Below are positions 1-64,000 of a stretch of DNA of 64,000 nucleotides, one piece after another. Position numbers and translations under genes: made by a program. This stretch comes from Marnyiella aurantia (GTDB taxonomy: Bacteria > Bacteroidota > Bacteroidia > Flavobacteriales > Weeksellaceae). Below the pieces are notes generated by a model that ran no database searches, was not told the origin of the DNA, and worked only from the letters and a program-made list of their open reading frames with translations. Numbering within the stretch: the first letter of the stretch is position 1; each line of letters opens with the position of its first letter. Location: NCBI RefSeq assembly GCF_014041915.1, contig NZ_CP059472.1, positions 2,418,001 through 2,482,000 on the forward strand, read 5' to 3'.

Positions 1-2
1 CA

Positions 3-10
3 TATTTTTG
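3..10 (+). promoter_or_regulatory. -7 promoter element of the MarC gene
   Basis: TATTTTTG fits the Bacteroidota -7 consensus TAnnTTTG and lies 23 nt before the ATG at 34. The -33 region lies outside the window. Confidence 0.5.
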
Positions 11-33
11 CGAAATTATTAAAAGCACTTATA

Positions 34-630
34 ATGTTTGAGCATTTTTCCTGGAAAGAGATTCTAACCTGTTCGATGGTTCTTTTTGCCGTAATTGATA
101 TCATCGGATCGATTCCAATCATTGTAAGCCTGAAGAAGAAATTTGGCCGGATAGAGGCTGAAAAGGCAGCTATTGTCGCGGGTTTACTGATGATTGTGTT
201 TCTGTTTGTAGGAAACAAGATCCTTAATTTCATTGGGGTTGATGTAAACTCGTTTGCAATCGCAGGTGCTTTTGTTATTTTCATTATCGCCCTGGAAATG
301 ATTTTAGGTGTGCAGATACAGCGAAATACTGAGGCCACCTCTGCTTCTATTGTGCCTATAGCCTTTCCGCTTATTGCAGGAGCGGGTACACTGACTACCA
401 CACTGTCGCTGAAAGCCGAATATCATGATATAAATATTATTTTCGGCATTGTACTCAACACAATATTTGTCTATGTTGTTTTGAAATCTGCAAACTGGAT
501 AGAGCGAAAGTTAGGAACCGGAACGCTTAAGGTTGTCGAAAAAGTTTTCGGAATTATCCTGCTGGCGATCTCCATTAAATTATTTACCGCTAACTTTGCA
601 CAGCTATTTCAAACCTACGTTCATTTTTAA
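34..630 (+). CDS. MarC family integral membrane protein
   Basis: The 198-residue protein is almost entirely hydrophobic, with about six membrane segments. It has MarC-family features: an early helix with 'AVIDIIGSIPI' (residues 19-29), and 'FPLIAGAGTLTT' near residues 110-121, where small residues and a proline break the helix. Length matches the family (about 200 residues). MarC proteins sit in the inner membrane and have no settled substrate; the old link to multiple antibiotic resistance was not upheld. A small membrane protein gene follows after 9 nt and is probably co-transcribed. Confidence 0.85.
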   Translation: MFEHFSWKEILTCSMVLFAVIDIIGSIPIIVSLKKKFGRIEAEKAAIVAGLLMIVFLFVGNKILNFIGVDVNSFAIAGAFVIFIIALEMILGVQIQRNTEATSASIVPIAFPLIAGAGTLTTTLSLKAEYHDINIIFGIVLNTIFVYVVLKSANWIERKLGTGTLKVVEKVFGIILLAISIKLFTANFAQLFQTYVHF

Positions 631-639
631 TAAATAATC

Positions 640-834
640 ATGCAGCTATATTATAAGATATTCCTGATTCTGTTCGCTATTTTTATCGCCTTTAACCTCT
701 ATGCGGTTGACTGGAGAATAGGTCTGATGAATGAAGAGAATCTTAAATATGTATTCTCGCTTTCTGCCGGTATCGTAGGACTTCTGCTGGTATTTGTGCT
801 GCATACCTGGAGCAAGCTTAAATCACGTCCGTAG
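640..834 (+). CDS. small two-helix membrane protein, unknown function
   Basis: This 64-residue ORF follows the MarC gene by 9 nt. It has two hydrophobic segments, about residues 5-22 and 40-56, separated by a short charged stretch, and a basic C-terminus (KLKSRP). No family is recognised. Its last 17 bases overlap the 3' end of the convergent menF gene, so the two transcripts are complementary at their ends. Codon use and reading-frame quality are like those of its neighbour, so it is probably real. Role unknown. Confidence 0.6.
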   Translation: MQLYYKIFLILFAIFIAFNLYAVDWRIGLMNEENLKYVFSLSAGIVGLLLVFVLHTWSKLKSRP

Positions 835-1813
835 TTATAAGATTTTTTAGGATGGCGGCGGCTTTCAGTTCGGTTTCCTGCCATTCTTTTTCCGCATTGC
901 TTTTCGCGTTAATTCCGCCACCTACATACAGGTGGGCGCCACTTTCCGTGAAACTGGCGCAGCGCAGGTTTACAAAATACTGTATCTCCTCATCAGTTTC
1001 AATCCGTATATAGCCTGCATATAAGGACCTCGGATGTTTTTCGAATGTTGCGATGGCTTTTTGGCAAAACTCTTTTGGGATGCCGCACACTGCAGGTGTT
1101 GGATGAAGGTCCGCGATGATCTGATCCAGGTCATTTTTCTTTATAATTGCCTTATAATCGGTCCTTAGGTGCTTTATGTTTCCGGAATGATGATCATAAG
1201 TCTCCGAAATATGGATAGTGTTACTGTATTTTTTCAGGATATCGGCGATGTAAAGCGAAACCGGCTTTTGTTCCTCGATTTCCTTTTCGGTCCATTCATC
1301 ATTCAGCGGCAGTGTTCCGGCCAGACTCATAGTCTCAAATGCTGACGTATTTTTGTTAAAGCGCCCCAGTAGTTCGGAGAAAGCGCCCATCCAACTCTTG
1401 CCCCCATCCTTAAAGATATAGGCGAATGCATTGGGATAACTTGAGCAGAGCTTCAGAAAACTTTTAGTGAAATCAATTTCCCCACTTCCCGAAAGGCTGC
1501 GGTAAGGCATATATTTTTGCCTGGAAAGCACCAGTTTTGGGATATTATTCTCCTTTACGAAGGTAATGACCTGCTCAATCTTTCCCTGATATTCCTCTTT
1601 GCTTTCTTCCCGAAACTGAAGATATCCATTGGATTTTTCATCAGCCATTGTTAATTCCATCCTTAGAAAGTCATCTTCCGAGATTTCAGTGAGCATGCCG
1701 CTGAACGTTACGGTTTCCTTTTCATCAAAAGAAACAAAACGTACAGGAATCTCTTTTGCCGGGCCCTGTACGGAGAAAATTTCAGGTTTAAAAGGGAATT
1801 TGAAAAAGATCAT
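818..1813 (-). CDS. menF: isochorismate synthase (MenF-like chorismate-binding enzyme)
   Basis: The enzyme converts chorismate to isochorismate, the first committed step of menaquinone synthesis. Chorismate-binding-fold motifs are present: 'LVLSRQ' (94-99), 'MSLAGT' (162-167) and 'HPTPAVCGIP' (237-246), then 'LYAGYI' before the last strand. At 331 residues it is shorter than proteobacterial MenF because the N-terminal region is reduced. Its ATG shares one base with the stop codon of the upstream thioesterase gene (TAATG), so translation is probably coupled. A hotdog thioesterase next door favours menaquinone over siderophore synthesis. Other genes of the pathway are not in the window. Confidence 0.85.
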   Translation of the reverse strand: MIFFKFPFKPEIFSVQGPAKEIPVRFVSFDEKETVTFSGMLTEISEDDFLRMELTMADEKSNGYLQFREESKEEYQGKIEQVITFVKENNIPKLVLSRQKYMPYRSLSGSGEIDFTKSFLKLCSSYPNAFAYIFKDGGKSWMGAFSELLGRFNKNTSAFETMSLAGTLPLNDEWTEKEIEEQKPVSLYIADILKKYSNTIHISETYDHHSGNIKHLRTDYKAIIKKNDLDQIIADLHPTPAVCGIPKEFCQKAIATFEKHPRSLYAGYIRIETDEEIQYFVNLRCASFTESGAHLYVGGGINAKSNAEKEWQETELKAAAILKNLITTDVI

Positions 1814-2247
1814 TACGAAAGCTTGCTGTGCGGAATGATATTATTGGTCATGGTTGTGTGATTAATCAGATGGCCTTTCGCATCACGGATTTCAATCTGG
1901 GAAACATGCACCGTATTTCCTTTCCTTATAAAAGTTGCTTTGCCCGTTACTGTGCCTGTACGGATAGCCCGTAAATGGTTGGAGTTGATGTTTGTACCCA
2001 CCGGAGCCACCTTCTCCATATCTACATGCAGTACAGACAGACAGGATCCAAGTGTCTCTGCCAACGCTACGCTGGCGCCACCGTGAAGGATGCCGTAAGG
2101 CTGATGAACACGTGGCTCAACAGGCATTTCAGCGGTTAGTGATTCATCATCAACATCAGTAAATTTTATATTCAGGGTTTTCCCAAGGTTGTCCTGGCTC
2201 CAGTTGTTCAGCCTGTCCAGGATTTCTTTTCTTTTGCTCTCTTCCAT
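1813..2247 (-). CDS. menI: hotdog-fold thioesterase, probable DHNA-CoA thioesterase (MenI-like)
   Basis: This 144-residue PaaI/4HBT-family protein carries the signature 'GILHGGASVALAETLGS' (residues 52-68), where the His-Gly-Gly and Glu64 form the usual catalytic site. Members hydrolyse acyl-CoA thioesters in the cytoplasm. Overlap with menF by a single base, and the fit to the YdiI/MenI type, suggest that it releases 1,4-dihydroxy-2-naphthoate from its CoA ester. The family assignment is solid; the exact substrate is inferred from the neighbour. The acyltransferase gene upstream ends 28 nt before it, so all three genes probably form one minus-strand operon. Confidence 0.8.
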   Translation of the reverse strand: MEESKRKEILDRLNNWSQDNLGKTLNIKFTDVDDESLTAEMPVEPRVHQPYGILHGGASVALAETLGSCLSVLHVDMEKVAPVGTNINSNHLRAIRTGTVTGKATFIRKGNTVHVSQIEIRDAKGHLINHTTMTNNIIPHSKLS

Positions 2248-2275
2248 AATGAATTTGAAGTGTTTTCACACAAAA

Positions 2276-2848
2276 TCAGACGATGTCCGGGTTCCAGTTT
2301 TCAGCAATTTTTGGAGTAATATCATGCTCTCTGTAATAGTTTGAAATATGTTGCAGGACTTCCTCATAGCTCATTTTTGAGAGTTGTTCATAAGGTATGG
2401 TGTGGCCCAGATAAACCGTGTTGCGTTTAAAATCACCTGCTCCTAAAACAATTGGCAATTTTGCTTCAAGCGCCATAAAATAAAATCCTTTGCGCCATTT
2501 AGGTACCCAGCTTCTTGTGCCTTCAGGAGTGATTACAAGACTGAAATTTTCCTTCTCAAACAGTCTGGCTACAAACTTTACCAAATCGTTTTTCTGGCTA
2601 CGGTCTATACCAATACCCCCCAGGGCTTTTACAATGCCGCCATACCAGCTTTTGGTATGCGAATCCTTAATTATAATTTTTAATGGTTTACCCAGCGCCC
2701 AGTAAGCGAAGTTACCCAGGATGTATTCCATATTGTGGGTGTGTGGGGCGATTACCAGGATACAGCGTTCCAAAACTTTGGAGTCACCGTGCAAAACCAC
2801 TTTCCAACCCAGCATCTTCAGTGCCAGCGCACCAATAATTTTCTTCAT
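2276..2848 (-). CDS. PlsC-like lysophospholipid acyltransferase family protein
   Basis: This 190-residue protein has the acyltransferase block I as His36-x4-Glu41 ('PHTHNMEY'), with Glu in place of the usual Asp, and block III as 'ITPEGTRSW' (about 106-114). An N-terminal hydrophobic stretch fits inner-membrane association. The family transfers acyl chains to glycerophosphate or related acceptors; it could acylate another lipid, since this short form differs from housekeeping PlsC. It is the first gene of the menI-menF operon. Its leader has an unusual hairpin at the predicted transcription start (see promoter and hairpin entries). Confidence 0.75.
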   Translation of the reverse strand: MKKIIGALALKMLGWKVVLHGDSKVLERCILVIAPHTHNMEYILGNFAYWALGKPLKIIIKDSHTKSWYGGIVKALGGIGIDRSQKNDLVKFVARLFEKENFSLVITPEGTRSWVPKWRKGFYFMALEAKLPIVLGAGDFKRNTVYLGHTIPYEQLSKMSYEEVLQHISNYYREHDITPKIAENWNPDIV

Positions 2849-2865
2849 GAAGTGTATTGTTTAAA

Positions 2866-2898
2866 AACAAAAAAGTATAACCAGCAAGGCTATACTTT
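2866..2898 (-). terminator. hairpin followed by U tract in the acyltransferase leader
   Basis: Perfect 8-bp arms (2872-2879 and 2891-2898) enclose an 11-nt loop and are followed on the minus strand by TTTTTGTTTTT. It looks like an intrinsic terminator, but it lies downstream of the likely promoter and upstream of the ATG at 2848. It could be an attenuator, a 5'-end stabiliser, or a backstop for read-through from the PspC gene. Confidence 0.55.
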
Positions 2899-2899
2899 A

Positions 2900-2933
2900 C
2901 AAATATATTGAAATATTAACTCTCCTAAAACAA
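2900..2933 (-). promoter_or_regulatory. promoter of the acyltransferase-menI-menF operon
   Basis: On the minus strand TATATTTG (2907 to 2900) matches TAnnTTTG, with a TTTG element ending at 2931 about 23 nt upstream. Predicted transcription begins near 2895, inside the first arm of the leader hairpin. Confidence 0.5.
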
Positions 2934-3092
2934 ACTGCTTACTAAATAAACAATCTTAAATACGATTTCTAAAACGAGCTGTACCATAGGTCAAATTTTT
3001 TGTGGTTTTGGTGAAACGAATTTACAATTTTATTTTAAATAACTAAAAAACAGATGATGTTAAAATTTTAATTAATAATCTGAATGATAAGG

Positions 3093-3139
3093 AACGGGCA
3101 GATAAAACTGAACAGGGAGCCCTTAAAACTCTGCCCGTT
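3093..3139 (-). terminator. stem-loop after the PspC gene
   Basis: Ten-base perfect arms (3093-3102 and 3130-3139, core AACGGGCAGA) flank a 27-nt loop that itself contains the self-complementary GGGAGCCC/AGGGCTCCCT. It lies 14 bases past the PspC gene stop. No strong U tract follows, so termination is plausible but not certain. Confidence 0.5.
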
Positions 3140-3152
3140 GCCAAATCACATT

Positions 3153-4820
3153 CTATTTGGTCTTGATGGAAACCTCCTTCTTTTCTCCGTTTATAGAGAT
3201 ATTAATGTCCTTTACGCTGTCGCTGTCAATTTTCATCCTTTTTATCATCAGTTCTGCTTCCTCCTTTGAAACTTTTTTACCGTTTACTATAATGGAATCT
3301 GCATTGTCCGAAGATACAACGATACTGTTCTGCCCAGAGGTTACTGTTGTGCCATACTGGTCATCATCATTATCCAGATCGTCGCTGAGCGAGAAGCCAC
3401 GCTCGTCATTCATAGCAATTACAGTCATGTTTTGTGGAACTACAAGCTCATAATCTACACGGTAATCGCGGAACCGGTATTCATACGGATAAGCGTAGTA
3501 ATTTGGAAGCAGAATTTTATTGCCTACAATCTCAACAGGAATATTCATTTTAAGGGGCAGATTGTAACCATCTGCTCTTTTCTTCACTTCCAGATAGGGT
3601 GCAGCTACATTTTCCCTGCGTACATGAATATCAGGATAGTCCTGCTTGTAGATGGTTTTCCCGTCCGAATAGACATCATCCCAGTAGGATTTGAAATTTT
3701 GCGGAATAATCACTTTCTTCACATCCACTAGTATTGAATCAGAAGTAGAATTTATGGCTACATTCTCGGTTTCGTCATTATTTCCGCTATACTGTGTGTT
3801 GAATTTTATTGCGCTCACGCCGGTAAATGCCGCCAGTGCAATCCAAATCAGGACCAGACCCCCAATTACGTAACCCGTATTGTTCAGTTTTGTTCTTGGT
3901 GAAAAAAGCTTGATTGCCAGATAGCAGAAGATAAGTGCCGGGATGAAAACCGTCAGGAATGCGAGCGCCAGAGCCAGAAATCCAAGATTGCTGTCCTGCA
4001 GATAAAATCCTAAATTGTCAAAGAAATTGATATTGCTGGTACCTGCAAGTCCAAAGACACTTATTGATGCCAGGAGCATGGAAAGTCCGATCAGACCAAA
4101 GATTCCTCCAAGTATATAGCGGATTACGTTCCAGATACCGTTTCCGGCATTATTTATATAAGGCTTATTCTCGGTGTAAATTTCGCCAACACGCTGCGTG
4201 GATTCATTTGCAAACTGTACCAGTTTATTGGATTCATTTTTAAGGTTGTCAAAATTCATCGGTTTACCTTTCATCTTCAGGAAATCTGCGGCGGTCTGAG
4301 CTTTTGGCAGAACGATCCAGAAAATAATATAAACCAAAACGATTAATGTGGTTGAAATTGCTGCTGTAAATATACCAAGGATGGCGATTCCGAGCCAAAT
4401 TGCCCGCATCGCAGTCATGTCCAGACCGGTATAGTGAGCCAAACCTGCGCATACGCCGGCAATTTTTTGTCTTTCAGGATCCCGGAAAAGCTGTTTGGCA
4501 CCTGGATTTCCAAAAGATTTGCGGTTGGTTTTCTGGTTAGAGTCAGAATAGTACGCTTCTTCCTGCTCTTCAATAACTTCAGGCTTGCCAATTTGGAAAA
4601 TAACCCTTTCCACATCAGCATCGTTAATAACTTCTCTTCTACCCAGAGTCTCGTTAAAGATTTCCACCATCCGGATTTCAATATCGTGCATCACTTCGTC
4701 AGCTTCTGTAGGCTCCAGAGAACTTCTTAGGGCTGCCAGGTAATCGCTGAGCTTTATATAGGCGTGTTCCTCAATCGTAAATGAGAAACCGGCGAGTCCA
4801 ATTGAGAGTGTCTTGTTCAT
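3153..4820 (-). CDS. PspC domain envelope-stress membrane protein
   Basis: The 555-residue protein starts with a cytosolic helical domain (about 1-90, like those beside PadR regulators), then a PspC domain (about 110-175) with 'IAGVCAGLAHYTGLD' and a hydrophobic helix. Four more membrane segments follow (about 228-330), and the acidic C-terminal part (about 350-555) is probably extracytoplasmic. PspC proteins sense membrane stress; in Bacteroidota they are commonly paired with a PadR repressor, as here. The regulator gene ends 4 nt upstream. Function is inferred from family and pairing; the C-terminal domain is not characterised. Confidence 0.8.
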   Translation of the reverse strand: MNKTLSIGLAGFSFTIEEHAYIKLSDYLAALRSSLEPTEADEVMHDIEIRMVEIFNETLGRREVINDADVERVIFQIGKPEVIEEQEEAYYSDSNQKTNRKSFGNPGAKQLFRDPERQKIAGVCAGLAHYTGLDMTAMRAIWLGIAILGIFTAAISTTLIVLVYIIFWIVLPKAQTAADFLKMKGKPMNFDNLKNESNKLVQFANESTQRVGEIYTENKPYINNAGNGIWNVIRYILGGIFGLIGLSMLLASISVFGLAGTSNINFFDNLGFYLQDSNLGFLALALAFLTVFIPALIFCYLAIKLFSPRTKLNNTGYVIGGLVLIWIALAAFTGVSAIKFNTQYSGNNDETENVAINSTSDSILVDVKKVIIPQNFKSYWDDVYSDGKTIYKQDYPDIHVRRENVAAPYLEVKKRADGYNLPLKMNIPVEIVGNKILLPNYYAYPYEYRFRDYRVDYELVVPQNMTVIAMNDERGFSLSDDLDNDDDQYGTTVTSGQNSIVVSSDNADSIIVNGKKVSKEEAELMIKRMKIDSDSVKDINISINGEKKEVSIKTK

Positions 4821-4824
4821 AGTT

Positions 4825-5193
4825 TTAAGAATTTGCTTGAAACGGATTTTCAGTGCCGTTTGTCGGATTGTTTTTTGTGATTTGGTTTACAGATTCATTC
4901 AGCTCGCGCCAGGTAGTCAGCAGTTCTGCCAGAAAGAGATTTCCCTTTTCAGTAATCTGGTAGTACTTCCTTGGCGGCCCTCCGGTAGATTCTTCCCAAC
5001 GGTAGGAAAGAAACTCGCCGTTTTTCAGTCGGGTAAGCAGTGGGTACAATGTTCCTTCCACCACATCCAGTCTTCCTTTTTTAAGCTCATCTATAAGATC
5101 GGAAACATACATTTCACGCTCATGGATCAGACTCAAAATGCAGAATTCCAGAATTCCTTTGCGCATCTGCGCTTTCGTGTTCTCGGTATTCAT
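4825..5193 (-). CDS. PadR family transcriptional regulator
   Basis: This 122-residue winged-helix protein has the PadR signature 'GTLYPLLTRLKNGEFL' in the recognition helix and wing region, followed by 'GGPPRKYYQITEKG'. PadR proteins are ligand-responsive repressors that usually control their own operon. It is 4 nt upstream of the PspC gene on the same strand, so it very probably regulates that gene and itself. A good promoter (TTG, 21 nt, TATCTTTG) lies about 55 nt upstream. Confidence 0.9.
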   Translation of the reverse strand: MNTENTKAQMRKGILEFCILSLIHEREMYVSDLIDELKKGRLDVVEGTLYPLLTRLKNGEFLSYRWEESTGGPPRKYYQITEKGNLFLAELLTTWRELNESVNQITKNNPTNGTENPFQANS

Positions 5194-5246
5194 CTATTTT
5201 GATGTTGATTTGGTTAATACTTCTAATCTGTTATAACTTAACTATA

Positions 5247-5278
5247 CAAAGATATGTTATTATTTAAGTAATATGCAA
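5247..5278 (-). promoter_or_regulatory. promoter of the PadR-PspC operon
   Basis: Minus-strand TATCTTTG (5254 to 5247) with TTG at 5278-5276, spacing 21 nt, fits the Bacteroidota sigma-A pattern. The surrounding AT-rich near-palindromes (for example around TTATTTAAGTAA at 5260-5271) could hold a PadR operator. Confidence 0.55.
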
Positions 5279-5402
5279 TACAAAGTAGTGAAATATTTTA
5301 GATATTATATTTAAAGTATTGATTATCAACATAAAAAATTTCATGGAAATTTTTCTGATATACAGTTTCGTACAGAATCATGCTGATTTCTATAGCCAAA
5401 AT

Positions 5403-5432
5403 TTGAATCCAAGTGGTTTTTTACTACTTTTA
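5403..5432 (+). promoter_or_regulatory. promoter of the AIM24 family gene
   Basis: TTG at 5403-5405 is followed after 19 nt by TACTTTTA (5425-5432), one base from TAnnTTTG. The start codon is at 5450. Confidence 0.4.
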
Positions 5433-5449
5433 AACTTTAAAAATAAACT

Positions 5450-6232
5450 ATGAACAACCACGAAATTGATTACAAAGTACACGGTGAAGAAATGCAGTGT
5501 GTAGAAATTGAACTGGATCCTAACGAAAGCGTGATTTCCGAGCCCGGCAGTTTTATGATGATGACCGACGGCATACAGATGGAAACCATGTTTGGCGACG
5601 GTAACGAGAAAGGCCTTATGGGTAAACTGTTTTCAGCCGGTAAACGGCTTCTCACGGGCGAAAATCTCTTTATGACGGCTTATACCAATATTTCCAGCCA
5701 AAAGAGGCAGGTGTCTTTTGCGGCACCTTATTCAGGTAAAATAATTCCGCTGGACCTGTCGCAGTTGGGAGGGCGGGTAATCTGTCAGAAAGACAGTTTT
5801 CTGTGTGCAGCCAAAGGAGTATCGGTAGGTATTGAATTCCAGAAGAAACTTGGTACAGGCCTTTTCGGTGGCGAAGGCTTTATTATGCAGAAACTGGAGG
5901 GTGACGGGATGAGTTTTGTGCACAGCGGCGGACATGTAATCGAGAAGCAGTTGCAACCTGGCGAAATTCTCAAGATTGACACTGGTTGTATTGTGGCATT
6001 TACAAAAGAGGTGGATTATGACATCCAGTTTGTGGGTGGCATAAAGAATTCAATATTTGGTGGCGAAGGACTTTTCTTTGCTCAACTGCGGGGTCCCGGA
6101 ACCGTGTGGATTCAAACTCTTCCTATTTCCAGGCTTGCTGCCCGTATACTTCAGTTCGGTACCGGTAAAAAAGGTGAAGAAGGAAGTGTCTTGGGAAAAT
6201 TAGGTAACCTTCTGGATGGCGACGGATTTTAA
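5450..6232 (+). CDS. TIGR00266/AIM24 family protein
   Basis: This 260-residue protein belongs to the AIM24 (TIGR00266) family: glycine-rich beta segments, 'EPGSFMMMTDGI' near residues 31-42, and repeated 'GGEG' turns ('FGGEGFIMQKLEGDG', 'FGGEGLFFAQLRGPG'). The fold is a trimeric beta-barrel related to tryptophan RNA-binding attenuation proteins, but the bacterial function is unknown. It is a single-gene unit, with its own promoter and a strong terminator. The family assignment is firm and the role is open. Confidence 0.85.
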   Translation: MNNHEIDYKVHGEEMQCVEIELDPNESVISEPGSFMMMTDGIQMETMFGDGNEKGLMGKLFSAGKRLLTGENLFMTAYTNISSQKRQVSFAAPYSGKIIPLDLSQLGGRVICQKDSFLCAAKGVSVGIEFQKKLGTGLFGGEGFIMQKLEGDGMSFVHSGGHVIEKQLQPGEILKIDTGCIVAFTKEVDYDIQFVGGIKNSIFGGEGLFFAQLRGPGTVWIQTLPISRLAARILQFGTGKKGEEGSVLGKLGNLLDGDGF

Positions 6233-6260
6233 TATAAAATTCACTTTACAGAATTTTAGG

Positions 6261-6283
6261 GCGGACAAATGTCCGCTTTTTTT
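6261..6283 (+). terminator. intrinsic terminator after the AIM24 gene
   Basis: GCGGAC-AAAT-GTCCGC (6261-6276) is followed by an unbroken run of T. It lies 28 nt after the stop codon. Confidence 0.85.
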
Positions 6284-6340
6284 CATTTTTAATTTCCGCT
6301 CTCAATTACTTTGGAAAGCCCGAATCAGGATGCTAAATTT

Positions 6341-6371
6341 TTGCATAAAAATTTAAAAATCAGTATTTTTG
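6341..6371 (+). promoter_or_regulatory. promoter of parE
   Basis: TTG at 6341-6343, 20-nt spacer, TATTTTTG at 6364-6371: a textbook Bacteroidota promoter, 53 nt before the chosen ATG at 6425. Confidence 0.65.
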
Positions 6372-6424
6372 TGAATTACTGAAAACATGAACAACGCTGC
6401 AATGTGGTACCCGCAGCAATTTAT

Positions 6425-8308
6425 ATGAGCGAAAACAACAATTTTCAATATACAGAAGACAATATCCGGACACTGGACTGGCAGGAGCATGTGCGCCAGA
6501 GACCCGGTATGTACATCGGCAAGCTGGGCGACGGATCCTCCGCCGATGACGGTATTTATATCCTTCTGAAGGAAATCATCGATAATTCCATTGATGAATT
6601 TGTGATGAAGTCCGGTAAGCGGATTGAAATCAAGATTGACGAAGGTAAAGCAGTGATCCGCGATTTCGGTCGGGGTATTCCCCTGGGGAAAGTAGTGGAT
6701 GCGGTTTCAAAAATGAATACCGGCGGTAAATACGACAGTAAGGCCTTCAAGAAGTCGGTTGGATTGAATGGAGTAGGTTCCAAAGCTGTTAATGCACTTT
6801 CAGATTTTTTTAAAGTTAAATCTGTACGTGAGGGCAGGATGAAGGTAGCCGAATTTTCCAAAGGGGTGGTCACTCACGACCATGATGAGGCTGAGACTTC
6901 GGACCGTAACGGTACTGAAATCACCTTTATTCCGGATCATGAGATCTTCCCGCATTTTAAATTCAGGAAAGAATATATCGAAAGGATGCTACGCAACTAT
7001 GTGTACCTGAATCCCGGGCTTAAAATTATCTTCAACGGAGAGACCTTCTTCTCCGAAAACGGATTGAAAGATCTTCTTCAGGAAGAGCTGGAAGGCGACA
7101 TTCTTTACCCAATCATCCACATAAAGGGCGAGGATATTGAAATTGCTGTCACCCACTCGGATAAATCACAGTCGGAGACGTATTTTTCATTCGTTAACGG
7201 ACAAAATACAACACAGGGTGGTACTCATCTGAACGCCTTCAAAGAAGCATATGTGAAAACGATTCGTGAATATCTGAATAAGACCTATGAGGCATCCGAT
7301 ATCCGTAAATCCATTATAGCAGCTGTTTCTATAAAGGTTATTGAACCTGTTTTTGAGTCCCAAACCAAGACCAAACTGGGATCCAACGATATGGAGCCGG
7401 GTAAGGAAAGCATCCGGACTTTTATGAGTAATTTCCTGAAGAAGGAACTGGATAATTACCTGCATAAAAATCCTGAGACAGCTGAAGCGGTACACAAAAA
7501 GATATTGGTTTCAGAACGTGAAAGAAAAGAACTTTCAGGTATCCAGAAACTGGCCAGGGAAAGGGCCAAGAAAGTTTCACTGCACAATAAGAAACTTCGC
7601 GACTGCCGTCAGCATTACAATGACCAGAAAGCCGAGAGGAAATCTGAGTCGCAGATTTTTATCACTGAGGGAGATTCAGCATCCGGTTCCATTACCAAAT
7701 CCAGAGATGTAGATACGCAGGCGGTATTCTCGCTGCGTGGAAAACCTCTTAATTCCTATGGCCTGACTAAGAGAGTGGTGTATGAGAATGAAGAGTTCAA
7801 CCTTCTGCAGGCCGCTTTAAATATTGAGGATTCGCTGGAGGACCTCCGCTACAACCAGGTGATTATAGCCACCGATGCTGATGTGGACGGTATGCACATC
7901 CGATTGCTGATGATTACCTTCTTCCTGCAGTTCTTCCCGGACCTTATCCGGAACGGTCATTTGTATATCCTTTCTACACCTTTGTTCAGAGTCCGCAACA
8001 AAAAAGAAACACGGTACTGTTATTCTGATGCTGAGCGGATTAAAGCCTTGAATGAATTGGGAAAAAATCCTGAAATCACAAGGTTCAAAGGGCTTGGTGA
8101 AATCTCTCCGGACGAGTTCAAGCACTTTATCGGTAAGGATATCCGTTTAGAACCTGTCGTCATCGGGAAAGATCAGACCATTGAACAATTGCTGGAGTTC
8201 TATATGGGCAAGAATACACCGGACCGCCAGGTATTTATCCTGGAAAATCTTGTGGTAGAGGATCCGGAAATCGACAAAAAGGAGAAGCTTGAAGAAGTAG
8301 TAGCCTGA
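6425..8308 (+). CDS. parE: DNA topoisomerase IV subunit B
   Basis: The 627-residue ATPase subunit works with ParC to decatenate daughter chromosomes. GHKL motifs are visible: '[10 protein letters not shown]' (N-box), '[11 protein letters not shown]' and '[14 protein letters not shown]'. The TOPRIM domain follows with '[10 protein letters not shown]' and '[11 protein letters not shown]'. The ATG at 6425 is chosen because the conserved flavobacterial start (MSEN... then 'DNIRTLDW') begins there; an in-frame ATG at 6404 would add seven unconserved residues. The parC gene follows after 68 nt. That pairing, and the ParC sequence, distinguish it from GyrB. Confidence 0.95.
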
Positions 8309-8376
8309 CAGCAGATTGAAAATCAGCACTGTTTAAATTAATAGAGAATTAATTTCGCGGAAACGCGGACCAATAT

Positions 8377-10977
8377 ATGACTGAAGAAAACCTCCATGAA
8401 GGGGAAAGTTTAAGGAAAGTTTCGGGGCTGTATAAGGATTGGTTTCTGGATTACGCCTCTTACGTAATTCTGGACCGTGCCATTCCATCGGTCTACGACG
8501 GATTTAAACCTGTACAGCGCCGGATCATGCACTCTATGCGTGAACTGGAGGATGGCAGGTACAACAAAGTAGCCAATATTGTTGGTAATACCATGAAGTA
8601 TCACCCGCACGGCGATGCTTCCATTACTGACGCGATGGTTCAGATAGGCCAGAAGGAACTTCTGATCGATACCCAGGGTAACTGGGGAAATATTTACACC
8701 GGCGACTCTGCCGCGGCCGCACGTTATATTGAAGCGCGGCTTACACCATTTGCACTGGAGGTCGTTTTTAACCCAAAGACTACCGACTGGTCCAAGTCGT
8801 ATGACGGCCGGAATAACGAGCCTATCGACCTGCCCGTAAAATTCCCGCTTCTGCTAGCACAGGGCGTGGAAGGAATTGGGGTTGGACTTTCAACAAAAAT
8901 CCTTCCTCATAATTTTAATGAACTTATTAATGCGTCTGTGGCGCATTTGAAAGGCCGGAAATTTCAGGTATTCCCCGACTTTATTACCGGCGGCATGCTG
9001 GATGTGGCCGAGTATAATGACGGTGAAAGGGGCGGCAAAGTCCGAGCCAGAGCCAGGATTGTTCAGCGGGAAAAAAATCTGCTGGTCATTACCGAACTTC
9101 CATACTCCAAAAACACGGTAGACCTTATTGACAGTATTGTAAAGGCAACTGAAAGAGGTAAGATCAAAATCAAAAAGATTGAAGACAATACCTCGGATAA
9201 GGTTGAAATCCTGATTCACCTTGCCAACGATGTATCGCCGGATAAAACAATTGATGCGCTTTACGCCTTTACCGACTGCCAGGTGTCCATTTCTCCCAAT
9301 GCCTGTGTGATTGTTGGCGACAAACCGATGTTCCTCAGTGTTTCCGAGATCCTTCGGATGAATACAGACCACACTGTTTCCCTACTAAAGAAGGAACTGG
9401 AAATTGAACTGCACGAACTTCAGGAAAGCTGGCACTTTGCCTCACTGGAACGTATCTTCATCGAAAACCGTATTTATCATGATATTGAAGAGGTAAAATC
9501 CTGGGAAGAAGTACTTACAACGATCGATGCCGGTCTGAAACCGCATACAGCACATTTGCTGCGGGCGGTAACTGAAGAGGATATCGTAAGGTTAACCGAG
9601 ATTAGGATCAAAAGAATATCAAGGTTCGACCTGGATAAGTTCAAGGAAACCATTGCCGCACTTGAAGATAAGATTGAAAAATGTAAATACAATCTGGCGC
9701 ATCTTATTCCGTACGCAATTGATTATTTCCTCAATATTCAGAAGAAATACGGCAAGGAAAGGGAAAGAAAGACCGAGATCAGGATATTCGACACGATTGA
9801 TGCTTCCAAAGTTGCTGTTGCCAATGAGAAATTCTACGCGAATTTTGCTGAAGGATTTATTGGTACTTCGCTTAAGAAGGACCAGTTCCTTTTCGACTGT
9901 TCCGATATTGATGATATCATTACCTTCCGTCGCGACGGTACCATGAAGGTAGTGAAGGTGGAAGCCAAGACCTTTATCGGCAAAGACATTGTTCACGTAG
10001 GCATCTGGAAAAAGGGTGATACGCGCACTGTTTACAATACCATTTACCGCGAAGGACGCGACGGTCCTTATTATATGAAACGTTTTTCGGTAACGAGCAT
10101 CACGCGGAATACCGATTATCCGCTGGCTTCGGAGAAAAAGGGATCAGAATTCCTTTATTTTTCGGCCAATCCGAACGGCGAGGCAGAACTGGTTACGGTT
10201 TTACTTAAGCCTAATGCTCGCGTCCGCAAGAGCAGGATTGATATTGATTTCTCCGAACTGGCCATAAAAGGCCGCGCCTCCCGCGGGAACCTGGTAACCA
10301 AGTATACAATTAAAAAGATCGACCTGAAGGAAGAAGGTCACAGCACCCTTGCACCAAGGAAAATCTGGTTTGACGAAACTGTTCGGCGTTTGAATGTCGA
10401 TGCTCGAGGTACGCTGCTGGGTAACTTTAAAGGTGACGACCGCATCCTTACAATAAACAGCAACGGTGAAGCGAAACTTGTTTCGTTTGACCTGATGAAC
10501 AGGTTTGACGATGAATATCTGGTGCTGGAGAAGTGGAATCCGGAACAGCCGGTCACCTGTATTTATTTTGATGGTGAGAAAGGAATTTATTTCATCAAGC
10601 GATTCCTGCTGGATCATACACCCAACATTCAGCATTTTGTACCGTCTGAACATCCTAAAACCTTTATTGAACAGATTATTACGGTGGACAGGGCACAGGC
10701 AGAGATTGTTTTTGCCAAGGAGAAAGACAAACAGCGCGAGCCCGAAACCATTATAATTGATGATTTTATTTCGGTAAAAGGAATTAAGGCTATCGGTAAC
10801 CAGCTTACCAAAAGTAAGGTGAAAACAATAAATATCACTTTGCCCGAGCCTGAGGAATTGAATCCAGGCTTTGATGAAGTGGAGCAGAATGAAGACAGTG
10901 TGGCATTTATAGACCACGACATTCCCGATGGAGATTTCCCGGAAGAGGGTGCTATCGGAAGTCTGTTTGAAGAGTAA
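8377..10977 (+). CDS. parC: DNA topoisomerase IV subunit A
   Basis: The 866-residue breakage-reunion subunit has its catalytic Tyr117 in 'AAAARYIEARLT' and the helix region 'YHPHGDASITDAMVQ' (75-89). At the positions of E. coli ParC Ser80 and Glu84 it has Ala81 and Asp85, which I believe is common in Bacteroidota ParC and so not by itself a resistance mutation. The C-terminal half forms the DNA-wrapping propeller and ends in an acidic tail. It is probably co-transcribed with parE. Confidence 0.95.
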   Translation: MTEENLHEGESLRKVSGLYKDWFLDYASYVILDRAIPSVYDGFKPVQRRIMHSMRELEDGRYNKVANIVGNTMKYHPHGDASITDAMVQIGQKELLIDTQGNWGNIYTGDSAAAARYIEARLTPFALEVVFNPKTTDWSKSYDGRNNEPIDLPVKFPLLLAQGVEGIGVGLSTKILPHNFNELINASVAHLKGRKFQVFPDFITGGMLDVAEYNDGERGGKVRARARIVQREKNLLVITELPYSKNTVDLIDSIVKATERGKIKIKKIEDNTSDKVEILIHLANDVSPDKTIDALYAFTDCQVSISPNACVIVGDKPMFLSVSEILRMNTDHTVSLLKKELEIELHELQESWHFASLERIFIENRIYHDIEEVKSWEEVLTTIDAGLKPHTAHLLRAVTEEDIVRLTEIRIKRISRFDLDKFKETIAALEDKIEKCKYNLAHLIPYAIDYFLNIQKKYGKERERKTEIRIFDTIDASKVAVANEKFYANFAEGFIGTSLKKDQFLFDCSDIDDIITFRRDGTMKVVKVEAKTFIGKDIVHVGIWKKGDTRTVYNTIYREGRDGPYYMKRFSVTSITRNTDYPLASEKKGSEFLYFSANPNGEAELVTVLLKPNARVRKSRIDIDFSELAIKGRASRGNLVTKYTIKKIDLKEEGHSTLAPRKIWFDETVRRLNVDARGTLLGNFKGDDRILTINSNGEAKLVSFDLMNRFDDEYLVLEKWNPEQPVTCIYFDGEKGIYFIKRFLLDHTPNIQHFVPSEHPKTFIEQIITVDRAQAEIVFAKEKDKQREPETIIIDDFISVKGIKAIGNQLTKSKVKTINITLPEPEELNPGFDEVEQNEDSVAFIDHDIPDGDFPEEGAIGSLFEE

Positions 10978-11015
10978 TAAAATACGCATGCATCTTATTG
11001 CATCAACAAAAATAT

Positions 11016-11669
11016 ATGAGTTTAGTACTGATTATAATTATCGCGGCTACAGCCCTTATAAGTTTCATAGCCTTCAGCAACCAGCCGCTGTTCGAGAAAT
11101 ATAAATTCAATGTAGGCGCGATCACCAATAACCGGGAGTATATCCGGCTGATCAGCGCAGGATTCCTGCATGGAGACATGATGCACTTGCTTTTCAATAT
11201 GATGACCCTGTACTTTTTTGGGCCCATCGTGGTGCAGGCGTTTGGCGAAATTGGGTTTCTGATCGTCTATTTCGGTTCTATACTTTTAGGCAACCTTTTT
11301 TCCCTATATCTGTACAAAGCTCAACCGTGGTACTCGGCGATCGGTGCGAGTGGCGGAGTTTCGGGAATCCTGTTTGCGTCTATAGCGATGATTCCTGATT
11401 TGGGAATTTACTTTTTCTTCATTCCAATACCGATTCCGGGTTATATATTTGGTTTCCTGTATTTTGCGTATTCCGTTTATATGATGCTGAACCCAAAACC
11501 GCACGACAATATCGGGCATGCCGCACACCTGGGTGGTGCTGCTTTCGGACTTGTTTATGCTGTTGGTTTGCTGCCGGAAGTTGCCTTGGGCAATATCCGT
11601 TATCTGGGCATTATGTCGCTACCACTTATCTATATGGCTTATATGGTTTTTGTGAGAAAGGCCATCTGA
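11016..11669 (+). CDS. rhomboid family intramembrane serine protease
   Basis: This 217-residue six-helix protein has the rhomboid signature: 'HLLFNMMTLYFFG' (His and Asn of the oxyanion region), 'GASGGVSGIL' (catalytic Ser in GxSG) and 'HAAHLGGAAFGL' (catalytic His). It would cut transmembrane substrates within the inner membrane; the substrate is unknown. The ATG at 11016 gives a normal membrane N-terminus, whereas the TTG at 10998 would add six residues. It begins 38 nt after parC and is likely in the same transcript. Confidence 0.9.
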   Translation: MSLVLIIIIAATALISFIAFSNQPLFEKYKFNVGAITNNREYIRLISAGFLHGDMMHLLFNMMTLYFFGPIVVQAFGEIGFLIVYFGSILLGNLFSLYLYKAQPWYSAIGASGGVSGILFASIAMIPDLGIYFFFIPIPIPGYIFGFLYFAYSVYMMLNPKPHDNIGHAAHLGGAAFGLVYAVGLLPEVALGNIRYLGIMSLPLIYMAYMVFVRKAI

Positions 11670-11700
11670 TAACTTCGCTGTTGCGCATTAAGTTGGCATA

Positions 11701-11865
11701 TTACCTCAGCATAAAATAGTAAATCAATGCCCAAACGGTAATAAAGAATAATCCCGGGTACAGAACAGACCTCAGCATCTGCATGTCCTTTTTCACAAAG
11801 GCCAGGTAAATCACATAAATGATAAATACGATGATGAGTCCTATTGGAATTAGTGGGTAAGTCAT
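11701..11865 (-). CDS. small membrane protein of 54 residues
   Basis: A short ORF reading MTYPLIPIGLIIVF... from 11865 down to a TAA at 11701. It has two hydrophobic helices (about residues 5-23 and 36-52) with a basic turn, FVKKDMQ, between them and a final arginine. The length, helix-turn-helix layout and absence of any other reading explain the otherwise empty gap. It looks like one of the short conserved flavobacterial membrane proteins, but I cannot name a family. It is convergent with the rhomboid gene (31 nt between stops). Role unknown. Confidence 0.65.
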   Translation of the reverse strand: MTYPLIPIGLIIVFIIYVIYLAFVKKDMQMLRSVLYPGLFFITVWALIYYFMLR

Positions 11866-12039
11866 GGCATGTGTTTTAAAAGTTCGACATTATCATTGCG
11901 GAATTTTTGCGAAGGTTCCGGAAGTTTCAATTAAGTGAATCTTAAACCGCGTATTCACGAACGCAGTTCCCAGCGTAATTAAAGTTAATAAATTTATTTG
12001 ATTTACGGCTTCAGATAGTGCACGGCCCCAAAACAGCCC

Positions 12040-12414
12040 TTATTCTATATCATCAGAAGAATTGTCGGAAACCGACATTCTGTTCCTGTGGTTAATTCCC
12101 CAGTCTTTCAGGGCATAGATAATCGGCGTCAGTGTGTCAGCGTACGCTTCTGCTTTGTAAATGATACGCGACGGATAATCATCCGAAACCGTCCGGCTGA
12201 TGAGCTGGTGGCGCTCCAGGTCCTTCAGTTCCTTTGCCAGTACACGTGCACTGATTCCCGGGATACTTTCCTGTATGGCATTAAACCTCTCATTACCTAC
12301 TGAAACAGAGATGATAATGGGCAGTTTCCATTTACCGTTTATAACATAAAGTGCATCGCGCACCGGATTTAAAGTGTCCAGACAATTGCTGCATTCTCTC
12401 TTTGCCATAGCCAT
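12040..12414 (-). CDS. HxlR family winged-helix transcriptional regulator
   Basis: This 124-residue HxlR/DUF24-type regulator has the family pattern 'VINGKWKLPIII' and 'ISARVLAKELKDLERHQLI', with the wing after it. Cys8 and Cys11 ('CSNC') sit where redox- or aldehyde-sensing HxlR proteins such as HypR and YodB place a reactive cysteine. It is divergently transcribed from a flavin-dependent monooxygenase gene and the two -7 elements almost touch, so it very probably controls that gene in response to electrophiles or oxidants. Target and signal are inferred. Confidence 0.88.
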   Translation of the reverse strand: MAMAKRECSNCLDTLNPVRDALYVINGKWKLPIIISVSVGNERFNAIQESIPGISARVLAKELKDLERHQLISRTVSDDYPSRIIYKAEAYADTLTPIIYALKDWGINHRNRMSVSDNSSDDIE

Positions 12415-12454
12415 CTATTATAATGATAGCACTTGCCTCTCGGAAAGCACTATA

Positions 12455-12473
12455 CAAAAGTAAGTTAATTTTG
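12455..12473. promoter_or_regulatory. paired divergent -7 elements between the HxlR and LLM genes
   Basis: Minus-strand TACTTTTG (12462 to 12455) and plus-strand TAATTTTG (12466-12473) are separated by three bases. A direct repeat AGCACT (12428-12433 and 12446-12451) lies beside them and may be part of the operator. One bound repressor could block both transcripts. Confidence 0.6.
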
Positions 12474-12506
12474 GTAAATTTGCAGAACCATTTCACTTAA
12501 CAGAAA

Positions 12507-13529
12507 ATGATAAATATGAATAACCGAACAATATCATACTCAATCCTGGAACTCGCGATCGTTTCGCAGGGACAAAGTTTTAAGGAAACTTTAAACAATT
12601 CCCTTGTTCTGGCAAAAGAGGCCGAAGAACTTGGCTATAAGCGCGTCTGGTTTGCGGAACATCACAATTCCGAATCTGTAGGCAGCAGTGCTACCTCAGT
12701 ACTTATCGGATACGTAGCCGAAAACACCTCCAAGCTCAGGGTAGGCTCGGGCGGAATTATGCTTCCGAATCACGCCCCGCTTATCATTGTTGAACAGTTC
12801 AGTACTCTGGCGCATCTTTATCCGGGCCGAATTGATTTAGGACTTGGGCGTGCACCCGGTACCGACCAGGAAACAGCCCGTGAGATCCGTTCCGATTTTA
12901 TGCAGGCCGCACATTCATTCCCAAGAGAGGTGGCAAAGATTCAGCAGTATTTTTCAGCGGACAATAAAGCAGCGAAGGTCCGCGTGCCTATGGCCGAAGG
13001 AACTGACGTTCCGGTTTATATATTAGGTTCCAGTACCGACAGCGCACATCTTGCGGCTCAAAAAGGCCTGCCGTATGCTTTTGCCAGCCATTTCGCCACA
13101 ACCCATCTGCACAATGCGCTTAGCATTTACCGTGACGAGTTCGAACCCTCAGAGTTTTTGGAGAAACCTTACACCATTGCTGGTGTGAATGTATATGTCG
13201 CAGATACGGATGAAGAAGCGCAGGAACTCTTTACGTCGCTGATCCGAATGTTTATTGGTATACTTACAGGCGCCCGAGATCCACTTTATCCGCCCGGACC
13301 CATGACCGACGATCTGGAGGAGATGTTCCATCATCCGGCGGTGCAGCAAATGCTGAAATACTCGTTTGTTGGAAGCCGGGAAACTGTGAAACGGGAAATC
13401 AAGCAGTTCCTGGATGAAACTCAGGTGGATGAGCTCATCGTAGTTTCTACAATGTTTAACCTTCAGGACAGGCTAAAATCCGCACGTCTGTTCTCGGAAA
13501 TCATGACTGAAATAAACAATGAAGATTAA
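12507..13529 (+). CDS. LLM class flavin-dependent oxidoreductase
   Basis: This 340-residue bacterial-luciferase-like TIM-barrel protein has 'YKRVWFAEHHN' (about 45-55), 'LRVGSGGIMLPNHAPLIIVEQF' in two stretches, and 'PGRIDLGLGRAPGTD', all typical of the YhbW/MsnO8 group with reduced FMN or F420 as cofactor. The substrate is unknown; family members oxidise small organic compounds. The divergent HxlR regulator points to a detoxification role. An in-frame ATG three codons downstream (12516) is an alternative start. Confidence 0.88.
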   Translation: MINMNNRTISYSILELAIVSQGQSFKETLNNSLVLAKEAEELGYKRVWFAEHHNSESVGSSATSVLIGYVAENTSKLRVGSGGIMLPNHAPLIIVEQFSTLAHLYPGRIDLGLGRAPGTDQETAREIRSDFMQAAHSFPREVAKIQQYFSADNKAAKVRVPMAEGTDVPVYILGSSTDSAHLAAQKGLPYAFASHFATTHLHNALSIYRDEFEPSEFLEKPYTIAGVNVYVADTDEEAQELFTSLIRMFIGILTGARDPLYPPGPMTDDLEEMFHHPAVQQMLKYSFVGSRETVKREIKQFLDETQVDELIVVSTMFNLQDRLKSARLFSEIMTEINNED

Positions 13530-13540
13530 GCACCTGCCAA

Positions 13541-14836
13541 TCAGAAAAGATTCGGATTTTCGCTTGGATTTTCTTTCAGTTCATCAAACTTAGCCTTCAT
13601 CGTAGGATTGTTGTGCGTAAGTTTCTTGATGGTAAGATCCTCAGTTTTCTGATTGGCCAGTCTGAGGTTGTTTTCTGAAGAAAGCAGCGCTTCTTTGGTT
13701 TTCTGAAGTTGGATGATGGTTTTGTCAATCCCGTCAATGGCATCCTTAAACTTGCGGCTGGCCAAATCGTAATTCCGTGCAAATCCTTCCTTGAACTTAT
13801 TCATCTTATCCTCAAAATGGGTAATGTCAATGTTCTGGCTGCGCACCAGTGCGAGTTCGGCCTTGTACTGAAGGGAGTTCATAGCTGCATTACGGAGTAA
13901 AGTGATTATGGGGATAAAGAATTGGGGTCTTACCACATACATTTTGTCGTAACGGTGAGAAACGTCTACGATACCGGAATTGTAATATTCGCTTTCCGCT
14001 TCCAGACATGAAACCAGAACTGCGTATTCGCACTTTTTTTCGTTACGGTCTTTGTCAAGTTCTTTCAGGAAATCGTCGTTCCTTTTTTTTGTAGCCGTTT
14101 CGTCGCACTCGTTTTTCATCTCGAACATAATCGAAATGATTTCATTGCCGGCATCATCAAACTCTTTGTAGATGTAGTCACCTTTACTGCCGGAACGGGC
14201 GTCATTGTCTTTTTCGAAATAGGCTTTCTGGAAAGCCGTAGCGCGCAGTTTGTTGAATTCAATTTCGCAGTGCTGCTCCAGTGATTCGCCCAGCATTTTT
14301 GTGCTGAGTTTAAGTTTCATATCACGTACACGTGCGATTTCATCATCCTTATATTTGATGATGGCTTCCTTGTTCTGAAGTTCCGTATTGTAATGTTGTT
14401 TCAGTGAACTTTCAAGGTTCTGTTTCTCCAGATCCTTGGTACGGAGTTCATGTGTGAGGGCATCGCGCTCCTTTTCAATCTTCTGCACAGCTTCGTTAAC
14501 GGCCAGCTGTTTCTGAATCTCGACATTATCGATGAAGGATTTTAGTTTCAGGATTTCAGCTTCTTTCTGATTAATTTTTTCGGCCAGAGCCACTTCGCTC
14601 TGAGCTTTAAGTTCAGAAATTTCGCGGTCTTTTTTTGCCAGGTTTTCCTGAAGTGTCTGCCTTACCTGAGCCTCCGCCAGTTTTACGGCGCTTTCTTTTT
14701 CACGGTCGGCCAGCGCCAGCCGGGTTTTAAGTTCGTGTTCAAACTGATGGTCGCGTACCTGCCGCACAATATCGGCAAATCCGGCTTCATCAATTTTAAA
14801 GGCTTTGTTACAGTGGGGGCAGATTATTTCGTTCAT
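13541..14836 (-). CDS. DUF2130 domain-containing coiled-coil protein
   Basis: The 431-residue protein opens with a CPHC pair (residues 6-9), then a long charged coiled coil (about 30-190), then the DUF2130 domain (about 195-350, with '[18 protein letters not shown]' and '[23 protein letters not shown]'), and a second helical part. The DUF2130 core resembles restriction-endonuclease-like folds (E...E-x-K pattern), but activity has not been established. It is a single gene, convergent with the LLM gene. The family is recognised and the function is unknown. Confidence 0.85.
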
Positions 14837-14898
14837 GTTATTCGGTTCTAAATAAAGCTAAGCTAAGGATTATTGCTGGATTTTCGTTTGGAATTAGG

Positions 14899-17046
14899 CT
14901 AAATTCTTTCCAGCTCATCTGCACTGATTGTTGTTTTAAAGGTGCCGTAATTAACCGTTATTTTGTTTTTGGAAATTTTCTCTATGGTCCCAACGCTTGT
15001 GCTTCCGGTGATGCGAACCCGTTGTCCCGGTTTCAGCCATAAATCGCGTTCTTCCTTTTTCTTTTCCACAATCTTTTCGTGGGTTTCGGCAATTTTTTCC
15101 TGAATGTCAGCCTTTTTAAGCTGCTGTGTGATCTTGCGTTTTACGACCTGCAGTTTCTTGGTTTCATCCTTATCCGCGCCCAGCTTTCTGAATTTTTCCT
15201 GCTCCAGAATCTTTACAAAATCACGGACAACATCTTTCCGGGATTTCCCCTTCATATAGGCGTCAATAAATCCTTCAATCTTATTTCCGAACTGCAGTTT
15301 GCGGTGCTCTTCTTCATACAGTTTCTGGAAGTTAAACAGTTTCTGCTGCAGCTGCTCGTTCAGCTTCTGCAAATGATCGCGTTTGTCCACCACTGAATCC
15401 TGCTGTTCCGAAAGGTTGGTGCGCAGTTTCTGAACCTCGAATTTTTCCTGCTGAAGTTTAACAATGGTTTTGTCCAGATTAACCACATCTTTTTCAACCT
15501 TCTTCTTGGCAGATCTCAGGATAAACTGTGGGATTTTATTTTTCTCGGCCACCTCAAAGGTAAATGAACTGCCGGCCTGGCCCACTTCTAGTTTATAAAG
15601 TGGTTCCAGACTTTTTTCATCAAAAAGCATCGCCGCATTTTCAGCATTCGGAAGCTGTTCCACTACCAGTTTAATGTTCGTGTAGTGCGTGGTGATGATG
15701 GCAAAGCTTTTCTTCCCGTAAAAATATTCCAGAAAACTCTCAGCCAGGGCACCACCCAGCTCAGGGTCGGATCCCGTACCGAATTCATCAATGAGAAGCA
15801 GTGTGTTGGCGTCTGCTTCCTTTATGATGCCCGACATCTTTTTCAAACGTGAGGAGTAGGTAGACAAATGATTCTCAATAGACTGGTTGTCGCCGATATC
15901 AGTCATTATTTTGTCGAAGAAAAACATCTCCGACTTTGGATGAGCCGGAATAAGTATGCCGCTCTGAATCATCAGCTGCAGCAGACCAACTGTCTTCAGC
16001 GTGATGGATTTTCCGCCAGCATTCGGTCCGGAAATACAAAGGATCCGGTTATGTTCTGTAAGGGTCAGGGTTTGTGAGAATATCTGTTTTCCCTCAGCCT
16101 TATTACTTAAAAAAAGCAACGGGTGATAAGCCTCACGTAGCCGCAGGGTAGGATGGCGGTTTATTTTGGGGAGAATTCCGTTAATCTGCTCAGCGAATTT
16201 GGCTTTGGCGCGGATAAGGTCCAGATCAAAGATATACCGTTGATATTCGCTGAGCTGTGGCTGAAATTCAGCTATTTCCGCTGTCAGGTTCCGAAGGATA
16301 CGGTCTACTTCTTTTTTTTCTTCCTCTTCATTTTCGCGCTGCTTAAAATAATGCTTCAGTACACTTTCCGGCTGAATATAGGTGATAGACCCGGTTTTGG
16401 AAATTCCTAAAACCCGTCCCGGTATCCTTTTTTTAAATCCGGATTTTACCGCCAGCACTCGCTGGTCTTCAATAATGGTCTCGCGGATTTCGTCCAGGAA
16501 ATCACTTTGCCCATGCGCGGTCAGGGCCCGGTTGAAGTTTTCCTGAATGGCTTTTCGGGCAAGCTGTATTTCGTTACGGAGTTCTTTAAGTACAGGGGAA
16601 GCCTCACTTTTTACATCGCCGAAACGGTTAAAAACCTTGTCAATCTTGTCAATGATTTCTTTGCGGAAATCCAGGTCTTTGATTTCAGCGATCAGATGTG
16701 GAAATGTATCTGCGAAATTCGGCAGGAACTTTTGCAGTCGGCCAATTTGGGCTGTGATGTTTTTTATTTTGATAAATGACTTCGCGTCCAGGCGGAAGTT
16801 TTCAATTACCATCAGTTTCAGCTCATCGTCAATATCTTCAAACTCGTTAAAGGGAATGATGTTATGACTTTCAAAGCTAGTAAGAAATTCCGCAGTTTTT
16901 TTAAGGGTAAGTTCCGCCCCGTCTATAGGCATCGGACGGAGTTCCATAATACGGTCCTGCGTCTTGTGTGAGTATGCGAACGGAGTGATTTCGGCTAAAA
17001 GCGCCGGAAATTCCAGTTCATCTAAATCTTCTTGTTGTATCAGCAC
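14899..17046 (-). CDS. mutS2: MutS2-family DNA-binding ATPase lacking the Smr domain
   Basis: The MutS2 architecture is clear: core and clamp, then an ATPase with Walker A 'ISGPNAGGKSITLK', Walker B 'TLLLIDEFGTGSDP' and 'ITTHYTNIK', a long coiled coil, and a C-terminal KOW-like segment. It ends there: the Smr endonuclease domain of Bacillus or Deinococcus MutS2 is absent (715 residues against about 780). MutS2 proteins act on recombination intermediates or stalled ribosomes rather than mismatch repair. The GTG start at 17046 is chosen because the protein aligns from 'LIQQEDLDELEF' and because a -7 element lies 4 nt upstream; the ATG at 17115 would put that promoter inside the gene. Confidence 0.88.
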   Translation of the reverse strand: MLIQQEDLDELEFPALLAEITPFAYSHKTQDRIMELRPMPIDGAELTLKKTAEFLTSFESHNIIPFNEFEDIDDELKLMVIENFRLDAKSFIKIKNITAQIGRLQKFLPNFADTFPHLIAEIKDLDFRKEIIDKIDKVFNRFGDVKSEASPVLKELRNEIQLARKAIQENFNRALTAHGQSDFLDEIRETIIEDQRVLAVKSGFKKRIPGRVLGISKTGSITYIQPESVLKHYFKQRENEEEEKKEVDRILRNLTAEIAEFQPQLSEYQRYIFDLDLIRAKAKFAEQINGILPKINRHPTLRLREAYHPLLFLSNKAEGKQIFSQTLTLTEHNRILCISGPNAGGKSITLKTVGLLQLMIQSGILIPAHPKSEMFFFDKIMTDIGDNQSIENHLSTYSSRLKKMSGIIKEADANTLLLIDEFGTGSDPELGGALAESFLEYFYGKKSFAIITTHYTNIKLVVEQLPNAENAAMLFDEKSLEPLYKLEVGQAGSSFTFEVAEKNKIPQFILRSAKKKVEKDVVNLDKTIVKLQQEKFEVQKLRTNLSEQQDSVVDKRDHLQKLNEQLQQKLFNFQKLYEEEHRKLQFGNKIEGFIDAYMKGKSRKDVVRDFVKILEQEKFRKLGADKDETKKLQVVKRKITQQLKKADIQEKIAETHEKIVEKKKEERDLWLKPGQRVRITGSTSVGTIEKISKNKITVNYGTFKTTISADELERI

Positions 17047-17050
17047 AGTG

Positions 17051-17078
17051 CAAATATAAGTTAAAAGTTGGTAGGCAA
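17051..17078 (-). promoter_or_regulatory. promoter of mutS2, immediately before the start codon
   Basis: Minus-strand TATATTTG (17058 to 17051) with TTG at 17078-17076, 17 nt apart. Only CACT separates it from the GTG, so the transcript should start at or within three bases of the start codon. Confidence 0.6.
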
Positions 17079-17239
17079 TGGGAGCAGTTCGGGGGGTAAT
17101 ATATTGTTGCTGCACCGATTGAAGTCTTTAACTAGCCATCAAAGAATATTCCCCAAATGTTTTCCGGTTGCAATATCGCATCTGCGCGCAGTACCTGAAT
17201 AAAATTAAGACATCCTGGCAAACCCGAAAGAAAATTATC

Positions 17240-17251
17240 TGCAAATTTGCA
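17240..17251. promoter_or_regulatory. perfect palindrome upstream of ung
   Basis: TGCAAATTTGCA is a perfect 12-bp palindrome ending 9 nt before the ung ATG. It could be an operator, or its AAATTTGC half could be part of a weak -7 element. No regulator is identified. Confidence 0.35.
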
Positions 17252-17260
17252 ACTTAAAAA

Positions 17261-17911
17261 ATGTCAATAATGGACTGGAAAGAAATCCTTGCCCCAATAA
17301 AAAAATCAGCGTACTTCGAAGACCTCTGGAAAAACGTTCTGTCGGAATATGCAAATACGCAATGCTTTCCGCCCAGGAAACAGATTTTCCGCGCCCTGGA
17401 ACTTACTTCTTTTCAGGATGTCAGGGTTGTTATCATTGGACAGGATCCTTACCATAATGACGGACAGGCCAACGGGCTTTGCTTTTCGGTTTCAGAAAGT
17501 GTGTCCGCACCCCCTTCCTTAAAGAATATTTTTACAGAACTTCAGTCCGATACCGGCATCGAACGTACACGAAAGGACCTTGAAGATTGGGCAAAGCAGG
17601 GTGTGCTGTTGCTTAACGCCACACTAACGGTAAGGGCACACTCACCAAATTCCCACAAGGATTTAGGTTGGGAAAGGTTTACGGATTTTGTTATCAGCCA
17701 AATCGCAGACAAAAAGGAACATGTTGTTTTTATTTTGTGGGGCGCCTTCGCACAAAAAAAGGAGGAACTTATAGATTCCTCCAAACATCTTATAATAAAA
17801 TCGGCACATCCTTCACCATTCTCCGTTTACCGGGGATTTTACGGCAGCAAGCCTTTTTCAAAAGTGAATGCGTACCTGTCCCGGAACAACCTGCCGGAGA
17901 TCAAGTGGTAG
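17261..17911 (+). CDS. ung: uracil-DNA glycosylase
   Basis: This 216-residue family 1 enzyme has the catalytic 'GQDPYHNDGQANGLCFS' (Gln61, Asp62 activating water), 'LLLNATLTV', and the C-terminal 'HPSPFSVYRGFYGS' loop that holds the DNA. It excises uracil from DNA at the start of base-excision repair. Length is normal for Ung. It is divergent from mutS2, so two repair-related genes share one intergenic region. A perfect 12-bp palindrome (17240-17251) lies 9 nt before the ATG. Confidence 0.95.
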   Translation: MSIMDWKEILAPIKKSAYFEDLWKNVLSEYANTQCFPPRKQIFRALELTSFQDVRVVIIGQDPYHNDGQANGLCFSVSESVSAPPSLKNIFTELQSDTGIERTRKDLEDWAKQGVLLLNATLTVRAHSPNSHKDLGWERFTDFVISQIADKKEHVVFILWGAFAQKKEELIDSSKHLIIKSAHPSPFSVYRGFYGSKPFSKVNAYLSRNNLPEIKW

Positions 17912-18490
17912 TTATCTTACAGATGGCTCAACAGTGTTCTGCGCTACTTTCTCCACTTTAATTCCGATTACATATTTACCTGAATTGGCCGAAAATCCGG
18001 CTCCTGCTGTTGGGTAGGGGTCGGCCTGCACAAGTGTATATTGGTAGCCGTTAAAGTAAGCCTTGTTATCGTAACCTCTCTGCGGATTACTCTGGGTGGA
18101 CAGTTTCACTTTTACCGGACGTGTATAAGTTCCCATCAGTTCAATCTGTGCGGTGGCCACGCCTTCCCACACGCAGTTTACCTCTTTAGGACACCGGCTG
18201 TCTTCCAGCATCTTTGCAAATGTGAAGGTCATGTCATGATTTTTCAGAAAAACTGATTCACCTTCTTTAAAATATAGCACTCCCGACATTTTTTCAGTTT
18301 GTGATGGAATTTTGTTTTTATTATCGCCAACAGTTTCCGCCGGTAGAATGGCAGCAGTGTCGGTTTTCTTTGAAGAAACAGTATTAGGCTTTTGTATCGC
18401 AGTCTCTTTCTTTTCCTGAAGATGTTGTTCCTGTGTAGAACAGGCCAATATGGAAAGTGAAGTGAGACCGGCTAGGAGGAAATGGTACAT
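17912..18490 (-). CDS. secreted lipoprotein with a conserved Cys-pair beta domain
   Basis: The 192-residue product begins MYHFLLAGLTSLSILAC, a lipoprotein signal peptide with the acceptor cysteine at position 17. A low-complexity charged/Thr linker follows. The C-terminal domain (about 85-190) has the pattern 'DSRCPKEVNCVWEGVA', a two-cysteine motif seen in many uncharacterised Bacteroidota lipoproteins. The ATG at 18490 is preferred to 18529 because it gives the signal peptide and leaves a 10-nt gap after the DUF456 gene. Its stop abuts the convergent ung stop. Function unknown. Confidence 0.75.
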   Translation of the reverse strand: MYHFLLAGLTSLSILACSTQEQHLQEKKETAIQKPNTVSSKKTDTAAILPAETVGDNKNKIPSQTEKMSGVLYFKEGESVFLKNHDMTFTFAKMLEDSRCPKEVNCVWEGVATAQIELMGTYTRPVKVKLSTQSNPQRGYDNKAYFNGYQYTLVQADPYPTAGAGFSANSGKYVIGIKVEKVAQNTVEPSVR

Positions 18491-18500
18491 TGGTTGATTT

Positions 18501-18989
18501 TTAGGAATTAATGATATCCCACAGTACAACCAAAAACATTGCCACGCCTACTACGAGATTAAAGCCGGTTCCTATTATAAAACCGATAAAGGCTCCTTTC
18601 ATGGAATTGAAGGCCTTCTTTCGGTCGCCCGCATCATGTAGTAACTCACCTATAAAAACACCGGCAAACATCCCAATCAGAAAACCAAAAGGTATAGGTA
18701 TGAAAAATCCTGCAATAGTGCCGATTACAGAACCTATGCTGCCCCAGCGCGTGCCGCCGTATTTTCGGTTTGTCTTTGCCGGTATCAAGTAATTCAGAAC
18801 AATTGAGGCCAGCGTAAGGATGGAAAATATCCAGATGTATGCCATTGAAAGGTCGGAACCGGTTCCGAATTTATAGATCAGAACGCCACAAAGGCTTAGT
18901 AAAAGGCCTGGAAGAACCGGCAGAATAGTACCTGCTATTCCAAGAACAAGCAAAATAATGCTTACAAGGCTTATAAGACCGTAATCCAT
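18501..18989 (-). CDS. DUF456 family membrane protein
   Basis: This 162-residue protein has four to five glycine-rich hydrophobic segments, including 'LGIAGTILPVLPGLLLSLCGVLIY' in the first hairpin and 'GFFIPIPFGFLIGMFAGVFIGELLHD' in the third, a pattern typical of DUF456. These are small inner-membrane proteins without known activity. The lipoprotein gene follows closely downstream and is probably in the same operon. Family assignment is good and the function is unknown. Confidence 0.82.
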   Translation of the reverse strand: MDYGLISLVSIILLVLGIAGTILPVLPGLLLSLCGVLIYKFGTGSDLSMAYIWIFSILTLASIVLNYLIPAKTNRKYGGTRWGSIGSVIGTIAGFFIPIPFGFLIGMFAGVFIGELLHDAGDRKKAFNSMKGAFIGFIIGTGFNLVVGVAMFLVVLWDIINS

Positions 18990-19003
18990 ATAGTGTTTTG
19001 TTA

Positions 19004-19043
19004 AATTATAAAAAAAGAAGAGCAGCCATTTAAGTGCCGCTCT
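19004..19043 (-). terminator. intrinsic terminator after the HLTHGD lipoprotein gene
   Basis: On the minus strand a hairpin with arms at 19035-19043 and 19019-19027 (seven of nine pairs) is followed by TCTTTTTTT. It separates the lipoprotein gene at 19069 from the DUF456 gene. Confidence 0.65.
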
Positions 19044-19068
19044 CCGTTTTGCAGTATAATAATTTCAA

Positions 19069-20259
19069 TTAAAGATTTAAAATTACATACTGAAGGATTG
19101 GGGCAGTATTTCCAATATTGCCCGTTGCATGGTTATGAAATGTGGTATAGTAGATATTTCCACTGGTAGATACTCCCGTGCAGGAGCCTACAGAGTCGCC
19201 GTGGGTTAGATGTGCCTGCAGGTCACTTTGGTTCACGGTAATGGTAACCGGTGTACCGTTATCATCATGACAGATCGTTACCCATCCGCTGTTTGCCGAG
19301 TTTCCAACAGGCATGGCAGGTGCGCCGGTGCTGTGGAATTTATTGGTGCGGACCATTAAGGCTTCGTTATTACGCTGTACCAGTACTTCCCAGAACGCAA
19401 CGTCATAGCTGATAATCTTTTGCCATGAACCCAAATCGTACTGGATGTCCAGCGTATTGAAACCTAAAGCATTTGCAAGGTTCACGTTGCTCACAGCGCA
19501 GTTGGTATAAGTTGTAGCCGAACCCGTACTGGTGGAACACATAAGTGCATCCGGAATAAAACCGCCCGAGGTGTTACAGGCCGGTGTATTGTTATTCCCA
19601 CCGAGCAGATACGCAACATCCCAGTCCGACGCATAAAGACTGCCGCCGTTGCTTACAAAGGTAGCCAGGTTGTCATAAACTTCAGTGTCATTATTCGGTG
19701 TTGAAGTGCCGGAATGACTTTGGCCACGAGAGCCGCAGTTCAGGAAAATAACATCATACTGCGAAAGCGTACTCATCACTTTCAGATCATTATAATCAAT
19801 TTCAGTTACCAGATATCCCAGACCGGTCACAATATCTTCAATTTCATCATAGCTGCCTTTTACATAGGCCATGTTCGCTACCTGATTCAACTTGGTAAGA
19901 TTTGCCGAAGCGACTACATTATCGGTTTTAGGTACGGTAATAGTAAACTCAGATCTGAAATTTGAACCATCGCCTGTTTGGATATGAATCTTACGTGGTC
20001 CTTCAGGCGCTTCAAGTGTGAAATCACCGGCAGAGTTGGAGTACGTATGATATAGTTTATTCTGGCTGTCGAAGGTGAACACCAGAGCGCCACCTATGGG
20101 TTTAATTCCGTTTTTAGCCATCACCTTACCGCTCACTGTACCTTTCTTGGTGCTTATGGGAGTGGGATTAGTCACTTCAACTATATTGTCTTCGCTGCGT
20201 ATACAACCGTAGAGGGACAGCAGCAAAATACTGAGAAAAAGGTAAACTGTTTTTTTCAT
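19069..20259 (-). CDS. lipoprotein: carboxypeptidase-like domain, amidotransferase-like fold and HLTHGD motif
   Basis: The 396-residue protein starts with a lipoprotein signal (lipobox LYGC, Cys19). Residues 40-110 form a carboxypeptidase-regulatory-like beta sandwich ('GTVSGKVMAKNGIKPIGGALV'). Residues about 130-300 look like a class-I amidotransferase/ThuA fold ('YDVIFLNCGS', 'FVSNGGSLYASDWD'). Near the end is 'VTICH' (327-331) and 'HLTHGDSVGSC' (350-360), a Cys/His motif found in various secreted proteins. It is probably exposed at the cell surface. The role is unknown; a sugar- or polymer-related function is only a guess. It is a single-gene unit with promoter and terminator. Confidence 0.7.
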   Translation of the reverse strand: MKKTVYLFLSILLLSLYGCIRSEDNIVEVTNPTPISTKKGTVSGKVMAKNGIKPIGGALVFTFDSQNKLYHTYSNSAGDFTLEAPEGPRKIHIQTGDGSNFRSEFTITVPKTDNVVASANLTKLNQVANMAYVKGSYDEIEDIVTGLGYLVTEIDYNDLKVMSTLSQYDVIFLNCGSRGQSHSGTSTPNNDTEVYDNLATFVSNGGSLYASDWDVAYLLGGNNNTPACNTSGGFIPDALMCSTSTGSATTYTNCAVSNVNLANALGFNTLDIQYDLGSWQKIISYDVAFWEVLVQRNNEALMVRTNKFHSTGAPAMPVGNSANSGWVTICHDDNGTPVTITVNQSDLQAHLTHGDSVGSCTGVSTSGNIYYTTFHNHATGNIGNTAPILQYVILNL

Positions 20260-20298
20260 AGATTAATTTTTAATGGTTAATGATTGTGATTTGTGTAA

Positions 20299-20306
20299 CA
20301 AATATA
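20299..20306 (-). promoter_or_regulatory. -7 element of the HLTHGD lipoprotein gene
   Basis: Minus-strand TATATTTG lies 39 nt before the ATG at 20259. No clear TTG is seen at the -33 position. Confidence 0.45.
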
Positions 20307-20424
20307 AAAAATTATTAGTAAAGCGTTAATTAAAAAATTAAATATATATAAATTTGTTATTGATTTTTTCAATCGACTATTCATTTGTGATTTACCGATA
20401 CTGCTTACGATGGTTAATAATTAG

Positions 20425-20432
20425 TAAATTTG
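20425..20432 (+). promoter_or_regulatory. -7 element directly before the YbdG-type channel gene
   Basis: TAAATTTG is followed by only five bases before the ATG at 20438, predicting a leaderless or nearly leaderless transcript. No good -33 TTG is visible. Confidence 0.5.
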
Positions 20433-20437
20433 CGTTA

Positions 20438-21694
20438 ATGAAAGAGGAAATTCAGCAAACCAAGACTTTACTGGCAGATCTGGTTTTGACCATTCACCGG
20501 TTTATCGCGGAAAATATTTCTGACCAGTGGGAGGTGCAGGTGCTCATAAAGTTCCTGATGCTGTTCGGGATCGTATTTACTTTGGATCTTTTGATTAAGA
20601 TCATTCTGCTTCCCATCTTTTCCAGTTACCGCGACGGGGAAAAATATCCCTTCTTCAAAGCGGTGCACACTTCCGGAATTACGCGCTCCGTAGCTAATAT
20701 CATTGCGCTCCTGCTTGGTAACATTCTTTTCACGGCCTTTTTCAGCGTTTATCATAAGGAAACCTTCAGTATACTGCATAGGGTGTATAACGTGGTTGCC
20801 ATTGTGGCAGTTGCCAGAATGGGCCTGCGCGCACTGAAGGCTGTAGAGAATTACTTTTTCTATAAAAAGGATTATTATAAGATTGTCGCGCTTAAAGCCA
20901 TTTCCGAAACCCTTAAAACAATAGGTATTTTCATCTTCATAGTGGTGCTGATTTCGGTGATCTTCGGAATACAGGGAACGACCATTTTGGGAAGTCTGGG
21001 GGCAATTACGGCGGTCCTGGTGCTGGTTTTCCGTGATACGATACTCGGATTTATGACCAGTTTGCACGTAGCAACCTCCAAAAACCTTAAGGTGGGCGAC
21101 TGGATCGGTATCCCAAAATACAATCTGGAAGGCACTATTGAAGAGATCAACTTGCTAACGACTAAGATCGAGAATTTCGATAAGACCAAATCTACCATAC
21201 CCACCTACGACTTGCTTTCCACTGAAATCAAGAACATGCAGGTGATGTCCGAAAGTAATACCAGGCGTATCAAGCGGTCCATCAGCTTCAATATAAAGTC
21301 GTTCAGGTTCCTGAGTCCGGAAGATATTGAAAAGTTCTCCAAAATAAATTTAGTGGCAGATTACCTTAAACTGAAAAAAGAAGAAATTGCCGCCGAACGT
21401 GCAGGTCTGCAGAATTCCGATCTTCTTATAAACGGCCGTCAGCTTACCAATATTGGGGTCTTCAGGGAATATACTTTCAATTACTTAAAAAACAGTGCGC
21501 ATATAGATCAGGAAGGTACTCTGATGGTTCGGCAGCTCGAAAATACGCCGCAGGGTCTGCCTCTTGAGATCTATTGCTTCACTAATAATTCGGTGTGGAC
21601 CAATTACGAAGAGATTCAGTCTGATATTTTTGACCATCTGCTTGTAGCTTCCCGCGAATTTGACCTGGAAGTAATGCAGTTTAACAAAATTTAA
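20438..21694 (+). CDS. ybdG: YbdG-type mechanosensitive ion channel
   Basis: This 418-residue protein follows E. coli YbdG along its length: four to five membrane helices, the pore-lining 'GSLGAITAVLVLVFRDTILGF' region in two halves, the MscS beta domain ('KVGDWIGIPKY'), and C-terminal YbdG hallmarks 'RRIKRSIS', 'LTNIGVFREY' and 'GLPLEIYCFTNN'. These inner-membrane channels give a mild osmotic-shock response. The ATG at 20438 is chosen because it follows a -7 element and because residues encoded from 20354 are not family-like. It is the first gene of a seven-gene operon. Confidence 0.88.
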   Translation: MKEEIQQTKTLLADLVLTIHRFIAENISDQWEVQVLIKFLMLFGIVFTLDLLIKIILLPIFSSYRDGEKYPFFKAVHTSGITRSVANIIALLLGNILFTAFFSVYHKETFSILHRVYNVVAIVAVARMGLRALKAVENYFFYKKDYYKIVALKAISETLKTIGIFIFIVVLISVIFGIQGTTILGSLGAITAVLVLVFRDTILGFMTSLHVATSKNLKVGDWIGIPKYNLEGTIEEINLLTTKIENFDKTKSTIPTYDLLSTEIKNMQVMSESNTRRIKRSISFNIKSFRFLSPEDIEKFSKINLVADYLKLKKEEIAAERAGLQNSDLLINGRQLTNIGVFREYTFNYLKNSAHIDQEGTLMVRQLENTPQGLPLEIYCFTNNSVWTNYEEIQSDIFDHLLVASREFDLEVMQFNKI

Positions 21695-21703
21695 ACATTA
21701 ACG

Positions 21704-22423
21704 ATGACTAAACTCAGTGTAAATATAAACAAGATCGCCACACTTCGGAATGCGAGAGGCGGAGAACTGCCCAGTGTGACCGAGGCGGCGGTAAAACTTC
21801 AGAAATTCGGCGCGCAGGGAATTACAATCCATCCAAGACCGGACGAAAGGCATATCACCCGAAAAGACGTGTATGACCTGAAGCCATTGGTAACAACCGA
21901 ATATAATATCGAGGGAAATCCCCACCGCGCTTTCATTGATATGGTTCTGGAGGTGAAACCTGAACAGGTAACTCTGGTGCCGGATGCCGATGATGCCATT
22001 ACTTCAAACGCCGGCTGGGACTGCCAAAAACACGGCGCTTTTCTTAAAGAAGTTATCAGGGAGTTTAATGATGCGGGTATCCGTACTTCCATTTTTCTGG
22101 ATCCCAATCCGGAAATGGTAAAATATGCCGCCCAAACAGGTGCGGACCGTATTGAACTCTACACGGAAGCGTATGCAAAAAACTATACGGTGAACAGGGA
22201 GCAGGCCGTTCAGGATTATGTGAAGACCGCTGAAGAAGCTCACCTTAACGGACTTGGAGTGAACGCAGGTCATGATTTAAGCCTGGACAATCTTAAATAC
22301 TTTGCAGATACTGTTCCGGGACTGTTGGAAGTGTCCATTGGACATGCTTTGATTTCCGAAGCACTCTATATGGGAATGGAAAATACGGTACAGGCCTACC
22401 TGAAAAGGCTCGCTAAGTGGTAA
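21704..22423 (+). CDS. pdxJ: pyridoxine 5'-phosphate synthase
   Basis: This 239-residue TIM-barrel enzyme condenses 1-deoxyxylulose 5-phosphate with 3-amino-2-oxopropyl phosphate to make pyridoxine 5'-phosphate in the DXP-dependent B6 pathway. Family motifs are 'LSVNINKIATLRNARGG', 'ITIHPRPDERHI', 'EYNIEGNP' and 'GLGVNAGHDLSLDNL'. It begins 9 nt after the channel gene, well within the operon. The cell makes isopentenyl units by the mevalonate route (mvaD in this operon), so DXP would here serve vitamin synthesis. Confidence 0.95.
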   Translation: MTKLSVNINKIATLRNARGGELPSVTEAAVKLQKFGAQGITIHPRPDERHITRKDVYDLKPLVTTEYNIEGNPHRAFIDMVLEVKPEQVTLVPDADDAITSNAGWDCQKHGAFLKEVIREFNDAGIRTSIFLDPNPEMVKYAAQTGADRIELYTEAYAKNYTVNREQAVQDYVKTAEEAHLNGLGVNAGHDLSLDNLKYFADTVPGLLEVSIGHALISEALYMGMENTVQAYLKRLAKW

Positions 22424-22466
22424 AAGGGGCAATTTTATTGCTATTTTTGAATTAAAATTTTTTAGA

Positions 22467-23255
22467 ATGAATATTCTCCACTCAAAGATATACGGACAGG
22501 ATAAATCCGGAATGCCATTGCTCGTATTTCATGGTCTTTTTGGGATGCTGGATAACTGGGCGAGTTTCGGGAAAGTGATGGGCGAATTTTTTCCCGTGCA
22601 TCTGGTCGATTTAAGAAATCACGGCAAAAGTTTCCATTCAGAGGATATGTCGCACGATGACTTGGCGCACGATATTGCGCATTATATGGAAGCCCATAGC
22701 CTGGAAAAAGTGAACCTTCTGGGCCACTCTTTGGGTGGTAAGGCAGTGATGCAGTTCGCCGTAAAATATCCGGTGAAAGTTGAAAAACTTATAGTTGTAG
22801 ATATCGCTCCCAAAGCCTATCCGCCTCATCATCAGGGAATAATTAAGGCGCTCCAAACGGTAGATTTTCAAAAACTGACTTCACGTCAGGAAGTTGAGGA
22901 TGCTCTTAAAGAATATATTCCGGAAACATCGGTCATTCAGTTCCTCGCAAAGAACCTGTACTGGACCGAAGATAAAAAGCTTGCATGGCGCTTTAACCTG
23001 AAAACGCTTTCCGAAAAGTACGACCAGTTTGTATCCAACGCAATTAAATTTGGCGTCTTTACCGGAGAAACACTCTTTATCAGTGGTGCCAAATCTAACT
23101 ATATCCTGCCTCAGGACGAGTTTCAGATCAAGCAGCAGTTTCCTCACGCTGCTGTAGTTACCATTGCCAACGCCGGACACTGGGTTCAGGCTGAAAATCC
23201 AACAGATTTCAATGAGGTAGTAAAGGATTTCATTTTCAACATTAAGAAATACTGA
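22467..23255 (+). CDS. alpha/beta hydrolase, YbfF-like esterase
   Basis: This 262-residue hydrolase has 'LLVFHGLFGMLDNW' (oxyanion region), the nucleophile elbow 'LLGHSLGGKAVMQ' and the terminal 'AGHWVQAENP' with the catalytic histidine. The pattern resembles E. coli YbfF, a short-chain acyl-ester or acyl-CoA hydrolase; the true substrate is unknown. It lies 43 nt after pdxJ and 22 nt before the epimerase gene. A link to the acyl-CoA ligase two genes on is possible but not shown. Confidence 0.82.
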   Translation: MNILHSKIYGQDKSGMPLLVFHGLFGMLDNWASFGKVMGEFFPVHLVDLRNHGKSFHSEDMSHDDLAHDIAHYMEAHSLEKVNLLGHSLGGKAVMQFAVKYPVKVEKLIVVDIAPKAYPPHHQGIIKALQTVDFQKLTSRQEVEDALKEYIPETSVIQFLAKNLYWTEDKKLAWRFNLKTLSEKYDQFVSNAIKFGVFTGETLFISGAKSNYILPQDEFQIKQQFPHAAVVTIANAGHWVQAENPTDFNEVVKDFIFNIKKY

Positions 23256-23277
23256 TGCAAACGGATCACCACACCTT

Positions 23278-24288
23278 ATGGTTTTAGTCACAGGCGCAAC
23301 AGGTATTCTTGGCCGGATAATCATGCTGGAACTCCTGAAACGGGGTTATACGGTACGCGCCGCTAAGCGCAGCACCAGTGATCTCGCGGAGGTAAGGGAA
23401 TCACTGCGCTATTATACAGACGCTCCGGATGAATTCTTCGATAAAATAGAATGGGTGGATATAGATTTCACAGATATTCACTCCCTGGAACATGCATTAA
23501 AAGGTATTTCCAGCGTTTATCACAGTGCCGGAAAAGTGAGTTTTTATCCAGCCGATGAGGAGGAGATTTACAAGACCAATGTAACTGGTACTACTAATTT
23601 GCTTTATGCCTGCGAAAATTCGTCGGTGCAGGAGTTTTGCTTCATCAGTTCTGTGGCAGTGCTTGACGGCCTGAATGATGAAGGTCTTATGGACGAGAGT
23701 TCGGATTTCAATCCTAAGCTTACACACTCGCCTTATGCCATTTCAAAGCATTTATCGGAGATGGAGGTGTGGCGCGCTTCCGCAGAAGGACTGAAGACAG
23801 TGATTGTAAATCCTGGTATTATCCTGGGAAGCGGTAACTGGAATGCCAGCAGTGGCGAACTGTTCAGCAGGCTTGAAAAGTACCCCTTTGCAATGCCCGG
23901 CAGTACTTCTTACATAGATGTCCGGGACGTTGCACAGATTTCGGTACGTCTTATGGAAGAAAAGATATTTAACGAAAGATTTATTCTTTCTGCCGAAAAC
24001 TGTAAATATCTGGATATTGCCACCATTGTACGCAAGAAACTGGGTAAGCCGGAACCTAAAGTGATAACCAAAAGCATCCTGAATGCCGGATATTTGCTTA
24101 ACCTGATCTTCGGTGGGCTTTTCCCGGGATTGCGGATTATGAATAAAACAAACCTGCAGACGGTGAGCTCCAACAGTCATGTTTCCAATAAAAAGATTAT
24201 TGAAAAACTTAACTGGAAATTTATTCCGGTCCGTGAAAGCCTGGAATTCCACCTATCAAATTATATTTCACACCAAACCAAACAATAA
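23278..24288 (+). CDS. NAD(P)-dependent epimerase/dehydratase (extended SDR)
   Basis: The 336-residue protein opens with the Rossmann motif 'VTGATGILGRI' (residues 4-14) and has the SDR active-site pair in 'SPYAISKHLSE' (Tyr-x3-Lys), with 'VNPGIILGSG' after it. It belongs to the dihydroflavonol-reductase-like extended SDRs, which act on hydroxy/keto groups of sugars, sterols or lipids. It lies 8 nt before an acyl-CoA ligase, so a lipid-related substrate is plausible. No exact activity can be assigned. Confidence 0.82.
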   Translation: MVLVTGATGILGRIIMLELLKRGYTVRAAKRSTSDLAEVRESLRYYTDAPDEFFDKIEWVDIDFTDIHSLEHALKGISSVYHSAGKVSFYPADEEEIYKTNVTGTTNLLYACENSSVQEFCFISSVAVLDGLNDEGLMDESSDFNPKLTHSPYAISKHLSEMEVWRASAEGLKTVIVNPGIILGSGNWNASSGELFSRLEKYPFAMPGSTSYIDVRDVAQISVRLMEEKIFNERFILSAENCKYLDIATIVRKKLGKPEPKVITKSILNAGYLLNLIFGGLFPGLRIMNKTNLQTVSSNSHVSNKKIIEKLNWKFIPVRESLEFHLSNYISHQTKQ

Positions 24289-24296
24289 TAGTTCTG

Positions 24297-26069
24297 ATGA
24301 ATATCGCTGATTTTCTGAATGTTAATGCAAAAAAATATCCTTATAAAGCTGCAATTGGTTTTAAGGTCAGGGAAGACTGGAAGGAACTGAACTGGCCGCG
24401 ATTCCGCGACATGGTTTTCAAGACGGCAAACGCGCTCCGCGATGCAGGGATTGCCGAAAACGACTGTGTAGCCATTTACTCAGACAATTCTGCGGAATGG
24501 ATTACAATGGATTTGGCAGTACTGAGTTTAGGTGCTGTTACAGTACCGATATATTCCACCAGCAACAGAGAGCAGGCCGCTTACATCCTTAATGATTCCA
24601 AAGCAAAGCTGGTGCTGGCAGGAAATCAGGAACAGTATGATTCCTGTTATGCTATATTGGAGAAGAGCTCAGATTTGCAACAGATCATTTTGGCCAAAAA
24701 GAAAGACTGGATTAAGAAGGACCGAAGTGTTTATTTCGAAGATTTCATCAAAAAAAGTTCGCCTAAATTTGAGATTTGCCCTAAAGAAGAAGATGACGTC
24801 GCTACCCTTATCTATACTTCCGGAACTACCGGAGTGCCCAAAGGGGTGATGCTTACTCACGGAAACTTCCGGGAATGTTTCAAAGCTCATTTTGACTTTT
24901 TTAAATTCCGCGATTTTGAGCGGGAGCATTCGCTTGCATTTCTGCCGCTTACCCATGTTTTCGAACGAAGCTGGACCCTGCTTTGCCTTTCAGGGGGTGT
25001 CAAAGTGACTTTTCTGGAGAATACGAAACTCATCGCTCATACGCTCACAGAGGTAAAACCTACGATGATGTGTGCGGTTCCGAGATTCTACCAGAAAATT
25101 TATTCCGGTGTGAACGATATGGTGAATGAAGGCTCAGCCTCAAAGAAGAAAATCTTTGCCTGGGCGCTGGATGTGGGAACGCAGGTTGCCGAACGTAAAA
25201 GACAGGCTAAGAATGTCCCGCCTGGACTTAGTTTGAAAAATGCACTGGCTAACCGGCTTGTTTTTGCAAAGATTAAGAAAAAGATGGGCGGCAAACTTTG
25301 GTTTATGCCCTGCGGCGGTGCATCCATTTCACCGGAAGTTACCCGCTTCTTTGATGCGATGGGAATTCATATTACAGTTGGTTACGGACTTACCGAAACC
25401 ACTGCCACGCTCACGGCTTTCCCGTTTACCCACTACAGGCATGGCACTGCCGGTATTTCTTTAGGTGATACACAGCTTAAAATCGGCGAAAATAATGAGA
25501 TTCTTGCGAAGGGGAGCGGCATTATGAAAGGCTACTATAATAAACCTGACGAAACCGCAGCGGTCTTTACTGCAGACGGCTGGTTTAAAACCGGTGATGC
25601 CGGCGAGTTTGACGAACAGGGCAACCTTACGATTACAGACCGCATCAAGGACCTGATGAAAACCTCAAACGGAAAATACGTGGCGCCGCAGCCAATTGAA
25701 AATCTGCTTTCCAATAACAGTCTTATCGAACAGGTTATGGTAGTGGCCGAAGGCAAACCTTATGTCAGCGCGCTTATAGTCCCCAACTTCGAGAACCTGA
25801 AACAACATGTTGAGCAGCTAAGCATTCCATTTTCATCGTGGAAGGAAATTGTGAACCTTCAGCAAATCAAAGACCTGTACCACCAGAAACTTGAAGAGAT
25901 TCAAAGTGGCCTGGCGGGTTTTGAGAAAGTTAAGAAATTTGAACTGATGCCGGCTGAATTTGAGATCAGCAATGGCGAGATTACACCTACACTAAAGATA
26001 AAAAGAAATATCCTGCTTCGGAAATACGAATCGCTTATTGAAAGCATGTACGATGCTAAAATGGGCTAA
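24297..26069 (+). CDS. AMP-forming long-chain acyl-CoA synthetase
   Basis: This 590-residue ANL-superfamily ligase has the P-loop 'YTSGTTGVPKGVMLTHG' (173-189), 'GYGLTETTATLT', the hinge region 'TGDAGEFDEQGNLTITDR' and the C-terminal Lys region. It activates fatty acids to acyl-CoA at the inner face of the membrane, resembling the FadD15/AAS type used by Bacteroidota. It could act on other carboxylic acids. It lies 6 nt before mvaD and 8 nt after the epimerase gene, so co-transcription is nearly certain. Confidence 0.9.
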   Translation: MNIADFLNVNAKKYPYKAAIGFKVREDWKELNWPRFRDMVFKTANALRDAGIAENDCVAIYSDNSAEWITMDLAVLSLGAVTVPIYSTSNREQAAYILNDSKAKLVLAGNQEQYDSCYAILEKSSDLQQIILAKKKDWIKKDRSVYFEDFIKKSSPKFEICPKEEDDVATLIYTSGTTGVPKGVMLTHGNFRECFKAHFDFFKFRDFEREHSLAFLPLTHVFERSWTLLCLSGGVKVTFLENTKLIAHTLTEVKPTMMCAVPRFYQKIYSGVNDMVNEGSASKKKIFAWALDVGTQVAERKRQAKNVPPGLSLKNALANRLVFAKIKKKMGGKLWFMPCGGASISPEVTRFFDAMGIHITVGYGLTETTATLTAFPFTHYRHGTAGISLGDTQLKIGENNEILAKGSGIMKGYYNKPDETAAVFTADGWFKTGDAGEFDEQGNLTITDRIKDLMKTSNGKYVAPQPIENLLSNNSLIEQVMVVAEGKPYVSALIVPNFENLKQHVEQLSIPFSSWKEIVNLQQIKDLYHQKLEEIQSGLAGFEKVKKFELMPAEFEISNGEITPTLKIKRNILLRKYESLIESMYDAKMG

Positions 26070-26075
26070 TACCTA

Positions 26076-27146
26076 ATGGATTACTATAAAATGGAAAAAG
26101 AATTTTTGTCGGATCAGTCATTTGAATTAAGGGACTTTACGGTTTCTGCCAGCTGTCCGTCCAATATCGCGCTTATAAAATATTGGGGTAAATATTCCGG
26201 GCAGATTCCGGCCAATCCAAGCATAAGCTATACCCTGAATCATTGTAAGACAAATACCGAACTTGAGTTTATAGCAGGCGAGGGGTTTTCAGTTCAAACT
26301 TTCCTGGCAGGAAAAGAAGAACTGAAGTTCGCTGAAAAGATTGAGAAATATTTCAGAAGCATTGAGCCGTATTTGCCCTGGATCCTGAAGGGGAAATACA
26401 TTATCAGGACAGAGAATACCTTTCCGCACAGTTCCGGAATTGCCAGTTCAGCCTCGGGGTTTGGTGCCATTGCCAAATGTCTGATGGAAGTTGATGAAGC
26501 ATTCTCCGGAGAAAGCGGGGCTGAATTTAAAGTGAATAAAGCCAGTTTCTTGGCCCGTTTAGGCAGTGGCAGCGCGTGCAGAAGTCTATATGAAGGTCTT
26601 GTGGTTTGGGGCAAAACGTCTGAGGTGGATGGCAGCAGTGACTTTTTCGCAGTGCGATACCCGGATGCTGATATTCATCCTGTATTCAAAAATTTTAACG
26701 ATTGGGTTTTGTTGATTCATGAAGGTGAAAAATCGGTGAGCTCCACTGTCGGTCATGGCCTTATGAATACCAACCCTTACGCTGAGCGCAGGTTTCAGGA
26801 GGCACATGAAAATTTTACTTTGCTGAAGGAAGTTCTGCGAAATGGAGATATGGAAGGCTTTATAAAATTGGTGGAGCACGAAGCACTGACGCTTCACGCG
26901 ATGATGCTGATGAGCGAGCCTGCTTTTATCCTGATGAAAACCGGAACGCTGGCCGTCATTAACAAAATTTGGGAATTTAGGAAATCTACAGGTTTACCGC
27001 TGTTCTTTACGCTGGATGCCGGAGCTAATGTCCATTTACTTTTTCCAAACAATGGAAGTGAGGGCCAGATAAAAGAATTTATAGAGGCTCAACTACTTCA
27101 GCATACCCAAAATAACGGCGTTGTTAAAGATGTAATGAAGTTCTAG
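26076..27146 (+). CDS. mvaD: diphosphomevalonate decarboxylase
   Basis: This 356-residue GHMP-family protein makes isopentenyl diphosphate from mevalonate diphosphate. The start of the fold is 'CPSNIALIKYWGKYSGQIP' and the ATP loop is 'FPHSSGIASSASGFGA'; 'ARLGSGSACRSLYEG' and 'FTLDAGANVHLLFP' follow, as in other flavobacterial MvaD. It shows that the organism uses the mevalonate pathway. The first ATG (26076) and one five codons later are both usable starts. It sits among lipid- and vitamin-related genes without other mevalonate genes. Confidence 0.9.
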   Translation: MDYYKMEKEFLSDQSFELRDFTVSASCPSNIALIKYWGKYSGQIPANPSISYTLNHCKTNTELEFIAGEGFSVQTFLAGKEELKFAEKIEKYFRSIEPYLPWILKGKYIIRTENTFPHSSGIASSASGFGAIAKCLMEVDEAFSGESGAEFKVNKASFLARLGSGSACRSLYEGLVVWGKTSEVDGSSDFFAVRYPDADIHPVFKNFNDWVLLIHEGEKSVSSTVGHGLMNTNPYAERRFQEAHENFTLLKEVLRNGDMEGFIKLVEHEALTLHAMMLMSEPAFILMKTGTLAVINKIWEFRKSTGLPLFFTLDAGANVHLLFPNNGSEGQIKEFIEAQLLQHTQNNGVVKDVMKF

Positions 27147-27160
27147 CAAAAAGACATCTG

Positions 27161-27538
27161 ATGAAAATCCATCATATCGCGGTCATCTGCTCGGATTATG
27201 AAGTTTCCAAAAAATACTATACCGAAGTTTTAGGACTTCAGATCTTACGTGAGGTTTACCGTGCAGAGCGAAAATCCTATAAACTGGATTTGGGAATAGG
27301 TGATCAGTATGTGATTGAGCTTTTTTCATTTCCTGATCCGCCACCACGGCCGTCACGGCCCGAAAGCTGTGGGCTGAGACATCTGGCTTTCAGTGTAGAA
27401 TATATTGAAGCAAAACACAGTGAATTAATTAACAAAGGACTGGCTTGCGAAGATATCCGCACAGATCAGTTTACCGGAAAGAAGTTCTTCTTTACTCAGG
27501 ATCCCGACGGTCTGCCTATTGAATTTTACGAAGCTTAA
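27161..27538 (+). CDS. gloA2: VOC family protein GloA2 (YaeR-like)
   Basis: This 125-residue single-domain vicinal-oxygen-chelate protein follows E. coli YaeR almost end to end: 'HHIAVICSDYEVSKKYY', 'YVIELFSFPDPPPRPSRPE' and 'GLRHLAFSVEYIEA', with the metal ligands His, Glu and His in place and a final 'DPDGLPIEFYE'. Glyoxalase-like activity is suggested for this group but not firmly known. It is the last gene of the operon, 14 nt after mvaD. Confidence 0.9.
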   Translation: MKIHHIAVICSDYEVSKKYYTEVLGLQILREVYRAERKSYKLDLGIGDQYVIELFSFPDPPPRPSRPESCGLRHLAFSVEYIEAKHSELINKGLACEDIRTDQFTGKKFFFTQDPDGLPIEFYEA

Positions 27539-27577
27539 AGCTTTTCAGCAAGTTGATTTGTAAGTTGCTGATTAGCT
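27539..27577. terminator. hairpin between convergent gloA2 and EEP genes
   Basis: Arms at 27539-27551 and 27565-27577 pair in 11 of 13 positions with a 2x2 internal loop. It overlaps the stop of the minus-strand gene and could stop transcription from both sides. The U tract is weak. Confidence 0.35.
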
Positions 27578-28667
27578 AATGCGGATGTTCGGTTCTGTCC
27601 CGGTTGTCCGACTCCTCCTTTCTGCCTTCCACTATGAGTTCATCCACAACTTCCTTCTCTTCCTCTTTCAGGGTTTTCACTTCGTCATCCTGCACATATT
27701 TCGCGGCCGGATCGATATGGAATTCGCACAGAATAGGGAAGTGGTCCGAACCTATATGTTCCAGGGTTTCCAGCCTGTCTACAAATATATCCGAACTGTG
27801 GAAGAGTAAATCCAGCGGCACGCGGAAAAACCAGTATTTGGCATGGAATGTGGCCAAAATTCCCCGGCCAACACGCGCATCAATCAGTTCGCTGGTCTTA
27901 CGGAAAAGTATGGAAGTATCGGACCAGGCAACAGTGTTGAAATCGCCGATAACGAGTGTAGGAGTTCTTGATCCCCGAATTTTCTTGGCCACGCACAGCA
28001 GGTCACCGTCGCGCTCTTTCGAGGTGCGTTCTTCAGTAGGACTTGGCGGCGGCGGGTGTACGCCGAATATAATAAAGTCCCGGCCGTCTTCAGTTTTAAA
28101 ATGAGACTCAAAACTCGGGAGGTCCTCAGCTACATAAAAATGAATTTCAGACTTCTGCAGCGGCAGCTTGGAATACAGATGCATTCCATAAGTATTGTCC
28201 AGCGTCATCTTTTGGGTGTGCGGATAATCACTTTCCAGTACACGGTTTGAGGTTTCCCATTTGGAATCGCTTTCCATCGTGATAAAAATATCAGGCTGGT
28301 GTTTGGCAATAAGTTCATGGAACCTCCCGAAATCCCTGTTGAACTGATGTACATTAACCGAAAGAACCTTCACAGTAGAAGATGACTGCGGTGTCCTGGA
28401 CGTGTTCTTCCTTTTGTAGAACTTCGTATAGCGTATCAGAATGTACAGATGATAACATATTAGTCCCAGTTGTGCTGCATTCAGGACCCAGAACCATAGG
28501 TCTTTGCTAACCAGCATGATACTTAGAGCGAAAACAGCGGTCTGCAGAATCAGCAGTTGTATTTTCATGAATTCCGGTACCCGGAAAACCCAGTGCTGAT
28601 TCCTGATAAAGGGCAGGATGCTCAGTAGGATAAGCAGCGCGGACAGTACGTTTAAAAACAGTTCCAT
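27576..28667 (-). CDS. membrane-anchored endonuclease/exonuclease/phosphatase family protein
   Basis: The 363-residue protein begins with two or three membrane helices (about 1-85), then an EEP domain (about 105-320): 'VNVHQFNRDF', 'PDIFITMESDSKWE' (metal Glu), 'IFGVHPPPP', 'LVIGDFNTVAWSD' (catalytic Asp-Asn) and the final 'GSDHFPI' with its Asp-His pair. A charged acidic tail ends the protein. The catalytic set is complete, so it is probably an active phosphodiesterase or nuclease outside the cytoplasm. Substrate unknown. Confidence 0.85.
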   Translation of the reverse strand: MELFLNVLSALLILLSILPFIRNQHWVFRVPEFMKIQLLILQTAVFALSIMLVSKDLWFWVLNAAQLGLICYHLYILIRYTKFYKRKNTSRTPQSSSTVKVLSVNVHQFNRDFGRFHELIAKHQPDIFITMESDSKWETSNRVLESDYPHTQKMTLDNTYGMHLYSKLPLQKSEIHFYVAEDLPSFESHFKTEDGRDFIIFGVHPPPPSPTEERTSKERDGDLLCVAKKIRGSRTPTLVIGDFNTVAWSDTSILFRKTSELIDARVGRGILATFHAKYWFFRVPLDLLFHSSDIFVDRLETLEHIGSDHFPILCEFHIDPAAKYVQDDEVKTLKEEEKEVVDELIVEGRKEESDNRDRTEHPH

Positions 28668-28742
28668 AGTTTAGTTAATGCAAAGTAAAATAAAAAAGTT
28701 ACAATTAACCCTTTCCCGCCCAATTTTATTCGCAGTTGTGCT

Positions 28743-28772
28743 TTGTGCCTTGTAGTTGCTTTTGTATTTTTG
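28743..28772 (+). promoter_or_regulatory. promoter of purK
   Basis: TTG at 28743-28745, 19-nt spacer, TATTTTTG at 28765-28772, giving a leader of about 58 nt before the ATG at 28835. Confidence 0.6.
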
Positions 28773-28834
28773 CCTGCCTGCGCAATCCATTGACTGGAAC
28801 TGCAGGAATTATTCTTCATTAAAATTAAGCATAT

Positions 28835-29944
28835 ATGAAAATCGGAATATTGGGTGGCGGACAGCTGGGACGGATGTTAATTCAGGAGGGTCTGAAGTAT
28901 GATGATGAGTGGTTTACCCTGGATCCTGCTGCAGATGCGCCATGCAGTTCTATTTCGCATTTCACGCAGGGCAGGTTTGATGAATATGAAACGGTATTCA
29001 ATTTCGGCAAAGGAAAAGATGTAGTTTCAATTGAAATCGAGCATGTTGATGTTGATGCACTTTTTGAACTGAAAGCTTCCGGGATCAGAGTATGCCCGAG
29101 CCCGGAAATAATTCAGGTCATTCAGCAGAAAATATTGCAGAAGAAATTCTACAAAAAACATGGTATTCCCAGCCCGCAATTTCAGATAATCCAGAATAAG
29201 TCTGAAGCAGACTTTCCGCTGCCGTTCGTGCAGAAGATGAATACAGGTGGTTACGACGGCAAAGGAGTTCAGGTAATACGAACTGAAGGGGATTTAACCA
29301 AACTCTGGAATGTATCTTCGGTATTGGAGAGCCTTGTTGATATTGAAAAAGAGCTTTCCATCATCGTGGCGATTGGCGAAGACGGCGAAACCAAAACATT
29401 TCCGGTTACCGAAATGGTGGCAGACCCAAAACTGAATCTCCTGGATTTCAATATTTGCCCGGCACATATTTCTGAAGAGGTGGAGAAGCAGATCGCCGAC
29501 ATCACCGCGCAGTTCACCAAAGCCGCCTGCTCAGCCGGTCTTTTTGCAATTGAACTCTTCCTCGATAAGGAAGGAAAGGTATGGGTAAATGAGACTGCGC
29601 CCAGGCTGCATAATTCCGGTCACCAGACGCAGGAAGGAAATGCCAACTCGCAATTTGAGCAGTTGTGCAGGATCCTGAAAAACGTACCACTGGCCGATAC
29701 AGACGCCATGGGTTACTCTGGCATGCTGAATCTTGTAGGCGATGAAAACCATTCCGGTAAGGTAATGTATGAAGGTTTGGAAGAGGTGATGAAACTGCCA
29801 AAGACTTATGTACACCTATACGGAAAAACCAACACGAAACCCGGACGAAAAATGGGTCACATCAATGTATTGGCAGCCAGTCGCGAGGAACTTATGGAAA
29901 AACTGATCCGCATTAAGTCGATGGTGAAGGTTACTTCCGTTTAA
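28835..29944 (+). CDS. purK: 5-(carboxyamino)imidazole ribonucleotide synthase
   Basis: This 369-residue ATP-grasp enzyme carboxylates aminoimidazole ribonucleotide with ATP and bicarbonate in purine synthesis. It opens with 'IGILGGGQLGRMLIQEG', has the ATP-grasp 'PLPFVQKMNTGGYDGKGVQVI', and the metal-binding end 'VWVNETAPRLHNSGH'. PurE, which takes its unstable product, lies 1 kb on but is separated by a transporter gene on the opposite strand; the purK stop overlaps that gene by 14 bases. Confidence 0.95.
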   Translation: MKIGILGGGQLGRMLIQEGLKYDDEWFTLDPAADAPCSSISHFTQGRFDEYETVFNFGKGKDVVSIEIEHVDVDALFELKASGIRVCPSPEIIQVIQQKILQKKFYKKHGIPSPQFQIIQNKSEADFPLPFVQKMNTGGYDGKGVQVIRTEGDLTKLWNVSSVLESLVDIEKELSIIVAIGEDGETKTFPVTEMVADPKLNLLDFNICPAHISEEVEKQIADITAQFTKAACSAGLFAIELFLDKEGKVWVNETAPRLHNSGHQTQEGNANSQFEQLCRILKNVPLADTDAMGYSGMLNLVGDENHSGKVMYEGLEEVMKLPKTYVHLYGKTNTKPGRKMGHINVLAASREELMEKLIRIKSMVKVTSV

Positions 29945-30836
29945 GCATTCCGGGACGGTAGTTCATGATGATGACTCCGGTGATGATGAGTATCGCTGCA
30001 ATGATAAACTTCACGGTGATTTCTTCATTCAGCACGAGCCAGCCCAGAAAAATGGCAATACCTGTATTGACGTAGGAAAGCATTGATATTTGCGTGGGCC
30101 GCAGTCTCTTCAGCGCATAATTGAACGCAAAATAAGCAGCCACCGAGCCAAAACAGGCCAGATAAACCGTTGCTGCGATACTTCGGGCCGACCATAAACG
30201 GTAATCACTTTCTTCGGAAAAAAGGAAGGCGATAATCAGCTGCACGATTCCCGCGAAGGCAAACTGGTAAAACAGGTTCAGAAAAAGATTATCGTTGCGG
30301 AACTGAATTTTCTTCGTGTAGATGGTTCCGCCTGCCCAGCCGAATATGGCCAGGAAAAGCAGGATTATGCCGAAAAGATAATCCGGATTTGCAAAATCTG
30401 ACATTCCGTTCCAAAAGATAAACAGCACGCCGCTAAAGCCGAAAAGAATCCCGGCAACCGATCGGAAAGTAAATTTTTCCAGTCCGAAAATTACACTGCA
30501 AAGCAAAACGGCTATGGGTGACATTGAACTTACAAGGGAGGCCAGACTGCTTGAAATATGGGCTTCGGCCACGGTGGTAAGTCCGTTGGCAACGATTAGC
30601 ATCAGCGATGAAAGGGTGATCTGCACCATGAAGTTACGGCGCCCGATCCATTTTAACTGTCGGCGCGCAACCAGGAAAAGAACTAAGATAAGTGCGGCCA
30701 ACAACTGCCGTAATCCGGCTACAAACCAGGGCGGAATGGTCTCCACGCCGATCTTTATGCCCAGGAAGGTGGTTCCCCAAACGATGGCCACCGTAAGTAC
30801 GGCAATGATGAGCCTGATGTCTGCGCTGATTTTCAC
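29931..30836 (-). CDS. EamA/DMT family transporter
   Basis: This 301-residue protein has ten hydrophobic helices in two EamA repeats; 'AIVWGTTFLGIKIGVETIPPW' begins the first in a typical way and 'NEEITVKFIIAAILIITGVIIM' ends the second. It probably exports a small metabolite; the substrate is unknown. The GTG start at 30836 is chosen because TACTTTTG ends 4 nt before it; the ATG at 30860 would place that promoter inside the coding region. It sits between purK and purE on the other strand, convergent with purK and divergent from purE. Confidence 0.82.
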   Translation of the reverse strand: MKISADIRLIIAVLTVAIVWGTTFLGIKIGVETIPPWFVAGLRQLLAALILVLFLVARRQLKWIGRRNFMVQITLSSLMLIVANGLTTVAEAHISSSLASLVSSMSPIAVLLCSVIFGLEKFTFRSVAGILFGFSGVLFIFWNGMSDFANPDYLFGIILLFLAIFGWAGGTIYTKKIQFRNDNLFLNLFYQFAFAGIVQLIIAFLFSEESDYRLWSARSIAATVYLACFGSVAAYFAFNYALKRLRPTQISMLSYVNTGIAIFLGWLVLNEEITVKFIIAAILIITGVIIMNYRPGMLKRK

Positions 30837-30840
30837 GTTG

Positions 30841-30848
30841 CAAAAGTA
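30841..30848 (-). promoter_or_regulatory. -7 element directly before the EamA gene
   Basis: Minus-strand TACTTTTG (30848 to 30841), then CAAC, then GTG. The spacing is the same 4 nt as at mutS2 and lptB. Confidence 0.55.
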
Positions 30849-30928
30849 GCCATTCCGCACGTCATGCCGTCGCTTTTCCTAAATTTTCCTAACTTTAAGG
30901 CTTCAATTAAACTTCATTTTTACAAGGT

Positions 30929-31432
30929 ATGGTCGGAATAATTATGGGTAGCCAGAGCGATCTGGCCATCATGCAGCAGGCAGCAGATTTCTTGAAATCA
31001 CAGGATATAGCATATGAACTTACAGTAGTTTCGGCACACAGAACACCGGAACGTATGTTCGATTATGCAAAATCTGCAAAAAGCCGTGGACTTAAGGTAA
31101 TCGTAGCCGGTGCCGGCGGTGCCGCACACCTTCCCGGAATGGTGGCGAGCTGTACCACGCTTCCTGTAATCGGCGTACCTATCTTATCCTCAAACTCCAT
31201 TGACGGCTGGGATTCAATTCTTTCAATTCTGCAGATGCCGTCCGGAATTCCGGTGGCTACAGTCGCACTGAACGGTGCCATGAATGCAGGAATCCTGGCC
31301 GCCAAGATCATTGGCGCATCCGACGAATCCGTTGCGGAAAGACTTGAAAAATACCAGGAATCACTTAAAGACAAGGTTCTCGGAACGGTGGATGAAATCA
31401 GCAAAAGCCATCCTAACAACTTCGACAAATAG
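30929..31432 (+). CDS. purE: N5-carboxyaminoimidazole ribonucleotide mutase
   Basis: This 167-residue class I PurE has the substrate-binding '[12 protein letters not shown]' at its start, '[15 protein letters not shown]', and '[16 protein letters not shown]', all typical. It converts N5-CAIR, made by PurK, to CAIR. It has its own upstream region (30849-30928) with a near-consensus TAACTTTA, so it is probably transcribed apart from purK. Confidence 0.95.
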
Positions 31433-31551
31433 CCTGTCAGCGGTTAGCGCGAAAGTGGCATTGCCGGCGCCAGGATTGGATTTGTCGGCTGCATCAGCAT
31501 GTGTTTTGTGGATCAGTCCTGTCAGAAAACCTGGTATAGTAGGATGTTATT

Positions 31552-32190
31552 TTATTTTTTGAAGAATTCCATCAGGTCCATATAATTTTTCTGGTTCACT
31601 CCGTGTCCGCTCATATATTCGCGGAAAGTGAAATAGCAGCTCAGGTCGTATAACAGATCTGCTGCTTTGCGGCCCCATTCCAGCGGAATTACGGTGTCAT
31701 CGGTACCGTGGGAGATGAAGAACCGCAGGTGCTCCAGTTTTTTCTTGTCCTTAACAATATCGCCCAGTAGTTTTTCTTCAGGATAACAGCTAAGGCAGGC
31801 TACTTTGCTGAACAGTTCAGGCAAACGTAGCGCAAGTGCATAGCTAAGAATTCCGCCCTGCGAGAATCCGCACAGATGTGTTTTGTTGTCGGTGAGTCCA
31901 TATTGGTTGGATATCCTGAGCATTTGGTCCAGGATGCCGTTCAGTGACGCATTGGCCTGTGCTGTATCCACAAATTTTTCCGGATCCATGAAGTCGATAT
32001 CATACCACGAAAAACCTTCGAATTCTGTACTGTGTGGCGCGCGGAAACTTACCACGATCCAGTCTTCCGGCAGGGTGGGTGTAAAGGAGAAGAGATCCTG
32101 CTCATTGCTGCCATAGCCATGAAGAAGAAAAATAATGGTAGTTTGGGGAGTGATGTTCTGCGGTTCGCGGATGAGGTATTGAAGGTCCAT
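31552..32190 (-). CDS. phospholipase/carboxylesterase-type alpha/beta hydrolase
   Basis: This 212-residue hydrolase has 'IFLLHGYGSNEQDLF' (oxyanion), 'LCGFSQGGILSYALALR' (Ser nucleophile), 'SHGTDDTVIPLEWG' (Asp) and 'SGHGVN' (His). This is the YpfH/carboxylesterase family, acting on short acyl esters or phospholipids. The ATG at 32190 is chosen because homologous sequence begins with 'LQYLIREP'; the extra 34 residues from 32292 are not family-like. It is a single gene on the minus strand. Confidence 0.85.
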   Translation of the reverse strand: MDLQYLIREPQNITPQTTIIFLLHGYGSNEQDLFSFTPTLPEDWIVVSFRAPHSTEFEGFSWYDIDFMDPEKFVDTAQANASLNGILDQMLRISNQYGLTDNKTHLCGFSQGGILSYALALRLPELFSKVACLSCYPEEKLLGDIVKDKKKLEHLRFFISHGTDDTVIPLEWGRKAADLLYDLSCYFTFREYMSGHGVNQKNYMDLMEFFKK

Positions 32191-32342
32191 AATTTTTTTG
32201 CGAATATACTCAAATCTGTTGCCAGTCAGTCGGATTGCCATTAAGGCCGAAATTTCGCGCAATTTAATTGCAAATAATGAGCAGAATGTCAAAGTTTATT
32301 ACTAAAAAATCCTATATTTGACCGTTAATAATAAAATTTGGC

Positions 32343-32756
32343 ATGAAAAGAACGCTCCTTACCCGTAAAAAGATCAGTTTTACGTTACCGTTAATAGCTT
32401 CAGTTACTATATTAAGCCTGTTCTCCTCCTGCAAGGAGCGTGAAGAAGACCCTAATGAAACGCTGAGCGTAGCTTTTACCGTGCAGGCCACACCGCTGGT
32501 AGACATTAATGCGGTGGTTACTCAGGTAGGTACAGTACAGAGCACCAAGTTCAATGTTCCGGGAACCACCTGGTCCAGTGAGCCACAGATCGTAAACAGT
32601 TCTGTGGGCGCGGTACATCTTGCTGCAACCGGAGAGGGTGTAAGTGCCGATTCCAGACTGATCGTAAGGATCTTTGTAAACGGCGAGCAGAAAGCCGTAG
32701 ATACAGCCAAAGGAATCAACCTGATGGCCAAGACCGTTGTTGATTTCAATAAGTAA
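32343..32756 (+). CDS. small lipoprotein, unknown function
   Basis: The 137-residue product has a basic start (MKRTLLTRKK), a hydrophobic stretch and the lipobox LFSSC (Cys30). The rest is a single beta-rich domain of about 100 residues ending in 'LMAKTVVDFNK', with no cysteine and no motif I can name. It is expected on the periplasmic side of a membrane. A very strong terminator follows 21 nt after the stop, so it is probably expressed on its own. Confidence 0.7.
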   Translation: MKRTLLTRKKISFTLPLIASVTILSLFSSCKEREEDPNETLSVAFTVQATPLVDINAVVTQVGTVQSTKFNVPGTTWSSEPQIVNSSVGAVHLAATGEGVSADSRLIVRIFVNGEQKAVDTAKGINLMAKTVVDFNK

Positions 32757-32777
32757 GAAATTACCTATTCATTATAA

Positions 32778-32813
32778 AACTCCCGGAAATTTATTTCCGG
32801 GAGTTGTTTTTTG
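32778..32813 (+). terminator. strong intrinsic terminator after the small lipoprotein gene
   Basis: Twelve-base perfect arms (32778-32789 and 32794-32805) close a 4-nt loop and are followed by GTTTTTTG. The core TCCCGGAAAT reappears in the hairpin at 33360-33384. Confidence 0.9.
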
Positions 32814-32878
32814 TCATAGAATGCGCAGCGGGGAACTCAAACGGTTTTGTTATATCGGAATAGACCAGTAAGTCAGGG

Positions 32879-33274
32879 ATGAAGAATACATTAATGTTGA
32901 AGGTACATGTAATACTTATTATAAATAGTATACTATTAATCCTCCTTTGTAGAGGATATATTCAGTACGATAGATTTCAGAGTATAGTCAGGAATAACAT
33001 ACCCAAAAGGGTTAAGGTTTTAAGCATCTCCTTCCATGCGAAATCAAGTACAACTGCTGATATTTTTTATAAGGGTGAATTGTATAAAAATATTGATGTT
33101 TCCAGAAATAAGATTTCTGAAGGACTTAATGACTGTGATTTTTTTTACGATTCTGCAAATAATACCATATTTTATAAAGATGATGGGAGACATGCACTAA
33201 TCGTAATTAGGATATTGTTTATTATGTCTCTGTTACTGTGGTTTATACCAAGTAAAGAATTTTCGCTATCCTAA
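32879..33274 (+). CDS. AT-rich orphan gene with two membrane helices
   Basis: This 131-residue protein has one membrane helix at about 7-27 and another at about 104-124. The middle is polar and rich in Ser, Asp, Asn and Lys ('FYKGELYKNIDVSRNK'), possibly outside the cytoplasm. Base use is visibly more AT-rich than in neighbouring genes, and no family is recognised. It lies between two look-alike hairpins, which suggests an acquired or poorly conserved gene. The reading frame is intact and long for AT-rich DNA, so it is probably coding. Confidence 0.55.
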   Translation: MKNTLMLKVHVILIINSILLILLCRGYIQYDRFQSIVRNNIPKRVKVLSISFHAKSSTTADIFYKGELYKNIDVSRNKISEGLNDCDFFYDSANNTIFYKDDGRHALIVIRILFIMSLLLWFIPSKEFSLS

Positions 33275-33359
33275 AGCCGGAATCTGTAATTCGTGCATTC
33301 TATATCTAATTTCCGCACAATGATCCTTTTGACAGGTAGCCCGCAGGACCAAATAACAA

Positions 33360-33384
33360 ATCCCGGAAATATTCTTTCCGGGAT
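33360..33384 (-). terminator. hairpin after the desaturase gene
   Basis: Ten-base arms ATCCCGGAAA (33360-33369) and TTTCCGGGAT (33375-33384) with a 5-nt loop, located 22 bases past the minus-strand desaturase stop at 33406. A T-rich stretch (TTTGTTATTTGG) follows on that strand. Confidence 0.7.
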
Positions 33385-33405
33385 ATTAAATATAGCTGTT
33401 TTAAT

Positions 33406-34158
33406 CTAAAGTTCACGCTCCACCTTTGCAACTGGTTTCAGCTTAATCAGCCTCATTTTGTCCAGCAGAAGCATGATGTAGTAGGTTACATCTATCTCAT
33501 GCCATCTTACGCCGCCAAAGTTTGCTCTGCTACCGTGTTTGTGGTGGTTATTGTGATAACCTTCGCCCATCATAAGCCAGTCAAATCTGAAAAGATTTTT
33601 GGAAGTATCTGAAACTTTAAAGTTCACATAACCGTAAATATGCCCGAACCAGTTGATGATCACGCCATGGATAGGTGCCATCATATAGGCCACCGGCAAT
33701 AGCAGCCACTGCCACCAGGCCGTTGCGAAAATATAAAAGAATGCTGTGTATCCGACTGCCCAGGCAAGTCGGGAAAACCATGAACTTGCAAAGCGGTCAA
33801 ATGCTTCCCACTTCGGAACATTCTTGGTGAATTTTTCCTCAATCGCCACTTTCTGCTGATTGATCTGCTGATAAATGGACTTCGTACGCCACATCATGGT
33901 GAACAGGTTGTGGTCGTATTTGGGTGAGTGCGGATCTTTCTCAGTGTCCGCATACGCATGATGCATACGGTGCATTACTCCATAGCCATAGGCTGACAGA
34001 TAATTGGATCCCTGGGTAACCCAGGTCAGGATATAGCAAAGTTTTTCGCCAAAACGGGACATTTTAAAACTCTGATGAGCGGCGTAACGGTGCAGGAAAA
34101 AAGTCTGAAAGAACAGTCCGGAATACCAGAGGACTGCGATAAAAATAAGTATTGTCAT
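33406..34158 (-). CDS. membrane fatty acid desaturase (acyl-CoA/delta-9 type)
   Basis: The 250-residue protein has the three histidine boxes of membrane desaturases: HRYAAH (23-28), HRMHH (63-67) and HNNHH (202-206), around two pairs of membrane helices. It inserts a double bond into saturated acyl chains with a di-iron centre and oxygen, adjusting membrane fluidity. The protein is shorter than eukaryotic stearoyl-CoA desaturases but typical of flavobacterial ones. The acyl carrier (CoA, ACP or phospholipid) is not known. Confidence 0.9.
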   Translation of the reverse strand: MTILIFIAVLWYSGLFFQTFFLHRYAAHQSFKMSRFGEKLCYILTWVTQGSNYLSAYGYGVMHRMHHAYADTEKDPHSPKYDHNLFTMMWRTKSIYQQINQQKVAIEEKFTKNVPKWEAFDRFASSWFSRLAWAVGYTAFFYIFATAWWQWLLLPVAYMMAPIHGVIINWFGHIYGYVNFKVSDTSKNLFRFDWLMMGEGYHNNHHKHGSRANFGGVRWHEIDVTYYIMLLLDKMRLIKLKPVAKVEREL

Positions 34159-34246
34159 TAACTAAAAAAATATTATTAAGTGATAAAGTTACGCCCAATA
34201 TGGCAAAATAGTGGTCTGGAACTTCACTTTACGCTATGCATATAAT

Positions 34247-34273
34247 AAAAGCCGCAAAAAATTCGCGGCTTTT
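34247..34273. terminator. terminator after tyrS
   Basis: AAAAGCCGC (34247-34255) and GCGGCTTTT (34265-34273) with a 9-nt loop. On the minus strand it lies 22 bases past the tyrS stop and runs into TTTTATT, so it serves tyrS. It is symmetrical enough to work both ways. Confidence 0.75.
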
Positions 34274-34295
34274 ACAGGTATTTTAATGCGTGTTT

Positions 34296-35591
34296 TTACA
34301 CCGATTTCACGATGAAATAGTTCTTTTTTCCCTTCTGCAGCAGCATAAATTTTCCGTCGATCAAATCCTGTTCAGAAACTTCAAACGTGTCATTTACTTT
34401 GTCTTTATTGATGGAAATGGAATTACTTTGCAGTTCTCTCCTGGCCTCACCCTTGGATTTCAGGAAACCTGATTTTTCAGAAATAAGATCAATGATATTA
34501 GTGCCGATCAGTTCATCTTTTATGATTTCTTTCTGCGGTACCCCGTCAAAAACTTCCAGAAAGGTATTTTCATCCAGATTTTTAAGGTCATCTGCAGTAG
34601 AGCGACCAAAAAGAATCTCCGATGCTTTTACTGCTTTTTCATAATCTTCGCGGCTGTGTACCCAAACGGTAACTTCTTCAGCCAGTTTTTTTTGTAATTT
34701 TCTTTCATGAGGAGCCTGTTTGTGCTCTTCTACCAGACTTTCAATTTCTTCTTTGCTCAGGAAGGTGTAGAATTTTATAAATCGTTCAGCATCCTCATCG
34801 GTTGCATTCACCCAAAACTGGTAGAAACGGTAGGGAGAAGTTCTTTTTGGATCCAGCCAGTAATTCTCGCCGCTTTCAGACTTTCCGAATTTGGAACCGT
34901 CAGCCTTTGTAATAAGCGGAACCGTTAAGGCAAAGGCTTCGCCCTGCACTTTTCTGCGGATAAGCTCTGTTCCGGTGGTAATGTTTCCCCACTGGTCCGA
35001 ACCGCCCATCTGTAGCTTCACGTTATTATTTTTATAAAGGTGCAGGAAATCATAACCCTGCAGCAGCTGATAGGTAAATTCGGTAAAACTCATTCCCTCC
35101 GCACCGTTTTCACCTGTAATCCGCTTCTTCACGGATTCTTTGGCCATCATATAATTTACGGTGAGGTTCTTGCCGATGTCCCGTACAAAATCCAGGAAAC
35201 TGAATTCCTTCATCCAGTCGTAATTGTTCACCAATTCGGCTCTGTTGGCTTCTTCGCCTTCAAAATCCAGGAATTTCGAAAGCTGTGCCTTGATGCAGCT
35301 CACATAATGGTTCAGTGTTTCCTCGTCCAGTAGGTTCCTCTCGCTTGATTTGCCGGAAGGATCACCAATCATACCGGTAGCACCACCAACAAGAGCGATA
35401 GGCTTATGGCCGTGCTGCTGGAAATGGGCCAGAACCTTTATCGGAATAAGACTTCCTATATGCAGTGAATCCGCTGTGGGGTCAAAACCTATATATGCAG
35501 ACGTAACTTCCTTGTTCAACTGTTCATCAGTTCCGGGCATCATATCTGCGTAAAGGCCACGCCATTTCAGTTCTTCAATAAAAGGATTCAT
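34296..35591 (-). CDS. tyrS: tyrosyl-tRNA synthetase
   Basis: This 431-residue class I synthetase has the first signature as '[14 protein letters not shown]' (HIGH variant HIGS) and the second as 'SKFGKSESG' (KMSKS variant). The C-terminal S4 RNA-binding domain follows ('[19 protein letters not shown]'). It charges tRNA-Tyr in the cytoplasm. It is a monocistronic gene with a terminator and an upstream near-consensus -7 (TATATTTA on the minus strand). Confidence 0.95.
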
Positions 35592-35651
35592 TTTCTATAT
35601 AATTTCTTGTAAATATACTATTTCTGTGGTGCTGATATCAGCCTGTAAAGC

Positions 35652-36476
35652 TTAGTCAGCCTTTTTCGCTGTAATTTCAGCTTTCTGAATACGCCTGTAG
35701 GTACGGGCGCTCAGTCCAATGCTGAATTCAAAAAGTATCAGAAGCGGTATCGCGGCCATCATCATGCTGATGACATCTGCCGGAGTAATAACAGCTGCAA
35801 TCACCATGATGAGCACTATGGCATGTCGCCTGTAAGTCCTTAGGAATTTGGGTGTTAGGATTCCAATTGTTGTCAGGAAATAAACGATTACCGGGAACAG
35901 GAACACGATTCCCATGCCTAGTACAATCTGAAAAAACAGCGCGGTGTAATCAGAAAGGTCGTAAAGCGGCTCAATGATATCTGAAATCTTAAAGAGGACC
36001 GCGAAATTAATGGCGAAGGGCAGTATAAGATAGTATCCGCAAAGGATTCCGGTAAGAAACAGAATCCACACCGAGTTAATCAGCATCAGCGAATTGTTCT
36101 TTTCCTGTGGTCTGAGTGCCGGCGATATAAAGCGCCAAAGTTCCCACACGATATAGGGGAAGGCCAACACTACGCCGCCCAGAAATGAAACGGACATCAT
36201 GACATTAAACTGCTGGTAGAGCTTCTGTACACGGACTGGGAAATCATCCGGGAGTACCATGGCATCAACGCCACTGAATTGTCTGGACAATGAATTGATA
36301 ACTTTGAAAGTAGGGAAATCGTTTCGCACCGGACCAAAAAATACCTGGTCCATAATCCATTCAATATTGAATCCTACGATAAATGCACCAATGGCAATGG
36401 CAATGATGCATCTGATGAGGTGCCCACGCAGTTCGCCAATGTGTCCCATAAAGGACATGTCTTTTCCTTCGCTCAT
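35652..36476 (-). CDS. tatC: Sec-independent protein translocase TatC
   Basis: This 274-residue protein has the TatC start 'MGHIGELRGHLIRCI', six membrane helices and the conserved 'VLAFPYIVWELWRFISPAL' loop. It is the twin-arginine signal receptor in the inner membrane. Together with kdsD, 95 nt upstream on the same strand, and divergent recQ it forms a cluster often seen in Flavobacteriia. tatA/B genes are not in the window. Confidence 0.95.
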   Translation of the reverse strand: MSEGKDMSFMGHIGELRGHLIRCIIAIAIGAFIVGFNIEWIMDQVFFGPVRNDFPTFKVINSLSRQFSGVDAMVLPDDFPVRVQKLYQQFNVMMSVSFLGGVVLAFPYIVWELWRFISPALRPQEKNNSLMLINSVWILFLTGILCGYYLILPFAINFAVLFKISDIIEPLYDLSDYTALFFQIVLGMGIVFLFPVIVYFLTTIGILTPKFLRTYRRHAIVLIMVIAAVITPADVISMMMAAIPLLILFEFSIGLSARTYRRIQKAEITAKKAD

Positions 36477-36571
36477 TTTTTATGTTCCGGTTTGCAATAG
36501 GTAAAATCGGAAGCTGCAAAAATACTGATTTCTGCGCTATAATCGGAGGCTGGAGCCCGTGAATCCTGAGT

Positions 36572-37531
36572 CTAGTTTATGCCTTCATCAAGAAGTCTGT
36601 GAATGTCGATGATTCCGAAGTACTGACCGTTATCTGTGACGATAAGCTGGCCTATATTCCGCTCTTTCAGGATGGCCATGGCCATGCGGGCAAGTTCTTC
36701 TTTGTCGACGCTTTTTGGGTTGTGGCTCATGATTTCTTTGGCAGTGACTTTTGAGACATCTTCTTCACGCATCAGCATGCGGCGCAGGTCACCGTCAGTG
36801 ATGACACCTACAATTTCTTCCCCCTGGGTAACCACGGTAATACCGTGTGAGGAACCACTTACAGATATAATGATTTCGCGGATGTTAGAATCCTCACTAA
36901 CCTGGGGTTTCTGAGGCGACAGGAATTGCTTTACCCGCGCCGTAAGGTTTTTCCCCAGGCTGCCGCCGGGATGGAATTTGGCAAAATCCTGTTCGCGGAA
37001 GCCGCTGATTTCCATAAGGCAAACGGCAAGGGCATCACCAAGAGCCATCTGTACTGTAGTGGAGCTTGTAGGAGCGAGTTTTATCGGGCAGGCTTCCTTT
37101 TCTACCGAAGAATCGAGGATAACCTCGGAAAACTCTGCAAGTTTGGAATTTAGGTTACCGGTCATGCCAATGAGTGAGGCCGCATATTCTTTAAGGAACG
37201 GCAAAAGGTTCACGATTTCAGGTGAATTTCCACTGTTGGAAATGCATAATACCACGTCGCTTTTCTGGATAACGCCCAGATCGCCGTGTATGGCTTCCGA
37301 AGCATGAAGAAACTGAGCCGGCGTGCCTGTGGAATTAAGTGTAGCCACAATTTTATTTCCTACATGTGCAGATTTTCCTATTCCTACCACAATAAGTTTG
37401 CCTGTAGCAGAGTTTATAATCTCCACAGCCTTAAGGAATTGTTGGTCCAGACGGTTTTTAAGATTTTCGAGTTCCTGTATTTCAGTGGATACTGCTGCTT
37501 TGGCAATGTCGAGGATTTTTTCCGGATTCAT
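36572..37531 (-). CDS. kdsD: arabinose-5-phosphate isomerase (KpsF/GutQ/KdsD family)
   Basis: The 319-residue protein has an N-terminal SIS sugar-isomerase domain (about 1-190; 'VVGIGKSAHVGNKIVATLNSTG' in two halves, then 'CISNSGNSPEIVNLL') and a tandem CBS pair (about 200-319; 'GVITDGDLRRML'). It converts ribulose 5-phosphate to arabinose 5-phosphate for the Kdo of lipopolysaccharide. Architecture and length match KdsD. The CBS pair probably senses a nucleotide sugar or AMP. Confidence 0.92.
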   Translation of the reverse strand: MNPEKILDIAKAAVSTEIQELENLKNRLDQQFLKAVEIINSATGKLIVVGIGKSAHVGNKIVATLNSTGTPAQFLHASEAIHGDLGVIQKSDVVLCISNSGNSPEIVNLLPFLKEYAASLIGMTGNLNSKLAEFSEVILDSSVEKEACPIKLAPTSSTTVQMALGDALAVCLMEISGFREQDFAKFHPGGSLGKNLTARVKQFLSPQKPQVSEDSNIREIIISVSGSSHGITVVTQGEEIVGVITDGDLRRMLMREEDVSKVTAKEIMSHNPKSVDKEELARMAMAILKERNIGQLIVTDNGQYFGIIDIHRLLDEGIN

Positions 37532-37637
37532 TTTCAGAAATTAGATTGAAGATGTTATATGATAAATATCATTTAAAAATTGTTACCAGCAGTTTTTAAA
37601 AACAAACCTTATAAGGGAGTTTGTGATTTTAATTTGT

Positions 37638-37645
37638 TAACTTTG
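37638..37645 (+). promoter_or_regulatory. -7 element of recQ
   Basis: TAACTTTG lies 100 nt before the first ATG. The nearest TTG (37621-37623) is only 14 nt upstream, shorter than the usual 17-23. Confidence 0.45.
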
Positions 37646-37708
37646 GCTTAATTGCAAATTTAGAAAACTTTAGACGAATTACTCCGGCCAGATACAGGCG
37701 GATGTAGA

Positions 37709-37742
37709 AAGACCCGCAGAAATTGAACTTCACTGCGGTCTT
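37709..37742 (+). promoter_or_regulatory. leader hairpin touching the recQ start
   Basis: Arms 37709-37719 and 37733-37742 pair fully apart from one bulged C. The stem ends 3 nt before the ATG at 37746, where a ribosome would bind. It may limit initiation there and favour the second ATG at 37758. No U tract follows, so it is not a terminator. Confidence 0.4.
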
Positions 37743-37745
37743 AAA

Positions 37746-39962
37746 ATGAATTATAAGATGAAAACAACTTCCGCCGAATTATCAGGCGAGCTTAAAAAAT
37801 ATTTCGGCTTTTCAAAATTTAAAGGCCAGCAGAAAGAGATCATTACTACCTTACTTGGTGGAAATGATGTTTTTGTGCTCATGCCTACGGGTGGTGGGAA
37901 ATCCCTTTGCTACCAACTGCCCGCCCTTATTTCAGAGGGGACTGCAATTGTAGTTTCACCACTGATCGCATTAATGAAAAATCAGGTAGATGCCGTGAAC
38001 GGGCTTTCTTCTGATCCGGGTGTAGCACATGTCCTGAATTCTTCACTGAACAAGACCCAGACCAAGCAGGTCTTTGACGATATCACTGCCGGGCGCACCA
38101 AATTATTATATGTGGCGCCGGAATCGCTCATCAAGGAAGAATATCTTGATTTCCTGAAACAGGTTAAGATTTCCTTCGTAGCAATTGATGAGGCTCACTG
38201 TATTTCCGAATGGGGACATGATTTCCGGCCTGAATACCGCAATCTGAAGCTTATCATCGATAAAATCGCCGATGTACCGGTAATTGCACTTACTGCTACC
38301 GCCACACCTAAGGTACAGGACGATATCCAGAAAACTCTGGGTATGAATGACGCCAAAGTATATAAAGAAAGCTTCAACAGACCTAATCTCTTTTATGAAG
38401 TACGCCCAAAGGTTAACATTGACAAGGAGATCGTTCGCTTTATTAACCAGCATAAAGGAAAATCCGGTATCGTTTACTGTCTCAGCCGACGTAAAGTGGA
38501 GGAGTTTGCACAGTTGCTTCAGGTAAACGGCATCAATGCCCTCCCATATCATGCAGGTCTGGACCAGAAAACCAGGGTTGCCAATCAGGATAAGTTCCTG
38601 ATGGAGGAGGCCGACGTCATCGTGGCTACCATTGCATTCGGAATGGGTATAGACAAACCGGACGTGCGCTTCGTGATTCATTACGATATTCCAAAGTCGC
38701 TGGAGAGTTATTATCAGGAAACCGGACGTGCCGGACGGGACGGTGGCGAGGGAATCTGCCTTGCTTTCTACGATCCCAAAGATATTGAGAAACTTGAAAA
38801 ATTCCTGGCGCAAAAACCTGTTTCAGAACGTGAGATCGGTCTGCAGCTGCTGAATGAGGTCGTAGGCTATGTAGAAACATCCATGAGCCGCCGCCAGTAC
38901 ATACTTCATTATTTCGGCGAAAAATTTGACCCCATAAACGGCGACGGAGCGCAAATGTGCGATAATTCCGTAAATCCACCCAAGCTGGTGGATGCCACAG
39001 CTGAGTTGAACATGGTTCTTGAAATGGTAAAGGAACTTGATGAAAAATTTAAGACCAAAGACCTTATCTCCGTTATTGTAGGTAAGGAGAATTCGGTAAC
39101 AAAATCCTATAAACTGGAGTCTGTCAGTCATTTCGGCTTAGGTAAGGACAGACCGGAGAATTTCTGGAAATCCATCATCCGTCAGGCTACGGTGCAGAAT
39201 TATCTTCAGAAAGATATTGAAACCTACGGTGTACTGAAGGTGACATTGAAAGGACTGAACATGATAGAAGGTAAGGATACCGAACCCTTCCACATCGCCG
39301 AAGACCGGCAGTACGACCTGGCGCAGACCAAAGCTGACTCAGACCAGATGCAGGGTCAGCAGAGCGGCGGCTTGGATCAGAACCTGTTCGCCCAGCTCAA
39401 GGATCTGCGTAAAACAGTCGCAAAAAAACACGGAATTCCACCTTACACGGTATTCATGGATCCCAGTCTGGAAGATATGACCGTGCAGTATCCTGTAAAG
39501 ATTGAGGAAATAGGTAAGATTTACGGTGTAGGCGAGGGCAAGGCTAAAAAATACGGAAAAGAGTTCGCTGATTTCATCAGCCGTTATGTAGAGGAAAATA
39601 ACATTGAGCGCACTCAGGACATGGTGATCAAGCAAGTGGCCAATAAGTCCTCACATAAAGTGTTCATCATCCAGAGTACTGATAAGAAAATTGATCTGGA
39701 AGATATTGCCAAAGCCAAGAACCTCAGTATGCACGACCTGCTGAAGGAAATGGAAAGCATCGTTTATCAGGGTACCAAACTTAAGATTGACTATTATATC
39801 GACGAGAATTTTGATGAGGATATCGTGGAGGAATTCATGGATTTTATGAAAGGTTCCGAAAGCGACAGTATGAAGGTTTTGCTGAATGAATTTGGTGATG
39901 ACCTCAGTGACGATGAGGTTCGCATCCTCCGCATCAAGTTTATATCTGATGTAGCCAATTAA
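37746..39962 (+). CDS. recQ: ATP-dependent DNA helicase RecQ, zinc site degenerate
   Basis: The 738-residue helicase has 'FKGQQKEII', Walker A '[15 protein letters not shown]' (46-60), the DEAH box in '[18 protein letters not shown]', and '[10 protein letters not shown]' (motif VI). The RQC region lacks the zinc-binding set: the first Cys of the family is Ser381 ('[12 protein letters not shown]'), and of the three clustered cysteines only Cys405 remains ('AQMCDNS'). An HRDC domain follows. It unwinds DNA in recombination and fork repair. Either ATG (37746 or 37758) could be the start. It is divergent from kdsD. Confidence 0.93.
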
Positions 39963-39995
39963 TGTGCGCGGCTTCCAGTGGAAGACAAAAAATTT

Positions 39996-40027
39996 ATTCC
40001 GGTATCCCATGGCTGCCGGAATTTTTT
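39996..40027 (+). terminator. intrinsic terminator after recQ
   Basis: ATTCCGG (39996-40002) and CCGGAAT (40016-40022) with a 13-nt loop, followed by TTTTTAC. Confidence 0.75.
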
Positions 40028-40096
40028 ACTTTTGAATTAGCATCTCCTGCATTTGTTAATTGTGCGTAACCGTACAGTTTTGCTTCAAAATTTTCG

Positions 40097-40104
40097 TAAT
40101 TTTG
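40097..40104 (+). promoter_or_regulatory. -7 element of lpdA
   Basis: TAATTTTG, 35 nt before the ATG at 40140. The nearest TTG is 14 nt upstream, so the -33 element is uncertain. Confidence 0.5.
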
Positions 40105-40139
40105 TGCCACTTAATTTTTAATTATCAAATCAAAATAAA

Positions 40140-41543
40140 ATGAGTCAATTTGATGTTACCGTTATCGGTTCAGGTCCCGGTGGTTATGTTGCGGCAATCC
40201 GTTGCGCACAATTGGGTTTTAAAACCGCGATCATTGAGAAATATCCAACTATGGGCGGTACCTGCCTTAACGTAGGATGTATTCCTTCCAAAGCGCTCCT
40301 GGACAGTTCAGAACATTTTGAAAACGCAAAACATAATTTTGCATCCCACGGAATCATCATCGATGAGCCTAAAGCTGATCTTGCAAGGATGATCGAGAGA
40401 AAAAATGAAGTAGTGGAGCAAACAACCAAAGGAATCAACTTCCTGATGGACAAAAACAAAATCACCGTATTTGAAGGTGTGGGAAGTTTTGAATCCGCGA
40501 CTCAGATCAAAATTACCAAGAATGACGGTTCGTCAGAAACCGTCGACTCAAAATATACAATCATTGCAACCGGTTCCAAGCCAAGTTCACTTCCGTTTAT
40601 CACTTTGGATAAGGAAAGAGTAATCACTTCTACAGAAGCTTTGGAACTGAAGGAAATTCCGAAACACCTTGTGGTAATCGGTGGCGGTGTAATCGGACTG
40701 GAACTGGGTTCTGTTTATAAGAGATTAGGCTCAGAAGTTACTGTTGTGGAGTTTATGGATAAGATTATCCCTACAATGGATGGAGCTTTGTCCAAGGAGC
40801 TTAACAAAGTACTAAGGAAGCAGGGTATGAAATTCATGCTTTCCACTGCGGTACAGGCTGTTGAAAGAAATGGTGACACTGTAAAAGTGACTGCTAAAGA
40901 TAAGAAAGGTGCCGAGGTTGTTGTGGAAGGCGATTACGTTTTGGTTTCCGTGGGCAGAAGACCTTATACCGACGGTCTTGCACTGGAGAAAGCCGGTGTT
41001 GATATGGACGAAAGAGGCCGCGTGAAGACGAATGAGCACCTGCAGACCAACGTTTCCAATATTTACGCAATCGGTGATGTAGTTGCCGGAGCCATGCTGG
41101 CCCATAAAGCATCTGAAGAAGGTGTACTTGTAGCCGAGCAGATTGCCGGACAGAAACCGCACATTAACTATAACCTCATTCCTGGCGTAGTTTATACCTG
41201 GCCGGAAGTTGCCGCAGTTGGTAAGACTGAGGAGCAGCTTAAAGAAGAAGGTGTAGCTGTTAAGGTAGGTAATTTCCCAATGCGTGCTTTGGGTAGAAGC
41301 CGTGCTTCTGGCGATATTGATGGTTTTGTTAAAATCATTGCGGACGAAAAGACAGATGAGGTTCTGGGAGTTCATATGATTGGTGCCAGAGCGGCTGACA
41401 TGATCGCTGCTGCTGTAACTGCCATGGAATACCGCGCAAGTGCTGAAGATATTGCAAGAATGTCTCACGCGCACCCAACATTTGCTGAAGCCATTAAGGA
41501 AGCGGCACTGGATGCTACGGCAAAAATTGCCATCCACATGTAA
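40140..41543 (+). CDS. lpdA: dihydrolipoyl dehydrogenase
   Basis: This 467-residue flavoprotein is the E3 subunit of the 2-oxoacid dehydrogenase and glycine-cleavage complexes; it reoxidises lipoyl groups with NAD+. It has the FAD motif 'VIGSGPGGYVAAIRC', the redox disulfide Cys42/Cys47 in 'GGTCLNVGCIPSK', 'VVIGGGVIGLELGSVY' for NAD, and the terminal 'HAHPTFAEAIKEA' with the base histidine. It stands alone, without E1/E2 genes, between its own promoter and a strong terminator. Confidence 0.95.
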   Translation: MSQFDVTVIGSGPGGYVAAIRCAQLGFKTAIIEKYPTMGGTCLNVGCIPSKALLDSSEHFENAKHNFASHGIIIDEPKADLARMIERKNEVVEQTTKGINFLMDKNKITVFEGVGSFESATQIKITKNDGSSETVDSKYTIIATGSKPSSLPFITLDKERVITSTEALELKEIPKHLVVIGGGVIGLELGSVYKRLGSEVTVVEFMDKIIPTMDGALSKELNKVLRKQGMKFMLSTAVQAVERNGDTVKVTAKDKKGAEVVVEGDYVLVSVGRRPYTDGLALEKAGVDMDERGRVKTNEHLQTNVSNIYAIGDVVAGAMLAHKASEEGVLVAEQIAGQKPHINYNLIPGVVYTWPEVAAVGKTEEQLKEEGVAVKVGNFPMRALGRSRASGDIDGFVKIIADEKTDEVLGVHMIGARAADMIAAAVTAMEYRASAEDIARMSHAHPTFAEAIKEAALDATAKIAIHM

Positions 41544-41577
41544 TCGTAGGCTGATCAGTCGGTAATAAAATAAGTAA

Positions 41578-41614
41578 ATCTGTCTCAATACTTTATTGAG
41601 GCAGATTTTTCTTT
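41578..41614 (+). terminator. intrinsic terminator after lpdA
   Basis: Thirteen-base arms (41578-41590 and 41594-41606, one G-U pair) with a 3-nt loop, followed by TTTTTCTTTT. Confidence 0.9.
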
Positions 41615-41646
41615 TAGATTAATGAATTTTAGACCTACAAATACGT

Positions 41647-41990
41647 ATCTGCTTAATCCGTGCTATCTGCGGGAACAATAGATCTGCGATAATCTGTGTG
41701 AAATATACAGCTCACAGATTATACAGATGTACACAGATGAAAATCTGCGTAATCAGTGCTATCTGCGGGAATCCGGAAGAATAGATCTGCGATAATCTGC
41801 GTGCAATATGCAGCTCACAAATTATACAGATTTACACAGATGAAAAGCTGCCTAATCAGTACTATCTGCGGGAATCCGGAAGATAGATCTGCGATAATCT
41901 GCGTGAAATATACAGTTCACAGAAAAATCTGCTTAAACAGCGATATCTGCGGAATAATAAATAAATATCTGCGTGAATCAGCGTGAACCA
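41647..41990. repeat. tandem direct repeats of about 100 bp, four copies, decaying
   Basis: The 0.4 kb between lpdA and the radical SAM gene is a tandem array. Units begin with ATCTGCGTAATCAGTGCTAT or a variant at 41647, 41743, 41846 and 41927. The first two are 96 and 103 bp; the third lacks the ATTATACAGATTTACACAGA part (81 bp), and the fourth is degenerate. Smaller words (ATCTGCG, TACAGAT, CACAGAT) recur inside each unit. No gene is supported here: a 76-codon reading frame runs through the units but is only repeat sequence. A related unit occurs near 62.6 kb. Confidence 0.85.
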
Positions 41991-42030
41991 GACAGCATTT
42001 AACATTTAAGATCTCGAGTAGGCAAACTGG

Positions 42031-44226
42031 TTATAGCTGCAAAATAATACCGTTTTGTTTTAGCTTTTGAATAGGCTTTGAAAACCAGAACAGTTCAAAA
42101 TCCTCAAATTCCATTTCAAAACTGTTTTTCAGTTCCGCCAATGTTGTCTTGCGTGCATTTTCAATGGAATATTCGCCAATGATCTTCGTCAGCCAGTCCG
42201 CTTTTTCGGTTTCCAGTTCAATTTTAACAATATTGGTTTTCAAATGGAAAGTGAGCTGCGTGAATGAGGTTGAATTTCCTTTTTTTGTTTTGACGAAATA
42301 TTCTGAAACAAAATTTTTGATAGAGAAAACCACCTTTGAATTACCTTTAAATATAAAATTCTCCTCCTGCACAAGGCAGTCGTGAATGTAGTTGGGGGAG
42401 ATGGTTGTGTTCGGAATCTTAAAACCGAACCATTCACGAAGCGGAATGTCGAAATTAATTCCGTGCATGTAGTTGAAAAGTGATTTTTTCAGTCCCGCAC
42501 TGAAACGGCTGTGGTCTATACCTGTACTGTCAGTGAACTGAACATCATTGTTCGCAAACTGTATGTCTGCAATAATAGGCCGTACACCAAATTCTTCTGG
42601 ATTTTGGCCCACCGGCGAATGTGCTGTCATGGCGAACTGATGCCAGAACCCACTCTGTACAATGCCCATTTCAAACAGCTGACGAACCATTTCAAGCGAG
42701 TCAACAGTTTCCTGTATGGTTTGTGTTGGGTAGCCGTACATAAGGTAGGAATGAACCATAATTCCGGCTTCGGTGAAGTTTCGCGTCACCTTCGCTACCT
42801 GTTCTACCGAAACTCCTTTATCTATAAGTTTCAGCAGGCGGTCGCTGGCTACTTCCAAACCTCCGGAAACGGCAATGCAGCCTGAAAGTTTCAGCAGATA
42901 ACAAAGGTCAGAAGTGAAACTTTTCTCAAACCTGATGTTGGTCCACCAGGTTACAACCAGTTTCCGTCTCAGGATTTCCAGCGCTACTTCCCGCATAAGT
43001 GCCGGTGGAGCAGCTTCATCAACAAAATGAAAGCCCGATTCCCCGGTCTCCGAAATAAGGGTTTCCATACGGTCTACCAGGATTTTCGCTGAAACAGGCT
43101 CGTAGGTCTTTATATAATCCAGTGAAATATCGCAGAAGGTACATTTGCCCCAGTAACAGCCGTGTGCCATTGTAAGTTTATTCCACCGCCCGTCACTCCA
43201 CAGGCTGTGCATCGGGTTAGCTACTTCAATGACTGAAATATATCTTTCCAGCAGCAGGTCACTATAGTCAGGTGTGCCGGTAAATGCCATTTTATAATCC
43301 GGGCGCGGCGAGTTATTCAGGTACACCACTTCGCCGTTCCTCATTAAAAATGTCCTTTTAAGTTCCGGTTCAGAATCATGGTTCTCTCCGTAAACCTGGG
43401 CATGAAGCAGCTCAACGGGCAGTTCGCCGTCGTCCAGTGTAATAAAGTCAAAGAATTCAAATACTCTGGCATCTTTCAGTTCGCGGAGTTCAGTATTGGG
43501 GAAGCCGCCACCCATTGCGGTCTTAATATGGGGATAGTATTGTCTGATGAATTTTGCTGCCCGGAATGCCGAATACAGGTTTCCCGGAAACGGCACAGAA
43601 AAGCATACCAGTTTTGGCTTTACGGCTTCGATTTTCTCCTGAAGAATTTTTAAGGTAAAGTGGTCTGTGAAAGTTGGAGCATCCTGCAGCTTCGCATAAA
43701 GTTCATCAAATGAGTTTGCACTTTGTCCGATCCTTTCTGCGTAGCGGCTGAAACCAAAATCAGGGTCAATGTTTTCAACGATATAGTCGGAAAGATCCTC
43801 CAGATAGAGCGTGGCCAGATGTTTCGCTTTGTCCTGTAAACCCATGTTCCCGAAGGCATATTCCAGATCATCCAGCTGATTGAAACGGAACGCCTCCGGC
43901 AGGAAATTCATTGTGCAGATTTGTCTGGCGAGTGTAGGATTGCTGTTTTGAAGAAAAAGAATCACCTGATCGATAGTATTAACATACTCATCGCGCATCG
44001 CAAAAATCCGACTGCTGTTTTCTGAGAGAGCGGATACATCACTAACACCTTCAAACACTTTCGCCAGTCCGTCCTTTGAAAAAAGCTCAAGAATCACCTC
44101 TATACCCAAGTCCATCTGAAATGAGCAGATGTTTTTTGTGTTCAGGAATCCCTTCAGATAGGCTGTGGCGGGGTAAGGCGTGTTCAGCTGGGTAAAAGGG
44201 GGAGTGATTAAGAGAAGATCTTTCAA
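42031..44226 (-). CDS. B12-binding-type radical SAM protein, unknown substrate
   Basis: This 731-residue protein has an N-terminal part with a B12-domain-like Rossmann region (about 205-265, 'KPKLVCFSVPFPGN', 'TAMGGGFPN') and a radical SAM barrel whose iron-sulfur cysteines are Cys357, Cys362 and Cys365 in 'HGCYWGKCTFCD', a CX4CX2C spacing. Further on come 'SGGLEVASDRLL' and 'YLMYGYPTQT'. The C-terminal 150 residues match nothing I know. The TTG at 44226 is chosen because 'KDLLLITPPFTQLNTPYPAT' is the family start and a -7 element lies 12 nt before it. No precursor peptide or partner is visible. Confidence 0.78.
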   Translation of the reverse strand: MKDLLLITPPFTQLNTPYPATAYLKGFLNTKNICSFQMDLGIEVILELFSKDGLAKVFEGVSDVSALSENSSRIFAMRDEYVNTIDQVILFLQNSNPTLARQICTMNFLPEAFRFNQLDDLEYAFGNMGLQDKAKHLATLYLEDLSDYIVENIDPDFGFSRYAERIGQSANSFDELYAKLQDAPTFTDHFTLKILQEKIEAVKPKLVCFSVPFPGNLYSAFRAAKFIRQYYPHIKTAMGGGFPNTELRELKDARVFEFFDFITLDDGELPVELLHAQVYGENHDSEPELKRTFLMRNGEVVYLNNSPRPDYKMAFTGTPDYSDLLLERYISVIEVANPMHSLWSDGRWNKLTMAHGCYWGKCTFCDISLDYIKTYEPVSAKILVDRMETLISETGESGFHFVDEAAPPALMREVALEILRRKLVVTWWTNIRFEKSFTSDLCYLLKLSGCIAVSGGLEVASDRLLKLIDKGVSVEQVAKVTRNFTEAGIMVHSYLMYGYPTQTIQETVDSLEMVRQLFEMGIVQSGFWHQFAMTAHSPVGQNPEEFGVRPIIADIQFANNDVQFTDSTGIDHSRFSAGLKKSLFNYMHGINFDIPLREWFGFKIPNTTISPNYIHDCLVQEENFIFKGNSKVVFSIKNFVSEYFVKTKKGNSTSFTQLTFHLKTNIVKIELETEKADWLTKIIGEYSIENARKTTLAELKNSFEMEFEDFELFWFSKPIQKLKQNGIILQL

Positions 44227-44238
44227 GAATATTTTTTG

Positions 44239-44246
44239 CAAATTTA
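44239..44246 (-). promoter_or_regulatory. -7 element of the radical SAM gene
   Basis: Minus-strand TAAATTTG (44246 to 44239), 12 nt before the TTG start, implying a leader of about 8 nt. Confidence 0.5.
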
Positions 44247-44379
44247 TTGAAATATTGACAATACTACCAGCGTTTAACGGGACGCCGTACAATATGTATT
44301 GCTTCCTTGTGAACGCTGTATAAATCTGATTTCATTTAGAATCAGAATTTTCCTTAGATTTACTGAAAGCAAGACTGAA

Positions 44380-44574
44380 ATGAACTCAACAGAACCTTCA
44401 ATTATAAAGAACGGCGATCAGTGCCGGGTGACCGGAGGTACACATAAGGGGAAATCCGGTAGTGTGCAGGATTCCAATGTCAGTAAAACAGGTCAGTTAA
44501 CAATTACTGTTGTACAGGATAGTGGGGTCCGTTTCAAAACTTTGGCAAAAAATGTTGAGTCAGTTCTAAAATGA
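44380..44574 (+). CDS. small KOW-motif protein
   Basis: The 64-residue product has a KOW motif, 'GDQCRVTGGTHKGKSGSV', like that in ribosomal protein L24 and NusG, and little else. KOW domains bind RNA or ribosomes. The ATG at 44380 gives just the domain; the frame open from 44299 would add an unrelated hydrophobic stretch. A hemerythrin gene follows 49 nt later on the same strand. The role is unknown; a small RNA- or ribosome-binding protein is likely. Confidence 0.7.
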   Translation: MNSTEPSIIKNGDQCRVTGGTHKGKSGSVQDSNVSKTGQLTITVVQDSGVRFKTLAKNVESVLK

Positions 44575-44623
44575 CCTGTTAAGCCGTTCTGCTGATGACT
44601 GTACCGAATTAAAGAAAATAAAA

Positions 44624-45076
44624 ATGAAAAGAAATTCCAATATCGTCCCGCTGTCCCGTGATCATCATTTCGGTCTCCTGTGCAGCTGGAAAATCCGTCA
44701 GGGACTAAGCAAAAAGATTGACCCAAAGCGCATTTCCGTTTATCTGGATTATTTTTGGAACACTCACCTCAAAACTCATTTTAAGGAGGAGGAGGAAGTG
44801 CTTTTCATTAAAAGAGAAGATGCGCTTACAATGAAGGCTTTGGATGAGCACAGGCAAATTGAACACCTGGTAAACCGTATTACGGATGATCCCCGGGAAA
44901 CTCTCCTGATGGAATTTTCGGAACTTCTTCAGGAGCACATCCGTTTTGAGGAGAGGGTTTTGTTTCCTCATTTTGAAACTATTCTCACTGAACCCGAACT
45001 CGCGGAAGTAGGCAAACAGCTGGACCTTATTCATCAACCTCAAACCGATGGTTATAAAGATGAGTTCTGGCGCTGA
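44624..45076 (+). CDS. hemerythrin HHE-domain protein
   Basis: This 150-residue four-helix protein has the metal-ligand pattern of HHE proteins: 'SRDHHFGLL' near the start, 'HLKTHFKEEEEVLF' in helix 2, 'LDEHRQIEHLV' in helix 3 and 'LQEHIRFEERVLFPHFE' in helix 4. Such proteins bind a di-iron centre and handle oxygen, nitric oxide or iron. It is probably cytoplasmic. No fusion to a regulatory domain is seen. Confidence 0.85.
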   Translation: MKRNSNIVPLSRDHHFGLLCSWKIRQGLSKKIDPKRISVYLDYFWNTHLKTHFKEEEEVLFIKREDALTMKALDEHRQIEHLVNRITDDPRETLLMEFSELLQEHIRFEERVLFPHFETILTEPELAEVGKQLDLIHQPQTDGYKDEFWR

Positions 45077-45394
45077 TAGATCGGATAATTTAACATTAAC
45101 TGATTTAAATGCACAAGAAGCATTAATATTTTTAATATAAGCACGGGTTACAGCCCGCTGAAATGTTAAAAAATTCGTGATTTTATCGCACTTCCTGACC
45201 ATTTTGGTCTGATGTTTTCATGCTTGTCACAATTGAAGATATGATAAAAAAATTACCGACTTACTTTTTTGCTTAAACCAGGCGCACGCTTCAGCTTTTT
45301 TCGTGAGTGTGTGTCTGGTTGTTTTATAATAACTTTTTTGAAATAAATTGTTTCATAAAAGTGTAACAGAGAATTAATTGTAATTTTTTTAGGA
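45077..45394. other. intergenic region upstream of tamB with a long hairpin
   Basis: About 370 bases without an ORF. It contains ACGGGTTACAGCCCG, a short imperfect inverted repeat at about 45143-45157, and a 12-bp hairpin at 45276-45320 followed by TTTTAT. The last part is AT-rich promoter DNA of tamB. An unannotated small RNA ending at the hairpin is possible. Confidence 0.4.
45276..45320 (+). terminator. long-loop hairpin with U-rich tail upstream of tamB
   Basis: Arms 45276-45287 and 45309-45320 pair in all 12 positions (two G-U) around a 21-nt loop; GTTTTAT follows. It lies 200 nt after the hemerythrin gene, so it either ends that transcript late or ends a separate small RNA. Confidence 0.5.
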
Positions 45395-45402
45395 TATCTT
45401 TG
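45395..45402 (+). promoter_or_regulatory. -7 element of tamB-tamL
   Basis: TATCTTTG, 42 nt before the ATG at 45445. A TTG lies 14 nt upstream (45378-45380), an unusually short spacing. Confidence 0.5.
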
Positions 45403-45444
45403 ATATAGCTGTCATCACGACTGTTGCTAAATGTTTGATATTCC

Positions 45445-48400
45445 ATGAAAAATTTCAAGAAAGTCGTAAAGTACGCAGGTATAGCTATAGGATCGCTTAT
45501 CCTGTTAATTGTATTGGCCGTGCTGAGCCTGCAGTTACCCACCGTACAGAATTTCGTTAAAGGTAAACTTGTAAATTATCTTGAAGAGAAGATCCACACT
45601 AAGGTAACGCTGGACCGTGTCTTCGTTGCCTTCCCGAACAGTCTTGTAATGGAAAACCTTTATCTGCAGGATCAAAAAAAGGATACCTTACTTTTTGCCC
45701 GCAAGATGGATGTGGGCTTAAATATCCCCAAGCTTCTTAAAAGCACCGCCGACCTTACCTCTGTTGACCTCGCAGGCGTACGGGCGAACGTCGTGCGCAG
45801 GCAGGACGGAAGTTTTAATTTTGATTATATACTTGAAGCCTTTGCCACAAAAGATGCAGAGGAAAGCGAATCCAAGCCTTTTATAATTTCACTGGACAGG
45901 ATAAAACTTAATGACATCGGCGTCAGCTTTGAAGATCTGCAGGCGCGCAACGATGTGAAAATGTATTTCAAGTCCTTTGATACAAGAGTACGCACTTTTG
46001 ACCTTCAGAATAATTCCTACGCCGTAAATGATATTATAATGGACGGGCTCCGGCTCCGCCTGAAGCAGGATTTATTGGAAGAAGTGGCAGAAGAAGTGGA
46101 GCAGACCGTAGATTCTCTGAATCAGCGCAAGCCCATGCAGTTGGGACTCAACAGAATTAAGCTGACCAATTTCGACATAGATTATGGTGACGATAATACA
46201 AAGACCTTCGGGAAGGTAAAGTTTGCTGAACTCAGTTCTAAAGTAAATAAACTTGATCTTCAGAACAGTGATTTTGTTGTTGATAATGTAACCCTGAAAG
46301 GTGCAGACATCAATGCGAAACTCTTTATGCCGGCTTCCGGTGACGCTGCAACCAATGATAACACTGAGACAAATAATCAGAACACGGATAAGTCTCTCGC
46401 ACTTCAGCTTAACAGATTAACATTTGACGATGTGCGCGTAGTGTACGACAATACGGCAATACCGGTTACGAGGCGCGGTATGGATTTTAACCATCTTAAC
46501 TTCTCTGAACTTGATCTGGAAGTCCGTAACTTTCAGATGAAAGACGGAACTTTTGCCGGTACTGTAAATTCAGCGGTGGTTAGGGAAGGCCGCGGACTGG
46601 ATATCAGGCGTTTCGAAACCGATTTTGTTTACGGTGAGAAACAGGCTTATCTGAAGGACCTTTATCTGCAAACTTCAAAGACACTTCTGCGCGACGAACT
46701 TGTCTTGAACTACAACTCTCCTGAGCAGCTGTCTGCGAATCCGGGTGCTGCACGTATATCTGCTAACCTGCAGAATTCCAAAGTGGGTTTCTCAGATATA
46801 CTGATGCTGGTACCGTCGTTAAGCAGTACTGTTCCCTTTAACAAATACCCAAATGCCGTTGTAAATGTAAACACAAGACTCAAAGGCAGCCTGAATGACC
46901 TACAGATCCAGCATCTGCAACTTTCAGGGATTGACAGGCTCAAAGTGAATGCGTCGGGAAATGTAAAGAATGCGATGAATCCGGACAATCTGCTTTATGA
47001 TCTCAACATTCGCGAACTTTCATCTGATGCGCGCACCGTGCAGAATCTGCTGCCTGAAAATACGCTTCCGTCCAACATCACTTTACCTTCTTTTTTCCGG
47101 ATATCAGGACTTGCCAAAGGCAGTACACAAGTTGTAAATACCAATTTGAAGTTAACTACAACTCTTGGAAATGCCGCCATCCGGGCCTCTGTTGATATGA
47201 GGCGTAAAAATCAGGAACGTTATGATATCCTGGCGAACCTGCAAAATCTTCAGATCGGAACAATTATACAGAACAAAGATCTGCGTTCCGTCACCGGTCA
47301 GATTGCTGTTAAAGGGCAAGGTTTTGATCCGAACCGTGCTATTGCCAATCTGAAAGGAAATATTTCCTCAGTCCATTATAACGGCTATACCTACAGGAAC
47401 ATGAACCTTGCAGGCACAGTAAACCGCGGAGCTTACATCGTTAACCTGGATTCCAAAGATCCGAATGCCAACTTAAAACTCCGCGCTTCAGGTGTATTCA
47501 GCGAAAAAAATCCAAGTATTAAGGTGAACGGCAATATTCAGAAACTGGATCTTAATAAACTCGGCTTTTATAAGGATCAGATGATTCTTGCCGGTGAGCT
47601 GGATGGCGATTTTACCAGTCTGGATCCTGACGCACCAAACGGATATCTGTACCTGCGCAACTTTGCTGTTTCAGATACTAAAGATGTATTTCCTCTGCAG
47701 GAAGTAGCGCTTACAGCACGATCCACAGCTGACAGTAACAGTATCAGTCTGCAGTCTCAGATTGCAGATGTAGATCTTACCGGTAAATATAAACTTACAC
47801 AGATTTTCGGCTCACTTATGCAGACTGTAAACCAGTATTACCAGTTCCAGAGTCCAGGTACGGCGACCGCCAGTGTTGATCCTAATCAGTATTTTTCCTT
47901 TAATGCCAAAGTAAAAGATGATGATTTGCTTCGACGTTTTGTACCGCAATTAACATCCTTTGAACCAGTTGTACTTACGGGGAATTATGTGGCAGATACG
48001 CGCCAGCTTCAGGTAAACGGACAGATTCCGCAGGTTACTTACGGAAAGAACAATATACGGGGCGGGGTGATCACCGTAAGCAACGCAGACGATGCATTGG
48101 TATATGATGTGAGTCTGGACGAGTTTAAAAATGAAAGTATTGCGTTGATGAAGGTAAACCTGAACGGTAACGTAAGGGACAATCTGATCACTTATAATGC
48201 TTCTACAAAAGACGAAAAGGATGCTACCAAATTCCTCCTGGCAGGTACTGCGGAAAAAATAGGTGATCTAACTGAAATAAGCCTTAATCCAGACGGACTC
48301 ATCCTGGATTATACCAACTGGCAGGTCGCTGCAGAAAATTCACTCCAGATTGGAAGTCGTGGTATTGTGGCCAATAACTTTGCGGTATCAAACGCAGGCA

Positions 48401-50457
48401 GCGAAATACGTCTTCAGTCCGAAACTAATGTTCCTAACAGTCCGCTAAATGTGACCATTCGTGATTTTAAGATAGAATCCATTACGGAAATCTTAAAAAA
48501 GGACTCGCTTCTGGCAAAGGGAAACATAAACGGAACTGCACAGTTGCGGGACCTGAAGAACAATATGACCTTTACTTCTGATTTGGCTGTAACAGACCTT
48601 TTTGTATACGGTAACCCCGTGGGTAATGTTGATGTAAAGGTGAACAGCGAAAGTTCTCAGTTGCTGAGAGCCGATGTGCAGATTTCCGGAAATGATAATG
48701 ATGTTCAGCTTCTGGGTACCTACAATACTTCCTCCGGAAACCTTGATATGAATCTGGACATGAACAGGCTGCAGATGCAGACGGTTCAGGGGCTGTCGCT
48801 TAACGCCATTGAAAATGCGGAGGGCTATCTTTCGGGCGATCTGAAAATTGCGGGTAATCTGGATGCGCCTTCTATTCTCGGTGATGTTAAATTTAATGAT
48901 GTAGGTCTCGGTATCACCCAGCTCGGTAGTAAGTTCAGTAATATTAATGATGAGATCAACTTTACAACTCGCGGGATTGATTTTGATGACTTCCAAATTA
49001 AAGATGAAAGCGGTAACGCAATAACAATTGACGGATCGGTTTTAACAGAAAGCTACCGCGATTTTGCATTTAATCTTGATGTTGATGCAGACGATTTTAA
49101 AGTTGTAGATTCCAAAAAAGACAATGACAAACTTATGTACGGCGTACTTGCAGTTGATGCCGGCCTTCGTATCCGCGGCGACCTGGATTTACCGCGTGTA
49201 GATGGCAGCATAGCGGTAACAGATGTTACTGACTTCACCTTCGTTCTGCCTCAGTCCTCACCAGCATTGGAAGACAGGGAAGGAATAGTAGAGTTCATAG
49301 ACCAGGACCAGATTGCGCTACGCGAAACAGTAACCGCAGATTCACTTACCAATCAGAGCGATATAAAAGGCCTGGACGTAAATGTGAACATTGAAGTGAC
49401 TAAGGAAGCAAAGATATCGCTGCTTATTGACAAGGCCAACGGAGATTTTGTGGCTCTTCAGGGCGAAGCACAGCTCACGGGCGGGATAGATCCATCAGGA
49501 AAGACAACGCTTGTAGGAGTTTATGAGGTAGACCAGGGCGCTTATGAGATGTCGGTTAGTCTGCTGAGGAGGAAGTTCGAAATCCAGAAGGGGAGTACAA
49601 TAACCTGGACCGGCGAACCAACCACCGCCAATCTGGATGTTACCGCCGTCTACAAAACAGATGCGGCTCCGCTGGACCTTCTGCAGCAGCAGCTCACAGG
49701 TGTTACCGGCAACGAGCTTAATCAGTATAAACAACGCATACCTTTTAATACTCTGCTGATCATGAGGGGTGAGCTAATGAAACCTGTTATTACTTTTGAT
49801 ATTACAACGGATGAGGAAAACAGTTCAGTTTCGGCTACGGTGCTGGACAATACCAGAGCGAAACTGGATCAGCTTAGACGTGAGGAAGCGGAAATGAACA
49901 AACAGGTTTTCGCGCTTCTGTTGCTTAACCGTTTTATCGGCGAAAACCCGTTCCAGAGCGAAACCGGACTATCGGCTTCAACACTGGCAAAACAAAGTGT
50001 AAGCCGAATACTTTCGGAACAGCTTAACAACTTGGCAGCAGATCTGGTTGGAGGTGTAGAACTTAACTTTGACCTGGAATCTACTGAAGATTATTCCAGC
50101 GGCAGCCGTAACGAAAGGACTGACCTTAATGTGGATCTCAGCAAGAGATTATTCGATGACAGACTTAAAGTAACAGTAGGAAATAACTTCGGCATCTTGG
50201 GAGATACCCGCCAGAATGAACAGACTACCAATATTGCCGGCGATGTAACCCTGGACTATAGCCTGTCCAAAGACGGCAGGTATATGCTTCGTGCTTACCG
50301 CAAGAATGATTATCAGGTAGCCCTGCAGGGTCAGGTTATCGAGACTGGCGTAGGCTTCATTATTACTTTGGATTACGATAAATTCAGGGAAATATTCGAA
50401 AGAAGCCGCAAGCAGAGAGAAAGAAAAACTAAAACCGAAAACACGACTACAAAATAA
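45445..50457 (+). CDS. tamB: translocation and assembly module protein TamB
   Basis: The very long 1670-residue protein begins with one membrane helix (about 10-30; 'GIAIGSLILLIVLAVLSLQL' core) and an AsmA-like start ('KGKLVNYLEEKIHTKVTLDR'), then a long beta-rich stretch forming the lipid-conducting groove, and a C-terminal TamB/DUF490 domain (about 1300-1640, 'TLVGVYEVDQGAYEMS'). It spans the periplasm from the inner membrane to TamL and is thought to move lipids to, or help assemble, the outer membrane. Its stop overlaps the tamL start by one base (TAATG). Confidence 0.92.
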   Translation: MKNFKKVVKYAGIAIGSLILLIVLAVLSLQLPTVQNFVKGKLVNYLEEKIHTKVTLDRVFVAFPNSLVMENLYLQDQKKDTLLFARKMDVGLNIPKLLKSTADLTSVDLAGVRANVVRRQDGSFNFDYILEAFATKDAEESESKPFIISLDRIKLNDIGVSFEDLQARNDVKMYFKSFDTRVRTFDLQNNSYAVNDIIMDGLRLRLKQDLLEEVAEEVEQTVDSLNQRKPMQLGLNRIKLTNFDIDYGDDNTKTFGKVKFAELSSKVNKLDLQNSDFVVDNVTLKGADINAKLFMPASGDAATNDNTETNNQNTDKSLALQLNRLTFDDVRVVYDNTAIPVTRRGMDFNHLNFSELDLEVRNFQMKDGTFAGTVNSAVVREGRGLDIRRFETDFVYGEKQAYLKDLYLQTSKTLLRDELVLNYNSPEQLSANPGAARISANLQNSKVGFSDILMLVPSLSSTVPFNKYPNAVVNVNTRLKGSLNDLQIQHLQLSGIDRLKVNASGNVKNAMNPDNLLYDLNIRELSSDARTVQNLLPENTLPSNITLPSFFRISGLAKGSTQVVNTNLKLTTTLGNAAIRASVDMRRKNQERYDILANLQNLQIGTIIQNKDLRSVTGQIAVKGQGFDPNRAIANLKGNISSVHYNGYTYRNMNLAGTVNRGAYIVNLDSKDPNANLKLRASGVFSEKNPSIKVNGNIQKLDLNKLGFYKDQMILAGELDGDFTSLDPDAPNGYLYLRNFAVSDTKDVFPLQEVALTARSTADSNSISLQSQIADVDLTGKYKLTQIFGSLMQTVNQYYQFQSPGTATASVDPNQYFSFNAKVKDDDLLRRFVPQLTSFEPVVLTGNYVADTRQLQVNGQIPQVTYGKNNIRGGVITVSNADDALVYDVSLDEFKNESIALMKVNLNGNVRDNLITYNASTKDEKDATKFLLAGTAEKIGDLTEISLNPDGLILDYTNWQVAAENSLQIGSRGIVANNFAVSNAGSEIRLQSETNVPNSPLNVTIRDFKIESITEILKKDSLLAKGNINGTAQLRDLKNNMTFTSDLAVTDLFVYGNPVGNVDVKVNSESSQLLRADVQISGNDNDVQLLGTYNTSSGNLDMNLDMNRLQMQTVQGLSLNAIENAEGYLSGDLKIAGNLDAPSILGDVKFNDVGLGITQLGSKFSNINDEINFTTRGIDFDDFQIKDESGNAITIDGSVLTESYRDFAFNLDVDADDFKVVDSKKDNDKLMYGVLAVDAGLRIRGDLDLPRVDGSIAVTDVTDFTFVLPQSSPALEDREGIVEFIDQDQIALRETVTADSLTNQSDIKGLDVNVNIEVTKEAKISLLIDKANGDFVALQGEAQLTGGIDPSGKTTLVGVYEVDQGAYEMSVSLLRRKFEIQKGSTITWTGEPTTANLDVTAVYKTDAAPLDLLQQQLTGVTGNELNQYKQRIPFNTLLIMRGELMKPVITFDITTDEENSSVSATVLDNTRAKLDQLRREEAEMNKQVFALLLLNRFIGENPFQSETGLSASTLAKQSVSRILSEQLNNLAADLVGGVELNFDLESTEDYSSGSRNERTDLNVDLSKRLFDDRLKVTVGNNFGILGDTRQNEQTTNIAGDVTLDYSLSKDGRYMLRAYRKNDYQVALQGQVIETGVGFIITLDYDKFREIFERSRKQRERKTKTENTTTK

Positions 50458-52799
50458 TGAAGAAATCCAGAATAACTTATTCGCCTGTAGCGGCAGTTGC
50501 CTTAGCCCTGGCAGTTTCATCGTGCAGTAATACGCGCTTTCTGAAAGAAGGTGAAACCCTCTACACAGGCGCCACCATCGACATCGTGAACGATACCCTT
50601 AGCAAAAGGGAAAAATCGAATCTGAAAGATGCGCTGAAGGACCAGTTGCGGCCAAAACCCAACTCCTCTTTTCTGGGTTTGCGTCCTCAGTTGTACATTT
50701 ACAATATAACCAAAGAACCAAAGAAGGAAAAAGGTCTCAGGAACTGGCTAAAGTATAAAATCGGTGAAAAACCCGTGCTTCTGGGGGATGTAGACCGTGA
50801 GTTTAATGAGAAAATCCTTGTTAATTATTCGGAAAATAAAGGCTTTTTTAATGCGCGGGCTTCTTCAGATACTATTTCAAAAAACAAAAGAGCAAAAGTG
50901 GCTTACACGGTAAGGCCCGGGGCCAGATATTTGATCAGCAATGTCACTTATCCTGAGGACTCCACAATTGTTAATGCAGAAATTCAGTCTATAAAAGACA
51001 AATCATTCCTCAAAGCTGGAAATCCATTTGATCTTGATGTTATAAAAGCAGAGCGCGAGCGAATAGACGAGCATCTTAAAAATAAAGGTTTCTATTATTT
51101 CGGTGCCGATAACATTGTGGTGCAGGCCGACAGTACTGTAACTAAGGATCCGAAAGTGGAGCTTATTGTTAAGTTGAAAGACAACACTCCACAACTGGCT
51201 AAAGAGCAGTTTACAATAGACAAGACCATCGTTTTCCCGGACTACAATATTGCTGATGCCAAGGTCGGAAAATATGGGATTCCCTACAATACGGATTCAG
51301 TTGAGGTGATAAACGATCTTTATATCATTGATCCTGAGAATAAATTCAAGCCGAAAATATTTGACCGTGCACTGTATTTTGACCGTGGCGACCTTTACAA
51401 CCGTAAGGACCATAACCTTTCTTTAAACCGGCTGATCAGTCTGGGTGTTTTCAAATTTGTGAAAAACGAATTCATCGTGTCCGATTCCCTCAATCATAAA
51501 TTTGATGCTTATTATCTGCTTACTCCACGGCCTTTCCAATCCCTGAGACTTGAAACTTTAGGTAAGACAAGCTCTGCCAATTATACGGGTGGCGAGGTGA
51601 ACCTGAACTGGACACACCGAAACTTTTTCCGTGGCGCCGAACAGCTGAAGGGTGCTGTTTACGGTGCTTTTGATGTACAGGTAGGAGGCCCGAAAGATGC
51701 AAATAATATCATCAGGGTGGGTGCCAATGCACAGCTTTCAATCCCAAGGATTGTGGCGCCGTTCAGATTTGAATCTTCCAGCGCGTTTGTACCCAGAACC
51801 AATGTTGAGTTAGGCTATGAATACCTGAGCCGTACAGGCCTCTATACGCTGCATAACTTTAATACGTCTTTCGGCTATTTGTGGAAAGAAAATGAAAGAA
51901 AAGAGCATAATCTGAAAGTTCTGGATGTAACCCTGGTGGCCCCTCAGAATATCAGCGATAAATACCGCGAGCAGATTGAAGGTAATCCCGCTGCCGGAAT
52001 TCCCGCAAACCCATCGCTGCAACGGGTGATAGACAAGCAGTTAATCTTCGGACCTACTTATACGTATACCTATACGAACACCATGCTGCCCAAAAAAAAT
52101 ACGATGTATTATAAAGGACTCCTGGACCTCGCCGGTAATATTGCCGGTCTAGTAACCGGTGCCAATGCTAAAGAAGGCAGGCAAAAGGAACTGTTCGGCA
52201 TCCCTTTCAGCCAGTATGCGAAGATGGAGCATGATTTCCGTTATTATAGGAAAGTGGGCGACAAATCCTCAATCGCTTCCCGCGTAATCGCAGGTCTGGG
52301 TTATCCCTATGGCAACAGCACCACAATTCCTTATGTTAAACAGTTTTTCGTGGGGGGAAGCAACAGTATTCGGGCCTTCCGTGCCAGGACTCTGGGTCCG
52401 GGCAGTTACGACCCAACCACGCAGAATGCTTCATTCTTCTTTGATCAGTCCGGGGATATTAAACTGGAAATGAATCTGGAATACCGGGCAAATCTTTACA
52501 AATTTCTTAATGCTGCGGTTTTTGCAGATGCCGGAAATGTTTGGCTCGTAAATGAAGACCCGGAAAGACCGGGCGGTAAATTCTCCGGCGATTTCATGAA
52601 GGAAATTGCAGTGGGCGCGGGCGTCGGTTTGCGTTTAGACTTTTCCATACTGATTCTGAGACTGGATCTGGCCATGCCGCTGAGGGTACCATATTATGCT
52701 GAGGACGAGCGTTGGGCTTTAGACCGGATCAACTTCGGTAGCAGTGCCTGGCGCCGGGATAACCTGATTCTGAATATTGCAATCGGATACCCATTCTAA
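50457..52799 (+). CDS. tamL: outer-membrane lipoprotein TamL (TamA/BamA family)
   Basis: This 780-residue Omp85 protein starts with a lipoprotein signal (lipobox VSSC, Cys23), the mark of the Bacteroidota TamL form. POTRA-like domains follow (about 35-330), then the 16-strand barrel, whose conserved loop appears as 'VGGSNSIRAFRARTLGPGSY' (RGF variant 'IRAF'). It ends with an aromatic residue (...IAIGYPF) as outer-membrane barrels do. It pairs with TamB, with which it is translationally coupled. A terminator follows. Confidence 0.92.
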   Translation: MKKSRITYSPVAAVALALAVSSCSNTRFLKEGETLYTGATIDIVNDTLSKREKSNLKDALKDQLRPKPNSSFLGLRPQLYIYNITKEPKKEKGLRNWLKYKIGEKPVLLGDVDREFNEKILVNYSENKGFFNARASSDTISKNKRAKVAYTVRPGARYLISNVTYPEDSTIVNAEIQSIKDKSFLKAGNPFDLDVIKAERERIDEHLKNKGFYYFGADNIVVQADSTVTKDPKVELIVKLKDNTPQLAKEQFTIDKTIVFPDYNIADAKVGKYGIPYNTDSVEVINDLYIIDPENKFKPKIFDRALYFDRGDLYNRKDHNLSLNRLISLGVFKFVKNEFIVSDSLNHKFDAYYLLTPRPFQSLRLETLGKTSSANYTGGEVNLNWTHRNFFRGAEQLKGAVYGAFDVQVGGPKDANNIIRVGANAQLSIPRIVAPFRFESSSAFVPRTNVELGYEYLSRTGLYTLHNFNTSFGYLWKENERKEHNLKVLDVTLVAPQNISDKYREQIEGNPAAGIPANPSLQRVIDKQLIFGPTYTYTYTNTMLPKKNTMYYKGLLDLAGNIAGLVTGANAKEGRQKELFGIPFSQYAKMEHDFRYYRKVGDKSSIASRVIAGLGYPYGNSTTIPYVKQFFVGGSNSIRAFRARTLGPGSYDPTTQNASFFFDQSGDIKLEMNLEYRANLYKFLNAAVFADAGNVWLVNEDPERPGGKFSGDFMKEIAVGAGVGLRLDFSILILRLDLAMPLRVPYYAEDERWALDRINFGSSAWRRDNLILNIAIGYPF

Positions 52800-52823
52800 G
52801 ATAAAATATTCCATTCAGGATTT

Positions 52824-52850
52824 AAGAGGCTTTTTGCCTCTTTTTTTTGT
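52824..52850 (+). terminator. intrinsic terminator after tamL
   Basis: AAGAGGC (52824-52830) and GCCTCTT (52836-52842) with a TTTTT loop, followed by seven more T. Located 25 nt after the stop. Confidence 0.88.
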
Positions 52851-52895
52851 TTTCAAATTTTTATTTAGAATTATTAAAAATAAGAGAAAAAATTT

Positions 52896-52903
52896 TACAT
52901 TTG
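52896..52903 (+). promoter_or_regulatory. -7 element of the TonB receptor operon
   Basis: TACATTTG lies just past the tamL terminator, about 25 nt before the 49-codon upstream ORF and 170 nt before the receptor start. It fixes the start of a separate transcript. Confidence 0.5.
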
Positions 52904-52927
52904 CAGCGTCTTTAAATGACCTGACTT

Positions 52928-53077
52928 ATGACAGAATCTCAACATTATGAATACGTCAATACAAGCTTATCGCGCCGGCCTTTTCCTACTGGAGGAAGCA
53001 TTGCTCTCAATTGGGTCTCACCCACGTTTGCAGCAGGTAGTTTATACTCATTGACTAACTCGAATCCTGCGTTGTGA
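52928..53077 (+). CDS. possible 49-residue leader ORF overlapping the TonB receptor start
   Basis: An ATG at 52928 opens 49 codons (MTESQHYEYVNTSLSRRPFP..., ending ...NSNPAL) that run to a TGA at 53075. The TGA overlaps the GTG start of the receptor gene (GTGA). It has no signal peptide and no known family; codons are not obviously selected. It sits exactly between the operon promoter and the receptor. It could be a translated leader that couples to the receptor, or chance. The overlap with a GTG that has no good ribosome-binding site favours the first. Confidence 0.35.
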   Translation: MTESQHYEYVNTSLSRRPFPTGGSIALNWVSPTFAAGSLYSLTNSNPAL

Positions 53078-55818
53078 GGTTTACCAAAAATATATTTTTC
53101 ATTTTATTGCCTGTCCTGTTCCCGGCTACATTGCTGGCACAGTTAAGCGGAGTGGTTGTGGAGTCCGATACCCGCAAGCCTGTTGGTGGTGTACGGGTTA
53201 TGGTTGAAAATACAGGTGTGTGGACTGTGACTAACAATTCCGGTGCGTTCGAGATTAAGTACAGTAACGGTGAGACTGTGGTTTTCTCGCGTGTTGGAAT
53301 GATGGAGGAAAAGAGAACTTTCGCGCAGGATTCTCCGGAGAGGGTGACGGTGGAAATGCAGGTAGCTTCCGTGCGCATCAAGGAAGTGACACTTACCGCG
53401 AGGAAGAAACATTATTCTGAAATTGAAATCAGGGAAGAAGCACTGAAAAACATTCAGGCATTTTCTATAAGTGACGTGCTGGAGCAGCTGCCGGGACAGA
53501 AACTTCAGGACTTGAGACTGAATGAATTCAAACCCATTGTTTTTCGGTCGGTAAATCCTAACGCGATTGCCACTAACGGAATGGAAGGTTTTGGAAATAA
53601 GTCTTTCGGAACGGCGGTGGTTGTAGACGGTATACCGGTGTCCAATAACGAGAACATGCAGAGCTATGTGGGAAATTACGCCCCCAATTCAAACTCATTC
53701 CTGAATCAGGGATCTGTATTTTCTCCTAATACAATTGGCTTTGGGGTTGCCAACGGCTATAACGGTTATTTTTCAAATACTAATTTCGGTGCAGATCTTC
53801 GTGAAATTCCGGTGGAAAATATTGAAAGCGTGGAAGTTGTGCAGGGTATTCCTTCTGCACGCTACGGCGACCTTACTTCGGGCCTTGTTCATATTCACCA
53901 GAAAAGCGGCAGTACACCTTACCGCGCCTATCTGGCAGTTCGCGAAGGAACCCAGGAGTATAATTTGAACAAAGGTTTTAAATTAACCGAACGTCTGGGA
54001 TTCCTGAACGTAAACCTCAACTACCTTAGTTCCAATTCAGATCCGCGTACCAAATTCAACAAATATCAGAGGCTGGGCAGCAGTCTGTTATGGACGGTTT
54101 ACGGTCGTAACCGTAATATAAGCAACTCTCTTTCGGTAAATTACAGCAATAATCTGGATGACGCCAATTTCGAAGCTGAGGACCAGAACCAGAAGATCGT
54201 TTACAACAGGAAACGGGATTTCGTGATCTCCAACCGCTTCAACTGGCGTTTTAAAAATACAGTAATTGATAACCTGAATATCAGTGCAAGTTATTCCCGT
54301 GGCTACCAGAATACCCATGAATCCAGCATTTACAACTCGGGTGGTGAAGTTGTGGGTACCAGTCTTGTGGAAGGCGTTTACCTCGGTACCTATTCGCCGG
54401 TAGTATACAGACAGACAAAAGAAGTGGAAGGAAAACCTATTTCCATGTTTTTTTCCGCTGATATAAAGAAAAATCTGAAAACCGATAAAGGCTGGATCCA
54501 TAATTTTCTTGTCGGTACTTCGGCACGCGGCAGTGATAACCGGGGAGCCGGACGTTTGGGCAGTCCTGAGACGATTATTGCCCCTTTCCAGGGCGGCGGT
54601 CAGGCTTTCAGGCCTTATAATTTTGGCGAAAATGTAAAGGCGGAATATCAGTTATCTCTTTTTGCCGAAGATAATATGTTTAAAAAGTTCGGTGAATTTG
54701 TTTTCAACCTGAACGCGGGTGCCAGGCTCGACCGTCAGGCTGGAAGCACTATTCTGCAGCCCAGGGTCAATTCTTATCTGCTTTGGAAAAATCTGAAATT
54801 GCGGGGAGGCTTTGGTATTGCCTCGAAAGCACCCGGTATCAACATGATTTATACAGGTCCACGCTATTTTGATATGATTTTGGCTGATGTTCGGGTACCG
54901 GGAGTTTATAACTTTGGAATCGTGCAAACGTTTATCGATTATTCCGATAACAGAGATCTGAAGCCTACAAGAAGTAACCGCTCGGAAGTAGGTGTGGATT
55001 ACCGGTTGCCTTTCGGAAATATAAGTCTTACAGCTTATTATAATAAACTGGAAGATGGCTTCACCAGCGAAAGCTTCGCGGCCAAAAGAGATTTAGCCCT
55101 TGTTACTGTACAGCCGGACGGCACCAATACGCCCGATTTTCAGATTACAGGTTATGAAGACTACTTCTTTCTGCAGAACCGTATCGTAAATGCACTTACC
55201 TCTACCGATAAAGGTCTGGAATTTATGATAGGGTTCAACCGCTTACCTGTAAGTAATCTTTCACTGGATCTGAGCGGAAGTTATGTGGAAACCACGAACA
55301 ATTCCGGAACCGATAAATACTTCAAAACAACAGACCTTACTCAAGATGAAATCTACGGTCTGTACCGGCCTTTTACAAGTAAATACCGCCAGATGATGTT
55401 TGGCGCCGCACTGAATTACCATTTGCCGGGTGCCGGACTTTTGGTTACGCTGCGCACCCAGCATTTTATTGTTGATGATGCCTTTATCCGTAATCCCCGT
55501 CTTCTGTACGCCTATATCGATGCCAATCTTAACAGGGTTGAACTTAACCAACAGCAGATCGATGACCCTTCCCAATTTGCTCATATCAAGTCCGGTAATG
55601 TGGATGAGGTAGATACCAGCCTGGATAAGGTATACCACAATATGAATCTTAAGATTTCCAAGGATTTCCGGAATGGGTTTAAGTTTTCCTTTTACGCAAA
55701 TAATTTCCTGGACCTTAAACAAACTGAGACCTACTTTGAGTCCGGTGTCTATAAAGTACGACCTAAAGGTGGTTTGTTGGATCTGTCTTTTGGTGCCAAG
55801 ATAGAATACGAATTTTAA
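53074..55818 (+). CDS. TonB-dependent outer-membrane receptor
   Basis: The 914-residue receptor has a signal peptide (FIFF-type core, cleavage near 'LLAQ|LSG'), a carboxypeptidase-regulatory-like domain (about 24-105, 'GVVVESDTRKPVGGVRV'), a plug (about 125-290, 'NIESVEVVQGIPSARYGDLTS') and a beta barrel ending in Phe. The GTG at 53074 is the only start before the signal peptide, since a stop lies six codons upstream. The two following genes (lipoprotein and barrel) overlap or abut it. The ligand is unknown; siderophores, metals or peptides are all possible. Confidence 0.88.
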   Translation: MRFTKNIFFILLPVLFPATLLAQLSGVVVESDTRKPVGGVRVMVENTGVWTVTNNSGAFEIKYSNGETVVFSRVGMMEEKRTFAQDSPERVTVEMQVASVRIKEVTLTARKKHYSEIEIREEALKNIQAFSISDVLEQLPGQKLQDLRLNEFKPIVFRSVNPNAIATNGMEGFGNKSFGTAVVVDGIPVSNNENMQSYVGNYAPNSNSFLNQGSVFSPNTIGFGVANGYNGYFSNTNFGADLREIPVENIESVEVVQGIPSARYGDLTSGLVHIHQKSGSTPYRAYLAVREGTQEYNLNKGFKLTERLGFLNVNLNYLSSNSDPRTKFNKYQRLGSSLLWTVYGRNRNISNSLSVNYSNNLDDANFEAEDQNQKIVYNRKRDFVISNRFNWRFKNTVIDNLNISASYSRGYQNTHESSIYNSGGEVVGTSLVEGVYLGTYSPVVYRQTKEVEGKPISMFFSADIKKNLKTDKGWIHNFLVGTSARGSDNRGAGRLGSPETIIAPFQGGGQAFRPYNFGENVKAEYQLSLFAEDNMFKKFGEFVFNLNAGARLDRQAGSTILQPRVNSYLLWKNLKLRGGFGIASKAPGINMIYTGPRYFDMILADVRVPGVYNFGIVQTFIDYSDNRDLKPTRSNRSEVGVDYRLPFGNISLTAYYNKLEDGFTSESFAAKRDLALVTVQPDGTNTPDFQITGYEDYFFLQNRIVNALTSTDKGLEFMIGFNRLPVSNLSLDLSGSYVETTNNSGTDKYFKTTDLTQDEIYGLYRPFTSKYRQMMFGAALNYHLPGAGLLVTLRTQHFIVDDAFIRNPRLLYAYIDANLNRVELNQQQIDDPSQFAHIKSGNVDEVDTSLDKVYHNMNLKISKDFRNGFKFSFYANNFLDLKQTETYFESGVYKVRPKGGLLDLSFGAKIEYEF

Positions 55819-55828
55819 CATTGTGAAT

Positions 55829-57187
55829 ATGAAACAGATTATAACTTTTTTTGCCATAATCCTGATGCTGTTCTCCTGCAGGAGTGATGATTTTGGCTCC
55901 GGAAACGGTGGCGGTATGCTTGCACCGGTTGCTTTTACAGTTCAGGTAAAATACGACAGCAACTTCGGCAATGCACAGTCTAAAAATGCCGTGGTAACTC
56001 TTGTAAATAACAGTTCGGGTGATACGTATACACAAACCACGGGAGATAACGGTGCCGCAGTTTTTGCAACTGTTATACCGGGTACGTATAAGGCCACGGT
56101 TTCCAAAACAATGCAGGCTGCAGAATTCCTGGCAGCTTTTGGCTATGCTTCTCCGGTGCCTGACGTACATTTTAATGGTGTTCAGGAAAATGTGATTGTT
56201 AATGCGAATGTGACTGCAACCACTATTGAGATTAAATCGGCCCGATTGGGCGATCTTGTGATCAAACAGGTATTTTATGCCGGTTCACACGCCACCCAGG
56301 GTGCCTCCTTTCGTGACCAGTTCATCGAAATTTATAACAATTCCAATGAAGTGATTTATGCCGACGGGCTTTATATTGCGCAACTCTACGGGAAGAACAA
56401 TATGACCGTAAACGCCACTTCGCTTGCAAACGGGCAGTTCGACTGGAGCAAATCTCTGGGTATGACTGCCGGAAGTGCTGCTAATACTGATTACGTATAT
56501 GCAGATTATGTACTGCAGATTCCGGGCAGCGGTACGCAATATCCGATTCAGCCCGGACAGTCGCTGGTAATTGCACAAAACGGTTCCAATCACAAGGCGC
56601 CGCTTGTAGATAATACGGGAGTGCCGGTTACTGTTCTGAATCCTTCGCTCACTGTGGATTTAAGTACAGCGGATTTTGAAGCCTATCTGGGTGATTTCAA
56701 ACTCTCCATCGGAGATACGGTCTATAAATACGATCTTCAGAACCCTGCTGTTAAAGATCTTACCATTGCTTACTGGGGCAGAACAGGCTATTGGAACAGC
56801 AATAATGATTTCCTCATAGACAATTTAGGAAGGGACAGCTTCGCAATATTCAGGATGAATGATTTTGATACGTTACCGGACTATTCAGACCCAACTGTGT
56901 CGGTAATTGGTTTTAACACTAAGTTCTATAAGCAGATTCCGGTCTCTTTAATTATAGACGGAGTGGAACTTCAGCATTTTAATCCCAATTCCCAGAGACC
57001 GAAGATGCTCGGTTCTGCGGTGGATGCTTCGTTCATCAATACAGATGCAGCGTTTAATTCCCAGTCTGTCATCAGAAAAACAAAAACCGTTTTGCCCGAT
57101 GGCCGCCGCATTTTGGAAGACACCAATAATTCTGCTAATGATTTTGTTAAACTTTCAATGGCCAATCCTCGTGGCTTTGCACAATGA
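55829..57187 (+). CDS. surface lipoprotein of the DUF4876 type
   Basis: The 452-residue product has a lipoprotein signal (lipobox LFSC) and a Gly-rich linker. A prealbumin-like beta domain follows (about 30-120, 'VVTLVNNSSGDTYTQTTG'), then a large beta domain with 'FIEIYNNSNEVIYADGLYI', like a lamin-tail fold. From memory this matches DUF4876, a Bacteroidota lipoprotein family next to TonB receptors; I am moderately sure. The ATG at 55829 is preferred to GTG at 55823. It starts 10 nt after the receptor and overlaps the next gene by four bases. It may capture the ligand at the surface. Confidence 0.7.
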   Translation: MKQIITFFAIILMLFSCRSDDFGSGNGGGMLAPVAFTVQVKYDSNFGNAQSKNAVVTLVNNSSGDTYTQTTGDNGAAVFATVIPGTYKATVSKTMQAAEFLAAFGYASPVPDVHFNGVQENVIVNANVTATTIEIKSARLGDLVIKQVFYAGSHATQGASFRDQFIEIYNNSNEVIYADGLYIAQLYGKNNMTVNATSLANGQFDWSKSLGMTAGSAANTDYVYADYVLQIPGSGTQYPIQPGQSLVIAQNGSNHKAPLVDNTGVPVTVLNPSLTVDLSTADFEAYLGDFKLSIGDTVYKYDLQNPAVKDLTIAYWGRTGYWNSNNDFLIDNLGRDSFAIFRMNDFDTLPDYSDPTVSVIGFNTKFYKQIPVSLIIDGVELQHFNPNSQRPKMLGSAVDASFINTDAAFNSQSVIRKTKTVLPDGRRILEDTNNSANDFVKLSMANPRGFAQ

Positions 57188-58740
57188 TAAAGTTTAAAGC
57201 AGCATTAACAATAAGTTTCACACTGTCGTGTATCATTCTGCACGCACAGGAACAGGACAGCCTGGATTTGATGCAGAACCAGATTTACAGGCAGCATTTT
57301 GAGAATCTGAAATCAAATCCTGTTCAGTATGTGACTTTGCCGCTAGCCGATTTCACAGAAACCACCCTGCAGTTCGAAAGCCGGGATCTTAATATGAAAC
57401 GCGCTCAAACTGCAGGGCAAATCACCGAATATGGTTTTGCAACTGACGGTATTTATAACATCAGCGAAAAACTGCGGCTTTTTGGCAGCTTCAATTACGG
57501 TTTCAGAACGGAAAAAGATCTGGCCTATAACCTGACTGCCCAGCGAACTGAGGAAAATTTCATACTGAACCCCAACTATCTGCTGGTACCAAAAGCCGGA
57601 AACTGGGAAACGCAGGAGTACAACGTTATCGGAGGCGCAAGTTACAGGCTTTCATTTTTTGACTTTGGTGCTGCCGTTAACTACGAAAACCGCAGCTCCT
57701 TCCGGGATACTGATCCCCGCCCCGGCATCTCCTCAGCCGATTATTCGGGGAAAGCTTTTGTAGGTTTTAATTTGGGAAAACATCAAATCTCGTTTTTTGG
57801 ACATTTAGGCCGCAAGACAGAAGAGCATGATATAATTTCGGTCAACGAATATATTAGCGCTCCGTCGTTCCCGGATACATTCGTAAGATTTTCGGCCGGA
57901 TATGGCCGGATAATCAACTTCCCGTCTTACAGTGATTTTGTCTATAAAACTTTTAGCAGAGGCTATGGCGCCGGTTATGCGTTCCGCGGTGAGCGTGATT
58001 TGATAACTCTTAATTCGGACTACTCAAAATCGATTGAAACTTTATTTACAAAAGATGCCGGCGGAGCCGTCTATTTCGACGAAAGTCTGGAAAATATGAA
58101 ATACAGGCTTAGAAATTTTTACGCACAGGCCAACTGGCTGCACAGCGGAGCTGAAAAGGATATTATTTCCTCAGCACATTTTAAAAGCATTACGGGTGAC
58201 AATTACAGTGTGCCGGAACAAGGGCAGAATTTCCGGATGACATTAGACCAGGCCGGATTTTCCAATGCGGTGGTGTGGAAGGACAGCAAGCGGGTGATTC
58301 TTGGTTTAAATACGAGTGCATCGTACACAGACTTTTCAGCCATCGATTTGCTGGGTATTACTTATAAGTACGTCAAATCTATTGAATTAAATCTGACAGC
58401 CAACCGCGATCTGCTTTATTCACCGGGTTTTAAACTTAATCTTGAAGCCGGGCTGAACTCCTATATCCCGGTTTCCCAAAGCCTGAACTATACACCTGCC
58501 TCGTCCAGTGACCTGATGTTCAATAATGTGATTGCGCCCGATTACGCTTATGATTCAGCCACGAAGTTAGGTCCGCAGTTCGGCCTGAATTTTTACAGTC
58601 CGATTACTGCAAAAACAAATCTGAGGATCTTTACCAGTTTTGCAGCACTGTACGCAATAAGTAAGGAATTTCAGCATCAAACCGGTTACCCGGGAACGCC
58701 TAATCTGTACTTTAACGCAGGAATTTCCCTGTCGTACTAG
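57184..58740 (+). CDS. outer-membrane beta-barrel protein (possible DUF6850 family)
   Basis: The 518-residue protein has a signal peptide ('LTISFTLSCIILHAQ') and then alternating hydrophobic/polar strands with aromatic girdles throughout, closing with 'NLYFNAGISLSY' as barrels do. No TonB plug is present. I recall that DUF6850 barrels occur beside DUF4876 lipoproteins, but I cannot verify this. The ATGA overlap with the lipoprotein gene shows tight coupling. Together with the receptor it probably forms a three-part outer-membrane complex. Ligand unknown. Confidence 0.65.
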   Translation: MIKFKAALTISFTLSCIILHAQEQDSLDLMQNQIYRQHFENLKSNPVQYVTLPLADFTETTLQFESRDLNMKRAQTAGQITEYGFATDGIYNISEKLRLFGSFNYGFRTEKDLAYNLTAQRTEENFILNPNYLLVPKAGNWETQEYNVIGGASYRLSFFDFGAAVNYENRSSFRDTDPRPGISSADYSGKAFVGFNLGKHQISFFGHLGRKTEEHDIISVNEYISAPSFPDTFVRFSAGYGRIINFPSYSDFVYKTFSRGYGAGYAFRGERDLITLNSDYSKSIETLFTKDAGGAVYFDESLENMKYRLRNFYAQANWLHSGAEKDIISSAHFKSITGDNYSVPEQGQNFRMTLDQAGFSNAVVWKDSKRVILGLNTSASYTDFSAIDLLGITYKYVKSIELNLTANRDLLYSPGFKLNLEAGLNSYIPVSQSLNYTPASSSDLMFNNVIAPDYAYDSATKLGPQFGLNFYSPITAKTNLRIFTSFAALYAISKEFQHQTGYPGTPNLYFNAGISLSY

Positions 58741-58793
58741 CAAATAGGATCAGTATAGCGCAGCAGTTTTGGAAGTTGCCGGAAGCTGACTGG

Positions 58794-58991
58794 TTATTCC
58801 CTTTTGTTAAAAGCAAATCTCGGTTTGATTTCCGTGTTCAGGTATACTCCTTTGGAGTAGGCCGAGCGGAATTCGTCGAAAACCTCCTGGGGAACGTCCA
58901 AATAGTCGTACACGGCACCGGAAATATAAACGATGGTCAGGATCCGGAGTTCCGGCTTGTAATAATATTTACTGATGACTGACGAAGGCAT
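58794..58991 (-). CDS. KTSC domain protein
   Basis: The 65-residue protein is a single KTSC domain, recognised by 'SSVISKYYYKPE' at its start, 'YDYLDVPQEVFDEFRSAYSKG' in the middle and 'IKPRFAF' at its end. KTSC domains also occur at the end of some lysyl-tRNA synthetases and as stand-alone proteins; function is unknown. It is convergent with the barrel gene and divergent from the CvfB gene. An inverted repeat overlaps its start codon. Confidence 0.85.
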   Translation of the reverse strand: MPSSVISKYYYKPELRILTIVYISGAVYDYLDVPQEVFDEFRSAYSKGVYLNTEIKPRFAFNKRE

Positions 58992-59010
58992 ATTGCGTGT
59001 GGTGCAATAT
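58990..59010. promoter_or_regulatory. inverted repeat between the KTSC and CvfB genes
   Basis: ATATTGC (58990-58996) and GCAATAT (59004-59010), 7 nt apart, lie on the KTSC start codon side of a divergent promoter region. It may be an operator. Confidence 0.3.
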
Positions 59011-59028
59011 CTGTTCCTTTAGATTTCA

Positions 59029-59036
59029 TACCTTTG
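59029..59036 (+). promoter_or_regulatory. -7 element of the CvfB-like gene
   Basis: TACCTTTG, 18 nt before the ATG at 59055. No clear -33. Confidence 0.45.
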
Positions 59037-59054
59037 CTGCTTATTATTGAATAT

Positions 59055-59891
59055 ATGAACATAGGGCAAACGCAACTTCTTAAGATCGCAGAAAAAAATT
59101 ATTCCGGACTTTTCCTGGAAGATGAAAACGGGGAAAGAGCCTTCCTTCCTAAAATTTTTGCTTCAGAAGATGCTGAAGTTGGCAGCGAGATGGAAGTTTT
59201 CGTATATCAGGACGATGATAAACTGAAAGCTACAACAGAAAAACCAACCGCCGAGATAGGGGAGTTTGCGGTAATGACCTGTGTACAGGCGCTGCCCAGC
59301 GGTGCTTTCATGGACTGGGGTATCATTAAGGATCTCTTCATTCCCTATCAGGAGCAGAAGCTAAAAATCCTTGAAGGTAAGCGCTATCTTGTCTATGTTT
59401 ATGTGGATGAAAAAATGGGTCTTATTACCGGCACTACCAAGTTCAAAAGGAATCCGCAGTATGAGGATCTGCCTTTCCGCAAAGGAGATAAGGTGAATCT
59501 TATCATCATGGGGGAGAGTGAACTGGGCTGGAACGTGATCATCAACAGAAAATATATCGGGCTCATTTATACGTCCGATGTTTATAAGAGGCTTTTCCCG
59601 CTGTCTGATGAGGTGGGTTATATTAAAACCATCCGCGAAGACGGTAAGATTGATGTTTCCCTTCAGCCCGAAGGTTATGATAATATCGATGAATTCCAGC
59701 AGGTCATCCTGGAAAAGCTGGAAAGCAATTATGGTCTTTTGTATCTTTCAGACAAATCTGAGCCTGAGGAAATTAAGCAGGAACTTCAGATGAGTAAAAA
59801 GAATTTTAAGAAAGCCATTGGTGGACTTTACCGCGACAAGAAGATTGAAATCCTCGAAGATAAAATACGTTTGGTAAACGAAGGCGAATAG
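59055..59891 (+). CDS. cvfB: CvfB-like S1-domain RNA-binding protein
   Basis: This 278-residue protein matches the CvfB/YitL family: repeated S1-like barrels ('GAFMDWGIIKDLFIPYQEQ', 'GLIYTSDVYKRLFPLSDEVG', 'IREDGKIDVSLQPEGYDNID') and a C-terminal winged helix ('MSKKNFKKAIGGLYRDKKIEI'). CvfB is an RNA-binding protein that affects virulence gene expression in Staphylococcus; the role here is unknown. The ATG at 59055 is chosen because 'IGQTQLLKI' is the family start. Confidence 0.88.
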   Translation: MNIGQTQLLKIAEKNYSGLFLEDENGERAFLPKIFASEDAEVGSEMEVFVYQDDDKLKATTEKPTAEIGEFAVMTCVQALPSGAFMDWGIIKDLFIPYQEQKLKILEGKRYLVYVYVDEKMGLITGTTKFKRNPQYEDLPFRKGDKVNLIIMGESELGWNVIINRKYIGLIYTSDVYKRLFPLSDEVGYIKTIREDGKIDVSLQPEGYDNIDEFQQVILEKLESNYGLLYLSDKSEPEEIKQELQMSKKNFKKAIGGLYRDKKIEILEDKIRLVNEGE

Positions 59892-59898
59892 AAATATC

Positions 59899-59922
59899 GG
59901 ACTGAATTTTCAGTCCTTTTTT
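59899..59922 (+). terminator. intrinsic terminator after the CvfB-like gene
   Basis: GGACTGA (59899-59905) and TCAGTCC (59910-59916) with a 4-nt loop, followed by TTTTTTAT. Confidence 0.85.
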
Positions 59923-59951
59923 ATGCCTGAAACGTTCAACTCAGTAAACAG

Positions 59952-59982
59952 AAAAAGAGCAGTGATAAGAACTGCTCTTTTT
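59952..59982 (-). terminator. terminator after tRNA-Pro
   Basis: AAAAAGAGCAGT (59952-59963) and ACTGCTCTTTTT (59971-59982) with a 7-nt loop. It is symmetrical but lies directly after the minus-strand tRNA gene. Confidence 0.75.
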
Positions 59983-59988
59983 TATCAG

Positions 59989-60062
59989 TCGGGATGACTG
60001 GATTCGAACCAGCGACCCCTTGCACCCCATGCAAGTACGCTACCAGGCTGCGCTACATCCCG
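59989..60062 (-). tRNA. tRNA-Pro (anticodon GGG)
   Basis: The minus strand folds as a full cloverleaf: acceptor CGGGATG/CATCCCG, D arm GCGC/GCGT region, anticodon stem CTTGC/GCAAG around loop ATGGGGT (anticodon GGG), and T arm GCTGG-TTCGAAT-CCAGT. The discriminator base is A, and the 3' CCA is not encoded. It reads proline codons CCC and CCU. Confidence 0.95.
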
Positions 60063-60081
60063 AATTCGTGGGCAAAAGTAA

Positions 60082-60429
60082 TCATTCTTTCCTTACCAGC
60101 AAAATCCAGTCTTCTTCCAGAAATTTATATCCAATATCATAGACAAATCGGTACTCAGCGCCGTTTTTGTAGATTTTCAGATTTGTAAAATATTCAAAAT
60201 CAAAGCCTTCAGCCGAGAGCTTATTGCGGGTCGTTTTGGCTTTGCCTTCGGTGAACTTTTGATCAGCTAAAATCCGGTGATTCTTTCGCAACTTATTATT
60301 GATGTTGCGCATCAAATTCGAAGCGTCTTTGTTCTGCTTATTGTTAAAGGCATTACGGCATGCGTCCGAGCAGAATTTCTTGTCGGATCTTCCGTGTATG
60401 GGCTCGCTGCATTCCAGACAGGTATTCAT
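60082..60429 (-). CDS. small zinc-ribbon-like protein
   Basis: This 115-residue protein starts 'MNTCLECSEPIHGRSDKKFC' and has 'CSDACR' right after, giving CX2C...CX3C, a likely zinc ribbon. The rest is basic and helical, then a beta-rich end ('RFVYDIGYKFLEEDWILLVRKE'). Such small proteins are common in flavobacteria and have no known role. The ATG at 60429 is chosen because the zinc ribbon begins there; an extra ATG nine codons upstream would overlap the VOC gene. It is probably co-transcribed with the VOC gene, which ends 4 nt upstream. Confidence 0.75.
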   Translation of the reverse strand: MNTCLECSEPIHGRSDKKFCSDACRNAFNNKQNKDASNLMRNINNKLRKNHRILADQKFTEGKAKTTRNKLSAEGFDFEYFTNLKIYKNGAEYRFVYDIGYKFLEEDWILLVRKE

Positions 60430-60433
60430 GCGC

Positions 60434-60832
60434 TTAATTTTTAAGTTGTTTGGCAAAAGCTACTATATGACCGTCAGGATCAGCCAAGTAAAAGGCACGG
60501 TCACCCCAGTCACGGTCAGCAGGTGCACTTAGAACCTTTGCATTAAGAGCCACAGCATTCTGATATTCAGCTTCAGTATCATCCACATAAAGATAGAGTT
60601 CACAACGTGGAATTCCTGTTCCGCTTGTAGGGTCAGGTGTTTTCCCTTTAAGAATTCTGTTAATGCTGCTGTTGGGCATGAGGCCCAGTGTGAAAACATC
60701 AGAAAGCTGAAATTCCGTCATGCCGGGCACATCCAGCACCGGTTCCAGACCCAAAATTTGCCGGTAGAATTCGCGGCTTATTGCTTGATCAGTTACGTAG
60801 AGGATGGTATGTACTTTCTGAAAGCTTTTCAT
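60434..60832 (-). CDS. VOC family (glyoxalase/bleomycin-resistance-like) protein
   Basis: The 132-residue protein has the VOC beta-alpha-beta3 pattern: 'KVHTILYVTDQAISREFYRQILGLEPV', a middle with 'RCELYLYVDDTEAEY', and the closing 'RAFYLADPDGHIVAFAKQL' that is typical of the family. The ligand is unknown; such proteins may bind drugs or isomerise small substrates. The ATG at 60832 is preferred because residues before it are unlike the family and a -7 element ends 6 nt upstream. Confidence 0.85.
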   Translation of the reverse strand: MKSFQKVHTILYVTDQAISREFYRQILGLEPVLDVPGMTEFQLSDVFTLGLMPNSSINRILKGKTPDPTSGTGIPRCELYLYVDDTEAEYQNAVALNAKVLSAPADRDWGDRAFYLADPDGHIVAFAKQLKN

Positions 60833-60838
60833 CACACT

Positions 60839-60846
60839 CAAATATA
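60839..60846 (-). promoter_or_regulatory. -7 element directly before the VOC gene
   Basis: Minus-strand TATATTTG (60846 to 60839), then six bases, then ATG. It predicts a leader of 0-3 nt. Confidence 0.5.
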
Positions 60847-60901
60847 GCAAAATATCCGTTCGGAAACGGATATGTATATGCAACCGGTAAGGAAGTAATT
60901 A

Positions 60902-61246
60902 TTACTGCTTAATAATTTGCTTGATTTTCTGAGTATTGTCGCTCAGTATATATCTCATCAGATATTTACCAGGTCTCAAGTTTCCCAAGTTAATCTCAGC
61001 AGCGTTCATATTCACATTATAACTTGCCACCTGAGTGCCCAGAATGGAATAAAAAGAAACCGACCTCACTTTTACCATTGGGTCTTTTGCTTTCACCAAC
61101 AGGATATCGCGTGTAGGATTCGGGTAGGCCACCAGAGTTCCGTCGTCATTTTTCTGACTTACCCCAAAAGGTTCGCGGCTTTGAGCAGTAAAAGTGGAGC
61201 TGAAGCCAAGGCCGAAAAATAATATAATAAGTAAAAGTTTTTTCAT
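60902..61246 (-). CDS. short secreted protein made almost entirely of a T9SS sorting domain
   Basis: The 114-residue product has a signal peptide ('MKKLLLIILFFGLGFSS...TAQ') and then, after about 17 residues, a type A T9SS C-terminal domain: 'VAYPNPTRDILLVKAKDP' at its start, 'GNLRPGKYLMRYI' and a final 'KIKQIIKQ'. There is no passenger domain. T9SS C-terminal domains direct proteins through the outer membrane for attachment or release. The organism therefore has T9SS. Such cargo-less proteins occur in flavobacteria; role unknown. Confidence 0.85.
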   Translation of the reverse strand: MKKLLLIILFFGLGFSSTFTAQSREPFGVSQKNDDGTLVAYPNPTRDILLVKAKDPMVKVRSVSFYSILGTQVASYNVNMNAAEINLGNLRPGKYLMRYILSDNTQKIKQIIKQ

Positions 61247-61317
61247 TTTTTAATACAATACTTTACGAAGATAAGAAACTTCCGTAAACCGGCAATAGTT
61301 TTATCATTAACTATCAT

Positions 61318-61325
61318 TAAATTTG
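61318..61325 (+). promoter_or_regulatory. -7 element of hemB
   Basis: TAAATTTG, 36 nt before the ATG at 61362. No clear -33 TTG. Confidence 0.5.
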
Positions 61326-61361
61326 TACTTTCAAAAAGAATACCACTTTTACATTTAAATC

Positions 61362-62354
61362 ATGATGATATATTCCCGCAACCGAAGGCTTAGAGTGAGC
61401 GCCGCCATACGCAGCTTAGTTCAGGAAACTGTTCTTAGCACCAATGATCTGGTAATGCCGGTTTTTGTAATGGAAGGCCAAAACAAACAGGAAGCTATTG
61501 CTTCAATGCCCGGAATATTCCGCAGAACATTGGACCTCACCGTGCAGGAATGCCGCGAACTGTATTCCCTGGGTGTGAAGGGCGTTAACCTGTATATGAA
61601 GGTCTCCGAAAACCTGAAGGACAATACCGGAAAAGAATCGTGGAATGACAGTGGACTAATGCAGGATACCATAAAAGCTATCAAGGATGCTGTTCCCGGA
61701 ATGGTAGTGATGCCCGATGTTGCACTGGATCCGTATTCCATTTACGGTCACGACGGGATTATCACGAACGGAAAAGTTGATAATGATGCAACCAATGAGG
61801 CTCTTACCAAAATGGCTGTATCTCACGCTAAAGCCGGTGCCGACATTGTAGCGCCCAGCGATATGATGGATGGCCGTGTAGCCGCCATCCGGACAGGTCT
61901 GGAAGAAAGCGGTTTTACCGATGTAGGCATCTTAAGTTATTCGGCGAAATATGCAAGTTCTTTCTACGGACCTTTCAGAAGTGCCCTGGACTCCGCGCCA
62001 GTAGATTCGCAGGAAATCCCGCAGGACAAGAAAACCTATCAGATGGACTTTCATAACTCCCGCGAAGCCATTGACGAAGTATTAAAAGATGTAGCCGAAG
62101 GTGCCGATATCATTATGATAAAACCCGGAATGCCTTATCTGGATATTGTTGCGAAAGTTCGGGAAACTATTGACCTGCCAATTGCGGTTTATAACGTAAG
62201 CGGTGAATATGCCATGCTGAAGGCGGCGGCACAGAACGGTTGGCTGGATAATGACAAAGCAGTAATTGAGAGCCTAACCTGTATAAAACGCGCCGGCGCC
62301 GATATGATTTTTACCTATGCGGCCAAGGAAGCGGCCATCCTGCTGAACGGATAA
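61362..62354 (+). CDS. hemB: porphobilinogen synthase, magnesium type
   Basis: This 330-residue enzyme joins two 5-aminolevulinates into porphobilinogen in haem synthesis. The two active-site lysines are Lys196 ('SYSAKYASSFYGPF') and Lys254 ('IIMIKPGMPYLD'). The metal loop reads 'DVALDPYSIYGHDG' (119-132), with Asp and Ala where zinc enzymes have cysteines, which marks the magnesium/potassium-dependent group. Two adjacent ATGs can serve as start. It is monocistronic with its own terminator. Confidence 0.95.
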   Translation: MMIYSRNRRLRVSAAIRSLVQETVLSTNDLVMPVFVMEGQNKQEAIASMPGIFRRTLDLTVQECRELYSLGVKGVNLYMKVSENLKDNTGKESWNDSGLMQDTIKAIKDAVPGMVVMPDVALDPYSIYGHDGIITNGKVDNDATNEALTKMAVSHAKAGADIVAPSDMMDGRVAAIRTGLEESGFTDVGILSYSAKYASSFYGPFRSALDSAPVDSQEIPQDKKTYQMDFHNSREAIDEVLKDVAEGADIIMIKPGMPYLDIVAKVRETIDLPIAVYNVSGEYAMLKAAAQNGWLDNDKAVIESLTCIKRAGADMIFTYAAKEAAILLNG

Positions 62355-62374
62355 GTTCTCACCACAAATTACAG

Positions 62375-62406
62375 AGGGTCTTCATTTATGGAGGCCCTTT
62401 TATTTT
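62375..62406 (+). terminator. intrinsic terminator after hemB
   Basis: AGGGTCTTC (62375-62383) and GGAGGCCCT (62390-62398) pair in nine positions, two G-U, followed by TTTTATTTTT. Confidence 0.75.
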
Positions 62407-62560
62407 TAAGAAAGGTCGTAATCTTTGCCTTTTGTAAATTTTTACATGAAAACCCAGTATCCATCATCTAGAAAACAGCCTCTTTCTCATTCCGCAGGAA
62501 TCTCAAAAGTCTGAATATTTATTTTATAAATCCCGATGTCGTGGATTTTAACCGTGCTTT

Positions 62561-62702
62561 TTATGCTTAAATTTTTTTAATCTGCGCTCATTAGTGTAAT
62601 CTGCGGGCTTACCTCTCGCACGGATTTCACTGATCTTCACAGAAACATTATTAGTTATGCTTAAATATTTTTAATCTGTGCTCATCAGTGTAATCTGTGA
62701 GC
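62561..62702. repeat. two direct copies of a 48-49-bp repeat
   Basis: Copies at 62561-62609 and 62655-62702 share TTATGCTTAAAT, then AATCTGYGCTCATYAGTG and TAATCTGYG, with a few transitions. The second half matches the ATCTGCG...ATCAGTG...ATCTGCGGG core of the tandem array at 41647, so both loci belong to one repeat family. Confidence 0.75.
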
Positions 62703-63082
62703 ATATTATGATGCGTTGAATAAATCCAAAATCCAAAATCCAAAATCTGACGTCTTGCGGATTGGCTCTTGCTTCTATTTAAACCACGGCGGGCACGGAG
62801 GTTTTATACTTCATTTTTGAATAAATCTAACATCTGAAATCTGATGTCTGAAATCTAAATACTTTTAACCACAAAGTTCACAAAGGTTCTCACAAAGTGC
62901 ACGGAGAGAAGGTTCATATTTTAATGTTGAGCAAATCTAAAATCCAAAATTTAAAATCCAAAATTCAAAATCTGAATAAATTGTTCGCTTTTTACCCCAA
63001 CATCAGCCCGTTTAAAGTTAATTGCACGAAACAGAAAACGGGGAGTGTATTGTAATAATCTGTCCAAATTGAAAAATTAAAC

Positions 63083-63412
63083 TTAGAACCAGGGTTTGCG
63101 TCCCTGAACATACGTGCGGTCAAACTGTTCGTCACTCATCGTCAGGTAAATGACACCTTCAATAAGAGGTACGATAAAAACTACAGGATAGAAGGCACTT
63201 CCAATCCCGCAGGTAATGATGGTGAGCAGCGGCAGGATAATGAGCGTGGAAAGCAAGAGCGTAATACCTTCACTGGTATAGCCAAGGTAGAACTTGTGGA
63301 TGCCCAAAGCACCCAAAATAATGGCGAAAATCCCTGTGGCCAGTTTCTTTTCGGAGCGGTAATTGGAATTTCTGTTTTGTGGATCGGGATTATTGTAGCC
63401 GTAGGTTTCCAT
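63083..63412 (-). CDS. TM2 domain membrane protein
   Basis: The 109-residue protein has a polar start rich in Asn, Pro and Gln, then a TM2 domain: 'GIFAIILGALGIHKFYLGYTSEG' is the first helix with the family's KFYLG signature, and a second helix ('LLSTLIILPLLTIITCGIG') and a third follow. TM2 proteins are small inner-membrane proteins without known function. It is a single gene. Confidence 0.88.
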   Translation of the reverse strand: METYGYNNPDPQNRNSNYRSEKKLATGIFAIILGALGIHKFYLGYTSEGITLLLSTLIILPLLTIITCGIGSAFYPVVFIVPLIEGVIYLTMSDEQFDRTYVQGRKPWF

Positions 63413-63522
63413 GTTTTTTTATTTAAAATTAATAATAATATTGAAATTCTGCATAAATATTTAAGAGTTGTGCCGATATATTCAAATATTTGAGCTTACC
63501 GAGGTCGTGCACCATTTTTATT

Positions 63523-63530
63523 TATATTTG
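63523..63530 (+). promoter_or_regulatory. -7 element directly before lptB
   Basis: TATATTTG, then CTGC, then ATG. The spacing of 4 nt equals that at mutS2 and the EamA gene. Confidence 0.55.
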
Positions 63531-63534
63531 CTGC

Positions 63535-64000
63535 ATGATTTTAAGGGGCGAAAATTTAATTAAGGAGTACGGACCGAAAAAAGTGGTGAAAGGCGTTTCT
63601 GTACAGGTTTCACAGGGCGAAATTGTAGGGCTTCTGGGTCCCAATGGCGCCGGAAAAACAACTTCTTTCTATATGATCGTTGGTCTTGTAAAACCGACCT
63701 CCGGAAAAATCTACCTGGACGATAAGGAAATTACTTCGGATGCCATGTACCGCCGCGCCCAGAAGGGAATTGGCTATCTGGCGCAGGAAGCATCGGTATT
63801 CCGCAAGCTTTCTGTGGAGGAAAATATCTTAGGAGTTCTTCAGCTTACCAAGCTTTCCAAAAGGGAACAGCAGATGAAGTGCGACGAACTTATTGAAGAA
63901 TTCTCACTTCAGCATGTACGCAAAAACCGCGGCGACCTGCTTTCGGGTGGTGAAAGACGGCGTACCGAAATTGCCCGCTGTCTGGCTACAAGCCCTAACT
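63535..64000 (+). CDS. lptB: LPS export ABC transporter ATPase LptB, cut by the window end
   Basis: The first 155 codons are present and the frame is open to the end. It has Walker A 'GPNGAGKTT' (35-43), the Q-loop in '[14 protein letters not shown]' and the signature 'LLSGGERRR' (135-143). LptB powers extraction of lipopolysaccharide from the inner membrane with LptFG. The start at 63535 is fixed by the -7 element 4 nt upstream and by the family start '[12 protein letters not shown]'. The C-terminal third is missing only because the window ends. Confidence 0.93.

Follow-up and report, generated by a model that had tools for sequence, protein, structure and literature searches.

In leaderless mRNAs the start codon is 5'-terminal and is recognised by ribosomes carrying initiator tRNA. 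Within the Bacteroidota, the available portions of the published reports give leaderless mRNAs as 5.5% in F. psychrophilum (PMC9723704), 5' UTRs of under 10 nt as about 3.7% in B. thetaiotaomicron (PMC7366714), and leaders of 10 nt or less as 13% in F. johnsoniae (PMC6847099). Leaderless mRNAs are thus already known in this phylum (3.7-13%), and the genes described below add to a known class. According to the same partial texts, the promoter element lies at -12 to -5 in F. johnsoniae, with 4 or 5 nt separating it from the transcription start (PMC6847099), and likewise at -12 to -5 in F. psychrophilum (PMC9723704); a -33 motif is much less evident than this -7 element (PMC6847099). The Pribnow-based scan of Zheng et al. 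(2011) detected leaderless genes in just one of the 37 Bacteroidetes/Chlorobi genomes, a limit that is acknowledged in the accessible part of that paper (PMC3160421). Loss of the anti-Shine-Dalgarno core from the 16S rRNA has been described, in the parts of two reports at hand, for Chryseobacterium, Elizabethkingia, Riemerella and others (PMC6107228, PMC10783764).

Probable promoter elements directly before five start codons

The window, which is the whole stretch of 64,000 nucleotides analysed (G000:C1:2418001-2482000), belongs to a Weeksellaceae genome of 2,613,493 bases in a single contig. The initial annotation had reported five TAnnTTTG elements at 4, 4, 4, 5 and 6 nt before start codons, and their positions and strands were all confirmed. 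On the forward strand, TATATTTG at 63523-63530 stands 4 nt before the ATG (63535) of lptB (63535-64000, running beyond the window end; 353 codons in L009), and TAAATTTG at 20425-20432 stands 5 nt before the ATG (20438) of ybdG, a YbdG/MscS-type channel gene (20438-21694). On the reverse strand, TATATTTG at 17051-17058 precedes the GTG (17046) of mutS2 (14899-17046) by 4 nt, TACTTTTG at 30841-30848 precedes the GTG (30836) of an EamA transporter gene (29931-30836) by 4 nt, and TATATTTG at 60839-60846 precedes the ATG (60832) of a VOC/glyoxalase gene (60434-60832) by 6 nt. All five elements match TAHHTTTG, the refined -7 consensus of the Bacteroidota sigma-A promoter. The EamA gene is a lineage-specific leaderless candidate and the VOC gene the weakest of the five; the latter also has an in-frame GTG one codon upstream of its ATG, 3 nt from the element. 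At a radical SAM gene, given earlier as a near case, the distance of 12 nt proved correct (TAAATTTG at 44239-44246, reverse strand, TTG at 44226), which predicts a leader of ~7-8 nt and not a leaderless mRNA.

Pfam matches were consistent with the gene names for mutS2 (MutS_V and MSSS), ybdG (MscS-type channel), the EamA gene and the VOC gene (glyoxalase), and gave only an ABC ATPase for lptB. The LptB protein has ~110 extra C-terminal residues (353 aa) in the window genome and near relatives (L009:536-1594; L129-L158), for which no Pfam family was found above E 0.001; the open frames in other Weeksellaceae genera have ~245-280 codons. Its best match among 80 named loci was that of Kaistella chaponensis, a Weeksellaceae member of the Chryseobacterium group (94% identical), which places the genome in that group or close to it. 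MutS2 has 715 aa, with MSSS as a C-terminal match and no Smr domain in the Pfam scan; many of its homologues at class level have open frames near 800 codons.

The promoters would be of the Bacteroidota housekeeping sigma factor type, the -7 element setting the transcription start near the start codon. Since the published distance from element to transcription start in Flavobacterium is 4-5 nt and the distance to the start codon here is 4 nt, +1 would be the first base of the start codon; at 5-6 nt transcription would begin within 1-2 nt of it. Such mRNAs would have no leader or almost none, and a 5'-terminal AUG or GUG would have to be found and recognised directly by ribosomes carrying initiator tRNA.

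Conservation in Weeksellaceae

For each of the five proteins, the sequence upstream of the genes of its relatives was read, with 40 extra pieces picked from other genera. For mutS2, all 60 genomes searched gave a match and 50 were examined, 39 aligned by script and 11, too short or divergent for script alignment, by eye. The layout (element 3-5 nt before the start) was present in 44 of the 50 genomes and, by hand count, in 30 of 32 genera. Among the script-aligned genomes 37 of 39 were positive (32 with GTG at 4 nt, one each with GTG at 5 and at 3 nt, one with ATG at 4 nt and two with ATG at 5 nt); the set read by eye held seven with ATG at 5 nt and four without the layout. The start codon is therefore GTG in 34 of the 44 positive genomes. 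One of the negative genomes keeps the GTG, with TATTTTTA in position.

The lptB layout was found in 40 of 50 genomes (26 at 4, 12 at 5 and 2 at 6 nt) and in 22 of 31 genera, so that the genera lacking the layout number 9 of 31 for lptB and 2 of 32 for mutS2. Four named relatives (K. chaponensis, C. salipaludis, Chryseobacterium sp. JAH and R. anatipestifer) have the lptB element at 4 or 5 nt. At ybdG, 22 of 30 loci have it at 4-6 nt, 20 of these at exactly 5. The EamA layout occurs at 4 nt in 5 of 30 loci and the VOC layout at 6 nt in 2 of 24, in both cases in close relatives only and from lists that include distant paralogues. In five VOC relatives the element stands farther out, 17-18 nt before the aligned start; the lineage of the window has therefore probably lost its VOC leader.

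In the rows of modal spacing the six fixed letters of the element are 100% conserved, while most upstream flanking columns are conserved at 32-76% (the exceptions being -17 T, 100%, and -16 T, 84%, in ybdG); the element is followed by C in 68-85%. Relatives of lptB, mutS2 and ybdG thus keep the element, the spacing and the start while the flanks diverge, which, as judged from promoter geometry, supports the leaderless reading of the initial annotation. Because many relatives keep the layout at three of the five genes, it looks real and selected. Leaderless promoters are in our view very probable at lptB, mutS2 and ybdG and rather probable at the EamA gene; at the VOC gene the chances are slightly below even.

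The alternative that survives best is that the element is a real promoter but a second one, farther upstream, supplies most of the mRNA, which would then be leadered. Three lptB loci (L141, L142 and L146) do have a second element at 13 nt, and in the window another TAAATTTG stands at 20349 before ybdG; in most conserved loci, however, the near element is the only one of its type in a scan to about 80 nt upstream, and we consider this alternative unlikely.

Start codons could also have been misplaced, translation beginning further downstream behind ordinary short leaders. The claim that the starts agree with protein homology held for lptB, mutS2 and ybdG, whose alignments begin at the very first residues, the start codon keeping its position in most loci. 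It was weakly borne out for the EamA gene, because the orthologous EamA genes mostly begin a few codons further in; for the VOC gene the start aligned and the spacing was not conserved, as the relatives with the element at 17-18 nt show. These two genes speak for misplacement. Against it, a start caller that uses coding content only, blind to upstream sequence, picked identical starts for the four complete genes (lptB, cut off at the window end, is absent from these calls), the GTG of mutS2 is kept in most positives, and for PanD, a further candidate at 4 nt, the match to the Pfam model begins at residue 1. Misplaced starts are accordingly a poor explanation for the set, with a small residual probability. 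The same blind calls, together with the homologue alignments, counter the objection that starts were chosen in a circular way.

Excess near start codons in the genome

TAnnTTTG as such is only slightly enriched in the window (70 copies against 57.4 ± 7.2 in shuffles, 2 of 100 shuffles reaching 70), so it is the position before starts that stands out. With lptB excluded, four elements lie at 4-6 nt from the 51 called starts, against a mean of 0.147 and a largest value of 4 in 1000 shuffles.

The count by distance before start codons that the initial annotation had proposed was run on 844 kb, or 32% of the genome, made up of the window plus 39 stretches of 20 kb, with 736 genes that had enough upstream sequence and were called by a model seeing coding content only. 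TAHHTTTG was present at 4-6 nt in 24 of these genes (14 at 4, six at 5 and four at 6 nt) and at 1-3 nt in three, all at 3 nt and none at 1-2 nt. Farther out there were 5 genes at 7-11, 13 at 12-15, 50 at 16-19 and 88 at 20-45 nt. The distribution is bimodal, with one peak at exactly 4 nt, another at 16-19 nt and a trough between them at 7-11 nt, and 24 (13%) of the 180 elements at 4-45 nt lie at 4-6 nt. Controls at 4-6 nt gave 0.78 genes with permuted motifs, one with the reversed motif and a mean of 1.8 (at most 5) in 200 runs with shuffled upstream regions; the claim that five cases were beyond chance is thereby upheld, and the refuting outcome that the initial annotation had named, a lack of excess at 4-6 nt, did not occur in this third of the genome. 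Counts over the whole genome agree, at 80 for TAnnTTTG-N4-ATG and 34 for its reverse. The excess is uneven within the sample: the part that includes the window has 17 such genes of 391 and the second part 7 of 345, and the window is richer than all the remaining stretches together (5 of 52 versus 20 of 685, Fisher p = 0.026).

That T-rich upstream regions yield such motifs near some starts by chance or through motif composition is hardly credible: TAnnTTTG is common and single genes such as the VOC gene could still be chance cases, but for the set this is refuted by the position-specific excess over the permuted, reversed and shuffled controls and by the mutS2 layout conserved across genera.

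A +1 on the start codon would fit both the peak at exactly 4 nt and the scarcity of elements any closer. The trough between the peaks suggests that leaders of ~3-7 nt are avoided and leaders of zero length are not. In the upstream 20 nt, A makes up 25% in leaderless-type genes versus 42% in leadered genes, and an A-rich stretch is seen only in the latter. Base -1 of the 4-nt genes showed no clear pyrimidine (T 4, C 4, G 3, A 3; n = 14). Seven genes at -3 nt, with a TTG start inside the element, were set aside; six were inspected and taken as start-call artefacts or chance.

The other candidates in the sample number 23 at 3-6 nt, and the 20 at 4-6 nt were scanned with Pfam. They include two Y-family polymerases, a bifunctional nuclease, a staphylococcal-type nuclease, MraZ, LptF/LptG, two ABC ATPases, MgtE, PanD, an SMR transporter, a GH3 protein, an aminotransferase, a nitroreductase, a SpoU methylase, a HAD hydrolase, a glycosyltransferase, two DUFs and a weak CopD match. 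DNA-repair and LPS-export genes are conspicuous among the leaderless candidates, and both Y-family DNA polymerase genes are located in one 20-kb stretch (L019:1860-2939 and, on the reverse strand, L019:11075-12223), at 4 and 5 nt.

Other Bacteroidia and comparison with known systems

Outside Weeksellaceae, 55 Bacteroidia genomes matched mutS2 and 28 gave loci, and in five of these loci the start codon follows an element by 4-5 nt, in two cases as GTG at 4 nt; the layout therefore recurs but is not general. Most lptB genes outside the family are without the layout. In six marine Flavobacteriaceae loci (L033, L039, L052, L054, L056 and L060) a CTATTTTTAG block, which is not TAnnTTTG, lies upstream of lptB and is perhaps the promoter of another sigma factor. 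In the neighbourhoods of lptB, elements at 4-6 nt versus 12-45 nt numbered 8 and 75 in Flavobacteriaceae (524 genes; reversed motif 2 and 13), 5 and 18 in Sphingobacteria/Cytophagia (258 genes), 0 and 26 in Bacteroidales (99 genes), and 8 and 7 in four named Weeksellaceae, a small set of 72 genes that includes lptB itself.

In 198 Bacteroidia genomes, TAHHTTTG-N4-ATG and its N17 version were counted, each minus the reversed pattern; 17 nt is a single leader distance that may not be the mode in every family. The window genome is ordinary among the 198 (excess 52 for N4 and 42 for N17). Outliers, picked by eye, were five genomes of family f44 (G180, G141, G214, G245 and G275; N4 excess 131-180, N17 excess 3-17), three of f40 (G137, G177 and G211; 187-270 and 53-63) and one of f49 (121 and 64). 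Families f11, f14 and f64 are among those that also seem to lean leaderless in these counts. The nearest named records of LptB are about 66-70% identical for f44 and 73.5% for f40.

In 420 kb of G180 (54.7% GC, 337 blind-called genes) there were 47 elements at 4-6, 18 at 7-11 and 16 at 12-45 nt. Small samples gave 7, 4 and 5 at these distances for G275 (f44, 68 genes), 10, 5 and 8 for G137 (f40, 55 genes), and 2, 3 and 9 for G146 (f49, 39 genes), which gave no support to f49 as a mostly leaderless family. The usual picture is reversed in f44, probably also in f40 and not clearly in f49; with TAHHTTTG mainly 4-6 nt before starts, leaderless mRNA would seem to be the default in f44 and f40. Five leaderless-type genes of G180 were traced to four f44 relatives. 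The first has an in-frame start 5-8 nt after the element in all four (one alignment uncertain), and for the second and third the distance is 3-4 nt in three of four relatives and 5-8 nt in three (one weakly aligned). No element was present for the fourth gene where the relatives were readable, nor for the fifth in the one relative covering it.

All three 16S tails matched in the window genome (near 1180306, 1437087 and 2064993) read ACATCTCATTT, without the CCTCC anti-Shine-Dalgarno core, as do three further family members (G020, G026 and G001), and the 16S of all four genomes ends in GGCUGGAACAUCUCAUUU. The Weeksellaceae tail is ACAUCUCAUUU instead of ACCUCCUUU. CCUCC is present in the 16S of G163, G103 and G180, of other families (ACCTCC in G180). 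These ends come from 18 genomes queried, of which nine matched and seven gave plausible 16S ends, the nine non-matches being uninformative. With the altered tail, Shine-Dalgarno pairing would be closed to the leadered genes too, and the cell would use two routes free of it. The idea that loss of the core drives leaderless use was unsupported: G180 keeps ACCTCC and has many leaderless-type genes, and the window genome and G020 lack the core yet have ordinary counts.

We give roughly even odds to the wider proposal that leaderless initiation is an evolvable default in Bacteroidota, f44 above all and f40 being mainly leaderless, and selection in Weeksellaceae maintaining the leaderless state of mutS2 (with its retained GTG), lptB and ybdG. 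Such a GTG start without a leader could limit MutS2 to low amounts; we conjecture that it keeps MutS2 translatable when normal 30S initiation fails. The analysis offers a way to list leaderless genes from sequence alone in a phylum that uses Shine-Dalgarno little, where an earlier scan found almost none, and offers mutS2, lptB and ybdG as conserved test genes, and f44 and f40 as lineages where leaderless starts may be the rule. It opens direct questions about what ribosomes need on a bare AUG or GUG and why genes stay leaderless family-wide.

In a literature search that left most subscription journals outside, we found no paper on leaderless mutS2 or on a Bacteroidota lineage with mostly leaderless mRNAs, and no description of a family-wide leaderless mutS2 in a family without the anti-Shine-Dalgarno core. 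Like the Bacteroidota described as having lost that core, the window genome and the three family members have no CCUCC; in the available parts of those reports its loss is not linked to particular leaderless genes (PMC6107228, PMC10783764). Zheng et al. (2011), in the portion accessible, likewise took a -10-type promoter abutting the start codon to indicate leaderless mRNA, but with a different promoter consensus, whereas TAHHTTTG gives an excess here (PMC3160421). Closest are the known Bacteroidota leaderless mRNAs, which, as far as the consulted parts of those papers go, share the phylum, the TAnnTTTG (TAHHTTTG) element, the distance of 4-5 nt and the restriction to a minority of genes. Those cases are mapped 5' ends from other families, whereas ours are inferred from sequence in Weeksellaceae, and what is added here is the gene-by-gene conservation across a family and the retained GTG at mutS2.
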